DNA from: Saprospiraceae bacterium
GTDB taxonomy: Bacteria > Bacteroidota > Bacteroidia > Chitinophagales > Saprospiraceae
Assembly (NCBI GenBank): GCA_020630735.1
Contig: JAHDIP010000015.1
Coordinates: 1 to 49,067, forward strand
Direction of reading: 5' to 3'
DNA: 49,067 nt
Part shown: positions 1 to 49,067 of the stretch, one piece after another
Layout of the letters: each line of letters opens with the position of its first letter
Position numbering within the stretch: position 1 is the stretch's first letter
The notes under the pieces: generated by a model
Databases searched by the model: none
Told to the model about the DNA's origin: nothing
The model's input: only the letters and a program-made list of their open reading frames with translations
Program-made: the position numbers and the translations under genes

Positions 1-13
1 AAATTTTAAACAG

Positions 14-796
14 ATGAAAAAAATATTAATCCTAAGCTTTATTCTTTGTATTTGCTCTTTCCATATATCTGCTCAAGAAGAGGACGAATTTAAGGATCAC
101 GTTATTAGTCTTTTAGAATTACAAGACATAAAGACAACCTATAGTTCCATTATTCGGGAAGAAATAGAATTACAAAAAAAGGCTTTTCCCCATCTAAAAG
201 AAAAGGACTGGTTTGTACTAGAACTAAAATTAAACGAAAAGTATTTATCTAATCTTTATGAAGATCTCGTGCCTCAATATGAAGAACATTTCTCATTAGA
301 AGAAATTGCTTTGATCAACAAATTTTACAAATCTGATTTAGGTGAAAAATGGTTTGAAATAAACGACGATATCATAAAACCTTCTGGAGAAGCAAATGCT
401 GAATGGCGCAGTCAAATAACGGAATACTTAACTAAAAATTTAGCTGACCGTAAAGAAGAAGATTTGAGTCCCAAGTTCAAAGTCGTATTGGAAAATTGTG
501 GCGATTTTAAGGAAGGAGATTTTCAGGATATGGCGCAGACCGAAAGCTTTGTATTAATTGAACGAACAGAAAAAATCCAAACGAGATATCTTGAAGGAAA
601 TATCATCAAACACAAAATCGAATGGTTGACAGATTGTAAATATAAAATCATTCCGATTGATGACAAAAATAAAAAATTAGATACAGATAATGCTCTTACC
701 GTAAATATCTATGAAATAGATGGCAAAACATATAAGTATGTTGCCAAAGATAAAAACGGAAAATTCACCAAAGGGAATTTGAAAAAATTAAATTAG
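14..796 (+). CDS. Exported DUF2059-like protein
   Basis: The 260-residue protein starts with a clear signal peptide (residues 1-20, lysines then a hydrophobic run, cleavage near SAQ-EE), so it is probably periplasmic. The middle part (about 22-125) is helical and acidic and resembles the DUF2059 helical domain of small exported proteins. The C-terminal part (about 150-250) has the pattern NCGDF...IERT...WLTDC, seen in small Bacteroidota exported proteins of unknown role. The ATG at 14 is preceded by an A-rich AAATTTTAAACA leader, the kind of start context that recurs before the beta-mannosidase at 44052. The next gene starts 8 bases downstream and may be co-transcribed. No enzymatic function can be read from it. 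Confidence 0.7.
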   Translation: MKKILILSFILCICSFHISAQEEDEFKDHVISLLELQDIKTTYSSIIREEIELQKKAFPHLKEKDWFVLELKLNEKYLSNLYEDLVPQYEEHFSLEEIALINKFYKSDLGEKWFEINDDIIKPSGEANAEWRSQITEYLTKNLADRKEEDLSPKFKVVLENCGDFKEGDFQDMAQTESFVLIERTEKIQTRYLEGNIIKHKIEWLTDCKYKIIPIDDKNKKLDTDNALTVNIYEIDGKTYKYVAKDKNGKFTKGNLKKLN

Positions 797-804
797 AAAA
801 GACG

Positions 805-1299
805 TTGAATCAAGAAAAGCCTTTAGTTGATAAAGCATATTTACTCCAAAAATTCCCAGGCAAAGGCGGATGGACTTATGCCGAAATTCCAGAAGTTTTA
901 CAAAACAAAAATAAGCCTTTCGGTTGGGTAACCGTAAAAGGATCAATAGATAATTATGAATTGAACCAATACAAGTTGATGCCTATGGGCAATGGTAAAC
1001 TATTCTTACCTGTCAAAGCTGCTATTCGGAAAAAGATAAAAAAAGAAGCAGGCGACTCTGTCCACGTCATTCTATATCCAGACGATTCTAAACTGCATAT
1101 TCCGACCGAAATTATTGAATGTTTTACTGATGAATCGGAAAAGACTTATAAGACCTTCATTTCTTTTACACAGGGCGAACAAAAAGCATATTTGGATTGG
1201 ATCTATGCTGCCAAAACTGAAGAGACAAAAGCCAATCGAATTTTAAGAATGATGAATCGCCTCCAAAAAGGATTGAAGTTTTATGACAAAGAAATATAA
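805..1299 (+). CDS. YdeI/OmpD-associated-type protein with DUF1905-like domain
   Basis: A 164-residue cytoplasmic protein. Residues about 10-100 look like a DUF1905 beta-barrel domain (GGWTYAEIP, then GWVTVKGSID and YKLMPMGNG), and residues about 110-160 look like the YdeI/OmpD-associated helical domain (GEQKAYLDWIYAAKTEETKANRI). The function of this pair of domains is not established. The only usable start codon in the open frame is TTG at 805, because an in-frame stop lies at 751. It follows the exported DUF2059-like gene by 8 bases and is probably translated from the same message. No terminator is obvious in the 64 bases before the convergent DUF547 gene. Confidence 0.72.
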   Translation: MNQEKPLVDKAYLLQKFPGKGGWTYAEIPEVLQNKNKPFGWVTVKGSIDNYELNQYKLMPMGNGKLFLPVKAAIRKKIKKEAGDSVHVILYPDDSKLHIPTEIIECFTDESEKTYKTFISFTQGEQKAYLDWIYAAKTEETKANRILRMMNRLQKGLKFYDKEI

Positions 1300-1363
1300 T
1301 TAGTATTGAAATAAGCAACGGTATATTTTAATATCAAGACTCCCTGTATTAGGAAATGTTTTT

Positions 1364-2092
1364 TCAAGCAAACTGTTCTTCTGAATAATTATCCAATTGT
1401 TCATCCCAAGAATAAGTTGTGTAAACTAAGCGATGTTCTTTAGAATCAATATCTAAATGTTGATTCAGAATTTTTCGAATACCTTTTGTTCCACCAAAAT
1501 CGCCTAAGAACCATTTGAACAGACTACTTATGTGTATTTCTTTCTTGGCATCATCGACCGTTGTTTCTCCTTCCAAGAAAGAAGCGCTGGCTAAGTCTAA
1601 TTGTTGGTCGATATTTTTAGCAGTATAAAACCCTATAGGAGGACAACTTTTAGCTCCGCAATTAAGTGCAAAATGGATTCGATAATCAATAACTGAAACG
1701 GCTAAATCTTTTATCAAACGAGAGGCTAAAATATTTGGTAAGTAACCTAACGAAAATTTATAGCGATATTTTCTTAAAATACCATGTTCGATGTCATCCA
1801 AACTAAATGTATGCCCTGCTATTACAATCTCTTTTGAAGTATAAATTGTCTTTTTTTCGAGCTTTCTTTGCTTCCTTAATATTTGAAAAAAGGCATTATA
1901 AATATTAATCCAAAAAGCTTTTTTATACTGATCGTTTTTCAGATCTCTTTGGAATTGTTCAGAGTTTAATTGTTCTAATTGAATCACTAATTCGTCTGAT
2001 GATTTTCCCATCTTAACGATTAATAATAACTGCTCAGAAAGTTGATTACTGTTTAACTGTTCTTTCATGTGGTTAAATTTTTCTCTTTGCAA
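1364..2092 (-). CDS. DUF547 domain-containing protein
   Basis: The 242-residue protein carries the hallmarks of DUF547: AFWINIYNA near residues 59-67, SLDDIEHGILR near 95-105, and the Cys-containing HFALNCGAKSCPPI segment near 140-153. DUF547 proteins of bacteria and plants have no firmly assigned reaction; the conserved Asn, His and Cys residues have suggested a papain- or transglutaminase-like fold, which is inference here. There is no signal peptide, whereas many homologues are exported. The gene stands alone, convergent with 805-1299 and followed upstream by a 430-base non-coding stretch with a dispersed repeat. Confidence 0.8.
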   Translation of the reverse strand: MQREKFNHMKEQLNSNQLSEQLLLIVKMGKSSDELVIQLEQLNSEQFQRDLKNDQYKKAFWINIYNAFFQILRKQRKLEKKTIYTSKEIVIAGHTFSLDDIEHGILRKYRYKFSLGYLPNILASRLIKDLAVSVIDYRIHFALNCGAKSCPPIGFYTAKNIDQQLDLASASFLEGETTVDDAKKEIHISSLFKWFLGDFGGTKGIRKILNQHLDIDSKEHRLVYTTYSWDEQLDNYSEEQFA

Positions 2093-2522
2093 AAAACAAA
2101 GCGCTGGAGATGCTCATAAGGTTACTTTTGAGTGAATAATCATTCCTTTATGTACCTGTCTATCGGCAGAAAGGTCTAAACCTTAGTTATAGAAATCTCA
2201 TAAAAAATAGTTTGATCTAGTATTTAAGTAGCTCACCACAATTACTTCGGTATTTTAAAACGATCTTGCAGCCCGTCCGCTTTGCGGTTCGGAATTGACT
2301 TTCCTCATGCTATTTTTCCTCAAAAAAATCTTCGCCCTAAAATTTATCGAATTAATTATCGTAAGCTATTTACATAAAAGTAGCGAATAAAGATGGATTC
2401 TAAAGTTTGGTCGAAGACAATTATTCAAATATCTATTCCGTTTGCATTATATGCTGAAAAAGTTTAATTTGGTGATTCATTTTTAAAAACGTCGAATATA
2501 CGCTTAGTAAAATCATTATAGA
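2093..2522. other. Intergenic region with a dispersed repeat
   Basis: This 430-base stretch between the divergent DUF547 gene and the unknown gene at 2523 contains no credible reading frame. Its centre, 2223-2373, is a MITE-like repeat (separate entry) that includes a GC-rich hairpin CCGC-TTT-GCGG at about 2277-2287. I found no TAnnTTTG promoter box for either flanking gene. Confidence 0.6.
2223..2373. repeat. MITE-like dispersed element, copy 1
   Basis: The left end TTTAAGTAGCTCAC (2223-2236) is an imperfect inverted match to the right end GTAAGCTATTTAC (2361-2373). The first 33 bases from AAGTAG line up without gaps with the element at 33242-33429: AAGTAG, eight variable bases, AATTA, four variable bases, GGTATTTTAA. 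Both copies also share TATTTTTCCT followed by an A-run further in. There is no coding capacity. Ends and shared layout suggest a small non-autonomous mobile or extragenic element; this is inference from two copies. Confidence 0.5.
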
Positions 2523-3077
2523 TTGGAAATAAAATTATTTGATAACATCTCTCGTTCTCTTAATCTAGAGCTCCCCGACTGTGATCGGATGGATGATTAT
2601 TTGGATTTTATTATTCCGTTGGTGAGGCCTTGGGGAGAAGATTTGTACGAAACCGAATTTTATCTGGACACTCGTTGGCTAGAAATTAGAGATAATGATT
2701 CTTTTCACGAATCTGTCTTGCATATTTTTAGAGATAAAAATGAATACCTCATCTCTACAGATGGCAATATCTCGAAAGGCACTTGGAAATTTTTGAAAGA
2801 ATCCAACACTTTGATTTTAGATCGTGGTAATAGCGAACTTTACGATCTAGCTTTTATGAATAAAGATTTTTTTATTCTGACAAAACATGGAGATCAACAA
2901 CGTAAGGGTAAGAAAAAATATTTCGTATTGGGTCGTGAAGGAGTTGTAGGAGGATTAGAGTGGCGAGATATCATGGAGCTTCTTTTTAATCGTTACCGTC
3001 AAAATTCTCAATACATTATTACAGTAAGTGTTGTTGCTGTTATTGCCGTTATTATTTTAGTATTTTCTCTCCTATAA
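2523..3077 (+). CDS. Unknown protein with C-terminal membrane anchor
   Basis: A 184-residue protein I do not recognise. Residues 1-160 are soluble and acidic, with a beta-rich stretch (about 60-140, WLEIRDNDSF...GTWKFLKESNTLILD...FFILTKHG) reminiscent of lipocalin-like strands but not diagnostic. Residues 163-184 are one hydrophobic helix ending at the C-terminus, so the protein is probably tail-anchored in the inner membrane with its bulk in the cytoplasm. The start is TTG at 2523: an in-frame stop at 2508 leaves no earlier choice, and the next ATG would remove the first 22 residues. A strong bidirectional terminator follows at 3100-3127. Confidence 0.6.
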   Translation: MEIKLFDNISRSLNLELPDCDRMDDYLDFIIPLVRPWGEDLYETEFYLDTRWLEIRDNDSFHESVLHIFRDKNEYLISTDGNISKGTWKFLKESNTLILDRGNSELYDLAFMNKDFFILTKHGDQQRKGKKKYFVLGREGVVGGLEWRDIMELLFNRYRQNSQYIITVSVVAVIAVIILVFSLL

Positions 3078-3099
3078 ATTGGATTTGTTATAAAACACA

Positions 3100-3127
3100 A
3101 AAGGGAGCAACTAAAGTTACTCCCTTT
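3100..3127. terminator. Bidirectional terminator between convergent genes
   Basis: AAAGGGAGCAAC (3100-3111), loop TAAA, GTTACTCCCTTT (3116-3127) forms a stem with a single mismatch. It sits between the stop of the plus-strand gene at 3077 and the stop of sucD at 3154, so it can serve both. Confidence 0.75.
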
Positions 3128-3153
3128 CTATAAAATTCGTTAATTCAATTTAA

Positions 3154-4038
3154 TTATCCTACAGCTTGTGCTTTAAGTGCTTCTAACATAGTAGCACCAA
3201 TATGCGCTGGAGATTTTACAACATGTATACCACATTCTTCCATGATTCTCATCTTAGCTTCAGCAGTATCATCTGCACCACCAATGATTGCACCTGCATG
3301 CCCCATTGTACGGCCTTTAGGAGCTGTTTGACCAGCAATAAAACCGACCACAGGTTTAGTACCATTTTCTTTAATCCAATGAGCAGCATCAGCTTCCATA
3401 CTTCCACCGATTTCACCAATCATTACGATACCATCTGTATCAGGATCATCCATTAATAACTTAACAGCTTCCATAGTAGTAGTTCCGATAATTGGGTCAC
3501 CACCTATACCAATACAAGTAGACTGCCCCAAACCAGCTTTAGTAACTTGGTCTACAGCTTCGTATGTTAAAGTACCCGAACGAGAAACAATGCCGATACG
3601 ACCTGGGTTGTGAATAAAGCCTGGCATAATACCAACTTTAGCCTCACCTGGTGTCATAACACCTGGACAATTAGGTCCGATTAAGCGACAATCTTTACCA
3701 TTAAGATAAGCTTTTACTTTTACCATATCTTGCACAGGAATACCTTCTGTAATACAAATGATTACTTTGAGACCTGCATCAGCAGCTTCCATAATAGCAT
3801 CTGCTGCAAACTTAGGAGGTACAAAAATAATAGAGGTATCCGCATTCGCTTTAGCTACAGCTTCTTGTACCGAATTAAAAACAGGTTTACCAAGGTGTTC
3901 TTGTCCTCCTTTACCTGGAGTAACACCACCAACTACATTTGTACCATATTCAATCATTTGTCCAGCATGAAAAGAACCTTCTTTTCCTGTAAATCCTTGA
4001 ACAATAATATTTGAATGTTTATTTACTAAAACTGACAT
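3154..4038 (-). CDS. sucD: Succinate-CoA ligase, ADP-forming, alpha subunit
   Basis: The alpha subunit of succinyl-CoA synthetase of the TCA cycle, which with a beta subunit (SucC, not in this window) interconverts succinyl-CoA and succinate with nucleotide phosphorylation. The 294 residues match the family length. The CoA-binding Rossmann domain is at the N-terminus ([15 protein letters not shown], residues 14-28), and the phospho-histidine is His247 in GHAGAIIGG. The gene lies 36 bases downstream of the divIC-like gene on the same strand and is the last gene of the long minus-strand block; a terminator follows at 3100-3127. It is separated from sucC, as in many Bacteroidota. Confidence 0.96.
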
Positions 4039-4074
4039 TTCGAAATGTTATTATGTTTTATAAAATGATATTTT

Positions 4075-4386
4075 CTATTCTTCGATAATGATAAATACAT
4101 CTTCATCATCTTTTTTCATATAGTAACGTTCACGTGCAAACTTTTCAGTATTAAGTTCTATGTCTCTCTTATCTTCCTTTGCCTCTTTTATCTTATTCTG
4201 ATAATAAACTTTATCTTTTTCTAATTGATTAAGTGTTTGCTGTAAACGCCATTGCGTCAATACATCGTGTTTATCAAAAAAAATCATTAAAGCACAAAAA
4301 AAAGCCAAAACGATAAAGTATTTGTTTTTTAATGGTGCTGGTATTTTTTTTAATATCGGCTTAAAAGGGTTACTTCGTACAGCCAT
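4075..4386 (-). CDS. FtsB/DivIC-type septum formation initiator protein
   Basis: A 103-residue bitopic membrane protein: short basic cytoplasmic N-terminus, one transmembrane helix at about 24-40 (YFIVLAFFCALMIFF), then a coiled coil (about 45-75, WRLQQTLNQLEKDK...) and a short C-terminal part with FARERYYMKKDDEDVF. This is the layout of FtsB/DivIC, which acts in the FtsL-FtsB-FtsQ divisome complex. It lies 49 bases downstream of eno; an eno-ftsB neighbourhood is known from many bacteria and supports the call. A TAnnTTTG-like box at 4416-4423 may give it some independent transcription. Confidence 0.85.
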   Translation of the reverse strand: MAVRSNPFKPILKKIPAPLKNKYFIVLAFFCALMIFFDKHDVLTQWRLQQTLNQLEKDKVYYQNKIKEAKEDKRDIELNTEKFARERYYMKKDDEDVFIIIEE

Positions 4387-4415
4387 AATCTAAATTTAGT
4401 GTTTCTTAAAGATTA

Positions 4416-4423
4416 CAAATATA
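4416..4423 (-). promoter_or_regulatory. Possible -7 promoter box for the divIC-like gene
   Basis: On the minus strand this reads TATATTTG, matching the Bacteroidota -7 consensus TAnnTTTG, 30 bases before the divIC-like start. No convincing -33 TTG is seen at the right distance, and the box overlaps the space just after eno, so it may be chance. Confidence 0.3.
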
Positions 4424-4435
4424 CTTAATATCAGC

Positions 4436-5725
<1,290 letters not shown>

Positions 5726-5754
5726 TTAGTTATTTTTTAGTTGAGAATGAGTTC

Positions 5755-6906
5755 TTACACTGCATTCTTAGTAAATGATTGATCTGATTTTGTTGTACGA
5801 TCAGAGTTGCTCATAAGTTTTACAAATTCATCAAAAAGATAACGCGCATCGTGTGGTCCTGGAGAAGCCTCAGGATGGTATTGTACTGAAAATGCTTTCT
5901 TATTTTTTACTCTAATCCCTTCAATAGTGTCATCATTTAGGTTGAGATGGGTGATTTCAACTTTGTCTGAATTTTGCTTAATTGCCTCAGGACTTACTCC
6001 AAATCCATGATTCTGACTGGTTATTTCACTCTTTCCAGTAGATATGTTTTTAACTGGATGGTTAATTCCTCTATGCCCATTGTGCATTTTGTATGTCGGA
6101 ATATCTATAGCCAATGCCAATAACTGGTGACCTAAACAAATTCCAAATAATGGTTTATCTTCCTTCAATATTTGTTTTGCAGTGTCGATTGCATAATCCA
6201 TTGCTGCAGGGTCACCTGGTCCATTCGATAAAAAGTATCCGTCTGGATTCCATTTTTTTATAGTGTCGAATGTCGTTTTAGCAGGAAATACTTTTACATA
6301 ACAATCTCGTTCTGCAAAATTTCTAAGTATATTTTTCTTAATGCCAAAGTCTAAAGCTGCTATTTTGTACCTTGCATCTTCAGAGCCATAAAAATAAGCC
6401 TCTTTTGTACTTACTTTTGATGCTAATTCAAGTCCTTCCATAGAAGGTACTTTAGCTAGTAATGCTTTTAACTTTTCAATATCCAATTCTTCAGACGAGA
6501 TAATGGCATTCATTGCTCCCTTATTTCGGATATGACGAACAACTGCTCGAGTATCTATATCACAGATTCCAACTAAGCCTTCCTCTTCAAAATATTCTTG
6601 AATAGATTTATCTGCAAGAGGTCTAGAATACTCAGTTGTATAATTTTTACAAATCAATCCCGCAATTTGAATTTTGTTGGATTCCACATCTGCATTTTTG
6701 ATACCATAGTTACCAATATGTGCATTAGTAGCTATCAGTATTTGTCCTGCATATGATGGATCAGTAAAAATTTCTTGGTACCCTGTCATTCCTGTATTAA
6801 AACATACCTCGCCAGTAGTAATTCCTATTTTTCCTGCTGATTTACCTTTAAATAAAGTACCATCTTCTAAAAGTAATATCGCTGGAACTTGTTTAATCTT
6901 GCTCAT
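5755..6906 (-). CDS. carA: Carbamoyl-phosphate synthase small (glutaminase) subunit
   Basis: This 383-residue protein supplies ammonia from glutamine to the large subunit CarB (absent here) for arginine and pyrimidine synthesis. The N-terminal CPSase domain (1-150) is followed by a class I glutamine amidotransferase domain with nucleophile Cys257 in FGICLGHQ and the His344-Glu346 pair in QYHPEASPGP. The gene follows rplQ by about 220 bases that contain a terminator-like hairpin (7070-7103) and a promoter-like pair of boxes (6956-6983), so it probably begins a new unit carA-eno-divIC-sucD. The coupling of carA to eno near the alpha operon is common in Bacteroidota. Confidence 0.97.
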   Translation of the reverse strand: MSKIKQVPAILLLEDGTLFKGKSAGKIGITTGEVCFNTGMTGYQEIFTDPSYAGQILIATNAHIGNYGIKNADVESNKIQIAGLICKNYTTEYSRPLADKSIQEYFEEEGLVGICDIDTRAVVRHIRNKGAMNAIISSEELDIEKLKALLAKVPSMEGLELASKVSTKEAYFYGSEDARYKIAALDFGIKKNILRNFAERDCYVKVFPAKTTFDTIKKWNPDGYFLSNGPGDPAAMDYAIDTAKQILKEDKPLFGICLGHQLLALAIDIPTYKMHNGHRGINHPVKNISTGKSEITSQNHGFGVSPEAIKQNSDKVEITHLNLNDDTIEGIRVKNKKAFSVQYHPEASPGPHDARYLFDEFVKLMSNSDRTTKSDQSFTKNAV

Positions 6907-6955
6907 AGATGATGAATATTGGAGTTGTCAAATGGTTTCATTTCTTTAATAGATG

Positions 6956-6983
6956 CAAAGATACTATAATCGTTTTTAATCAA
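6956..6983 (-). promoter_or_regulatory. Promoter of the carA-eno-divIC-sucD unit
   Basis: On the minus strand TATCTTTG (6956-6963) matches the -7 consensus TAnnTTTG, and TTG (6981-6983) lies 17 bases upstream as a possible -33 element. The first base of carA is about 50 bases downstream. The boxes come after the rplQ terminator-like hairpin, as expected for a new transcript. Confidence 0.5.
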
Positions 6984-7069
6984 TGAATCTTATTATATGA
7001 ATTTGTACTAAAGTAAGACCTATATCTTTGACCTGAATAGCAAAGACAGAGCAATCGTACTGAAATACA

Positions 7070-7103
7070 AAAGAGGCGATACGTAGTTACGTATCGCCTC
7101 TTT
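7070..7103 (-). terminator. Hairpin terminator after rplQ
   Basis: A perfect 14-base-pair stem, AAAGAGGCGATACG (7070-7083) against CGTATCGCCTCTTT (7090-7103), with a six-base loop. It lies 22 bases past the rplQ stop and before the carA promoter boxes. On the minus strand the stem ends in CTCTTTTG, a short uridine tract, so it may also act as an RNA-stabilising 3' end. Confidence 0.65.
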
Positions 7104-7124
7104 ATATTTAATATGTATTCATTC

Positions 7125-7640
7125 CTATTCTTCTTCTCCTGCTGCGTCTTTAGCAATTTCTTCTGCCACTTCAGTAGTTGCTTCTGTTGCCACCGCTGCA
7201 GCAGCTGCTTTTTTGCCACCACTTCTACGAGTACGACGTCTTTTAGATTTGCTTTCGCTTTTATCTCTTTTAGTGTATACATCGTTGTAGTCAACAAATT
7301 CTATAATTGCCATTTCAGCGCCATCACTTCTACGGAATCCCATTTTGATGATACGAACATATCCACCTGGGCGATCACCGATTTTATCAGCGATTGGACC
7401 GAAAAGTTCTTTAACTGCCTCTTTATTTTGAAGGTAACCAAAAACGATACGACGAGAGTGTGTAGTATTCGATTTACCTTTAGTTACGATAGGCTCAATG
7501 TATTGACGTAATGCTTTAGCTTTTGCTAAAGTAGTCGTGATACGCTTATGTTCGATCAAAGCGTTTGCTAAGTTTTTCAATAAGGCTTTTCTGTGCCCAA
7601 CTTTTCGCTTAAGATGGTTGAATTTCTTCCCGTGTCTCAT
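7125..7640 (-). CDS. rplQ: 50S ribosomal protein L17 with long charged tail
   Basis: L17 lines the large-subunit exit tunnel region. The first about 120 residues are the conserved core ([34 protein letters not shown]). The total of 171 residues is longer than the usual 115-130 because of a tail that is first very basic ([14 protein letters not shown], about 127-140) and then alanine- and glutamate-rich to the end. Extended L17 tails are common in Bacteroidota, so I do not read it as an error. It is the last gene of the alpha operon, 132 bases after rpoA, and is followed by the hairpin at 7070-7103. Confidence 0.96.
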
Positions 7641-7742
7641 TTTGATTAATGTTTATGTATCAGCCGAAGCTTCTACGATACCTTCGCAACACTTTTCGAC
7701 ATCCTTGTAGTTAGCAAAAGGAGTATAGTCTATTCAGTTATT

Positions 7743-7769
7743 GCATAATAATAATTTATTATTCTATGC
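7743..7769 (-). promoter_or_regulatory. AT-rich hairpin between rpoA and rplQ
   Basis: Just past the rpoA stop, AATAATA (7747-7753) can pair with TATTATT (7757-7763), extended by GCAT (7743-7746) and ATGC (7766-7769) across a two-base bulge. It is weak and has no clear uridine tract; it could be an mRNA processing or pausing site, or chance in AT-rich DNA. Confidence 0.3.
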
Positions 7770-7772
7770 TAA

Positions 7773-8771
7773 CTAGTCTTCGTCTAATTTATACTTTGAA
7801 AGATCCATACCGAATGTAAGCCCTTTCTCTTGTAATAACTCTTCGATTTCTACCAATGACTTCTTACCGAAGTTTCTGAACTTTAGTAATTCATGCGTAT
7901 CATACTTTACTAATTCAGCTAATGTATTGATTTTCGCAGCTTTCAAGCAGTTGTATGCACGTACAGATAAATCTAAATCTTCTAATGAAGTCTTTAACAA
8001 CTTACGCATGTGTAAGATGTGCTCATCAACGATATTGTCTTCTCTTCCAGAAGCATCATCGAATGTGATATTTTCATCTGTAATCAACATTAAGTGTTGG
8101 ATCAAAATTCTTGAAGCTTCTTTGATTGCATCTTCAGGATGAATTGTTCCGTCTGTCTTAACGTCAAGAGTTAATTTTTCATAATCAGTACGTTGCCCTA
8201 CACGCGTATTAGATACTTTGTAAGCAACGTTTTTGATCGGAGTATATATCGAATCGATTGGAATAACACCTATTGGTGCATCTTTAGGAAGATTTTCATC
8301 CGCAGGAACATAACCTCTACCTTTAGTAATGGTTAATTCCATTTCAAGATTCACGAATGGTTCCATTCTGCAAACAAGCAAATCAGGATTCATGATCTTA
8401 AAAACATTAGTGTGCTCTTCGATATCACCTGCTCTAAATTCTTCTTTACCACTAATTGTTAAATAAATTCTTTCATTACCAACTTCTTCGTCAGCAATTA
8501 ATTGCTTTAATCTAACTTGTTTTAAATTCAAAATAATATCAACAACATCTTCAACGACTCCTCGAATAGTTGAAAACTCATGATCTACACCTGCAATACG
8601 AACTGCAGAAATGGCGAAACCTTCTAAAGAAGACAAAAGAACACGACGAAGGGAATTACCGATAGTTTGACCAAAACCAGGTTCTAAAGGTTTGAATTCA
8701 AATTGACCCTCAAAGTCAGTAGCCTTTTGTAATATAATTTTGTCTGGCTTCTGGAAATTTAAAATGCTCAT
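7773..8771 (-). CDS. rpoA: DNA-directed RNA polymerase alpha subunit
   Basis: The 332-residue alpha subunit has the N-terminal dimerisation domain ([20 protein letters not shown] near residues 33-52) and a C-terminal domain of helix-hairpin-helix type that touches UP elements and activators ([16 protein letters not shown], then [19 protein letters not shown]). Length and order agree with the family. It lies between rpsD and rplQ, as in most bacteria. Its 131-base upstream spacer is far longer than most in this operon and is filled by three hairpins (8780-8889), the nearest one ending 8 bases before the ATG, which suggests that its translation or transcription is controlled separately. Confidence 0.98.
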
Positions 8772-8779
8772 ATGCTAGT

Positions 8780-8889
8780 TAATCTTTCAGGAGGTTAAAG
8801 ATTAGAATATAGGAATCCTATATTCAGGAATGGTTGCTCTATATACATAAATGCACTTAGCAAGCTACATTAAAAAGTAGCTTGCTAAG
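8780..8889 (-). promoter_or_regulatory. Three-hairpin RNA leader of rpoA
   Basis: In the rpsD-rpoA spacer, the message can form three consecutive hairpins. First, 8856-8868 pairs with 8877-8889 in a perfect 13-base-pair stem around an eight-base loop. Second, 8805-8825 is GAATATAG, loop GAATC-type, CTATATTC. Third, 8780-8787 pairs with 8797-8804 (8 base pairs). The loop of the third reads AACCTCCTG in the mRNA sense, resembling the anti-Shine-Dalgarno tail of 16S rRNA, and the stem ends 8 bases before the rpoA ATG. I infer a cis-regulatory RNA; no known riboswitch or leader family was recognised. Confidence 0.55.
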
Positions 8890-8902
8890 CGAAGGAACAA
8901 TA

Positions 8903-9514
8903 TTATTTAGAATATAATTCTACAATTAATTGTTCATTTATCTTTTCAGGTATTTGGTCTCTTTCAGGGTAAGTAAGAAATGTACCTTCTAGCTTATCCG
9001 TATTGAATTCTAACCAGCCATATTTTCGAACATCAGATTTGGCACCAACACTATCTTGTACAACTAATAAGTGTTGAGATTTTCCTCTTACAGCTACTAC
9101 ATCACCAGGACGTAATTGACAAGAAGGAATATTAGTAACCACTCCATTCACAAGAATGTGTTTGTGAGAAACTAATTGACGAGCGCCATTACGAGTAGGT
9201 GCAATACCTAAACGGTATACCGTATTATCTAATCTAGATTCTAAAAACTGAAGTAAGACTTCACCAGTTACCCCTTTCTTGCGGCTTGCGCTTTCAAATA
9301 GGTTACGGAACTGACGCTCAAGTACACCATAGGTATACTTCGCTTTTTGTTTTTCTAATAACTGCGCTGCATAATCAGAACCTTGCTTTCTTCTACGAGC
9401 ATTACCATGCTGACCAGGACGATACTTTTTCTTTTCGAAAGCTTTATCGTATCCAAATATAGGTTCACCTAAGGCTCTTGCCTTTTTTGACTTAGGACCG
9501 GTGTATCTTGCCAT
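8903..9514 (-). CDS. rpsD: 30S ribosomal protein S4
   Basis: S4 is a primary 16S rRNA binding protein and, in Escherichia coli, the translational repressor of its own operon. The 203-residue protein has the N-terminal S4 domain ([18 protein letters not shown]) without a zinc cysteine cluster, and the S4 RNA-binding fold at about 95-160 ([28 protein letters not shown] starts this part). It lies 49 bases downstream of rpsK and is followed by the hairpin-rich rpoA leader. Confidence 0.98.
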
Positions 9515-9563
9515 GTTTAGACTTTATTTATGATTGATTTAAAAACCAATAATATTCAAATAA

Positions 9564-9950
9564 TTATACTCTCCTCTTTTTAGGAGGACGACATCCATTA
9601 TGAGGAACTGGAGTTACATCTCTGATTTTTCCAACTTTGATACCAGCACCATCAATTGCACGAATCGCAGCTTCTCTACCAGAACCTGGTCCTTTTACAT
9701 ATACTTCAACAGCTCTTAAGCCAGCCTCGTAGGCAACTTTAGAAGCATCTGCAGCAGCCACTTGTGCAGCATAAGGCGTATTTTTCTTAGAACCTCTAAA
9801 ACCAGCTTTACCAGCAGAAGCCCAAGAGATCACTTGCCCTTTTTTATTGCAAAGAGAAATAATAATATTGTTGAAACTAGCTTTGATGTATACCAAACCT
9901 TCAGGTTCAACTCTTACTTTCCTTTTTTTAACTTTTCTTGATTTTGCCAT
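9564..9950 (-). CDS. rpsK: 30S ribosomal protein S11
   Basis: S11, 128 residues, a platform protein near the 3' end of 16S rRNA and the mRNA exit. The typical C-terminal signature is present: [12 protein letters not shown] followed by [20 protein letters not shown]. Length is normal. It lies between rpsM and rpsD in the alpha operon. An 8-base inverted repeat, TTTCAATT and AATTGAAA, sits in the 73-base spacer before it. Confidence 0.98.
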
Positions 9951-10023
9951 GCTATATGGATGATTTTACTTTCAATTAATGTTCATAACATTCTGCTAAG
10001 AAGCCAATTGAAAATATCTATGA

Positions 10024-10401
10024 TTACTTAGTTGCTTTTTTCTTATTTGCGACAGTTTTACGTTTACCTTTTCTGGTACGAGCATTCGTCTGTGTACGTT
10101 GGCCTCTTACAGGTAAGCCTTTACGATGACGTAAGCCTCGGTAACAACCGATGTCCATTAGTCGCTTAATATTAAGTTGAACTTCTGAACGAAGTTGACC
10201 TTCTACTTTATATTCTTCCTGAATCAAAGATGCAATAGATCTAACGTTATCATCTGTCCAGTCCGTTACTTTAGTGCTTTCATCAATTCCAGAACGACTG
10301 AGAATTTCTTTAGCCTTAGTAGGACCAATTCCATAGATGTAAGTCAAACTTACTACTCCTCTTTTATTTCTAGGTAAATCTACGCCTGCAATACGTGCCA
10401 T
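10024..10401 (-). CDS. rpsM: 30S ribosomal protein S13
   Basis: S13, 125 residues, in the small-subunit head where it contacts the large subunit and P-site tRNA. It begins [15 protein letters not shown], has the helix-two-turn-helix region with [14 protein letters not shown], and ends with the basic tail [21 protein letters not shown]. It follows rpmJ by 27 bases and precedes rpsK. Confidence 0.98.
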
Positions 10402-10428
10402 ATCTTATTTAGATTAAATAGTAAATTA

Positions 10429-10545
10429 TTATCCTTGACGTTGTTTAAACTTAGGATTTTTCTTATTAATTACGTACAACTTGCCTTTTCTTCTTACGAT
10501 CTTGCAATCAGCAGAACGTTTTTTGATAGAAGCTCTTACTTTCAT
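10429..10545 (-). CDS. rpmJ: 50S ribosomal protein L36, zinc-free type
   Basis: A 38-codon gene read directly from the minus strand: it begins [15 protein letters not shown] and ends [10 protein letters not shown]36 normally carries a Cys3-His zinc cluster; here only one of these cysteines (Cys14) remains, so this is the C-minus, zinc-independent form. It lies between infA and rpsM, its usual place. The spacer to infA holds a hairpin (10566-10600). Confidence 0.95.
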
Positions 10546-10565
10546 TAGTATTTATTTTATATTAA

Positions 10566-10600
10566 GGTAATATAACCAACCTCCTAAAAGGTGGTTTACC
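10566..10600 (-). promoter_or_regulatory. Hairpin between infA and rpmJ
   Basis: AACC-T-CCT (10578-10585) pairs with AGG-T-GGTT (10589-10596) around an AAA loop with one T-T mismatch, and GGTA (10566-10569) can close it with TACC (10597-10600). In the mRNA the 3' arm reads AGGAGGTT, a Shine-Dalgarno-like sequence held in the stem, but 33 bases before the rpmJ start, too far to be its ribosome binding site. It may be a regulatory or processing structure. Confidence 0.4.
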
Positions 10601-10612
10601 GTAATTGATTGA

Positions 10613-10831
10613 TTATTTATATCGATAAATAATTCTACCTCGACTCAAATCGTAAGGAGACATTTCAACGGCAACTTTATCTCCTGGTAAAATACGAATG
10701 TAGTGCATTCTCATTTTTCCAGAGATCGTAGCTACTATTTGATGATCATTTTCTAAACGCACCCGAAACATCGCATTAGATAATGCTTCTTCGATAATGC
10801 CATCTTGTTTTATGAGTTCCTGTTTAGCCAT
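10613..10831 (-). CDS. infA: Translation initiation factor IF-1
   Basis: IF-1 is a 72-residue OB-fold protein that binds the 30S A site during initiation. The sequence has the family core ([21 protein letters not shown], then [16 protein letters not shown] and the ending RGRIIYRYK). An upstream in-frame TTG at 10850-10852 would add seven residues, but it is part of the promoter box TATCTTTG and lies before the likely transcription start, so ATG at 10831 is the start. It heads the infA-rpmJ-rpsM-rpsK-rpsD-rpoA-rplQ run. Confidence 0.97.
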
Positions 10832-10849
10832 AATTTGAATTTCGGTGGG

Positions 10850-10857
10850 CAAAGATA
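10850..10857 (-). promoter_or_regulatory. -7 promoter box of infA
   Basis: The minus strand reads TATCTTTG, a full match to TAnnTTTG, about 20 bases before the infA ATG, giving a very short leader. No TTG is found at exactly 19-20 bases upstream; TGC occupies that place. It directly follows the terminator-like hairpin after map. Confidence 0.5.
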
Positions 10858-10869
10858 CAAAATATAAAT

Positions 10870-10899
10870 GATTTTTTGCAGTTATACCAGCAAAAAATC
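10870..10899 (-). terminator. Possible terminator after map
   Basis: GATTTTTTGC (10870-10879) and GCAAAAAATC (10890-10899) form a perfect 10-base-pair AT-rich stem with a ten-base loop, in the spacer after the map stop. It has no long uridine tract beyond the stem and overlaps the region where the infA promoter -33 element would lie. Confidence 0.4.
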
Positions 10900-10962
10900 A
10901 CATAATTTTATAACAAATAGTATTTCCTATAAATTGCCCCTCAAAAACTGGGTCTATTTTTC

Positions 10963-11772
10963 TCATACAAGTATCGCAACTTCCTGAACAGCAGCGTTTT
11001 TGCGTATCTCTTCCTCTATAAGCACATGATCTGACAATATATCTGCTTTATGCTTTTTTACGGCAATTGTATGTTCAAAATGAGCCGAAGGCTTTTTATC
11101 TTTTGTTATTATAGTCCAACCATCGTCTGATTGTCTAACTTCTTTTTTACCCAGATTAACCATTGGCTCAATTGCAATCACTAATCCTTCTTTCATTAAT
11201 GGACCTCTTCCCCTTCTACCATAATTCGGAACTTCGGGAGCTTCATGCAAATCTTTGCCTATTCCATGCCCTACAAGTTCGCGTACAACACCATATTTGT
11301 GTTGTTTTTCACAGTAATCTTGTACAGTAAAGCCAATATCCCCAATTCGTTTACCGACTATAGCTGTATCTATGGCCTTGTACAAAGATGTATTTGTAAT
11401 TCTCAATAAATCCATAACGTCATCACCTACTTCACCTAAGGCAAATGTATAGGCCGAATCTCCATAAAATCCATTGAGAAAAGAACCACAATCAACAGAC
11501 ACAACATCACCATCTTGAAACTCACGTTTTGTAGGGATACCGTGAACAACACCTTCATTAATTGAAATACACAGAGTACCAGGAAAGCCTCTGTACCCTT
11601 TAAAGCCAGGTTTGGCATTATGGTCTCGTATTACTTGTTCCGCTTCTCTATCAATTTGCTCACCAGTAATACCAGGTTTGATAATAGATGCTACATGCGC
11701 CAAAGCCTTACATACTAATAAGCAACTTTCACGAATTAGTTCTATTTCTTCTTCTGTTTTGTAAAATATCAT
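10963..11772 (-). CDS. map: Type I methionine aminopeptidase
   Basis: Removes the initiator methionine from new proteins in the cytoplasm. The 269-residue pita-bread enzyme shows all metal ligands: Asp94 (VSVDCG), Asp105 (GDSAYTF), His169 (GHGIG), Glu202 (AIEPMV) and Glu233 (FEHTI), plus substrate-binding His78. It follows secY by about 100 bases; that spacer holds a 12-base perfect inverted repeat (11780-11791 and 11852-11863). The adenylate kinase gene often found between secY and map in other phyla is absent. Confidence 0.97.
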   Translation of the reverse strand: MIFYKTEEEIELIRESCLLVCKALAHVASIIKPGITGEQIDREAEQVIRDHNAKPGFKGYRGFPGTLCISINEGVVHGIPTKREFQDGDVVSVDCGSFLNGFYGDSAYTFALGEVGDDVMDLLRITNTSLYKAIDTAIVGKRIGDIGFTVQDYCEKQHKYGVVRELVGHGIGKDLHEAPEVPNYGRRGRGPLMKEGLVIAIEPMVNLGKKEVRQSDDGWTIITKDKKPSAHFEHTIAVKKHKADILSDHVLIEEEIRKNAAVQEVAILV

Positions 11773-11779
11773 GGCTAAA

Positions 11780-11863
11780 GAAATGTAAGATCTATTTTTT
11801 AAAAATCAATAATCAATGTATAAACACAAATAGCAATTGAATGTTCAGGATATCTTACATTTC
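11780..11863. repeat. 12-base inverted repeat in the secY-map spacer
   Basis: GAAATGTAAGAT (11780-11791) is a perfect inverted copy of ATCTTACATTTC (11852-11863), with 60 bases between. As RNA it would bring the end of secY next to the map start codon. Function unknown. Confidence 0.4.
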
Positions 11864-11875
11864 AAATATGATATG

Positions 11876-13240
11876 TTACATATTAGCTCCAATACCTTGC
11901 ATTCTACTTCGCCCTTGTAATTTTCCAGATTTCACTAAACCGTCGTACTTACGCATTAATAAGTAACTTTCGATTTGTTGTAGTGTATCTAAAACGACTG
12001 CTACAAGGATTAAAAGAGAAGTACCTCCAAAGAACATTGCAAAAGCAATATTAACATCAAATACTCTATTCACAAATGCTGGGAAAATTGAAATTAAACC
12101 AAGGAAAATAGACCCTGGTAATGTAATACGAGTAGTAATAGTATCGATAAAATCAGCCGTGCTTTTTCCAGGTTTTATACCTGGGATAAATGCATTTTGA
12201 CGTTTTAAATATTCAGCATATTGAGTAGGATTAACCAATAATGCAGTATAAACGTAAGTAAATAACACAACTAAAAGGAAATAGATAATATTATATGGAA
12301 GAGATGTCCAATCATTTAATGCACGTAATATAGGATTTGCAGCAGCATCACTGCCACTAAAAAACTGAGCAAATGTTCCTGGTATAAACATCAATGCTTG
12401 AGCAAAGATAATAGGCATTACTCCTGATGCATTTACCTTAATCGGAATATAATCACGAGCTCCCATAGCAGGCATTTGGCTAGCTCCACGTCCAATCATA
12501 CGTTTTGCAAATTGGATAGGAATCCGTCTCACACCTTGCACTACTAATATTGTAGCAACAACTACCATAAATAACACTGCTAATTCTAATACAAAAGCAA
12601 TAAAGTTATTTTGTAATTGTAATTGTAATTCAGATACAAATGCTAATGGTAATGTAGCGATAATACCTACTGTAATTAAAAGAGATACACCGTTTCCTAT
12701 ACCTTTATCTGTGATACGTTCACCCAGCCACATAGCAAATACAGTACCTGTAGAAAGGATAATAATATTAGCGATCCAGAAAATACTAGCATCTAAATTG
12801 GCATCAACAGCGCCAAGACTGTATATATAAGACAAATAACCTCCACCTTGTACTAAGGTGATGGCTACGGTAAGTATACGAGTAATTTGACTAAGCTTTT
12901 TACGTCCTGATTCTCCTTCTCGTTGTTGTAGACGTTGGAAATATGGCACAGCAAAGCCTAACAGTTGGACTATGATCGATGCTGTAATGTAAGGCATGAT
13001 ACCTAATGCCATAATAGCTGCATTATTAAATGCACCTCCTGTAAAAATATTGATTAGACCTAGCAGATCATTTCCACCAGCACCACTTGTAGCAGCTTCT
13101 AATACTCCTGGGTTCACCCCAGGTAGGACTATAAAAGATCCTACACGAAATATTAGTAACAACGCAAGTGTATACAATATTCTTTCTCTCAGTTCCTTAA
13201 TTTTCCAAATGTTATTAAGGGTAGTAAATAGCTTCTTCAT
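11876..13240 (-). CDS. secY: Preprotein translocase channel subunit SecY
   Basis: The 454-residue SecY forms the inner-membrane protein-conducting channel with SecE and SecG. Ten hydrophobic segments can be read along the sequence; family landmarks are the N-terminal FRVGSFIVLPGVNP, ALGIMPYITASIIVQLL, and the cytoplasmic loop PTQYAEYLKRQNAFIPGIKPGKST before the last helices. It lies 9 bases downstream of rplO at the end of the spc operon, its standard place. Confidence 0.97.
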   Translation of the reverse strand: MKKLFTTLNNIWKIKELRERILYTLALLLIFRVGSFIVLPGVNPGVLEAATSGAGGNDLLGLINIFTGGAFNNAAIMALGIMPYITASIIVQLLGFAVPYFQRLQQREGESGRKKLSQITRILTVAITLVQGGGYLSYIYSLGAVDANLDASIFWIANIIILSTGTVFAMWLGERITDKGIGNGVSLLITVGIIATLPLAFVSELQLQLQNNFIAFVLELAVLFMVVVATILVVQGVRRIPIQFAKRMIGRGASQMPAMGARDYIPIKVNASGVMPIIFAQALMFIPGTFAQFFSGSDAAANPILRALNDWTSLPYNIIYFLLVVLFTYVYTALLVNPTQYAEYLKRQNAFIPGIKPGKSTADFIDTITTRITLPGSIFLGLISIFPAFVNRVFDVNIAFAMFFGGTSLLILVAVVLDTLQQIESYLLMRKYDGLVKSGKLQGRSRMQGIGANM

Positions 13241-13249
13241 CGGAATTTT

Positions 13250-13696
13250 TTAAACGAGATTTAAAGTGCCACCTAACTTTTCAATTGCCTCTTTTGCTCC
13301 TTTAGAACAAGCATGAGCAGCTATTTCAAGCTTAGTAGTCATTTCTCCCCCTCCTAGTATTTTAACTTTATCGTTTTTCTTGACAATGCCGTTAGCAACG
13401 AGCGCTTCAAGATCAATTTTTCTCAAGTTGTATTTATCAGCAATCGCTTGTAGTCTGTCCAAATTGATTGGTACATAAGCTACACGATTTGGATTTTTAA
13501 ATCCTCTTTTTGGAAGACGCATTTGTAAAGGCATTTGACCACCTTCAAAATTACGTTTACGGCTGTATCCAGAACGAGACTTTTGCCCCTTGTGACCTCT
13601 AGTACTTGTACCACCTCTAGTTGATCCTTGTCCTCTACCTATTCTCTTTTTCTTTTTTACAGAGCCTTCCGCTGGTCTTAGATTATGTAATTGCAT
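13250..13696 (-). CDS. rplO: 50S ribosomal protein L15
   Basis: L15, 148 residues, is a late-assembly large-subunit protein with a glycine- and arginine-rich N-terminal extension (RIGRGQGSTRGGTSTRGHKGQKSRSG begins near residue 19) and a globular C-terminus ending in IEKLGGTLNLV. It follows rpmD and precedes secY by 9 bases. Confidence 0.97.
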   Translation of the reverse strand: MQLHNLRPAEGSVKKKKRIGRGQGSTRGGTSTRGHKGQKSRSGYSRKRNFEGGQMPLQMRLPKRGFKNPNRVAYVPINLDRLQAIADKYNLRKIDLEALVANGIVKKNDKVKILGGGEMTTKLEIAAHACSKGAKEAIEKLGGTLNLV

Positions 13697-13736
13697 ATTA
13701 GTATCCTTTAAGGAATAGAATATTTACGTATAATAA

Positions 13737-13916
13737 CTATAATTGTTCCACTTTTATTAAGTGGTTTACTTTATTTACCATGCCTATGATCTGAGGAGTA
13801 GCTTCGTGAACTACACTCTGATTCATTTTGCGAAGCCCTAAGGCTTTTATAGTATCTTTTTGACGCTTAGAGCGATCAATAATACTTTTTACTTGAGTGA
13901 TTTTAATCTTACTCAT
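13737..13916 (-). CDS. rpmD: 50S ribosomal protein L30
   Basis: A 59-codon gene read from the minus strand between rpsE and rplO: MSKIKITQVKSIIDRSKRQK at the start, then DTIKALGLRKMNQSVVHE and the ending NHLIKVEQL. The pattern I-x-Q-V-K-S-I-I and T-x-x-A-L-G-L-R-K-x-x is that of bacterial L30, and size and position agree. Confidence 0.96.
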   Translation of the reverse strand: MSKIKITQVKSIIDRSKRQKDTIKALGLRKMNQSVVHEATPQIIGMVNKVNHLIKVEQL

Positions 13917-13946
13917 TGAATTAAATTTTCAATTCGGTTACGGTGC

Positions 13947-14465
13947 TTAACCGTTAAATAATTTCTCTAAGGTAATACCACGTTGTCTTGCGATATCAAT
14001 TGGGCTTCTTAGTTTAGCCAAAGCATCAATTGTTGCTTTTACCACATTATGTGGATTAGAAGACCCTTGAGACTTTGCAAGTACGTTTTGTACTCCAGCT
14101 ATTTCTAATACAGCACGCATTGCTCCACCAGCAATTACACCCGTACCATCAGCAGCAGGCTTTATCAAAACCTTACCAGCTCCATACTTTCCTTTTTGCT
14201 CGTGTGGAATAGTACCTTTATAAATAGGAACCTTAATAAGATTCTTTTTTGCTTCATCTACAGCTTTAGCAATAGATTCTGAAACGTCACGAGCTTTACC
14301 TAAGCCATGACCTACAGTTCCTTTACCGTCGCCCACTACTACAATAGCAGCAAAGCTAAATGTACGACCACCTTTGGTTACTTTTGCAACACGGTTTAAG
14401 TTTACTAATTTTTCTTTTAGTTCTGTATCCGTGGGTTTGACTCTATTCGGAGTTTTGTTTGCCAT
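13947..14465 (-). CDS. rpsE: 30S ribosomal protein S5
   Basis: S5, 172 residues, is involved in decoding fidelity. The double-stranded-RNA-binding-like N-terminal half ([19 protein letters not shown]) and the C-terminal domain with [19 protein letters not shown], then [15 protein letters not shown], are both clear. It follows rplR by 11 bases. Confidence 0.98.
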
Positions 14466-14476
14466 TGTAATTTATT

Positions 14477-14824
14477 TTAGAATTGAAGGCCACCCTCACG
14501 AGCGCCATCTGCTAATGCTTTTACTCTTCCATGATAAAGGTAACCACCTCTATCGAAAACAACTGATGTGATATTTTCACTTGAAGCTTTTTCAGCAATC
14601 AATTTACCAACTATTTTTGCTTGTTCTACTTTGGTTTTGTCTTTAGCAACACCTGAAGAATTTGCAGATAAGAGAGTTATACCATCAATATCATTGATAA
14701 TTTGGCAGTAAATTGATTTATTACTTCTATATACACAAAGGCGAGGTCTGTTTGCCGTACCTTTTACTTTTGCACGGATACGGTGCTTGATTCTTGCCCT
14801 TTTATTTTCTTTCGTGAACTTCAT
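14477..14824 (-). CDS. rplR: 50S ribosomal protein L18
   Basis: L18, 115 residues, binds 5S rRNA. Family features are [19 protein letters not shown], then [18 protein letters not shown], and the ending [20 protein letters not shown] followed by EGGLQF. It sits between rplF and rpsE with short spacers. Confidence 0.98.
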
Positions 14825-14865
14825 TTTAGAATATTTTTACGAATTCATCTAATGATTAGTTAGCA

Positions 14866-15414
14866 CTAAGCTGTTTTACCAGCTTTACGTCTAATTTCTT
14901 CTCCTTTAAATCGAACACCTTTTCCTTTGTAAGGTTCTGGTTTTCTAAAGGCTCTAATTTTTGCAGCAACTTGACCTATTAATTGCTTGTCCATACTTTC
15001 CAGGCGTACTGATGGATTTGATCCTTTTTCCATCTTCGCTTCTACTTTCACTTCATCCGGAATATAAAACATAATAGGGTGAGAATACCCTAAACTTAGT
15101 TCTAATAATTGTCCTGAGTTACTTGCACGATAACCGACACCCACTAATTCCAATTCTTTCACAAATCCCTTAGTAACACCTTCCACCATATTAGCCACTA
15201 ATGAACGGTAAAGACCGTGCATTGCTTTGTGTCTTTTTTGTTCTGTTGGGCGTTTTGCGATCAACTGACCATCTTCCAGTTCAAAAGTAATATCTGGATC
15301 AACTTTTTGAGTCAATTGTCCTTTAGGTCCTTTGATGGTAATTAGATTGCCATCGCTAACTTTGAACTCTACGCCAGCAGGTACTTCGATTGGTGCATTT
15401 CCTATCCTAGACAT
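14866..15414 (-). CDS. rplF: 50S ribosomal protein L6
   Basis: L6, 182 residues, two repeated domains near the sarcin-ricin loop. It begins MSRIGNAPIEVPAGV, has GLYRSLVANMVEGVTKGF in the middle, and ends with the signature PEPYKGKGVRFKGEEIRRKAGKTA region. It follows rpsH by 28 bases. Confidence 0.98.
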   Translation of the reverse strand: MSRIGNAPIEVPAGVEFKVSDGNLITIKGPKGQLTQKVDPDITFELEDGQLIAKRPTEQKRHKAMHGLYRSLVANMVEGVTKGFVKELELVGVGYRASNSGQLLELSLGYSHPIMFYIPDEVKVEAKMEKGSNPSVRLESMDKQLIGQVAAKIRAFRKPEPYKGKGVRFKGEEIRRKAGKTA

Positions 15415-15442
15415 TGTATTATGTTTTTAAGCACAAATAATA

Positions 15443-15838
15443 TTAATAAACATAGCAAAGTAATTCGCCACCTACATTTTCGAGGCGAGCTTGCTTGTCA
15501 GTCATTACTCCTTTAGAAGTAGAGACGATTGCGATACCAAGACCATTAATAATTCTTGGAATATCTTTGGTGTTTGAATACTTACGTAGACCTGGCTTAC
15601 TAATGCGTCCTAATTTTCTGATAACAGGCACTTTAGTAGTTCCATCGTATTTCAAGGCAATTTTGATTGTTCCTTGAATTCCTTCGTCTACAAATTTATA
15701 TTTCAATATATACCCTTGGTCATAAAGAATTTCTGTGATTGCCTTTTTCAATTTTGAAGAAGGAATCTCTACGACACGATGCTTCGCTTGCTGTGCATTG
15801 CGAATTCGGGTTAGGTAATCTGCTATTGGATCTGTCAT
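15443..15838 (-). CDS. rpsH: 30S ribosomal protein S8
   Basis: S8, 131 residues, a primary 16S rRNA binder and, in Escherichia coli, repressor of the spc operon. It starts [16 protein letters not shown] and ends with the family signature [20 protein letters not shown] followed by LLCYVY. It lies between rpsN and rplF. Confidence 0.98.
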
Positions 15839-15872
15839 TTATAAATAGAATTTAATCTTCTAATAAGATTGT

Positions 15873-16142
15873 TTACCAACTTGCTTTTGTCACGCCAGGA
15901 ATTTTACCTTCCAAAGCCATTTTTCTAAATGTTACACGAGAAATGCCAAACATACGCATATAACCTTTAGGACGACCTGTAAGCAAACAACGATTTTTTA
16001 ATCGTACAGGAGATGCATTACGAGGCAATTTATCCAACTCTTCGTAACGCCCTTCTTTTTTGAGCTGTTTACGTAAGTCTGCATATTTTGCAACTAATTT
16101 TTCTCTCTTATTCTGTCTTGCAATTACTGATTTCTTTGCCAT
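15873..16142 (-). CDS. rpsN: 30S ribosomal protein S14, zinc-free long type
   Basis: S14 of the small-subunit head, 89 residues. It is the long form without the CxxC zinc motifs (only one Cys, in [20 protein letters not shown]), consistent with the zinc-free L36 and S4 of this genome. It sits between rplE and rpsH with spacers of about 20-35 bases. Confidence 0.97.
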
Positions 16143-16160
16143 AATAACTAGATATTAAAA

Positions 16161-16718
16161 TTAGTTTCTTTGATTTTTAAACGGTAGCCCAATCAATTTT
16201 AGAAGCGTTAATGCTTCTTCATCGGTGCGAGCAGTTGTTACAAAATTGATATCCATACCAGATATTTTGTTAATCTTGTCAATATCAATTTCGGGAAAAA
16301 TGATTTGTTCAGTAACGCCCATAGAGTAATTGCCTCTACCGTCGAAACTTTTATCATTGATACCTCTAAAGTCACGTACACGAGGTAAAGCGACAGTGAT
16401 CAGACGATCAAGGAATTCCCACATTTTTTCGTCACGTAGTGTAACTCTAGCTCCGATAACCATATCTTCTCTAAGTTTAAAGTTAGAGATTGATTTACGA
16501 GCTTTAGTAGGAACAGCTTTTTGACCAGCGATAAGCGTCATTTCTTCAAGTGCTGTATCTACTACTTTTTTGTCAGCAGTAGCATCACCCAAACCTCTAT
16601 TGATACATATCTTAACGATACGAGGTACTTGCATGATAGACTTATATTGGAATTGTTCGACCAAAGCAGGTACGATCTCTTCCTTATACTTAGTTTTTAA
16701 TCTCGGTGTATAGCTCAT
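16161..16718 (-). CDS. rplE: 50S ribosomal protein L5
   Basis: L5, 185 residues, binds 5S rRNA in the central protuberance. Landmarks are [27 protein letters not shown], and [19 protein letters not shown]. Its ATG overlaps the stop codon of rplX by one base (TAATG), which favours translational coupling. Confidence 0.98.
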
Positions 16719-17065
16719 TACTTAATAATTTCACCTGTTTTTTTAGAATAACGTACAGACTTGCCATCCACAACTTTACGTCCAACCTTAGTAGCTTCAC
16801 CTGTTTTAGGATCTACTAATTTTAAATTAGAAACGTGAATTGGTGCAGATATTTCATTAATACCGCCAGGGTTTTCGTTTGTAGGCTTGGTATGCTTTTT
16901 TCTAATATTGATACCTTCCACAACTGCCTTATTTTTTTTAGGCATCATTTGTAAAACTTCGCCCTCTTTCCCCTTATAATCACCAGAAATGACGAGTACT
17001 TTGTCGCCTTTTTTGATATGCAGTTTTGGAGCAAAACGATGTGTGTTCGTTTCTTTTTTTGCCAT
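16718..17065 (-). CDS. rplX: 50S ribosomal protein L24
   Basis: L24, 115 residues, an assembly-initiating protein with a KOW motif near residues 18-45 ([20 protein letters not shown]). The following [20 protein letters not shown] region is typical. The stop overlaps the rplE start. A small GCTCC/GGAGC hairpin lies in the spacer before it. Confidence 0.98.
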
Positions 17066-17104
17066 GACAATTAGTGATTTAGCTCCAAGTGGAGCATAAA
17101 AAAA

Positions 17105-17470
17105 TTATAGTACCTCAGGAGCCAATGAGATAATTCTCATGTAGTCTTTATCACGTAATTCTCTTGCAACAGGGCCAAAGATACGTGTGCCTCTAGGCTC
17201 ATCTTGGTTATTTAATAAAACGACGGCGTTGTCATCAAATCGAATATAAGAACCATCCTTTCGTCTGATTTCTTTTTTTGTTCTTACGATAACGGCCTTT
17301 GATACAGTTCCTTTTTTAACACCACCTGGTGTAGCTTCTTTTACTGTAACAACAATTAGGTCACCAATAGAAGCATAACGGCGTTTTGAACCACCTAATA
17401 CACGGATACAAAGGACTTCTTTTGCTCCGCTATTATCTGCTACTTTTAATCTTGATTCTTGCTGTATCAT
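17105..17470 (-). CDS. rplN: 50S ribosomal protein L14
   Basis: L14, 121 residues. It starts [19 protein letters not shown] and contains [18 protein letters not shown], then [15 protein letters not shown], all standard for L14, which forms an intersubunit bridge. It follows rpsQ by 63 bases. Confidence 0.98.
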
Positions 17471-17533
17471 GATAAATAATTATAAAATTACGATATAGTT
17501 AATTTTAGTACATCGCAACATACAAATAAAGTA

Positions 17534-17791
17534 TTACTTTGCTTTTTCAATAACTTCTACTAATCTCCAACGTTTGCGCTTACTAAGCGGACGTGTTTCC
17601 ATGATACGTACAGTATCTCCAACGGTACATTCGTTTTTCTCGTCATGAGCCATAAACTTCTTCGTCTTTTTAACGAACTTACCATAGATAGGGTGACGTA
17701 AACGACGTAGTACAGAAATGGTAATAGATTTGTCCATACTATTACTCGTAACGACTCCTACTCTTGTTTTTCTTAAATTTCTTTCCACCAT
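17534..17791 (-). CDS. rpsQ: 30S ribosomal protein S17
   Basis: S17, 85 residues, an OB-fold protein that binds 16S rRNA early in assembly. Features: [19 protein letters not shown], then [20 protein letters not shown] and [12 protein letters not shown]. It follows rpmC by 22 bases. Confidence 0.98.
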
Positions 17792-17813
17792 GGTTGTTTA
17801 TTTTAAGTGCTTA

Positions 17814-18071
17814 TCACTTTCTTCTTCTGAAACGAATTTTTGAACGATTAGCGATTTGCTCATCCGAAAGTTGACCTATTTCACGTTTGCGAATTTCTGT
17901 TTTTAGTCGGGCAATATCACGTCTTATCTCACGCAATAAAATTGGATTATCCAGACCTTTTACAGCATGGTCAAATTTTTGTTTTTGATACTGAACTTCT
18001 GTTTCCTTCAACTCACTAAGTAAGTCGCTATCAGAAAAGTCTTGAAGTTCTAAAAATTTCTTGCTTGCCAT
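17814..18071 (-). CDS. rpmC: 50S ribosomal protein L29
   Basis: L29, a helical hairpin protein at the exit-tunnel rim that contacts trigger factor and SRP. At 85 residues it is somewhat longer than the common 60-70; the extra part is a basic C-terminal tail (EQIANRSKIRFRRRK). The core DLLSELKETEVQYQKQKF and ILLREIRRDIARLKTEIRKR is typical. It follows rplP by 29 bases. Confidence 0.96.
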   Translation of the reverse strand: MASKKFLELQDFSDSDLLSELKETEVQYQKQKFDHAVKGLDNPILLREIRRDIARLKTEIRKREIGQLSDEQIANRSKIRFRRRK

Positions 18072-18100
18072 TTTATATAAATTATAAAGTGCTTTCTAAT

Positions 18101-18520
18101 TTAGTCAACGTAATCGTGTCTGACTACGACTTTAGTTTGAACAGGTAATTTTTGAGCAGCTAATGCCAATGCTTTCATCGCAGTATCACGAGTGACGCCA
18201 TCTATTTCAAACATTATTCTTCCTGGTTTCACTACTGCTACATAATGATCCAGTGCTCCTTTACCCTTACCCATACGTACTTCAGCAGGCTTAGAAGTGA
18301 TTGGTTTGTCTGGAAAAATCCTAATCCAAACGTTTCCCTCTCTCTTCATTCTTCTTGTCATTGCAATACGAGCAGCTTCAATTTGTCTATTCGTAATACG
18401 AGCAGAATCTAATGTTTTCAAGCCAAAGGATCCGAATGAAATCGTGCTTCCACGATGTGCATCCCCTTTGATTCTGCCTTTCTGCTGTTTTCTGTATTTC
18501 GTTCTTTTCGGTTGTAACAT
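18101..18520 (-). CDS. rplP: 50S ribosomal protein L16
   Basis: L16, 139 residues, at the A site of the large subunit. It starts [16 protein letters not shown] and has [20 protein letters not shown], then [19 protein letters not shown]. The 144-base spacer after rpsC is long for this operon and holds a promoter-like box at 18614-18621, so rplP may begin a sub-transcript. Confidence 0.98.
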
Positions 18521-18613
18521 ATTGAAAACTTTTATTTAAAGCTTACTACAAAAAGTGGCTTAAAATTTATTGAATAAAATCCGCAAAAACACGTTGCTTT
18601 GAAAAAAGCTGTG

Positions 18614-18621
18614 CAAAAGTA
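18614..18621 (-). promoter_or_regulatory. Possible internal promoter box before rplP
   Basis: The minus strand reads TACTTTTG, matching TAnnTTTG, 94 bases before the rplP start in a 144-base spacer. A run of ten A residues lies just upstream on the minus strand. No TTG was seen at the expected -33 place. Confidence 0.4.
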
Positions 18622-18664
18622 CGGTTTTTTTTTTACTTAGACTAGTATCTATTGAGATTTAATT

Positions 18665-19423
18665 CTATCTCCTTCCACCACCTCTATTACCTCCACGATT
18701 TCCACCTCTTCTATTACCTCCACGGTTTCCACCTCTTCCGCCGTCTCTTCCGCCTTTGCTATCTTTTCCGCCACCAACATTTGGAGACAAGTCTGGTTTA
18801 CCAAGGATTTCACCTTTACAAATCCATACTTTTATACCAATTTTACCGTATACTGTTAATGCTTCGGTAAGTGCATAGTCTATATCTGCACGGAAAGTAT
18901 GTAGAGGAGTTCTACCTTGTTTGTATTCTTCAGAACGTGCCATTTCTGCGCCATTTAAACGACCAGAGATACGCACTTTGATACCTTGAGCACCTACACG
19001 CATAGTAGATTGGATAGACATCTTGATTGCACGACGATAATTGATACGAGCTTCAATTTGCTTAGCAATAGATTCTCCAACGATAGCAGCGTCAAGTTCA
19101 GGCTTACGGATTTCAACGATATTGATTTGCACATCTTTACCCGTCAATTTTTTAAGCTCTTCACGAATACGATCTACCTCCGTACCACCTTTACCGATAA
19201 TAATACCTGGTCTAGATGTGTGGATTGTTACGGTAATACGCTTAAGTGTACGCTCGATAATAATTCTTGCGATACCGCCTTTATGAATTCTCGCTTTAAG
19301 ATATTTTCGGATTTTTTCATCCTCTACTACCTTTTGAGCAAAGTTTTTACCGCCGAACCAGCTAGATTCCCATCCTCTGATTATTCCTAGACGATTACCT
19401 ATTGGATTTGTCTTTTGACCCAT
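18665..19423 (-). CDS. rpsC: 30S ribosomal protein S3 with RGG-type tail
   Basis: S3 has an N-terminal KH domain ([19 protein letters not shown] at about 77-95) and a C-terminal domain ([18 protein letters not shown], then [15 protein letters not shown]) at the mRNA entry. The body is normal to about residue 215. After it comes a disordered tail of about 35 residues made almost only of Gly, Arg and Asn with repeated RGGNRGGN units, giving 252 residues in all. Such glycine-arginine tails bind RNA in other proteins; a role here is inference. It follows rplV by 26 bases. Confidence 0.97.
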
Positions 19424-19449
19424 ATTCTAAGGTATATTAAGTTTTAAAT

Positions 19450-19851
19450 TTATTCTTCTGTTGCTACTTCTTCAGCTACTTCTACTTCCGAATCAGCATC
19501 AATTGGAATTCTATTTTCTACCACTAGGGTAACATGATTTGTACGCTTTCGAATACGATGAGCTCTACCATGAGGAGCTGGTCTGAACCGTTTGATAGTC
19601 GTACCTTCATTTGAGAATGCAGTTTTGATTACAAGATCATAATCATCTGCATTAAGTGCCATGTTATTTTTGTGTTCCCAATTTGCGATAGCAGATAAGA
19701 CTAGTTTTTCTAACCAGACAGCTGCTTCTTTTTTGGTAAACCTCAAGATATTGAGTGCCTCATCAACATTTTTTCCTCTTATGATATCTACAACCAGACG
19801 CATCTTACGTGCTGACATTGGGCAATTTCTGAGTTTGGCTACTGCTTCCAT
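19450..19851 (-). CDS. rplV: 50S ribosomal protein L22
   Basis: L22, 133 residues, whose beta-hairpin lines the exit tunnel. Core motifs: LRNCPMSARKMRLVVDIIRG, then the hairpin region RPAPHGRAHRIRKRTNHVTL. A short acidic tail (EVEVAEEVATEE) extends the protein. It lies between rpsS and rpsC. Confidence 0.98.
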   Translation of the reverse strand: MEAVAKLRNCPMSARKMRLVVDIIRGKNVDEALNILRFTKKEAAVWLEKLVLSAIANWEHKNNMALNADDYDLVIKTAFSNEGTTIKRFRPAPHGRAHRIRKRTNHVTLVVENRIPIDADSEVEVAEEVATEE

Positions 19852-19898
19852 CGTTAAATTTGATATTTAGAACTTTCTATTCGGAAAGTGTTTTCTAA

Positions 19899-20168
19899 TT
19901 ATTTCTTTCTATTTCCTGCATGGCCTCTATAGTTACGAGTTGGTGAAAATTCACCTAACTTGTGACCTACCATATTTTCAGTTACAAATACCGGAACAAA
20001 AGTTTTCCCGTTATGCACTGCTATTGTTGTACCTACCATATCTGGAATAATCATAGAAGCTCGAGACCAAGTCTTGATAACAGACTTCTTCTTTGATTCT
20101 TTAGATTTTTCTACTTTGGTAAGTAATTTATGAAAAACATAAGGTCCTTTCTTAATTGATCGAGCCAT
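19899..20168 (-). CDS. rpsS: 30S ribosomal protein S19
   Basis: S19, 89 residues, in the 30S head with S13. It starts [16 protein letters not shown] and has [21 protein letters not shown], ending [16 protein letters not shown]. Normal length; between rplB and rplV. Confidence 0.98.
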
Positions 20169-20199
20169 GTTTAATTCGTTTTATTTAAGTATTAAATGA

Positions 20200-21036
20200 T
20201 TACTTTCTAGTCTTCTTCTTTCTTCTAGAAATAATTAATTTACTAGAAGGTTTCTTTGTATTACGAGTCTTTTGACCTTTAGCCATTACACCAGTTCTTG
20301 ATCTTGGGTGACCTCCAGAAGCTCTACCTTCACCACCACCCATCGGGTGATCGACAGGATTCATTGCAACACCTCTTACCCTCGGACGACGACCAATCCA
20401 ACGTCTTCTACCTGCCTTACCATAAACTTCAAGACCATGATCCGGATTAGAGGTAGTTCCTATAGTTGCTTTACATGTTTGTAGAATTCTACGAACTTCA
20501 CCAGAAGGTAATTTGATAATTGCATATTTCCCTTCACGTCCCATCAATGTACCATAAGTACCCGCACTTCTTGCTAAGGCTGCACCACGACCAGGTGTCA
20601 TTTCGATTGCATGAACGATTGCACCCATTGGGATATCACTAAGGTACAAGGTGTTTCCTACAGTAGGAGCAACATTTTTTCCTGAAACGATAGTATCACC
20701 TACTTTCAAGCCATCAGGAGCAACGATATATCTCTTTTCTCCATCTTCATATTGCACTAAAGCAATAAAAGCAGTACGGTTTGGATCGTACTCGATAGTA
20801 GAGACTGTCGCAGACATCCCTTCTTTCTCCCGCTTAAAGTCTATAATACGGTAACGTCTCTTGTGTCCGCCACCACGATTACGCATCGTCATTTTACCTG
20901 AGTTATTACGTCCACCAGATTTCTTTAATGGTGCAATAAGGCTTTTTTCAGGTTTGCTTGTTGTAATTTCAGCATACGTGTTACCTACTCGAGTACGAGT
21001 ACCAGGAGTTATCGGATTGTACTTTTTAACTGGCAT
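20200..21036 (-). CDS. rplB: 50S ribosomal protein L2
   Basis: L2, 278 residues, required for subunit joining and peptidyl transferase activity. Conserved parts include [40 protein letters not shown] with the conserved histidine, and the basic C-terminus. It follows rplW by 51 bases; a small CAGCT/AGCTG hairpin lies in that spacer. Confidence 0.98.
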
Positions 21037-21087
21037 TTCAAACAGTTTATAATATTCAGCTAAAAGCTGGAATAAATTTTTTCAAAA

Positions 21088-21384
21088 TTAAATATCACCG
21101 AAGAAATCAATTTCTTCACCTTCAGCAACTGTAATAATTGCTTTTTTGTAAACAGGAACAGAACCTTTAAGTACTCCTGAACGAGTATTTCTCGATTTTC
21201 TTTTTGAAGGCATAACTATCGTATTAACAGAAGCAACGTTAACACTGTACATATCCTCAATAGCCTTTTTGATTTCAATCTTATTGGCTAATTTGTTTAC
21301 GATAAAGCTGTACTGATTAAGCTTTTCAGAAAGCTGTTCTGCTTTTTCGGTGATTACAGGCTTAATTAATATTGTCTTTGCCAT
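21088..21384 (-). CDS. rplW: 50S ribosomal protein L23
   Basis: L23, 98 residues, docking site for trigger factor at the tunnel exit. Features: ILIKPVITEKAEQLSEKLN, FIVNKLANKIEIKKAIEDMY and VNTIVMPSKRKSRNTRSG. Between rplD and rplB. Confidence 0.97.
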   Translation of the reverse strand: MAKTILIKPVITEKAEQLSEKLNQYSFIVNKLANKIEIKKAIEDMYSVNVASVNTIVMPSKRKSRNTRSGVLKGSVPVYKKAIITVAEGEEIDFFGDI

Positions 21385-21422
21385 TTTATTTTATTTCTAA
21401 ATGTTAGGAATACAACGATCCC

Positions 21423-22049
21423 TTAAGCAAATGTTTCTTTAATTTTTTCAATACTACCTTCTGAAAGGATAAGTGTATTGGTACTCATTACATCATATGT
21501 ATTTAGATCTTGAGCACGAGTAACTGTTGAGTTAGCAACATTACGACCTGAAAGGTATAATAACTTATCGTGGTCACCTGTTACTAAAATAGTTTTCTTT
21601 TTAGCTAAATCTAAGCTTTTCAAAATTTTAGTATACTCAGCCGTTTTTGGTGTATCGAAAGTAAAATCTTCGATTACAACTAATTGACCTTGACTTACTT
21701 TATTTGAAAGAGCAGACTTACGAGCTAAGCGTTTAACTTTTTTGTTAAGCTTGATATCATAGCTGTGAGGACGAGGTCCAAAAATACGACCACCACCTCT
21801 AAAAATTGGACTCTTGATATCACCAGCACGGGCTGTACCTGTACCTTTTTGGCGTTTAATCTTTTTGGTAGAGCCTTTTACTTCTCCACGCTCTTTAGAC
21901 TTATGCGTACCTTGTCTTTGGCTTGCTAAGTATTGCTTGACAGCAAGATATACAGCGTGTTCGTTTGGTTCTACACCAAAAATATCATCAGGCAAATCTA
22001 TCTCTCTGCCCGTTTTTTGACCTTGTGTATTTAAAACTTCGAGTTTCAT
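21423..22049 (-). CDS. rplD: 50S ribosomal protein L4
   Basis: L4, 208 residues, whose loop reaches the exit tunnel and which represses the S10 operon in Escherichia coli. The loop signature is present: KKIKRQKGTGTARAGDIKSP, then FRGGGRIFGPRPHSYDIKLN. It follows rplC by 5 bases. Confidence 0.98.
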   Translation of the reverse strand: MKLEVLNTQGQKTGREIDLPDDIFGVEPNEHAVYLAVKQYLASQRQGTHKSKERGEVKGSTKKIKRQKGTGTARAGDIKSPIFRGGGRIFGPRPHSYDIKLNKKVKRLARKSALSNKVSQGQLVVIEDFTFDTPKTAEYTKILKSLDLAKKKTILVTGDHDKLLYLSGRNVANSTVTRAQDLNTYDVMSTNTLILSEGSIEKIKETFA

Positions 22050-22054
22050 TGCCG

Positions 22055-22678
22055 TTACTTTTCAATGATTACAAACGCTCCCTTATGACCAGGAATCGCT
22101 CCTTTAATTAGAATAAGATTTTTTTCTGGAAATACTTTGATTACTTCTAGGTTAGCTACTTTAGTGCGTTGCCCTCCCATACGTCCTGCCATCCGCATAC
22201 CTTTAAATACTTTTGCAGGATAAGAAGCTGCACCAATAGAACCTGGGGCACGTTGACGGTTGTGTTGACCGTGTGTCGCATCGTTTACCCCTTTAAAGTT
22301 GTATCTCTTAACAACACCTTGAAAACCTTTACCTTTAGAAGTACCTATAGCCGCAACCATATCTCCTTCTGCGAAGATTTCATCGACTGTTACTGTATCA
22401 CCTAGAGCCTTTTCGACTAGATCGAAATCTCTAAATTCAACTACTTTATGTTTAGGAGTGGTATTTGCTTTTTTGAAATGCTGTAGGAGTGCTTTGGAAG
22501 TGTTTTTTTCTTTCGCTTCGCCAAAACCCATTTGAAGAGAAAAATAACCGTCTGATTCTTCGGTCTTAACTTGTGTAACTACACAAGGTCCCGCCTCGAC
22601 GACAGTACAAGCAATATTTTTACCAGCTTCATTAAAAACGCTGGTCATGCCGATTTTCTTACCTATTATTCCGTTCAC
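22055..22678 (-). CDS. rplC: 50S ribosomal protein L3
   Basis: L3, 207 residues, an early assembly protein near the peptidyl transferase centre. It starts [20 protein letters not shown] and carries the conserved [20 protein letters not shown] and [17 protein letters not shown]. It is separated from rpsJ by 248 bases that hold a promoter-like box (22830-22837) and a nested hairpin (22764-22806), unlike the close spacing elsewhere in the operon. Confidence 0.98.
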
Positions 22679-22763
22679 GTTTTAAATTTTTTAAAATTTA
22701 AACTTAAGATATAGTAGACTAAAGTTTAAGCCTTTATCACTTTATTAGTGCAGCATAGAATGC

Positions 22764-22806
22764 ATTAGAGTTTATTGTTGGGTATACAAAATACCACTAC
22801 TCTAAT
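22764..22806 (-). promoter_or_regulatory. Nested hairpin in the rplC leader
   Basis: ATTAGAGT (22764-22771) pairs with ACTCTAAT (22799-22806), and inside it GGTAT (22781-22785) pairs with ATACC (22791-22795) around a five-base loop. It lies between the promoter-like box and the rplC start, so it would be in a leader of about 145 bases. Candidate autoregulatory structure; the ligand is unknown. Confidence 0.4.
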
Positions 22807-22829
22807 ACCTGCTTCACGAAAAGCGAGTG

Positions 22830-22837
22830 CAAAGGTA
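22830..22837 (-). promoter_or_regulatory. Possible promoter box before rplC
   Basis: TACCTTTG on the minus strand matches TAnnTTTG. It is placed 152 bases before the rplC start in the long rpsJ-rplC spacer. The -33 region lacks a TTG at 19-20 bases. Confidence 0.4.
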
Positions 22838-22926
22838 ATAAACTTTACTCACTATTTTAGTTGTAATGACAACTATCTTAATACCAAATCCAATTAAATT
22901 TGCTTTTCAGCAAAAAAATGGGAGAA

Positions 22927-23235
22927 TTACGTCAATTTAACTTGAATATCTACACCTGAAGGCAACTCTAATTTGGAGAGTGCATCTACTGTCTTTTGAG
23001 TAGGAGTGTAAATTTCAATTAATCTTTTGTGAGTCCGCAACTGAAACTGCTCACGAGATTTTTTATTGACGTGCGGTGAACGCAAGACGGTAAAAATCTT
23101 CTTTTCAGTGGGCAGCGGAATCGGACCAGTAACTACAGCTCCACTATTGCGAACTGTCTTTACAATTTTTTCCGTTGATTTATCAACTAAATTGTGATCG
23201 TATGAACGGAGTTTGATTCGAATTTTTTGATTCAT
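22927..23235 (-). CDS. rpsJ: 30S ribosomal protein S10
   Basis: S10, 102 residues, a 30S head protein that also binds NusB in antitermination. The start is ATG at 23235 ([20 protein letters not shown]); an in-frame TTG five codons upstream would add non-homologous residues. The signature [18 protein letters not shown] is present. Only about 30 bases separate it from a strong hairpin after fusA, which leaves no room for a promoter, so its mRNA must read through from fusA. Confidence 0.98.
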
Positions 23236-23264
23236 GCCTGATTTTGTCAAAAAAATTATTGAAA

Positions 23265-23296
23265 GGCACTACCTACAAAGAAGAGTAGGTAGTGCC
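23265..23296 (-). terminator. Strong hairpin between fusA and rpsJ
   Basis: GGCACTACCTAC (23265-23276) and GTAGGTAGTGCC (23285-23296) form a perfect 12-base-pair stem with an eight-base loop, 10 bases past the fusA stop. On the minus strand it is followed by TTTCAATAATTTTTTTG, a broken uridine tract. It may be a partial terminator or an mRNA processing/stability element that sets rpsJ expression relative to fusA. Confidence 0.55.
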
Positions 23297-23306
23297 GTTA
23301 AAATCA

Positions 23307-25442
23307 TTATATTTTTACAGTACCTTTAGCCTTTTCGATCACTTCTTCAGCGATGCTCTTAGGCGCTGGGCTGTATTGTGCAAATTCCATAGTAGATGAT
23401 GCTCTACCTGATGTGATCGTACGTAAAGAAGTCACGTAACCGAACATTTCAGAAAGAGGCACTTCTGCCTGAATAGCAACTGCTCCACCTGTACGTGGCT
23501 CTTGTCCTTTTGGTAAACCTCTACGTCTGTTTAAGTCACCAATTACAGAACCCACATATTCTTCAGGAGTAACTACTTCTAATTTCATGATAGGCTCCAT
23601 CAAAACTGGTTTTGCTTGCGCAGCCGCAGCTTTGAAACCTTCCTTAGCACAAAGTTCGAATGCAATTGGTTTTGAATCGACCGCGTGCATAGAACCATCA
23701 AATACTCTAACTTTCATGCTTTCGATATTGTATCCTGCGAGGATACCAGAATCCATCATAGCTAAGAAACCATCTTTAATTGGTTTTTGATAATTCTTAT
23801 CGATAGCTCCACCTGTGATACCCCACTCAAACTGAAGTTTTTCTTTACCGTTTTTGAAGTCTTCGCTATCCAAAAACTCTTGGTCAGCAGGACTCAATTC
23901 AAATTGCATATCGGCAAATAAACCAGAACCACCCGATTGTTTCTTCAAACGCTCACGGTGAGTAACAGATTGAGTAAGTGCTTCTTTGTAGTTTACTTGA
24001 GGAGCACCTTGGTTACACTCTACATTGAATTCGCGACGTAAACGATCAACGATAATTTCAAGGTGTAACTCACCCATACCGCTAATAATTGTTTGATTGG
24101 TGTCTTCGTTATATTGTACTTTGAAAGTAGGGTCTTCTTCAGCTAACTTTGCTAAAGCCATACCTAACTTATCATGATCTTTCTGACTCTTAGGTTCAAC
24201 AGCAACTCCGATTACAGGATCTGGGAAAGTCATACTTTCTAATACGATTGGATTATCTAAATCACAAAGCGTATCACCAGTTCTTAAGTCTTTGAAACCT
24301 ACACCTGCAGCAATATCACCAGCTTCAACCCTTTGGATAGGGTTTTGCTTGTTTGCGTGCATTTGATAGATTCTAGAAATACGTTCTTTGTTACCAGAAC
24401 GAGTATTTAATACATAAGAACCTGCATCTAAAGCTCCAGAATAAACACGGAAGAATGCTAAACGACCTACATAAGGATCTGTAGCAATTTTGAAAGCCAA
24501 TGCAGCGAATGGTTCGTTTACATCTGGTTTTCTTAATTCAGGCTCATCCGTTTTAGGATTAACACCTTCGATTGCTTCAATATCCATTGGAGAAGGTAAG
24601 AAGCAACATACCGCATCTAATAATGCTTGTACTCCTTTATTTTTGAAAGCAGAACCACACATCATTGGGCAGATAGACATATCGATAGTCGCTTTGCGAA
24701 TCGCAGCCTGCATTTCTTCCAATGTAATAGATTCTGGATCTTCGAAGAACTTTTCTAATAATTTGTCGTCATATTCAGCAACAGCTTCAACTAGTTCTCC
24801 ACGGTATTTGTTTACCGTTTCCACTAAATCTTCAGGAATTGGCACTTCTTCGTACGTCATTCCTTGTGTCGCATCATCCCAGATCATTGCTTTACCCGTC
24901 AATAGATCAACTACACCTACAAATGTTTCTTCAGCACCTATTGGTACTTGAAGAGGTATAGCATTAGCACCTAATTTTTCTCTTACATCATTTACAACAT
25001 GAAAGAAATCAGCACCAGAACGATCCATTTTATTGACAAAACCGATACGAGGAACTTTGTAACGATTTGCTTGTCTCCAAACTGTTTCTGATTGTGGTTC
25101 AACACCAGATACTGCACAGAATAATGCAACAGTACCATCTAATACACGAAGAGAACGCTCTACCTCAACAGTAAAGTCAACGTGACCAGGGGTGTCAATA
25201 ATATTAACAGAATAAGGAACATCGTTCCATTTCCATTCTGTTTTGGTTGCAGCAGAGGTAATCGTGATACCACGTTCTTGTTCTTGCTCCATCCAATCCA
25301 TGGTAGCCGCACCATCGTGTACTTCGCCAATTTTGTGGCTAATACCCGTATAGTATAGAATACGTTCAGTAGTCGTAGTCTTTCCTGCATCAATGTGAGC
25401 AGCAATACCGATGTTTCTCGTGAATTTTAAATCTTTTGCCAT
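23307..25442 (-). CDS. fusA: Translation elongation factor G
   Basis: EF-G, the GTPase that drives translocation and, with RRF, ribosome recycling. The 711 residues match the family. GTPase motifs: G1 AHIDAGKT (15-22), G3 DTPGHVDF, G4 NKMD. Domains II to V follow in normal order, including [16 protein letters not shown] and the domain IV-V part [20 protein letters not shown]. It follows rpsG by 52 bases in the str operon; a tuf gene does not follow, as is usual in Bacteroidota. Confidence 0.98.
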
Positions 25443-25494
25443 AACTTTTAACTTCTAAGCTTTACGAATAAATGGTTATCAATACAATGATTCA

Positions 25495-25962
25495 TTAGAT
25501 TCTGAAGTGGGCAAATGCACGATTAGATTCAGCCATTTTATGCGTATCTTCTTTACGCTTAACTGCTGCACCTTCTCCTTTACTTGCTGCGATTAGTTCT
25601 GCTGCCAACTTCTCTGCGAATCCTTTACCACTTCTTTTACGAGCGAAACTGATTAACCACTTCATGCCGATTGAAATCTTACGCTTTGCGCGAATTTCGG
25701 TTGGGATTTGGAATGTAGAACCACCTACACGGCGACTTCTAACTTCCACTTGAGGCATTGCGTTGTTCAAAGCTTTTTTCCATACTCCATGCTCATCTTC
25801 TTTTGTTCTTTCTTTGATGATATCCATTGCATCATAGAAAATTTTAAAAGACAAACTTTTTTTTCCTTGCATCATCATGTTATTGACGAATTGAGTAACA
25901 AGAGTATCTTGATACCTAGGATCTGGAGCAACAATTCGAATTTTAGGTTTTCTTTTACGCAT
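25495..25962 (-). CDS. rpsG: 30S ribosomal protein S7
   Basis: S7, 155 residues, nucleates the 30S head and represses the str operon in Escherichia coli. Features are MRKRKPKIRIVAPDPRYQDT at the start, then VEVRSRRVGGSTFQIPTEIR and the C-terminal KRKEDTHKMAESNRAFAHF. It lies 44 bases after rpsL. Confidence 0.98.
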   Translation of the reverse strand: MRKRKPKIRIVAPDPRYQDTLVTQFVNNMMMQGKKSLSFKIFYDAMDIIKERTKEDEHGVWKKALNNAMPQVEVRSRRVGGSTFQIPTEIRAKRKISIGMKWLISFARKRSGKGFAEKLAAELIAASKGEGAAVKRKEDTHKMAESNRAFAHFRI

Positions 25963-26006
25963 TGTATTATGACGTTTCTTGTTTTTTGAATTTTGTTTAT
26001 CCTAAT

Positions 26007-26381
26007 TTATTTTTTAGGACGTTTTGTACCATACTTAGAGCGACTTTGTAAACGATCGGTAACACCCGCCGTATCTAAAGCTCCTCTCACAATTGTATAA
26101 CGTACACCTGGCAAGTCTTTTACTCTACCTCCACGTAGTAGTACGATAGAGTGCTCTTGAAGGTTGTGTCCTTCACCAGGAATATATGCAATTACTTCAA
26201 TTCCGTTCGTTAAACGTACTTTTGCTACTTTACGCAAAGCTGAATTCGGCTTCTTAGGTGTTGTCGTGTATACACGAGTACAAACCCCTCTTTTTTGTGG
26301 AGAAGAATCCAAGGCACGTGACTTACTAGCCACTTTTATTTTCTTTCTGCCTTTCTTTACAAGTTGATTAATTGTAGGCAT
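26007..26381 (-). CDS. rpsL: 30S ribosomal protein S12
   Basis: S12, 124 residues, in the decoding centre. Motifs: [16 protein letters not shown] and [17 protein letters not shown]. The residues that mutate to streptomycin resistance, Lys43 and Lys88 in this numbering (with the initiator Met), are wild type, so the protein predicts sensitivity at this site. It is the first gene of the str operon; the promoter at 26503-26533 gives a leader of about 115 bases. Confidence 0.98.
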
Positions 26382-26502
26382 ATTTTTGTTAATTTGCGAT
26401 TTTAAGCAAAAATGCTCTTTGTATGATCAAAAAACTCTTGATTTTGAGGAACTTATCCTTTTTTCATATTAAGAAAAATCCATCCCCTCTCAAAAGCGAA
26501 TG

Positions 26503-26533
26503 CAAAGATATGTTTATTTTTCTTGAATTCAAA
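26503..26533 (-). promoter_or_regulatory. Promoter of the str operon
   Basis: The minus strand has CTTTG (26530-26534 region), exactly 19 bases, then TATCTTTG (26503-26510). This agrees in both boxes and spacing with the Bacteroidota housekeeping consensus TTTG-N19-TAnnTTTG, and is the best promoter in the window. It is about 122 bases before rpsL. Confidence 0.72.
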
Positions 26534-26646
26534 GATTGAACTGAAAATATTTATTCGTGAAACTCCTTTTTTTACTACACTTTGAGCATTTTTTTTATAC
26601 TTCAAACAAATCGTGTCTTCTTTTCGCAAAAAACAATCAACTAATT

Positions 26647-27105
26647 ATGGAAATAAGCATTAGGAAAGCAACTACAAAAGATTTACCTGCAATTCACCAA
26701 TTAGTCAGAGAATTAGCTATATATGAAGAGGCTGAAACAGAATTTATAGCAACTCTAAAGGATTATGAGAAAGATTTTGATGATGCTGTTTTTAGTTCTT
26801 TTGTAGCTGAAAATGAAGGAAAAATCATCGGAATGACTATTTATTATATGACTTACTCTACTTGGAAAGGAAAAATGCTCTATTTGGAAGATTTTGTTGT
26901 TAATGAAGCATTTCGTAAAAAAGGTATTGGTCAAATGCTCTTTGACGCCTTCCTAAAAGAGGCGCAACATTTGGGTGCTAGGTTAGTAAAATGGCAAGTT
27001 TTGGACTGGAATAAGCCTGCAATCCGTTTTTATGAAAAAAATGGTGCTACAATCGAAAAGGAATGGTGGAATGGGAAAATTTACTTTCAAAAACAAACCA
27101 AATGA
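26647..27105 (+). CDS. GNAT N-acetyltransferase, diamine/spermidine acetyltransferase-like
   Basis: A 152-residue acetyl-CoA-dependent acetyltransferase. The acetyl-CoA motif is EAFRKKGIGQMLFDAF, and two stretches match the eukaryote-type SSAT family closely: YSTWKGKMLYLEDFVV and WQVLDWNKPAIRFYEKNGA. The substrate is therefore likely a di- or polyamine or a related amine, but this is inferred from family resemblance. I chose ATG at 26647; a GTG 90 bases upstream would add a hydrophobic stretch foreign to the family. It stands alone, diverging from rpsL and convergent with the gene at 27145. Confidence 0.85.
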   Translation: MEISIRKATTKDLPAIHQLVRELAIYEEAETEFIATLKDYEKDFDDAVFSSFVAENEGKIIGMTIYYMTYSTWKGKMLYLEDFVVNEAFRKKGIGQMLFDAFLKEAQHLGARLVKWQVLDWNKPAIRFYEKNGATIEKEWWNGKIYFQKQTK

Positions 27106-27144
27106 AAGTTAAAATAAAAATGCGATCAGAATGTAATCGAGTTT

Positions 27145-28155
27145 TTACGTTCTCTCAAAGCGTACTAACTGACCATTTTGTTCGAAAGTGCACCAATAGG
27201 CATTGCAGTCATGAACCGCTTTATGGGGTGAACTGATATCAAAATTCCCTTTTACTAATGTATAAACATGATCAAAGATAATATCTCCCTTAGGATCAAT
27301 TCGCTTTATTCGATATTGATTTGGACTTAAGTCTACACACTGGCTTAAATGAAACCATGCTCCAGCACCTATGCCGCCTAGCCAATCTCCTTTTTTACTT
27401 TTTCCGCTGCGTGTTGGTTCCTCTGTACAACCTATAGCTGAGATTGTTTGAGGTAATTTAGCCTTAGTTTCCCAAGGCATAAAGTTTTTTACTACCTCTA
27501 AAAAAACACTTTTAGTGTAGGTTTTAATTGTACCATGCTCTACTTCCCAAAACCCTGTAGTATTACCTTTTGCAGCATTTCCCAGCGGGCTAGGTGTCGG
27601 CCAAGCAGAATATACATACTTAGAGCGTATTTTTTTGCTAACGGTAGATTCTTTTACCGCATCAGCTACAAATCGGGCACAATTAGAGCCATTTGGCACC
27701 CGTAAACTATAGGGAATGCTACCACGCATTTGTAAATCAGAGATAAACTCTTTTGCTTTTGCATAATTGATCTGGTCACAAAGAGAAGCAACCAAACGAC
27801 CATCTCCATGTGTTTTCTCAGGGTGAGCTTCTAAATAAATGAGAATCTCTTCAATATTGGTAATTTCGCCAGTATTATTAAAGGTCGCTTTGATTGGGAT
27901 ATCAACTTCTGGATCTGTAAGAATTGTTCTTACACGTCCTTTACCATAAGGTGTAATATAACGCCCAAAATCAGCGTATTCAATGATTCCTGTATCTTTT
28001 TTGATTAATACTAAAGCGGCATGCCCTGCACAAGTTTTCCCCTTTTGGATAACACCTAAAAAACTTAAAGGTTTGTAATAAAAACTTTTCGGAGAAGTCA
28101 CTAATGTATCTGGATATGCCATAATTAAGATACAAGCATCGGCACTTATATTCAT
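27145..28155 (-). CDS. Unknown protein, possibly DUF6695 family with permuted papain-like fold
   Basis: A 336-residue protein of a Bacteroidota family (I believe DUF6695, from memory). The N-terminal half has LIMAYPDTLVT, GHAALVLI with His45, YADFGRYITPYGKGRVRT, and SNCARFVADAV with Cys159. A histidine early and an NC-x-x-FV cysteine later is the order in permuted NlpC/P60 (LRAT-, YiiX-like) hydrolases, so a cysteine hydrolase or acyltransferase is possible; this is inference. The C-terminal half (about 230-336) has several cysteines and tryptophans and no known domain. No signal peptide is evident. It stands alone. Confidence 0.6.
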   Translation of the reverse strand: MNISADACILIMAYPDTLVTSPKSFYYKPLSFLGVIQKGKTCAGHAALVLIKKDTGIIEYADFGRYITPYGKGRVRTILTDPEVDIPIKATFNNTGEITNIEEILIYLEAHPEKTHGDGRLVASLCDQINYAKAKEFISDLQMRGSIPYSLRVPNGSNCARFVADAVKESTVSKKIRSKYVYSAWPTPSPLGNAAKGNTTGFWEVEHGTIKTYTKSVFLEVVKNFMPWETKAKLPQTISAIGCTEEPTRSGKSKKGDWLGGIGAGAWFHLSQCVDLSPNQYRIKRIDPKGDIIFDHVYTLVKGNFDISSPHKAVHDCNAYWCTFEQNGQLVRFERT

Positions 28156-28277
28156 GATTTTTGTTATATTTTATATCTTTATAATAATTTTTATTATTTA
28201 TTCGTTATGCTTGAGGTAATTATTAGACTTTAAGTCGAAATATTTGTATAAAATAGAATATCTTATTAATTTTATAC

Positions 28278-28357
28278 TTAGAAGTTGTTTAAAAATAGTT
28301 CTTTCGTATTAAAGAAAAGCTTTTTGACTCGATACCTATTCGTAAATTACTTCCTAA
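28278..28357. repeat. MITE-like element, family 2, degenerate copy
   Basis: The left end TTAGAAGTTGTTTAA (28278-28292) is nearly the same as the left end of the element at 46681, and the right end TAAATTACTTCCTAA (28343-28357) is an imperfect inverted partner sharing ACTTCCTAA with that element. The interior (about 50 bases) is unrelated. It looks like a decayed non-autonomous insertion. Confidence 0.45.
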
Positions 28358-28410
28358 TTTATCGAAAATATTATACTCCATATAATAAAGAAATAGTGTT
28401 TCATAGTGTG

Positions 28411-28445
28411 AGGGGTAACTGCTTAATGTAGTTCCCCTTTTTTTT
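28411..28445 (+). terminator. Orphan intrinsic terminator
   Basis: GGGG (28412-28415) plus AACT (28417-28420) pair with AGTT plus CCCC (28430-28437) with one bulged T, followed by eight T. No gene precedes it on this strand, so it may end a small RNA or attenuate the transcript of the downstream transglutaminase gene. Confidence 0.55.
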
Positions 28446-28590
28446 CCCTACTACACAAATCATTGCTAATTAGGTGCTTTGATTGAAATTATCACAACTT
28501 ATTAGCATTCCACGTTTTTAACGTAACTCAATGGATCACTTTCGGAGTTTTCCCAAAATAGCTTACTGTTCAATGTTTTTATGTCATAGT

Positions 28591-30399
28591 ATGAAAAAAC
28601 TACTTTCTAGTTGCTGCTGTCTTTTTATAGTAATCAATCTTTTGGCTACCCCAGCAGATAAAAATACCTTCTTTTTTAAAAAGCAGCAAGTTATTACTAT
28701 TGATGGAAATCAAAATAGTTTTAGCCGACAAGTACAGCACTTTGGTCAATGTCCCCCTAACAAACAACAACGTATTAATATTTACTTTGGAGAATTAGAC
28801 AACTTGGAAGATGTTCAGGCAAAATTCTTACAAAAAGGAAAGTGGAAGAACATCAAACAAAAAGATATGATGACTAGTTCTGTTCCGAGTCGTCCTTTTG
28901 ATGAACAAAAAAAATTGATTTTTGATTACGAACGTTCTCCTAGTTCTTTTCCGATTGCTTATGGCTATAAAAAAACAACGAGCGATTTGATGTTCTTATC
29001 GTCCATTCATTTGTTTGACCATATTCATACAGATACTTTTTATTACGAATTACATATTCCTACTCCATACAAACTTCAATATAAAGTAGATCCTTTAGCT
29101 ACATCTGAAAAAGTGTTTTCTATTGTAGAAAAAAAAGAAGGAGACAAAACGATTTACATTTTTCAATCTACAGCAAAACAGCGTGTAGGATTATCTGAAG
29201 ATCAATTGCCCAATATTCGTTTACTGGTACACCACAAAAGTAAACAGGCCTTCGATTTTTTTAATGATTGGTATTATGACTTGGTACAACCAATGACTAA
29301 ACTTAATAAAACATCTTTAAAAATAGTAGAAAGCGTAGTTAAAGAAGAAAAGGATGATAAAACTCGAATAAAGGCAATCTATGATTTCGTAAAAGAAAAA
29401 ATAAGCTATATCGATATTGAAAATGGGATAGGAGCTGTTCAGCCAAGAAATGTTAATGATATATTCGAAAAGAAAAAAGGAGATTGTAAAGATATGAGTA
29501 ACCTCCTTTGTCAATCGCTTCGGCATGTTGGCTATGAATCTTATATGGCTCTTTCGGCTACTTTATCTCATTGGTGTGATTTAGATTTTCCGAGTATTGC
29601 TTCTGCCAATCATGCTATTTGTGTTGTCCGTTTTGAAGACAGTTGGTTGTACCTTGATGCTACAGAAGAATATGGATTACTAGATCTTCCTAGTCGTCAA
29701 ATACAAGATCGCACTCTATTCATTATTGATGAAGACAAGGGAAAACTACACAAAGTAGAAAAAGTAAATGCTGAACGAAACAAAGCACATTCTACGATTC
29801 AACTTGAACAAATCGATAATCGTTTGGAAGGAAAAAGCAATGCCGTTTATCATGGTTTGAGTCAGTTACCTTTTCTGCATATTAAAAATTATACTACGGA
29901 ACAAAAAGCTCAAAGTGCTTTACAAAATTATTTTGAAAGCTTTACGTCCAATATGGAGTATAAGAATATTACCCTTTTAGATAGCTTAGACATGACCTAT
30001 ATCTCCAACCAAGTACGTGCTGAAAAAAACATTACTTATATTGGAAATAAAGCTTACTTATCTTTGGCATTTTTGCCCTTCCCTCACCAAGAGGAAACAC
30101 ATTTGGAAAACGATAAAAAACTAACAACATACACTTGCGTTAACAACCAATATTCAATCGCTATAAATCTTAAAACTAATTATAAACTACAAGCTATAGA
30201 AAATGTTCTTTATAAAAAAGATGGTTTATACTTTAGCTTTGAGGTAAAACAAGTTAACCCTAAAAAGATAGAAATAAATTATAGCTTTGTAAACAATCAT
30301 CTTGAAATTAAAGACGACCTTATCAATAGCTACAACGAAATCAATATGCTCATTGAGCAAACTTTACAAAAATCTATTGTCTATGAAAAACAACATTAA
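28591..30399 (+). CDS. Exported transglutaminase-like (DUF3857-type) protein, intact triad
   Basis: A 602-residue protein with a signal peptide (MKKLLSSCCCLFIVINLLA, residues 1-19). The transglutaminase-like core at about 270-360 has the full papain-type triad: Cys299 in KGDCKDMSNLL, His341 in ANHAICVV and Asp356 in YLDATEEYG. The region before it (about 30-250) is beta-rich like DUF3857 and the C-terminal 200 residues are also beta-rich. The likely location is periplasm or cell surface; a protease or amide-forming activity is plausible but untested. ATG at 28591 is chosen over one 60 bases upstream because it begins the signal peptide. It overlaps the next gene by 17 bases. Confidence 0.75.
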   Translation: MKKLLSSCCCLFIVINLLATPADKNTFFFKKQQVITIDGNQNSFSRQVQHFGQCPPNKQQRINIYFGELDNLEDVQAKFLQKGKWKNIKQKDMMTSSVPSRPFDEQKKLIFDYERSPSSFPIAYGYKKTTSDLMFLSSIHLFDHIHTDTFYYELHIPTPYKLQYKVDPLATSEKVFSIVEKKEGDKTIYIFQSTAKQRVGLSEDQLPNIRLLVHHKSKQAFDFFNDWYYDLVQPMTKLNKTSLKIVESVVKEEKDDKTRIKAIYDFVKEKISYIDIENGIGAVQPRNVNDIFEKKKGDCKDMSNLLCQSLRHVGYESYMALSATLSHWCDLDFPSIASANHAICVVRFEDSWLYLDATEEYGLLDLPSRQIQDRTLFIIDEDKGKLHKVEKVNAERNKAHSTIQLEQIDNRLEGKSNAVYHGLSQLPFLHIKNYTTEQKAQSALQNYFESFTSNMEYKNITLLDSLDMTYISNQVRAEKNITYIGNKAYLSLAFLPFPHQEETHLENDKKLTTYTCVNNQYSIAINLKTNYKLQAIENVLYKKDGLYFSFEVKQVNPKKIEINYSFVNNHLEIKDDLINSYNEINMLIEQTLQKSIVYEKQH

Positions 30400-32365
30400 A
30401 CACTACCTGTTCTTGCTTTTTATAAGCTTAATTATTCCTTCTTTTATCAGTGCTCAAAAAGATTATAAATGGGATAAAAAAGATACTAGTCTTTCTGATC
30501 TTCCTGCTGAATATGCAAACGAAGATGCTGTTATTTTATATGATTATGAAACAAGAAAAACAACCCTTGAGAACAATAATTTTTATACTCGACATATCAT
30601 TAAAAGGCGTGTCAAAATATTAACTAAAAAAGGACTTGATGAATTTGGAAAAATTGTAATTGCTAAGCAAGATGATATGCAAGTTTCGATTTTGGATGCT
30701 CGCACATTTAAACAAAATGGAGAAGTAGTTGACCTTGATGCTTCGAGTATAAAATCGTTAGATATTAATGAAGATGAAGACATTTTCGATAGTAATCGTT
30801 ACAAACTTTTTTCTGTGCCTGGTCTTGAAGTTGGAGACGAATTTGAAATGGTTTGCGTCTTTGAAGGTAAAACGATAGAGCAAGGTGAAAACATTTTAAT
30901 GCACCGCTATCTACCTGTCATTGATTCCAAATTTGAACTCGATGTTTACAATAAAATTATCGTTTTTACGAGCGTTTATAATAACATGCCAAAACCTACT
31001 GTTAATGAGTCCTTAAGTTCTTATATTTTTTCCTGGAATCTCAAAAATCTTCCAGGGCTTTATGATGAACGTGGAACGATTTCGGCATCTGTTTTACCAT
31101 TCTTTATTTACGAGCTAAATCTTACTCGTTTTTACTCTAGCTCCGCTCCTCCTAAAATAGATAATTGGGAAGATTTACTCAATCATATCAATGACTCTGC
31201 GCTGGATGTTGTTGTACGAAAACGAAAAAAATTAGATGCTATACTTGATGCAATTATAGGCGATAAAGCTACAGCTTCAAAACTAGAACAGTTACAACAG
31301 GTGCACCAACACATTAATGAAAATGTTCAGATCAAAAGTATTCCTGATAATATTGCAAGTAATGGTATTGAGTATTTCTATGAAAATAATACTGCTGATT
31401 TCCATTACTTACTAAAAATGTATAAAGCGCTCTTTGAGAAGGTCGGTGTCGAATATTATTTGGCTTCTGGTCGTAGTCGTTACTTAGGTGATATTCGTTT
31501 AGATTTCCCGACAAGTATACAAATAACAGAATATCTTTTTGTAGTAAATATCGATGGAGATTATCACTTATTTGTACCTAAAGAAAAAAAGAAATATTAT
31601 GAAATGGATGAGGTTCCTCCAGAACTTGAAAACACTTCCTTGTACATGATTAACATGACCAAAAAGGATGATTTCAAACACATAAAAATACCTGCTAGCA
31701 CTTACAAAAAAAATCGACGTTTAAGACAAATCAAGTCTTCTGTAAAACTCGATGATCAAGCGATCGCACATAATTGTAAAGAAACATTAAGTGGTGCGAT
31801 CTCTACAGATATTCGTCATTATTACATTCATGCAAATAAAAATGATGCATTGCAAGAAGCCGTTGAGGGGCTTCTCTCTCACCGTATACCTAATGCAAAA
31901 CTAGAGTCGGCTAAAATCTCTAAACCATCCATAAAACCTCCTTTTGATTTTGAATTGAATTATGATTTTACAACGCCAAATGTTGTAGTAAAAGTAGATG
32001 AAAGTGTTTACAAAATCTCTATTGAAAACTGGTTGACACACAATGTTTATAATGTCAATCCTACGAATCGATTGCTTGATTATTTCCCTCCTTATGCTGG
32101 ACTAGACAACTACAGTTATGTCTTAGAATTTGATAAGGAAATTTCGTTAGCAAACAAGGAGAACATCGATGTTAAAATCAAAAATGATATGGGGTCTTAT
32201 GAATTGTCGATCAATCAAGTCAAACCTAATACGATAATTTTACGATCAAAATATCAAATAAATACGAACCACATCCCTGTCAATCAGGTAAAGCAATTGG
32301 CTGAAATAAACGAAGGTGCAAAAAAAGCAGATGGTGTAGAAATAATGATCAATATTTTGGAGTAG
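30383..32365 (+). CDS. Exported DUF3857 protein with degenerate transglutaminase domain
   Basis: A 660-residue protein with signal peptide (cleavage near ISAQ-KD, residue 20). It has the DUF3857 layout: beta domain to about 260, transglutaminase-like helix-strand region at about 300-400, beta C-terminus. When the region is set against its neighbour, the catalytic positions are lost: Thr337 stands where the Cys should be (ENNTADFHYLL against KKGDCKDMSNLL), Glu replaces His (ITEYLFVVNI) and the Asp is absent. It is probably a pseudoenzyme. The start at 30383 lies inside the end of the upstream gene (17-base overlap), so the two are translationally coupled and likely act together. Convergent with murI. 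Confidence 0.75.
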   Translation: MKNNIKHYLFLLFISLIIPSFISAQKDYKWDKKDTSLSDLPAEYANEDAVILYDYETRKTTLENNNFYTRHIIKRRVKILTKKGLDEFGKIVIAKQDDMQVSILDARTFKQNGEVVDLDASSIKSLDINEDEDIFDSNRYKLFSVPGLEVGDEFEMVCVFEGKTIEQGENILMHRYLPVIDSKFELDVYNKIIVFTSVYNNMPKPTVNESLSSYIFSWNLKNLPGLYDERGTISASVLPFFIYELNLTRFYSSSAPPKIDNWEDLLNHINDSALDVVVRKRKKLDAILDAIIGDKATASKLEQLQQVHQHINENVQIKSIPDNIASNGIEYFYENNTADFHYLLKMYKALFEKVGVEYYLASGRSRYLGDIRLDFPTSIQITEYLFVVNIDGDYHLFVPKEKKKYYEMDEVPPELENTSLYMINMTKKDDFKHIKIPASTYKKNRRLRQIKSSVKLDDQAIAHNCKETLSGAISTDIRHYYIHANKNDALQEAVEGLLSHRIPNAKLESAKISKPSIKPPFDFELNYDFTTPNVVVKVDESVYKISIENWLTHNVYNVNPTNRLLDYFPPYAGLDNYSYVLEFDKEISLANKENIDVKIKNDMGSYELSINQVKPNTIILRSKYQINTNHIPVNQVKQLAEINEGAKKADGVEIMINILE

Positions 32366-32445
32366 TTTTCTAAGCATACATTCGCTCGTATTCGGCAGAA
32401 GCAAGCGTTTAATTGCTCATGATTTTGGTAAATCAAGAATCTTAT

Positions 32446-33207
32446 TTAATATTCAGTAGATTGTGCCTTCAAATAGTCAAAATAACGATCAAAGTAAGCA
32501 CGCTCCTTAGGCTTTTTAGAAATAAAATACCTTATGCTTAAAGGATGTGTTGTAGGGTTTGGGATAATCTGTGTTTTTAAATAATTGACAGTTCCTACAT
32601 TACCATCTAGTATCCGAATATTTTTAGGAATAAGGTTTTGGATTTCTTCTTTAAAAAAAGGGAAATGTGTACAACCTAAAACGATCGTATCAATTTTTGT
32701 CCAATCTACTTTTTCAAATTGCTTTTTCAAATAACGATTAACTTTCTTTTTTTTGAATTGAAATTTTTCAGCAATGACTACTAATTCTTGGAGAGAAAGT
32801 CGTTCAACTTTCTCTTTACCATTTAAGCGTTTAATCAGCTTTTGTAGTTTTTTTTCTTTCAACGTTTTGGGAGTCGCACAGATAAGTACTTTTTTATCGG
32901 ATTGTTCAATAGCCGGTTTTACGGCAGGTTCCATTCCGATAATGGGGAAGGAAAATTCTTTCCTTAATTTTTTTACAGATACAGAAGTTGCCGTATTGCA
33001 AGCCAAGACCAATGCTTTCAAATCTTGTTTAGCTAAAAACCGAACAGCATCAAAAACGAGGGTATTTATTTTTTTCGATGATTTTGTACCATATGGTGCA
33101 TTTTTAGAATCTGCAAAATAAATATACTCTTCATTAGGTAGTACTTTTATAGCTTCCTCTAATACTGTCAATCCCCCAATTCCAGAATCTAAAAACGCAA
33201 TTTTCAT
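32446..33207 (-). CDS. murI: Glutamate racemase
   Basis: Makes D-glutamate for peptidoglycan. The 253-residue protein has both catalytic cysteines, Cys70 in VLACNTATS and Cys179 in VLGCTHFPFF, and the substrate-binding LDSGIGGLTV (6-15) and YFADSKNAPYGTKS (30-43). Length is slightly below the usual 260-270. It stands alone; a MITE-like element lies upstream of it (33242-33429). Confidence 0.96.
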   Translation of the reverse strand: MKIAFLDSGIGGLTVLEEAIKVLPNEEYIYFADSKNAPYGTKSSKKINTLVFDAVRFLAKQDLKALVLACNTATSVSVKKLRKEFSFPIIGMEPAVKPAIEQSDKKVLICATPKTLKEKKLQKLIKRLNGKEKVERLSLQELVVIAEKFQFKKKKVNRYLKKQFEKVDWTKIDTIVLGCTHFPFFKEEIQNLIPKNIRILDGNVGTVNYLKTQIIPNPTTHPLSIRYFISKKPKERAYFDRYFDYLKAQSTEY

Positions 33208-33241
33208 TTTTTATTTAGTAACGATTAATAATGATGCAATA

Positions 33242-33429
33242 TAAGTAGTACGTGCCAATTAATCAGGTATTTTAATAGCTATCTTTTTTCGTTATTTTTC
33301 CTTAAAAAATAAATCCGTAGCTCGGCTATTTACTATCCTGTCGGTACAAGAAGCTTAAGCCAATATTGATTTTTTAAGAAAAAAAGTCTTAACTCTAAAA
33401 TTGCCCGCTTTATTAACACGTACTACTTA
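33242..33429. repeat. MITE-like dispersed element, copy 2, with perfect inverted ends
   Basis: TAAGTAGTACGTG (33242-33254) and CACGTACTACTTA (33417-33429) are perfect 13-base terminal inverted repeats enclosing 188 bases with no coding capacity. The left end aligns without gaps to 2226-2258 (AAGTAG, AATTA, GGTATTTTAA in register), and TATTTTTCCTTAAAAAA recurs in the interior. No flanking target duplication is obvious. Confidence 0.55.
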
Positions 33430-33453
33430 CAAGGCTTCAGACTATAAAAAACA

Positions 33454-33489
33454 AAAATGGCGACTTCTTGTTTGAGAAGTCGCCATTTT
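33454..33489 (-). terminator. Terminator of the SH3-domain gene
   Basis: AAAATGGCGACTTCT (33454-33468) and AGAAGTCGCCATTTT (33475-33489) form a perfect 15-base-pair stem with a six-base loop, 19 bases past the stop at 33509. On the minus strand TTTTGTTTTTT follows. Confidence 0.8.
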
Positions 33490-33508
33490 ATACAAAAAAT
33501 CTGCAGAA

Positions 33509-34171
33509 TTAGTTGAAATTCAAGTAATGTTCAAGAATCCATCCCTGTGTTCCTTGAAAATCGACTTTACACCAACGAGCAATAACACCGTCGATATGAA
33601 CCGATTTATCAGAATATTCTAACACCTTTAATAAAGACATTTCAGGAATACGAACATCAAGATGTGCGGCACCCATATCTGGATGTTGACGAATAGCCAA
33701 ACTACCACCACCACTATTAGTCATTGCCATCATACCTGTACTAGAAGCCGTACTAGGTTCTGGTGTAGGTGTTGGTTCGGGAGTTGGAGCAGGTGTTGGT
33801 ATAGACGGAGCTTCATTTACAGAAGCTGTTGCTTGACTTTGTTCTTGCATTTGAGATTGCTGAGCTTTCAACTCTTCGATTTGTCGTTGTAAATCTGCAA
33901 AAACGGAACTATCAGCCGTAGCTTCATTTTCGTCCGCTTCATTTTCTTTCTGTACAGTATCCATTTTTTCTTTCAAAACATCGAAAATACTAGTTCCCGC
34001 TGTACTACTTTCGGTAGTTTCGACTGTATTTGTATTATTTTGAATTTCTTCTACTTTCTCTTTCATCTTATCAAATACAGAACTAGGAGCTGTTTCTACG
34101 TTAGGATCTTCAAAGTTTTTCTTTTTTACACCAGAAATGACGCCTTTCAATATCTTAAATAATGAACTCAT
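33509..34171 (-). CDS. SH3-like domain protein with three helical repeats and Pro-rich linker
   Basis: A 220-residue protein with no signal peptide. Residues 30-103 hold three copies of a 16-residue amphipathic unit, SSVFDKMKEKVEEIQ (30-44), TSIFDVLKEKMDTVQ (60-74) and SSVFADLQRQIEELK (88-102), spaced 28-30 residues apart by acidic Thr/Asn/Glu linkers. Next come Gln-rich (103-113) and Pro/Thr-rich (121-140, PTPAPTPEPTPTPEP) stretches, and then a C-terminal bacterial SH3 domain (about 157-218, SLAIRQHPDM...WCKVDFQGTQGWILEHYL). It reads as a scaffold or adaptor. Function unknown. A box CAAATATA at 34269-34276 could be its promoter. Confidence 0.65.
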   Translation of the reverse strand: MSSLFKILKGVISGVKKKNFEDPNVETAPSSVFDKMKEKVEEIQNNTNTVETTESSTAGTSIFDVLKEKMDTVQKENEADENEATADSSVFADLQRQIEELKAQQSQMQEQSQATASVNEAPSIPTPAPTPEPTPTPEPSTASSTGMMAMTNSGGGSLAIRQHPDMGAAHLDVRIPEMSLLKVLEYSDKSVHIDGVIARWCKVDFQGTQGWILEHYLNFN

Positions 34172-34268
34172 AAGTTTTGTTGATTTTTAAATGATATAAT
34201 AGTATGATTTGTTAGAATGTCAATAAATTAGTAACGATGGTTCTATTTATACAGTTACATATTTTTGA

Positions 34269-34276
34269 CAAATATA
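34269..34276 (-). promoter_or_regulatory. Possible -7 box for the SH3-domain gene
   Basis: The minus strand reads TATATTTG (TAnnTTTG), about 98 bases before the start at 34171. No TTG at the expected -33 distance. Confidence 0.35.
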
Positions 34277-34444
34277 TCAAACAAAGGTCACTTTTGAGAA
34301 AGGTACCCAGTAAAATTATATATTCATACATTCTAAAAACTGCTAATTTGGCAGTACATTTGCATTAAAGAGGGCATTTGATGTCTGTCTTACTACAATT
34401 TAACTTAAAAAAAGGTTAAAGTTTTCATAACTAGAAAATCTATA

Positions 34445-34475
34445 TTGAAAACCACCTGTTATTTTATTACTTTTG
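34445..34475 (+). promoter_or_regulatory. Promoter of the cysteine-rich exported protein
   Basis: TTG (34445-34447), 20 bases, then TACTTTTG (34468-34475) match the Bacteroidota -33/-7 pattern. The expected start of transcription is about 45 bases before the ATG at 34527. A second box, TACATTTG, lies at 34355-34362. Confidence 0.55.
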
Positions 34476-34526
34476 ACTTGCGTATTCATTACTAAATCTT
34501 AATAAATTCAAAATCTAATAATCATC

Positions 34527-35081
34527 ATGAAGAAGTTAATATTATTTTGTGCATTCTTTAGTTTCGTAGCATTTTCTGTAAATGCTCAAAAAGCTTGTCC
34601 TTATTCTAAAAAAACTGCAGATAGTACTGAAAAAGTATGCTCTAAGACTGCTGCTGCTAAATTAGCTGCTACTGACGAAAGTATCACTGAAAAAGTTTGC
34701 GCTACTTCTGGTAACGTTTCTTATGTAAAGAAATCAGTATGTGCTAAATCTGGTAATGTTTCTTACCAAGAAGTAAAGTACTGCTCTAAAAGTTCTGCTT
34801 TTGTAAATGTTTCTCCTTCTGCTGAAATGGCTGCTAAAAAGACTTCTTGCTCTAAGAAAGATAAAGCTGCTTGTGCAAAGTCTTGTGCTGCTAAAAAAGC
34901 TGCTGCTGCTAAAGCAACAAAAGTTTCTGGTAAAGAGTCTTCTTGTACTCCAGCTCAAAAAGCTAAATGTGCAAAAGAAGGAAAATCTTGCGCTAAGACT
35001 TGTGCTGCTAAAAAAGCTGCTGCTGAAGCACAAAAGCAAAAAGCGTCTAACGTTAAGTTAGTAAAAAGCGAAAATGAATAA
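34527..35081 (+). CDS. Cysteine-, lysine- and alanine-rich exported protein
   Basis: A 184-residue protein I do not recognise. Signal peptide 1-20 (cleavage after VNA or at NAQ-K). The mature part has 12 cysteines: 24, 38, 58, 72, 86, 108, 116, 120, 140, 148, 155, 159. Cys58, 72 and 86 are exactly 14 residues apart, framed by a duplicated SGNVSY unit (61-66 and 75-80). The second half carries a duplicated CAKSCAAKKAAA / CAKTCAAKKAAA unit (116 and 155). Lysine and alanine dominate, with no acidic clusters before the tail. A disulfide-stabilised or metal-binding periplasmic/surface protein is possible, unproven. It has its own promoter and a strong terminator, so it is monocistronic. Confidence 0.7.
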   Translation: MKKLILFCAFFSFVAFSVNAQKACPYSKKTADSTEKVCSKTAAAKLAATDESITEKVCATSGNVSYVKKSVCAKSGNVSYQEVKYCSKSSAFVNVSPSAEMAAKKTSCSKKDKAACAKSCAAKKAAAAKATKVSGKESSCTPAQKAKCAKEGKSCAKTCAAKKAAAEAQKQKASNVKLVKSENE

Positions 35082-35108
35082 ATTGTTGAATAACTAACGT
35101 TATTTACT

Positions 35109-35152
35109 CAATAAAAAAAGCATCTTGGAATTCCAAGATGCTTTTTTTATTG
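35109..35152. terminator. Bidirectional terminator, perfect 44-base palindrome
   Basis: The left half CAATAAAAAAAGCATCTTGG and AA (35109-35130) is exactly inverted in 35131-35152. It forms a GC core GCATCTTGG/CCAAGATGC flanked by A7 and T7 runs, so it can terminate both the cysteine-rich gene and the convergent Nudix gene. Confidence 0.85.
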
Positions 35153-35220
35153 AGCTTAATTTTCCTTATAGAAGCGCCCCACTTCTTTATCATTAAATGA
35201 ATTCAATCTTTAATCAATTA

Positions 35221-35646
35221 TTATTTGCGATATTCTGAGTAAAACTTTTTTCGCTTATATTCTCTAAAAATATGTTTGACTAAGGGAAGTGCATTGGTTG
35301 GCAACTCCTCTATATCAAACCACTTTGTGTGTTTGAATTTCTCTGGTTCTCTTGAACGTATATCTCCTTTCCATTTTTTTGCCCTAAAAACCATAATCAG
35401 GTCTGTATGATCGGGTTTTATTCGCTGCATTACGTGGACTAAACGTAATTTTTTTCTGGATAAAACGACCCCAGATTCTTCTTCACTTTCTCGTATCAAG
35501 GCTTCTACTGCTGTTTCTTCTGCTTCAACTTTTCCACCAATTAGCGTATAATGCCCCCCATTTTTCAAGGTCTGTCTCAGTAGTAATACCTTATTACCAT
35601 GTTCTAAGATTAGGCGAACGATTAATACTGTTTTTGCGCTTGACAT
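35221..35646 (-). CDS. Nudix hydrolase
   Basis: A 141-residue Nudix-fold pyrophosphohydrolase. The Nudix box G-x5-E-x7-RE-U-x-EE-x-GU runs from Gly38 to Val60 (GGKVEAEETAVEALIRESEE), with the magnesium-binding glutamates in RESEEESG; the usual hydrophobic residue after RE is Ser54. The substrate cannot be told from the sequence; MutT-like nucleotides or NUDT-type metabolites are candidates. The C-terminus is very basic (EYKRKKFYSEYRK). It stands alone. Confidence 0.88.
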   Translation of the reverse strand: MSSAKTVLIVRLILEHGNKVLLLRQTLKNGGHYTLIGGKVEAEETAVEALIRESEEESGVVLSRKKLRLVHVMQRIKPDHTDLIMVFRAKKWKGDIRSREPEKFKHTKWFDIEELPTNALPLVKHIFREYKRKKFYSEYRK

Positions 35647-35999
35647 TATTATTTTAAGTAAATGAATAAGAAGCTAAATTAAAAGAATATTTAGCCAATA
35701 GCAGTAAAAGCGTCTTTTTTTTGAGTTCTCTTATGTCAAAATTCAAAATATAGGTCATAAAACATCAATTTTCGAGCAAAAATGATTAGCTAAATTCTAT
35801 TAAATAATAGTTAATTTTATTTATTTGAAGCAATTTTATAGAATGATTCGACATTAGTTCTTAAATTCGCATTTCAATATTTTAGTAGTAAATTGAAAAT
35901 CCCAATTACCTATTCTATTACCAAGCCCTTCCAAAATTTAGAATATCTAGAGTATGCTTTTTTATAAAAAGCTGATACTCTTTTCTTAAAAGTTTGATT
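35647..35999. other. Intergenic region upstream of the lipid locus
   Basis: About 350 AT-rich bases between the divergent Nudix gene and the CBS-like gene. No full TAnnTTTG box or coding frame was found. The only structure is the hairpin at 35950-35980, just before the CBS-like gene. Confidence 0.45.
35950..35980 (+). promoter_or_regulatory. Hairpin directly upstream of the CBS-like gene
   Basis: GAGTAT (35950-35955) pairs with ATACTC (35975-35980), and GCTTTTT (35956-35962) with AAAAAGC (35966-35972), with a TG bulge and a TAT loop. TTTTCTT follows. It ends 19 bases before the ATG, so it could be a terminator/attenuator or a structure that limits ribosome access. Confidence 0.45.
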
Positions 36000-37031
36000 A
36001 TGATGTATAATAATGTATTGGAAACGATTGGAAATACTCCTTTGATCCGCTTAAATAAATTTTCGAGGTGGATCAAATCTACTGTTTATGCAAAAGTAGA
36101 GGCGTATAACCCTGGTCACTCGTCAAAGGATAGAATAGCCCTTTTTATGATCGAAAAAGCAGAGCGAGAAGGCAATATCAAACCTGGAGGCACGATCATC
36201 GAATCTACTTCTGGTAATACTGGTTTTAGTCTAGCTATGATTTGCTTGATCAAAAATTACCGTTGTATACTAACCGTTCCTAATAAAATTTCTGATGAAA
36301 AACTAAATCTACTTCGTGCATTACGAGCAGAAGTTGTTGTTTGCCCTGTTGATGTAAAACCTGAAGATCCTAGATCATACTACTCAAAAGCCGAACAGTT
36401 TTCGAGAGATATTCCTAACTCTTACTACATTAACCAATATTTTAATGATGCCAATATTGAGGCACATTATGCTACGACAGGTCCTGAAGTATGGAGACAA
36501 ACGGAAGGAAAAATAACGCACTATGTAGCAACAGTTGGTACAGGAGGAACACTATGTGGAACAGGTAGATATCTTAAAGAGCAAAATCCTGATATTAAAA
36601 TTATTGGTATCGATGCTTATGGCTCTGTTTTGACTAAATTCCACGAAACAGGAAAGTTGGATAAATCCGAAATATATCCTTACAAGCTCGAAGGAGTTGG
36701 TAAAAATATGATACCCGATAATGTTGATTTTGACATTATTGACCAAATGGTTAAAGTAGAAGACAAAACGAGTGCTTTTAGAGCACGCCAGCTCGCTCGT
36801 CGAGAAGGTATTTTTGTAGGCTACTCAAGTGGTGCGGCAATGCAAGGCTTATTTAAACTAAAAGATCAGTTGAAAGAAGACGACTTAGTCGTTGTTTTAT
36901 TCCCTGATCACGGTAGTCGCTACCTCGGTAAAATATACAATAACGAATGGATGGAAGAGTCTGGTTTCCATTACGGATACGACAATTATAAGTATATGCT
37001 CAAGTTCAGAAAATTCTTACGAGGCATTTAA
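36000..37031 (+). CDS. PLP enzyme of the cystathionine beta-synthase type, probable cysteate synthase (CapA-like)
   Basis: A 343-residue fold-type II PLP enzyme. Lys43 in GHSSKDRIA binds PLP, STSGNTG (about 71-77) and GTGGT bind the cofactor phosphate and substrate, and GYSSGAAM lies near the C-terminus. It resembles the catalytic half of cystathionine beta-synthase, with no C-terminal CBS domains. In Capnocytophaga a CBS-related enzyme, CapA, makes cysteate from O-phosphoserine and sulfite, the first step to capnine. The alpha-oxoamine synthase 5 kb downstream makes that reading attractive here. Plain cysteine synthase or CBS remain possible. Start at the ATG pair 36000/36003; a TTG at 35994 adds only two residues. 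A terminator follows. Confidence 0.8.
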   Translation: MMYNNVLETIGNTPLIRLNKFSRWIKSTVYAKVEAYNPGHSSKDRIALFMIEKAEREGNIKPGGTIIESTSGNTGFSLAMICLIKNYRCILTVPNKISDEKLNLLRALRAEVVVCPVDVKPEDPRSYYSKAEQFSRDIPNSYYINQYFNDANIEAHYATTGPEVWRQTEGKITHYVATVGTGGTLCGTGRYLKEQNPDIKIIGIDAYGSVLTKFHETGKLDKSEIYPYKLEGVGKNMIPDNVDFDIIDQMVKVEDKTSAFRARQLARREGIFVGYSSGAAMQGLFKLKDQLKEDDLVVVLFPDHGSRYLGKIYNNEWMEESGFHYGYDNYKYMLKFRKFLRGI

Positions 37032-37055
37032 CTTTTCTATTTTCATAGACAAACT

Positions 37056-37094
37056 AAAATGGTCACAAGTAAATTCGTTATTTGTGACCATTTT
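37056..37094 (+). terminator. Terminator after the CBS-like gene
   Basis: AAAATGGTCACAA (37056-37068) and TTGTGACCATTTT (37082-37094) form a 13-base-pair stem with a 13-base loop, 25 bases past the stop. It separates the CBS-like gene from the operon that starts at 37253. Confidence 0.75.
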
Positions 37095-37252
37095 ATATAC
37101 TGAAACCAAACAGTTTCTGGAATACCAAACGATTAGAACTACTAAAAATCAACCAATAACTACTAACGACGATCCTTAATCTGAATGCCAGTAGGCATAT
37201 TTTGGCTATCTTCGCCGTCGAAAACGATTAAACAAATAGAGAAACGTCTACA

Positions 37253-38236
37253 ATGAAAGTACTGATAACAGGAGCTGATGGTATGCTCGGTAGTAATTTG
37301 ACCCGTGAACTTCTCTCGCGTGGTCATCAGGTAAAGGCTTTTTTACTTCCCAATTCGCCCTCCAAATCATTGGATGGTTTAGCCATCGAAAAAGTAACTG
37401 GAAATATTCTAAAGTTGGAAGAACTAGAAAAAGCGATGCAAGGCTGCGATGCCATGGTACACGCTGCCGCTAATACCAATATCTGGCCTAGTCGTTCTGA
37501 AATTGTCCGAAAGGTAAATATTGATGGCACAAAAAATGTAATCGCAGCAGCACTAAATGCCAAGCTCAAACGCTTAGTATACATCGGGACAGCCAACTCT
37601 TTTGGCTTTGGTTCTAAAGAATCACCTGGTGATGAAACTCGTAGTTACCAATCTTCAAAATATGGACTCGATTATATGGATTCGAAGTACGATGCGCAGC
37701 AACTTGTACTCAAAGCCGTCAAAGAAAAACAACTTCCAGCCTTGATTGTCAATCCTACTTTTATGTTTGGACCTTATGATTCTAAACCTGGAGCTGGGGC
37801 AATGATTATCGCTATTTATCAGCAAAAGGTACCAGGTTTTGCACAAGGGGGGAGGAATTATATTTATGTAAAAGATGTGGCGATTGCCATTGCTAATGGT
37901 TTGGTACAAGGTAAGGTTGGTGAGTGCTATATAGCCGGAAATGAAAATCTAAATTACCAAGAAGCCTTTTCGAAAATTGCTAAAGTAACAGGAGTAAAAG
38001 CACCAAGTATTAAAATAGCTCCTGTTTTTAGTAAAGCATATGGTATGCTTGGTTCGATGTATGGTTCTGTTTTTAAAACAACTCCCAAGGTGAGTTATGC
38101 TATGGCTCAAATATCGAGCGATGGTCATTACTTTTCTGCGAAGAAGGCCGTAAGTGAATTAGGCATGCCTCAAACTGATATTGAAATTGCCATCAAAGAA
38201 TGTTTTGATTGGCTGAAAGCAAACGGATACTGCTAA
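37253..38236 (+). CDS. NAD-dependent epimerase/dehydratase (extended SDR)
   Basis: A 327-residue extended short-chain dehydrogenase. The NAD(P) motif is TGADGMLGSNL (6-16), and the catalytic Tyr141-x3-Lys145 lies in YMDSK, with Ser/Thr at GTANSFG (112-118). It resembles 3-beta-hydroxysteroid dehydrogenase/dihydroflavonol-reductase proteins. In Caulobacter ceramide synthesis a reductase of this same extended-SDR type reduces the keto group of the sphingoid base, so a similar role on a sulfonolipid or sphingolipid base is plausible here. Its stop overlaps the start of the next SDR gene by one base (TAATG). A weak box TATCTTCG lies 38 bases upstream. Confidence 0.82.
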   Translation: MKVLITGADGMLGSNLTRELLSRGHQVKAFLLPNSPSKSLDGLAIEKVTGNILKLEELEKAMQGCDAMVHAAANTNIWPSRSEIVRKVNIDGTKNVIAAALNAKLKRLVYIGTANSFGFGSKESPGDETRSYQSSKYGLDYMDSKYDAQQLVLKAVKEKQLPALIVNPTFMFGPYDSKPGAGAMIIAIYQQKVPGFAQGGRNYIYVKDVAIAIANGLVQGKVGECYIAGNENLNYQEAFSKIAKVTGVKAPSIKIAPVFSKAYGMLGSMYGSVFKTTPKVSYAMAQISSDGHYFSAKKAVSELGMPQTDIEIAIKECFDWLKANGYC

Positions 38237-39045
38237 TGAGTAAATTACAAGACAAGGTTGTCATCATCACTGGCTCCAGCATGGGAATAGGCAAAACGAT
38301 GGCAATTGAAATGGCAAAGCGTGGCGCTAAAATTGTGCTGAATGCCCGCAACAAAGAACGTTTGCAAAAAACGCATTCAGAACTAAAAGCCTTAGGGTAT
38401 AATGTGATCGCTGTCGATGGTGATGTCACAAATTTAGAGCATTGCGAGAATCTAATTAATCAAGCCATTAATGCTTTTGGAAAAGTAGATGTACTAGTCA
38501 ATAATGCAGGTATTTCTACTAGAGGTACAATAGAAGATTTGAATCCTGCTGTCTTCAAAAAAGTAATGGAAGTCAATTATTTAGGTTCTGTATATCCGAC
38601 ACAATATGCGATACCTCATTTAAAAAAATCTGGTGGTAGTGTAATTTTTATATCGAGTGTTGCTGCCATTCATGGTATCCCTAATTTTTCGGTCTATAGT
38701 TCTTCCAAAATGGCATTGACGGCCCTAGCAGAATCGCTCAAAAATGAATTGGCTGAAACAGGAGTTCATGTTGGAATTGCTTATGTAGGTTTTACTGAAA
38801 ATGATCCTGACAAAAAAATCTATGACACCGATGGGAAGATAATAGCTCAACCCAATAATGCAGTCATCAAGGCAGAGCCTCCTCAAAATGTTGCCAATCG
38901 AATTATAAAAATGATTGAACGCAAAACATTCAAATCGGTATTTACGCCAATAGGAAAATTAAATGCCTTTATGAACCGTTTGTCTCCTAGTCTTGTCGGC
39001 AAAATATTAGGCATCAATTATCAAAAGAATAAAAAGAAAAACTGA
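38236..39045 (+). CDS. Classical short-chain dehydrogenase, candidate 3-ketocapnine/3-ketosphinganine reductase
   Basis: A 269-residue classical SDR. Cofactor motif TGSSMGIG (12-19), NNAG (89-92), and catalytic Asn114, Ser141, Tyr154 and Lys158 (YSSSK) are all present. The C-terminus has a basic, partly hydrophobic extension (SPSLVGKILGINYQKNKKKN) that could associate with the membrane, as in ketosphinganine reductases. The start at 38236 overlaps the stop of the upstream gene, which implies coupling; 27 bases upstream another in-frame start lies inside that gene. CapC/KDSR-type reductases belong to this family, but I cannot assign the substrate from the sequence alone. Confidence 0.8.
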   Translation: MSKLQDKVVIITGSSMGIGKTMAIEMAKRGAKIVLNARNKERLQKTHSELKALGYNVIAVDGDVTNLEHCENLINQAINAFGKVDVLVNNAGISTRGTIEDLNPAVFKKVMEVNYLGSVYPTQYAIPHLKKSGGSVIFISSVAAIHGIPNFSVYSSSKMALTALAESLKNELAETGVHVGIAYVGFTENDPDKKIYDTDGKIIAQPNNAVIKAEPPQNVANRIIKMIERKTFKSVFTPIGKLNAFMNRLSPSLVGKILGINYQKNKKKN

Positions 39046-39049
39046 CCAC

Positions 39050-39766
39050 ATGAGTCCAGTAGAATACACTTCTATACATATTTTTGGAATTTTGATCGAA
39101 GAACCGATGACTACACTAACGGATTTATTGACCGCTAGTGTTTGTTACTATAGTTTTTTTATGCTTCATAAATTGGGTAATACAGATCGGGGCTCTGTTT
39201 TTTTGAAGTATTATTTTCTGTTTATGGGCTTAGGTACTACTTGTGCCGCTTTTCTTTCTCATGGTATCCTTTACTGGTCGGGATATAACTGGAAAACACT
39301 AGGCTGGACGCTTTCGGCTATTGGCTTGCTTTGTATGGAAAATGGAGCTTTGGCTTTTTATCAAAAAGAAAAAAAAGCTAATGTTCTTAATTGGCTAAAG
39401 TATGTTTTCATAGCTCAACTTATTATATTTGTACTCGTAATTGCCAATCCAAGCACACGGGTTTTTCAAGTTGTTAAAATCAACTCAACTATTGCCATGA
39501 TGTTGATTAACCTCCCGTTTTTTGCCTACCTTTACTATCAAACAAAAGGAAAAGGCTACAAAATGGTCTTTTGGGCACTTTTGACAACAGTTATTCCTGG
39601 CATTACATTTAGTGCAGAATGGACATTACATAAATATTTTAATTATCACGATATCAGCCATGTTTTGATGGCCATTTGTTCCTTCCTTATTTTTAAAGGG
39701 GCTTACCAGTTAAGCATGGAACAAAAGCAAGAAAAACTTGTTAAACCTCAAACAATGGCTATATAA
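39050..39766 (+). CDS. Seven-helix membrane protein with CREST/alkaline-ceramidase-like motifs
   Basis: A 238-residue polytopic protein with about seven hydrophobic helices. Near the N-terminus is EEPMTTLTD (17-25), in TM2 His71 (FLSHG), in TM3 Glu97, and in the last helix His200-x3-His204 (HDISH). The H-x3-H of TM7 and a TM2 histidine are marks of the CREST superfamily of membrane hydrolases, which includes alkaline ceramidases; the usual TM2 serine four residues before the histidine is not there. I recall a Bacteroidota family DUF6962 of this kind. It lies 4 bases after the SDR and 22 before the hydroxylase, so it belongs to the same operon. Amide hydrolase or synthase on a lipid is inference. 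Confidence 0.65.
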   Translation: MSPVEYTSIHIFGILIEEPMTTLTDLLTASVCYYSFFMLHKLGNTDRGSVFLKYYFLFMGLGTTCAAFLSHGILYWSGYNWKTLGWTLSAIGLLCMENGALAFYQKEKKANVLNWLKYVFIAQLIIFVLVIANPSTRVFQVVKINSTIAMMLINLPFFAYLYYQTKGKGYKMVFWALLTTVIPGITFSAEWTLHKYFNYHDISHVLMAICSFLIFKGAYQLSMEQKQEKLVKPQTMAI

Positions 39767-39788
39767 CTTTTCAACCAAAAATTAGAAT

Positions 39789-41060
39789 ATGGGTGGTTTA
39801 CAATATGCTGGATATATTATTCCATTTTTGTTATTGATCAACATTTTAGAATTATACATTTCTAAACGAAAGAATGTAGAAGTTTATCGGCTAAGCGATA
39901 CGCTTGTCAATGTTTGCTGTGGGATATTAGAGCGGCTATTTGACTTATTTTTTGTCGTTTTACTTTATTTTTTATTCGATTTTATTTATACGAATATTTC
40001 TCCATTTCATATTCCGACGAATATTGTCACATGGATCATAGCACTCTTTGCTGTCGACTTTTTGGCGTATTGGCATCATCGTCTTAGTCACGAAGTCAAC
40101 TTTATGTGGGCAGCGCATATCGTACATCATCAAAGTGAAGAACTCAATATTACAACGGTATTTAGAGTATCAGCCTTTGCAGTAATCAATCGTACATTCT
40201 TTTGGATTTGGTTGCCATTGATTGGATTTTCACCAGCCTTATCTACTTCTGTTATTTTGTTTGTAGGCTTATTTCAATTTGTAACACATACTAGGTTAGT
40301 TGGCAAATTAGGTATACTTGAATATCTATTTGTTACGCCTTCACATCATAGAGTTCATCATGCCAGAAATGATAAATACATTGATAAAAATTATGGACAT
40401 GTATTCATTATTTGGGATAAGATGTTAGGTACTTTTGAGCCAGAAACAGAAGAAGCAGAATTTGGTATTATCTCTGGTTTCGAAAGTTCAAATCCTTATT
40501 GGGCTTATTTCTATTATTGGGTAAACCTTTTCAAAAGAGCTAAAAAAACCAAGAAGTGGTCAGATAAAATAAAGGTCTTTTTGATGCCGCCAGCTTGGTC
40601 ACCAGATGATGTACCATTAAGCGAACCAAGATATGAATTGACCGAAGATGGAAAACGGAAGAAGTATACCCTTGATATGCCTTTCCGTCTACAAATGTAT
40701 ACCTTCATCAATGTCTTTATGAATCTCTTTATTTTCATAGCTTTATTAATTAATAATAAAAACTGGCTTGAGGCAGGGGAGTATCTACCAATTGTTCAGT
40801 TAACTAGTATTATTATTGTTTCGATTTTAGCTTTTGGTCCCCTTATGGAACGCAAAAATTGGGGGCTAAAATTGGATTATTTCCGACTAGCTTTTTTAGC
40901 GGTTAATATCCCAATATTCTTTTGGTCAAGTAGTTATCCCGCACTATTCATTGGTTTAGGCTTACTGTATGTAGCTATTATGGCATTTTGGATAATAAGA
41001 ATGCGTGACTACTTTGGTGCAACCCCACCAGATATTCGTAATGAAGTAGCTTTTTCTTAA
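39789..41060 (+). CDS. Sterol desaturase/fatty acid hydroxylase family protein, alkylglycerol-monooxygenase-like
   Basis: A 423-residue integral membrane di-iron enzyme. The histidine clusters are HHRLSH (96-101), HIVHH (110-114), His167, HHRVHH (186-191) and His204 in NYGH, the full set for the family. Two or three helices precede the core and about four follow it (from residue 305), which is the layout of alkylglycerol monooxygenase (TMEM195-type) rather than of short sterol desaturases. The reaction is likely O2-dependent hydroxylation of a lipid chain or ether; the substrate may be the lipid made by this locus. It is the last gene of the 37253 operon. Confidence 0.85.
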   Translation: MGGLQYAGYIIPFLLLINILELYISKRKNVEVYRLSDTLVNVCCGILERLFDLFFVVLLYFLFDFIYTNISPFHIPTNIVTWIIALFAVDFLAYWHHRLSHEVNFMWAAHIVHHQSEELNITTVFRVSAFAVINRTFFWIWLPLIGFSPALSTSVILFVGLFQFVTHTRLVGKLGILEYLFVTPSHHRVHHARNDKYIDKNYGHVFIIWDKMLGTFEPETEEAEFGIISGFESSNPYWAYFYYWVNLFKRAKKTKKWSDKIKVFLMPPAWSPDDVPLSEPRYELTEDGKRKKYTLDMPFRLQMYTFINVFMNLFIFIALLINNKNWLEAGEYLPIVQLTSIIIVSILAFGPLMERKNWGLKLDYFRLAFLAVNIPIFFWSSSYPALFIGLGLLYVAIMAFWIIRMRDYFGATPPDIRNEVAFS

Positions 41061-41099
41061 TAAACTAACTATTAATAAGGTTTTTGTACCCTGTTTTAG

Positions 41100-41107
41100 T
41101 AACTTTG
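41100..41107 (+). promoter_or_regulatory. -7 promoter box before the alpha-oxoamine synthase gene
   Basis: TAACTTTG matches TAnnTTTG and lies 73 bases before the start at 41180, in the 119-base gap after the hydroxylase gene. The nearest TTG is only 13 bases upstream (41084-41086), so the -33 element is unclear. It suggests separate or added transcription of the synthase. Confidence 0.4.
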
Positions 41108-41179
41108 CAGTCGTTTTTTAGAACAGCTGAACGTTTTTCATTTAACAAACAGCATTTCCATACATCAAAATTACACAAT

Positions 41180-42418
41180 ATGGATATCTTTGAGAAGATC
41201 AAAAAAAATAGAGGACCACTCGGTCAATATGCAGCTTCAGCAGAAGGATACTATATCTTTCCAAAACTAGGCGGCGAACTTTCGAACAGAATGACCTTTA
41301 GAGGTAAAGAAGTCATCTGTTGGAGTGTCAATAACTACCTAGGTCTAGGTAATCATCCTGAAGTACGAAAAATAGATGGAGAATCTGCCGCTCGATGGGG
41401 ACTTGCTTACCCTATGGGATCTCGTATGATGTCTGGAGATACAGACATGCACGCACAACTAGAAAAAGAATTGGCAGCATTTGTTCAAAAAGAATCTGCG
41501 GTACTTGTTAATTTCGGTTATCAAGGAATCATGTCTGCTATTGATGCGGTACTTGGTCGTCGAGATGTAGTTGTCTACGACTCAGAAAGTCATGCTTGTA
41601 TTGTAGATGGTGTACGTATGCACTTAGGAAAGCGTTTTGCTTTTGACCATAACGATATTGAAAGTTTAGAGAAAAACCTAAAACGTGCAACTAAGATTGT
41701 AGAAGAAACAGGTGGTGGTATTTTAGTCATTTCTGAAGGTGTCTTTGGTATGCGTGGCGACCAAGGAAAACTTCGTGAAATTGTAGCACTAAAAGAAAAA
41801 TATAGCTTCCGCTTAATGGTTGATGATGCACACGGTTTTGGTGTATTGGGTAAAACAGGTGCAGGAGCAGGTGAAGAACAAAATGTACAAGACGAGATCG
41901 ATATATACTTTGCTACCTTCGCAAAATCAATGGCAAGTACAGGTGCATTTTTAGCTGGTGATCAGCAAATGACTGAATTTTTGAAGTACAATATGCGTTC
42001 GCAAGTTTTTGCAAAGTCGATGATGATGCCACTTGTAGAAGGTGCACTCAAGCGTTTGGAAATGATTCGTACTATGCCTGAACTAAGAGAAAATCTTTGG
42101 AAGGTAGTTAATGCCCTTCAGTCTGGTTTGAAAGAAAAAGGGTTTAATATAGGAGATACGAATAGTTGTGTAACACCTGTTTACTTACAAGGTACACCAG
42201 AAGAAGCAACAGGTTTAGTTTACGACCTTCGTGAACATCATAGCCTTTTCTGTTCTATCGTAGTTTATCCTGTTATTCCTAAAGGAATGATCTTACTTCG
42301 ATTGATTCCAACCGCAGTACACACTCTAAAAGATGTAGAAGAAACAATAAATGCTTTTGCGGCAGTCTCAACCAAACTCAAAGAGGGCGGTTATAAAGAT
42401 TCTGTTGTAAAACGATAA
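41180..42418 (+). CDS. Alpha-oxoamine synthase, probable cysteate-C-fatty acyltransferase (CapB/SulA-like)
   Basis: A 412-residue PLP-dependent decarboxylating acyltransferase of the serine palmitoyltransferase/KBL/AONS family. Lys249 in FATFAKSMAS binds PLP; SVNNYLGLGNHPEV, MGSRMMSGDTDMH, SESHACIVDG and VDDAHGFGVLGKTGAG are family landmarks. The N-terminus (MDIFEKIKKNRGPLGQYA) and the overall pattern agree with my memory of the Bacteroidota enzyme that condenses cysteate with fatty acyl thioester to ketocapnine, rather than with Sphingobacterium-type serine palmitoyltransferase. That choice is from memory and needs a tree. Start ATG 41180; an upstream in-frame TTG at 41084 precedes the promoter box. 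A terminator follows at 42452. Confidence 0.82.
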   Translation: MDIFEKIKKNRGPLGQYAASAEGYYIFPKLGGELSNRMTFRGKEVICWSVNNYLGLGNHPEVRKIDGESAARWGLAYPMGSRMMSGDTDMHAQLEKELAAFVQKESAVLVNFGYQGIMSAIDAVLGRRDVVVYDSESHACIVDGVRMHLGKRFAFDHNDIESLEKNLKRATKIVEETGGGILVISEGVFGMRGDQGKLREIVALKEKYSFRLMVDDAHGFGVLGKTGAGAGEEQNVQDEIDIYFATFAKSMASTGAFLAGDQQMTEFLKYNMRSQVFAKSMMMPLVEGALKRLEMIRTMPELRENLWKVVNALQSGLKEKGFNIGDTNSCVTPVYLQGTPEEATGLVYDLREHHSLFCSIVVYPVIPKGMILLRLIPTAVHTLKDVEETINAFAAVSTKLKEGGYKDSVVKR

Positions 42419-42451
42419 AAGACTTCTAAACAGAGGTTCTTTTAACATCTC

Positions 42452-42489
42452 AAAAAACCTGACCGCCTCTTGAGGTAGTCAGGTTTTTT
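42452..42489 (+). terminator. Terminator after the alpha-oxoamine synthase gene
   Basis: AAAAAACCTGAC (42452-42463) pairs with GTCAGGTTTTTT (42478-42489), with an inner CCTC-TT-GAGG helix (42466-42475). It is a strong intrinsic terminator between the synthase and the VOC gene. Confidence 0.82.
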
Positions 42490-42558
42490 GGAATATGTTA
42501 GGAAGCTAAATCTCCAACATATTTTTCCTTTGTAAAAACTTAGTAATACTATTCAATC

Positions 42559-43620
42559 ATGAGAAAACCAATCATTAGTGGTATCCAACAAGTCGGAATA
42601 GGCAATCCTGATGTCTATGGTACATGGAAATGGTACCGCCAAAATTTTGGAATGGACCTGCCTATTTTTGATGAAGCAGCAGAGGCTGGCTTGATGCTTC
42701 CGTATACTGGAGGCGAACCTCGCTCCCGTCATGCCGTATTAGCCATCAATTATCAAAGTGGTGGTGGTTTGGAAATTTGGCAATATACGAGCCGTACTTC
42801 TGAACCTGCCAAATTTGAAATTGCCATTGGCGACTACGGTATTTATGCTACAAAATTTAAAAGTAGAAATGTAAAAGCTTCTTATGATTTCTTGAAATCA
42901 AAAGGGCATAAACTACTAGGCAACATATCAAAACGTCCTGATGGCGGCGAGCATTTTTTCTTGAAAGATCCTTATGATAATATCCTCGAAGTTGTAGAGG
43001 CTGATGATTGGTTTAAACAAACAAAGCATCACTCAGGAGGAGTGTATGGTTGTACGATTGGTGTGTCTGATATCGAAAAAGCTCGTGTGGTTTATTCTGA
43101 CATTTTGGGCTACGATACGGTTGTCTATGATGAGCAAGGCACCTTTGAAGACCTTGCTGTATTGAATGGTGGCGATGCAAGATTCCGTCGAGTGTTGCTC
43201 ACGCATAGCCAAGAACGCAAAGGAAGTTTTAGCCGTATCTTAGGTAAAAGTGAAATCGAATTGGTACAAGTAGAAGGTCGAACTCCTCGAAAGATTTTTG
43301 AAAATCGTTTCTGGGGAGACATTGGTTTTATCCACCTTTGTTTTGATATTAATGGGATGGATGAAATGCGTGAGTTATGTACCTCAAAAGGTTTTCCATT
43401 TACTGTCGATAGTAGCGATAGTTTTGATATGGGCGAAGCGGCTGGCCATTTCTCTTATATAGAAGATCCCGATGGTACATTGATCGAATTTGTAGAAACA
43501 CACAAAATACCTATTCTAAAAAAGCTAAATTGGTACTTGGATTTAACAAAACGTAATCCTGAAAAATCATTACCCAACTGGATGCTAAGTGCGCTTTCGC
43601 TTAATAGAGTAAAAGATTAA
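42559..43620 (+). CDS. Two-domain VOC (glyoxalase/dioxygenase fold) protein
   Basis: A 353-residue protein made of two vicinal-oxygen-chelate modules, about 6-150 and 158-315. Each ends with the metal-ligand type strand: HFFLKDPYDNILEVVEAD in the first and HFSYIEDPDGTLIEFVETHK in the second; other likely ligands are Gln11/Gln12 (GIQQVGIGN), Glu in GLEIWQY, and His in FIHLCFDI. It may be an Fe- or Zn-dependent dioxygenase, lyase or isomerase; the substrate is unknown. A C-terminal amphipathic part (LKKLNWYLDLTKRNPEKSLP) follows. The gene has its own upstream space after a terminator, so a link to the lipid locus rests only on nearness. Confidence 0.78.
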   Translation: MRKPIISGIQQVGIGNPDVYGTWKWYRQNFGMDLPIFDEAAEAGLMLPYTGGEPRSRHAVLAINYQSGGGLEIWQYTSRTSEPAKFEIAIGDYGIYATKFKSRNVKASYDFLKSKGHKLLGNISKRPDGGEHFFLKDPYDNILEVVEADDWFKQTKHHSGGVYGCTIGVSDIEKARVVYSDILGYDTVVYDEQGTFEDLAVLNGGDARFRRVLLTHSQERKGSFSRILGKSEIELVQVEGRTPRKIFENRFWGDIGFIHLCFDINGMDEMRELCTSKGFPFTVDSSDSFDMGEAAGHFSYIEDPDGTLIEFVETHKIPILKKLNWYLDLTKRNPEKSLPNWMLSALSLNRVKD

Positions 43621-43710
43621 TACCCCAATTTGAATTTCGGAAAACAATATTTCAAAAAATCAATTTATAAAATGCCAATTGTCCTTTGTGGATGATTGGT
43701 ATTTTTTATA

Positions 43711-43757
43711 GATAGTAGTTGAATATGCACGAAAGATAGTAGTAGATGCGACGAAAG
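43711..43757. repeat. Imperfect tandem duplication
   Basis: GATAGTAGTTGAATATGCAC followed by GAAA (43711-43734) is repeated with changes as GATAGTAGTAGATGCGAC and GAAA (from 43735). About 24 bases per unit. Function unknown. Confidence 0.45.
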
Positions 43758-43762
43758 AAGCA

Positions 43763-43823
43763 GGCCCTAAAGGGCCGACCAACGGGAGCTACAGATAGCT
43801 TGGCCATGCAATGGCGTGCCAAA
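43763..43823. repeat. GC-rich run of small hairpins
   Basis: GGCCC-TAAA-GGGCC (43763-43776), AGCTA-CAGA-TAGCT (43787-43800) and TTGGC...GCCAA enclosing CCAT-GCA-ATGG (about 43800-43823) follow one another in a stretch far richer in GC than its surroundings. It resembles an extragenic palindromic repeat or a structured RNA; no other copy was found in this window. Confidence 0.45.
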
Positions 43824-43860
43824 AAAAATATTATTACGATTCAATAGGAATGATTAAATT

Positions 43861-43888
43861 GCAAATGGAAAAATTTTAAACAAATGAA
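43861..43888 (+). repeat. Direct repeat of the mannosidase translation start region, copy 1
   Basis: GAAAAATTTTAAACAAATGAA (43868-43888) recurs exactly at 44036-44056, with GCAAA(T/A) before both. At the second site the ATG is the chosen start of the mannosidase gene. Here the ATG (43884-43886) is followed by a stop after four codons, so it looks like a remnant of a duplicated gene start, or a conserved leader element. Confidence 0.5.
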
Positions 43889-44051
43889 ACGACCTTGACT
43901 AAGGAATAGGCATATGAGGGAATGATTAAGCTGATTCTTTTTTAGTATCGTGCAAAAGGTGCTGTTAAAAACAGCGAAATATAAAAGCGTAGTTGAAAAC
44001 TATGCTTAGCAGATATAGTTGTTTTTTGGCAAAATGAAAAATTTTAAACAA

Positions 44052-46613
44052 ATGAAGTTAGTATATCTTTCTATTTGTTGTCTACTTTTAAGTATGACAC
44101 TTTTAGCTTGTGTTCAGAGTGATACCAATGCTGTAATAAAAAAAGTACCCTACTCTATCGAACTAAAAAACTGGGAATTCAGACGTGCACCTAAGGGTAA
44201 ATGGTTTAAAACATCGGTGCCGACTAGTGTACATGCAGCCTTATATGACGATAATGAAATAGAAGATCCGTTCTACAGAAATAATGAAAAAAAACTACAA
44301 TGGATCGAAGACGAAAACTGGGAGTTCCAATCAACTTTTGACCTTGATTCTGTTTTTTTTAAGCGTGATTTTGTCTATCTCAATTTTGAAGGATTAGATA
44401 CCTATGCAGATATTTATTTAAATGGTGAAAAACTTGGTGCCGCAGATAATATGTTTCGTTCGTGGCGATACGATGTCAAAAACAAACTAAAAACAAAAAA
44501 CAATTTACTCCACCTTGTTTTCTACTCTGCTACTAAAAAAGATGATCGAAAAATGGCAGAGCTTGGTTATGAACTACCAGGCGGCAAACGGGTATTTACT
44601 CGAAAGGCACAATTTCATTATGGCTGGGATTGGGGACCACGATTTGTCACTACAGGCATTTGGAAATCTGTACAATTAAAATCATTCGATGATGCACATT
44701 TCGAAGATGTCTATATTCAACAAAAAGAACTGACCGATGAATCTGCCAATATTGAAGCTCAACTTAAGATCAATTCTCAACATTATCAGGAAGCAAAAGT
44801 GGCGGTAACAGTAGGAGATGAATATGTTGAAAAAAATGTCTCATTAGCAAAAGGCATAAATACTATTTCTCTTGATGTAAACATTACTGATCCTATTAGG
44901 TGGTGGTCAAATGGATTAGGTGAGCCTCATTTATATCCTGTAAAAACGACATTAAGCATCAATAGAAAAATGGCAGATATGGATCAGAAAAAAATTGGTC
45001 TACGTACTATAGAGCTAGTAACCGAAAAAGATGAAAAAGGAGAAAGTTTTTATTTCAAATTAAACGGAATTCCTGTTTTCATGAAAGGTGCCAACTATAT
45101 CCCTCAAGATATTTTTCATACTAGAGTAACGAAAGATGATTACAAAAAACTAATCGAACAAGTTGTCATTTCAAATATGAATATGCTTCGTGTTTGGGGA
45201 GGAGGCATTTATGAACAAGAACTCTTCTATGAATTATGTGATAAAAATGGAATTCTTGTTTGGCAAGATTTCATGTTTGCTTGCGCCATGTATCCGAGCG
45301 ATGCTGACTTTTTAGAAAACATTAAACTAGAGGCGGAAGAAAATGTTCGGCGCTTGCGCAATCACCCAAGTATTGCACTTTGGTGTGGTAATAATGAAAA
45401 TTCGGAAGGTTGGCACCGTTGGGGCTGGCAAGCTAATTTCGGAAAACGAAAAAAAGAGACGATAGCTCAAGGCTACGATAAAGTATTCAAAGAAATATTA
45501 CCTGCCACCGTAAAAACTCTATCGCCTGATATTGCCTATTGGGAATCTTCACCAAAATATGGTAGAGGCAATCCGCAACATCAATTTGAAGGCGATGCAC
45601 ATTATTGGGGCGTTTGGCACGATGCAGAGCCTTTCGAAATGTTCGAACAAAAAGTACCTCGTTTTATGAGTGAATTTGGTTTTCAATCTTTTCCAGAATT
45701 AAAAAACATTGAAAGTTTTACGGAAGAAGAAGATCATGCTATCGACTCTGAAGTAATGCTCGTTCACCAAAAACACCCAAGAGGTAACAAGCTCATCAAA
45801 GAATATATGGAACGGGACTATAATACACCTAAAGACTTTGAACACTTTTTATATGTCAGCCAGCTATTACAAGCTGAAGGTATGCGAATAGGTATTGAGG
45901 CACATCGCCGTGCGATGCCTTATTGTATGGGATCGCTTTATTGGCAACTAAATGACTGTTGGCCAGTAGCTTCTTGGTCGAGTATAGATTATTATGGTCA
46001 TTGGAAAGCATTACAATATTATGCGAAACAATCATTTGAACCATTAATTACTTCCCCTACCCTTTTTGAAGACAGTCTACATGTCTATCTCGTTTCTGAT
46101 TTGCAAGAGACAGTAAATGCTGAATTACGCATTACAGCAATGGATTTTCAAGGTACGGAATTGGCAAAAGCGAGTATTCCTGTTACTATTAGCCCTAATA
46201 ATAGTTCAATTTACTATCGTGAAAAAGTAAGTGAGTTGCTCAATGGACATGCAAAAGATAATATTGTTTTCGATATTAGACTGAATGATGAAGAAACCAA
46301 TTTGCTATACCAACGCAATTTTTACCTGGAAAAGCCAAAAAAGCTTCAATTGCCTATTACTGATATTAAAAAAGAAATCCTAAAAAATGATACAGGATTT
46401 AGTATTAAATTGAAAAGCGATCAGTTGGCAAAAAATGTTTATATCAGTAGCCCTAGAGCTGGGTTTTTCAGTAATAATTTTTTCGATATTCTTCCTAATC
46501 AACCAGTTACGATCAATTTTGTACCTAGCGAACAAATGGAAGACTTTGGTGAAGATTTGAATATTATTTCACTTGTAGACAGCTATGAAGTTAAGAAAAA
46601 TAAAAAAAAGTAA
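44052..46613 (+). CDS. Beta-mannosidase-type glycoside hydrolase family 2 lipoprotein
   Basis: An 853-residue exported enzyme that likely removes terminal beta-mannose from oligosaccharides. The lipoprotein signal peptide is MKLVYLSICCLLLSMTLLA-C, which argues for ATG 44052 over ATG 44034 and TTG 44019. GH2 parts: N-terminal jelly-roll sugar-binding domain (about 25-200, WEFQSTFDL...FEGLDTYADIYLNGE), immunoglobulin-like domain, then the TIM barrel with VWGGGIYEQELFYELCDKNG, the acid/base Glu449 in GNNENSEGW and the nucleophile Glu541 in MSEFGFQSFP. C-terminal beta domains complete it. It probably acts in the periplasm or on the cell surface in glycan use. No SusC/SusD genes are near. Confidence 0.9.
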   Translation: MKLVYLSICCLLLSMTLLACVQSDTNAVIKKVPYSIELKNWEFRRAPKGKWFKTSVPTSVHAALYDDNEIEDPFYRNNEKKLQWIEDENWEFQSTFDLDSVFFKRDFVYLNFEGLDTYADIYLNGEKLGAADNMFRSWRYDVKNKLKTKNNLLHLVFYSATKKDDRKMAELGYELPGGKRVFTRKAQFHYGWDWGPRFVTTGIWKSVQLKSFDDAHFEDVYIQQKELTDESANIEAQLKINSQHYQEAKVAVTVGDEYVEKNVSLAKGINTISLDVNITDPIRWWSNGLGEPHLYPVKTTLSINRKMADMDQKKIGLRTIELVTEKDEKGESFYFKLNGIPVFMKGANYIPQDIFHTRVTKDDYKKLIEQVVISNMNMLRVWGGGIYEQELFYELCDKNGILVWQDFMFACAMYPSDADFLENIKLEAEENVRRLRNHPSIALWCGNNENSEGWHRWGWQANFGKRKKETIAQGYDKVFKEILPATVKTLSPDIAYWESSPKYGRGNPQHQFEGDAHYWGVWHDAEPFEMFEQKVPRFMSEFGFQSFPELKNIESFTEEEDHAIDSEVMLVHQKHPRGNKLIKEYMERDYNTPKDFEHFLYVSQLLQAEGMRIGIEAHRRAMPYCMGSLYWQLNDCWPVASWSSIDYYGHWKALQYYAKQSFEPLITSPTLFEDSLHVYLVSDLQETVNAELRITAMDFQGTELAKASIPVTISPNNSSIYYREKVSELLNGHAKDNIVFDIRLNDEETNLLYQRNFYLEKPKKLQLPITDIKKEILKNDTGFSIKLKSDQLAKNVYISSPRAGFFSNNFFDILPNQPVTINFVPSEQMEDFGEDLNIISLVDSYEVKKNKKK

Positions 46614-46680
46614 AAAAAACGCCAAGCCAACCAACCCTTTTATCAACTCCTATCGTTGTTAAGAGCAAATAGTACTTCTA

Positions 46681-46741
46681 GAAGTTGTTTAAGAAAGTGA
46701 GTACTGAGATTAGAAACCAGTAGCAGTATTTAAACAACTTC
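46681..46741. repeat. MITE-like element, family 2, with inverted ends and CTA flanks
   Basis: GAAGTTGTTTAA (46681-46692) and TTAAACAACTTC (46730-46741) are perfect 12-base inverted ends of a 61-base element. Both sides are flanked by CTA (46678-46680 and 46742-46744), which looks like a 3-base target duplication. Left and right ends match the degenerate element at 28278-28357. It lies 13 bases before the sigma factor ATG, so it forms most of that gene's leader or promoter region. Confidence 0.55.
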
Positions 46742-46754
46742 CTAATTAACATTT

Positions 46755-47321
46755 ATGAAGTTTACGCCAAATAGCAAAGACGAAGACCTAATAATAGGTT
46801 GCAAGCAGGAAAATCGGCTTGCTCAAAAATACCTCTACCAAAGATATTTTGGTAAGATGTTAGGGATTTGTATGCGCTATACCAAAAACCGTGAAGAAGC
46901 GACAGAAGTGCTCAACATGGCTTTTTATAAGGTGCTCACTTCATTAGATCAATACAAACCTACGGGTTCATTTGCAGGATGGATTGCTAGAATCGTATTT
47001 AATACATCTATAGATCATATCCGAAAACAAGCAACATATAAAAAAGTCATTGATCTAAATGCGGAACGAGAATTGCCTATTCAAAATACTGCATTAGACA
47101 ATTTAGCAACCGAAGAATTATTTGCCGTTATTCAGCAATTACCTCCTTCTAGTCAAAGCGTTTTTTGTCTTTATGTAATTGATGGGTATAAACACCGAGA
47201 AATAGCCGAACAATTAAATATTAGTGAAGGTACCTCTAAGTGGCATTTAGCAACTGCTAGGAAACAACTTAAAGAATTATTACAAAATCTTAACCGACAA
47301 CGATCAAATGTAAGTATATGA
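46755..47321 (+). CDS. ECF-type RNA polymerase sigma-70 factor
   Basis: A 188-residue ECF sigma factor. Region 2 spans about 20-92 (YLYQRYFGKMLGICMRYTKN, then GSFAGWIARIVFNTSIDHIR) and region 4 about 118-176 (FAVIQQLPPSSQSVFCLYVI, then HREIAEQLNISEGTSKWHL), the latter the helix-turn-helix that reads the -35-like element. The stop overlaps the start of the next gene by four bases (ATGA), the usual pairing of a sigma with its regulator. A MITE-like element lies directly before the start. Confidence 0.93.
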   Translation: MKFTPNSKDEDLIIGCKQENRLAQKYLYQRYFGKMLGICMRYTKNREEATEVLNMAFYKVLTSLDQYKPTGSFAGWIARIVFNTSIDHIRKQATYKKVIDLNAERELPIQNTALDNLATEELFAVIQQLPPSSQSVFCLYVIDGYKHREIAEQLNISEGTSKWHLATARKQLKELLQNLNRQRSNVSI

Positions 47322-48640
47322 ACACATTTAATCAAAATTCAGAACACAATCTCCGTAATAGAATGAACTCGCATGAGTTCGACTTCGATCCTAGTGCTTG
47401 GGACGATATGGAGCAACTATTGGATAAAAAGAAGCCTAGAGGTGGAGCTGCTTGGTATTTTAGTTTTCCATTCCTAGCAATTGGTATAGCTACTCTTACA
47501 CTCGCTGTTTGCCTTTCTACGTTTAGTAATAACTCAGGGCAAAATAATATAACTACGAATACAAATAATACAGTACAAAGCACTACTGTAGAAAACGCAA
47601 ATTCAACAAATACCACTACGACCTCAAATACGACTACCTCAAATGTATTGATCGAAAACTCGACTCTAGTAACAGATGAAACAAATACAACCAATACATC
47701 TAACCGTAAAACGACTAGCTCTACGAATGCAACGGCTAGTTCAATCATAGAAAAAGCTTCGGGCATAATTAATGAAGCTACTACAACACCAACAAAAAAT
47801 ATAAGCAAGGAAACAGTACCCCTAACACCGTTTTTAAATGAACAATTACCAAAGTCATCTCCTGTTATTAGAAAGGCGATTCCTTTAATAATTGAAGACG
47901 AAGCGGAAGAAATGAAAGTGACACCTACGAGTCCTGCTACTGCACCAGTTATTCGATTTAATGAAAAGACACAAGAGTTTGAGTTATTGGAAACAAAGAA
48001 TATTCCTTTATTAGAGATTGAAGAAAAAGAAGAAGAGATCGATGTCAGAAAAGAAATTGCTCAACGTAAATTTGATGCAGGGTTATTGGTAGGAACAGGC
48101 TACACTACTTCTGCTAATGGTCCTATCGACCGAGGAACAATTTCTCCTACAATCGGTGCTTTTGTCAACTACGATATCAATGACAAACTAAGTCTTCAAG
48201 TAGAAGCATTGGTTAAACCATTTTTTACCTCCACTTCTCTTTTGAGTAATCCTTCAGCAAACGAAAATCTATTTGATACAACTATTGTCAATTTGCCTCA
48301 AGAATATAACTACGTTAATAAAGAACTAAAAACAGTTATAGAATTACCTGTTACTATTAAATACAATGTGAATAAACGCAATGCCATTTTTGCTGGTATT
48401 CGACCAACATTGATCCGAACGAAACAAAAAATAGTTGATGCTTTTAGCTCAAATTTAGATTCAAGAAATTCAATTTCAACTCGTGATGATATTGCTGTCA
48501 CGCTCGGAATCGAACGCCAATTGACTAAAAAAGTATCTATGGATGTTCGCTACAGCCAAGGTTTGATCGACCAAGATAAAGATGATGATAAAAAGAATCT
48601 AAACTCAGATATATTCCTAGCATTGAAATACGCTTTTTAA
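47318..48640 (+). CDS. Anti-sigma-like membrane protein fused to an outer-membrane beta-barrel domain
   Basis: A 440-residue protein. Residues 1-45 are cytoplasmic and include HEFDFDPSAWDDMEQLLDKK, an N-terminal motif common in Bacteroidota proteins encoded after ECF sigma genes. One transmembrane helix follows (about 47-68, YFSFPFLAIGIATLTLAVCL). Residues 70-160 are a Thr/Asn/Ser-rich linker, 160-245 a proline- and glutamate-containing linker, and 250-440 alternating strands that end in LALKYAF with a terminal Phe, typical of PorT-like outer-membrane barrels. The protein could thus span from inner to outer membrane and hold the sigma factor. Overlap with the sigma gene supports co-function; anti-sigma activity is inference. 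Confidence 0.7.
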   Translation: MNTFNQNSEHNLRNRMNSHEFDFDPSAWDDMEQLLDKKKPRGGAAWYFSFPFLAIGIATLTLAVCLSTFSNNSGQNNITTNTNNTVQSTTVENANSTNTTTTSNTTTSNVLIENSTLVTDETNTTNTSNRKTTSSTNATASSIIEKASGIINEATTTPTKNISKETVPLTPFLNEQLPKSSPVIRKAIPLIIEDEAEEMKVTPTSPATAPVIRFNEKTQEFELLETKNIPLLEIEEKEEEIDVRKEIAQRKFDAGLLVGTGYTTSANGPIDRGTISPTIGAFVNYDINDKLSLQVEALVKPFFTSTSLLSNPSANENLFDTTIVNLPQEYNYVNKELKTVIELPVTIKYNVNKRNAIFAGIRPTLIRTKQKIVDAFSSNLDSRNSISTRDDIAVTLGIERQLTKKVSMDVRYSQGLIDQDKDDDKKNLNSDIFLALKYAF

Positions 48641-48658
48641 TCCTTAAAATTTATTGTT

Positions 48659-49051
48659 ATGAAAAACTTATTTCTCCTACTAACTTTAGTAGGGCTGACA
48701 TTCTTTTCTTGTAAAGAAAAAGAATCTGTCGAACCTACAACAACTACGCACGAACTAGACGGTACTTGGAACTTGATTTCTGTTACTTGTGAATGTCCAC
48801 CTGTACTCTTAGAAAGTGGTGAACACCAATGGACGTTTGATATTGCGAACAGTAGCCTTGAAGTCGTCAATAATGCTTCTGAAGAGTTTCATACGATTCC
48901 TGATGAGGGTAGTTATACTATCGAGATAAATACTGAAACACAAAAACTAATTTTCCTAGAAGTAGAATATGATTATACTTTCGAAAATGACAAACTTTTC
49001 GTCTCTGACCATCCAGAAGTTGATGGTCCTATGATCGAATTTATTAGATAA
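48659..49051 (+). CDS. Lipocalin-like lipoprotein
   Basis: A 130-residue lipoprotein: signal peptide with lipobox LTFFSC (Cys18). After a short Thr-rich spacer comes a beta-rich domain (about 33-128) that starts ELDGTWNLISVTC, the common opening of lipocalin-like domains, and ends MIEFIR. The ligand is unknown. It lies 18 bases after the barrel fusion gene and may belong to the same operon and perhaps to the regulon sensed by it. It is complete within the window. Confidence 0.75.
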   Translation: MKNLFLLLTLVGLTFFSCKEKESVEPTTTTHELDGTWNLISVTCECPPVLLESGEHQWTFDIANSSLEVVNNASEEFHTIPDEGSYTIEINTETQKLIFLEVEYDYTFENDKLFVSDHPEVDGPMIEFIR

Positions 49052-49067
49052 GATTCCTGTAGTAAAT

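Follow-up and report, generated by a model that had tools for sequence, protein, structure and literature searches.

We wondered if a same-strand gene cluster at positions 36000-43620 of a Saprospiraceae contig (JAHDIP010000015.1, whose whole stretch of 49,067 nucleotides was analysed and is called the window here) makes sulfonolipids or sphingolipids, and what each of its genes might contribute. Sulfonolipids are outer-membrane lipids, sulfur-containing relatives of sphingolipids, and published work links them to gliding, to inflammation of the gut and to multicellularity in choanoflagellates. The capnine pathway, made up of CapA, CapB and CapC, has reportedly been described in Capnocytophaga ochracea and Ornithobacterium rhinotracheale; in it, O-phosphoserine and sulfite are turned into cysteate by CapA. 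The accessible part of PMC12927429 gives accessions for the pathway's proteins. The steps already assigned are those of a cysteate synthase, a condensing enzyme and several reductases. We consider it very likely that the cluster is a sulfonolipid (capnine-type) operon of a Saprospiraceae-like host, with a CapA, a CapB, an SDR, an FA_hydroxylase and a VOC partner acting as proposed below.

Gene content and order of the cluster

An earlier sequence-only reading had listed six genes in this cluster. All six were found at the coordinates and on the strand given for them when open reading frames were checked and assigned to Pfam and NCBIfam families, but that inventory had overlooked a seventh gene on the same strand, encoding a VOC protein (Table 1). 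The intergenic gaps are, in gene order, 221, -1, 4, 22, 119 and 140 bp, and the sequence gives ATG 38236 as the best start of the classical SDR, which overlaps the stop of the extended SDR as TAATG. In relatives, capA lies 5' of capB in 11 of 38 capB stretches, some of which are ended by a contig edge. The whole order capA, extended SDR, classical SDR, capB, VOC is repeated in two loci (L192 and L199), and L186 has it too, interrupted by a cupin gene. This recurring order of capA and capB in relatives suggests that the arrangement exceeds chance. Sigma-70-like sites numbered 25 against 30.0 expected, and a Bacteroidota-type promoter pattern taken from general knowledge had seven matches in the window against 4.2 expected, none of them within 35600-43620. 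Terminator-like sites over 35600-44200 numbered 10, against 5.1 expected. We propose neither promoters nor terminators on these counts.

Table 1. Genes of the cluster, their predicted products and the main evidence for each
Gene product	Coordinates	Strand	Evidence
capA-like PLP enzyme lacking a CBS domain, predicted cysteate synthase	36000..37031	+	NF053679 CapA 513 bits; PDB 9k2p 416 bits
HpnA-like extended SDR, candidate for reduction or tailoring	37253..38236	+	PF01370 102 bits; TIGR03466 match under its cut-off (256 bits)
Classical SDR, candidate 3-ketocapnine reductase	38236..39045	+	PF00106 186 bits; NF004825 262 bits, above cut-off of 215
DUF6962 protein	39050..39766	+	PF22285 128.7 bits; predicted membrane protein
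FA_hydroxylase, predicted lipid hydroxylase	39789..41060	+	PF04116 92.1 bits; OlsE match under its cut-off (65.5 bits)
capB/sulA, predicted cysteate fatty acyltransferase	41180..42418	+	PDB 28eh 616 bits; 7u7h 557 bits; tree; Lys281
Two-domain VOC protein, predicted sulfonolipid-pathway enzyme	42559..43620	+	Co-occurrence with CapB; adjacency; AF2 model

The condensing enzyme and the CapA-like enzyme

The alpha-oxoamine synthase, which the sequence-only reading had taken for CapB/SulA, has as its best solved relatives a cysteate-C-fatty acyltransferase (28eh) and the A. finegoldii SulA (7u7h), whereas the SPT structure 3a2b scores 235 bits. The same reading had named phylogeny as the check, and in a tree of 66 rows the synthase groups with CFAT/SulA (28eh and 7u7h) in a clade supported at 100/100, apart from the SPT and KBL-like rows, although the program flagged long branches meeting at this branch. 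The synthase also keeps a lysine at SulA position 281, which the accessible part of PMC9304779 proposes as a marker, the residue being alanine in SPT. Across the 66 rows this position is K in 56, A in three (the SPT reference and two SPT-like rows), N in six KBL-like rows and R in a G016 paralogue. The condensing enzymes A. finegoldii SulA and C. gleum CFAT (PMC9304779, PMC11211663) share both the clade and the diagnostic lysine. No SPT was found in the source genome (96% complete, 434 contigs), in which one further synthase match appears at E<=1e-40 (159 bits, 30% identity). Assignment of this gene as CapB/SulA is thus strongly supported by its sequence, as is a predicted condensation of cysteate, which is known in homologues: the enzyme would join cysteate to a fatty acyl thioester to give 3-ketocapnine.

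The CBS-type PLP enzyme was correctly described as lacking CBS domains, in that Pfam finds PALP alone. Its identity as CapA is less sharply drawn. The top NCBIfam model is CapA (NF053679, 513 bits, ahead of 414.7 for cystathionine beta-synthase), but the curated cut-off of 600 bits is not reached. Among solved structures 9k2p (416 bits) stands ahead of CBS (296) and CysK (230), while the tree, again a proposed check, does not separate the enzyme from CBS. A 451-aa paralogue in the source genome that does carry a CBS domain is 63% identical to it and scores nearly alike with the CapA and CBS models (481 and 481.5 bits). Because three Saprospiraceae contigs (L216, L195 and G009/L070) encode close homologues (62% identical) joined to CapB in one ORF, we read the enzyme as most likely CapA, which would here form cysteate from O-phosphoserine and sulfite. 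The fused ORF is entire in L216 (809 aa) and runs off the contig end in the other two; a VOC gene follows the fusion in L216 and L195.

Two other readings of these genes have to be weighed. If this were a sphingolipid locus, the synthase would take serine; it belongs to the same superfamily as SPT, and three NCBIfam SPT models match it without reaching their cut-offs (296, 270 and 197 bits). The CFAT/SulA structure scores are, however, more than twofold higher than that of SPT, and with the 100/100 clade, Lys281 and the capA-like neighbour they leave such a locus extremely improbable. The sulfonolipid reading was thus upheld over the sphingolipid one, also by the lack of an SPT match in the genome. 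The capA-like gene could instead encode a cystathionine beta-synthase or a cysteine synthase placed there by coincidence, with cysteate coming from elsewhere, as its score under the CapA cut-off, its closeness to the CBS-domain paralogue and its position in the tree would allow. Yet the enzyme has no CBS domain, its homologues recur immediately 5' of capB, and the fusions to CapB lowered our estimate for such a bystander from unlikely to very unlikely.

Compared with the capnine pathway, the sulfonolipid operon proposed here shares CapB (by homology, tree and Lys281), a CapA-like gene upstream and SDR candidates. It differs in its two SDRs, DUF6962, FA_hydroxylase and VOC genes, and in offering several candidates for the equivalent of CapC.

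The VOC protein and candidate 3-ketocapnine reductases

In a sample of 296 genomes from the phylum, the VOC protein occurs in 41, all of which also encode CapB, itself present in at least 108 (Fisher p 3e-21, kinship ignored). Forty of the 41 are in the main CapB list, and the remaining one, G235, has a CapB-like fusion (E 1.0e-108). Among relatives, CapB accompanies VOC in 13 of 14 genomes, G057 being without a CapB match. This near confinement to CapB genomes in the sample points to an undescribed step of the pathway; since 67 of the 108 CapB genomes lack VOC, the step would not be a core one. The VOC gene adjoins capB in the window and in G035, G017, G029, G034, G310, G275, G121, G215 and others. 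Against this, capB lies within only 10 of 79 named VOC loci (flank up to 10 kb). VOC loci are also found in Marivirga arenosa (L227) and Phaeodactylibacter luteus (L208). The settings of the VOC gene vary: in L264 it converges with the gene of a CapB homologue (44%), and next to them are genes resembling cysN and cysD and one for a cysteate synthase (TIGR03844, 476.7 bits against a cut-off of 324.9); elsewhere it is next to a reductase, or FAAL-ACP-CapB fusions precede it, as in G235, where an FA_hydroxylase stands between the two. Membership of the VOC protein in the sulfonolipid pathway is well supported by these data, and it is probably an undescribed enzyme of that pathway. A search at the level of listings, in which subscription papers are poorly covered, found no publication in which sulfonolipids are connected with a protein of the VOC or glyoxalase kind; the sole mention of glyoxalase in the accessible part of PMC8319176 is one row of a roseobacter gene table.

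What might the VOC protein do? We found no full-length sequence relative of it among solved structures at E<=0.01, and its sole NCBIfam matches are far under cut-off. Its AF2 model (pLDDT 93) has PcpA as the top fold match (Z 24.3), with maize glyoxalase I at Z about 22 and epimerases at Z 8.3 to 9.2 over part of the model only. It thus has the VOC superfamily fold of the PcpA dioxygenase, glyoxalase I and methylmalonyl-CoA epimerase, and differs from these in partnering CapB. E. coli GloA has four metal ligands, Gln/His, Glu, His and Glu. H259 and E310 of the VOC protein align to H74 and E122 of GloA; Q11 matches a ligand by ungapped extension, and E72 by strand order only, the alignment placing another residue there. 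Q11 is present in 36 of 36 rows spanning it, and E72, H259 and E310 in 39 of 39. It may act as an isomerase or epimerase. Our guess at its reaction is that, as CapB's partner, it would probably carry out a metal-dependent proton transfer beside the ketone of 3-ketocapnine, C2 epimerisation for example.

The third pathway enzyme is plausibly an SDR, as had been suggested for CapC. Two candidates are present in the cluster, and a third, of the A4 type, is encoded elsewhere in the source genome, on a different contig (G000:C285; profile search, 6.5e-113), so the chief reductase may be other than the operon SDRs. The extended SDR is uncommon (5 of 296 genomes at E<=1e-60, the source genome counted). 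It is paired with a classical SDR in G035, G016, G029, G027, G051, G098, G223 and G129, more loosely in G075, and its G001 homologue is unpaired. Apart from SDRs, no family neighbours the A4-type SDR in more than four loci across 20 genomes. In the system of PMC11211663 the reductase genes are not adjacent to cfat or Cys, whereas the present cluster has two SDR genes placed between those for CapA and CapB. Reduction of 3-ketocapnine to capnine might fall to the operon pair or to the third SDR. The idea of the classical SDR as a general reductase by positional replacement was weakened by the A4-type SDR in the same genome.

Could the co-occurrence of VOC with CapB reflect shared ancestry rather than function? 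A single family (f42) accounts for 26 of the 41 genomes with VOC, and in its members with reported positions a distance of at least tens of kilobases separates VOC from capB. The 41 nevertheless span ten families, with CapB in each, and linkage to capB recurs across CapB contexts, fusions and the cysteate synthase locus included, which makes ancestry alone a very improbable account. The choice between reductases is closer. The A4-type SDR, linked to VOC, might be the main 3-ketocapnine reductase, with the in-cluster pair modifying the lipid further or serving a variant substrate. Its profile matches 85 of the 296 genomes; the CapB list contains 71 of these, and G235 has its CapB-like fusion. 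Of the other 13, eleven have a synthase with SPT's Ala at 281, G209 has only KBL-like ones and the synthase of G192 scores 218 bits. It lies directly 5' of VOC in 35 of 76 loci and immediately precedes capB in G121 and G215, and the rarity of the extended SDR points the same way. On the other side, the extended and classical SDRs sit between capA and capB in the window and close relatives, and matches to the classical SDR (E<=1e-40), a set that mixes SDR clades, are commoner in those relatives that have CapB (20 of 38) than in the others (1 of 22). We rate this division of labour just short of an even chance.

Hydroxylase, cupin and acyltransferase genes

The protein that had been called a di-iron lipid hydroxylase has an FA_hydroxylase domain and the histidine motifs HRLSH, HIVHH and HRVHH; as a predicted lipid hydroxylase it would probably hydroxylate the base or the acyl chain. 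Its subfamily was discarded as a conserved pathway gene, its nearest relatives (<=40% identity) standing without cap genes in L158, L161 and L162. The neighbouring DUF6962 protein had been called a membrane hydrolase-like protein. It is a predicted membrane protein, but no hydrolase match was obtained, which leaves the second half of that label unconfirmed; its single-sequence AlphaFold model (pLDDT 46) was set aside. Among the loci examined, DUF6962 adjoins capB here only, and no capB-linked orthologue of it or of the FA_hydroxylase was seen: both genes are local to this cluster. In their place, the clusters of four relatives have a cupin gene, the Cupin_8 and FAH250 queries having covered a subset of the fetched loci.

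In the literature found, no enzyme is named for the 2-hydroxy and 5-hydroxy groups of RIF-1 (rosette-inducing factor). Modified sulfonolipid forms may be the work of the hydroxylase and cupin gene products, and the VOC protein, whose gene tracks capB and often adjoins it, offers a specific candidate for one of the steps still missing. Tentatively, and as less likely than not, the VOC protein may be a dedicated sulfonolipid step in a large CapB-bearing subset: a metalloenzyme whose target would be the carbon adjoining the 3-ketocapnine ketone (for example a C2 epimerase, so that the SDR receives a single stereoisomer). Interchangeable oxygenases of lipids, namely the FA_hydroxylase here and in G235 and Cupin_8 proteins in the loci of five relatives, would in this view stand beside CapB or VOC and make hydroxylated sulfonolipids like RIF-1.

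No N-acylating enzyme was found in the cluster, and N-acylation would be the work of an enzyme outside those found there. One lead is a PlsC-like acyltransferase, a candidate N-acyltransferase encoded near VOC in 13 named loci (PF01553, 60.6 bits for the L237 member). Nine of the 13 were aligned, the eight others being 25-38% identical to the L237 member, and the order acyltransferase, SDR, VOC is seen in L202, L237 and L239.

The operon and the identity of its core enzymes

Seven genes were called on the plus strand between 36000 and 43620 of the window, and their Pfam and NCBIfam matches give the order listed in the table, in which the PLP enzyme carries no CBS domain by domain search and the two SDR genes share one base in a TAATG overlap. 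The sequence-only reading, which had proposed a sulfonolipid (capnine) biosynthesis locus here, assigned six gene classes. Five stand as named, but the "membrane hydrolase-like" protein matches DUF6962 instead, and the seventh gene, encoding a two-domain VOC protein, had gone unnamed although it lies inside the proposed interval. The host assembly (6.6 Mb, 434 contigs) is 96% complete, and the named loci closest to the operon are mostly from Saprospiraceae. A gene upstream of the operon encodes a small protein rich in Cys and Lys, whose start resembles a signal peptide and which gave no family match in the domain search; homologues of it are found one or two genes before capA in L033, L035, L036, L038, L059, L186 and L187. 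The glycosidase gene downstream has no evident link to the operon.

Coordinates of genes in and around the operon and of related genes in compared genomes (G) and fetched loci (L)
Feature	Source	Coordinates	Strand	Remark
Small Cys- and Lys-rich protein	window	34527-35081	+	
PALP-family PLP enzyme (capA-like)	window	36000-37031	+	
Extended SDR (eSDR)	window	37253-38236	+	
Classical SDR (cSDR)	window	38236-39045	+	
DUF6962 protein	window		+	
FA_hydroxylase	window		+	
Alpha-oxoamine synthase (capB)	window	41180-42418	+	
Two-domain VOC protein	window	42559-43620	+	
Beta-mannosidase-type GH2 glycosidase	window	44037-46613	+	
Ligase-acyl carrier-CapB single ORF	L133	2145-5576		VOC next
Ligase-acyl carrier-CapB single ORF	L134	9271-12597	-	VOC next
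Ligase-acyl carrier-CapB single ORF	L307	3472-6852		VOC next after FA_hydroxylase
CapA-CapB single ORF	L216	782-3211		809 aa
CapA-CapB join	L195	3-1895		ended by contig edge
CapA-CapB join	G009/L070	1-1439	-	ended by contig edge
VOC, CapB homologue, archaeal-type cysteate synthase, cysN- and cysD-like genes	L264	9935-16336		VOC and capB tail to tail
CapB paralogue	L069 (G016:C16)	211860-213059		

Judged by sequence, the alpha-oxoamine synthase is CapB (also SulA or CFAT, cysteate fatty acyltransferase). Its best matches among solved structures were 28eh (616 bits), which is named as a cysteate-C-fatty acyltransferase, and 7u7h (557 bits), the Alistipes finegoldii SulA; the serine palmitoyltransferase (SPT) 3a2b came next at 235 bits. 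According to PMC9304779, Lys281 of SulA stands where SPT has alanine and may help distinguish the two. At this position in a 66-row alignment the window protein has lysine, as found in 56 rows; alanine occurs in two SPT-like rows besides the SPT reference, asparagine in six rows that we label KBL-like (at about 30% identity), and arginine in a single 41%-identical paralogue from G016, where a normal CapB and an SPT-like gene are present too. The sequence-only reading had called for a phylogeny of the synthase. In a tree of the same 66 rows, the window synthase and both CFAT references fell in a 57-row group (100/100) that excludes the SPT and KBL-like rows; the program flagged long branches meeting at this split. 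The organism's own genome yielded no SPT-level enzyme at E<=1e-40, since the only other synthase match there had 159 bits and 30% identity.

For the PLP enzyme, the CapA (cysteate synthase) model was the top NCBIfam match at 513 bits, under its 600-bit cut-off, and the cystathionine beta-synthase (CBS) model scored 415 bits; among solved structures, PDB 9k2p scored 416 bits and CBS 296. A second homologue in the same genome (G000:C199; 451 aa, 63% identical) carries a CBS domain and scores 481 bits with both models. In the phylogeny that had been proposed for this gene, the window protein falls with CapA-like proteins from gene clusters (92/92), but CapA was not separated from CBS. The genomic context supports CapA identity, because capA recurs upstream of capB and the two are found fused. 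The upstream position occurs in 11 of 38 capB stretches of relatives (a set including one 41% paralogue, one capB fragment and several stretches ended by contig edges) and in four loci from other families of the class (L143, L144, L151 and L152). In the fused ORF of L216 the CapA-like portion shows 62% identity and the CapB portion 74%, and similar joins are present in L195 and G009. The sulfonolipid reading is supported for the core pathway, with the synthase placed by CFAT structures, tree and Lys281, and a probable CapA by context.

Besides the own genome, 36 of 59 relatives gave matches at the level of CapB (over 570 bits), and G009 gave a fragment. The order capA-eSDR-cSDR-capB-VOC appears again in L199 and in L192 (the same contig as that of G035, counted once), in L186 with a cupin gene inserted, and, in a related form with further genes inserted, in L187. 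The eSDR-cSDR pair adjoins capB in G051 and occurs in stretches lacking capB in L103, L104, L140 and L141, as well as in L139 (a 4.5-kb contig) and, more loosely, L142; G001 has an unpaired 36% eSDR homologue. In other families of the order (L047, L048, L053, L054, L056, L058, L061, L062 and L065-L067), the neighbours of capB are not capA, and resemble bamD, rpoZ, coaBC, a DUF4835-like gene and recN.

Association of the VOC family with CapB

The VOC protein represents a family that tracks CapB, a finding additional to the core-pathway reading. Among 296 genomes drawn evenly from the phylum, own genome counted, CapB was found in 107 (E<=1e-110) and VOC in 41 (E<=1e-50), 40 of which were in the CapB list. 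The exception, G235, encodes a CapB-like protein at a looser threshold (1.0e-108), two genes before VOC; this looser re-search covered only 14 of the 189 genomes that the CapB list leaves out, and the CapB count for genomes without VOC may therefore be too low. The association (Fisher's exact p 3e-21) is among related genomes, 26 of the 41 with VOC being from one family, and the 41 span ten families (f1, f24, f25, f26, f27, f29, f42, f58, f60 and f63), with CapB in each. Another 67 genomes have CapB without VOC. VOC is present in 14 of 60 relatives, 13 of which also have CapB if the G009 fragment is counted (p 0.011); the remaining one, G057, is 83% complete and its VOC is partial. Literature searches, at the level of result listings, returned no description of this family in a sulfonolipid context.

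The two genes are also physically linked in a variety of arrangements. VOC follows capB in the window, G035, G017, G029 and G034, and in L186, L187, L189, L190, L195, L199 and L216, the gene being a CapA-CapB fusion in L195 and L216. The order is SDR-capB-VOC, with overlapping ORF ends, in G121 and G215, and SDR-VOC-capB in L236, a Flavobacteriaceae MAG. In G310 and G275, VOC comes after a single ORF comprising a fatty acyl-AMP ligase, an acyl carrier domain and CapB, and in G235 an FA_hydroxylase gene lies between such a fusion and VOC. The fusions of G310 and G275 are in keeping with the preference of SulA for acyl-ACP reported in PMC9304779. In L264, from a MAG labelled Spirochaetes, the CapB homologue beside VOC is 44% identical, and past it lie an archaeal-type cysteate synthase gene (TIGR03844, 476.7 bits against a cut-off of 324.9) together with cysN- and cysD-like genes. 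Counting against linkage, capB was inside the fetched flank in just 10 of 79 named VOC loci, these being drawn from the top 80 among at least 574.

Candidate reductases, the possible VOC reaction and putative chain modification

In 35 of the 76 VOC loci having an upstream ORF, an SDR lies directly before VOC on the same strand. These SDRs form one clade (98/92), sister to the SDR before capB in G017 (99/90), and the window cSDR falls in another. A profile of the VOC-linked type (A4, E<=1e-70) matched 85 of the 296 genomes, 71 of them in the CapB list, or 72 with G235; 11 of the other 13 have a synthase bearing SPT's alanine, G209 has only KBL-like synthases, and G192 has a 218-bit synthase match. 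Its distribution over CapB and SPT-alanine genomes makes this type a reasonable candidate for a general long-chain-base ketone reductase. Because an A4-type SDR (6.5e-113) is encoded in the organism's own genome on a contig separate from the operon (G000:C285), the main reductase is not necessarily one of the operon SDRs. PMC11211663 describes two species with three active reductases apiece, none adjoining cfat or Cys, and two product peaks interpreted as epimers.

An AlphaFold model of VOC, built with 39 sequences, was confident (pLDDT 93). Its closest fold was the dioxygenase PcpA (Z 24.3, rmsd 3.0, 275 residues); maize glyoxalase I gave Z about 22, and methylmalonyl-CoA epimerases gave 8.3-9.2, middling by the tool's rating, over ranges that begin in its first part and reach its last. 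No solved structure was a full-length sequence relative at E<=0.01. Four residues are invariant: Q11 in all 36 rows spanning it, and E72, H259 and E310 in 39/39 each. E. coli glyoxalase I uses H5, E56, H74 and E122. H259 and E310 align with the latter two, Q11 was placed by ungapped extension, and E72 by strand order only, contrary to the register of the printed alignment. Such a putative Gln-Glu-His-Glu set would fit an isomerase or epimerase better than a dioxygenase. Given this set and the epimeric products reported in PMC11211663, our guess is that VOC might epimerise C2 of 3-ketocapnine.

Relative to other known capnoids, the rosette-inducing sulfonolipid RIF-1 has an extra 2-hydroxy on the acyl chain and 5-hydroxy on the base, according to PMC3463246. 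The FA_hydroxylase of the window and of G235 and the Cupin_8 genes of relatives are candidates for RIF-1-like hydroxylation. A Cupin_8-type gene immediately follows capA in L186, L187, L036 and L041 (by BLAST, and by Pfam for L186) and adjoins VOC in G219; among the loci examined, DUF6962 and the window-type FA_hydroxylase were found beside capB only in the window. In L202, L237 and L239 the order is acyltransferase-SDR-VOC, the acyltransferase being PlsC-like, and this gene offers a lead as a candidate for the missing N-acyltransferase.
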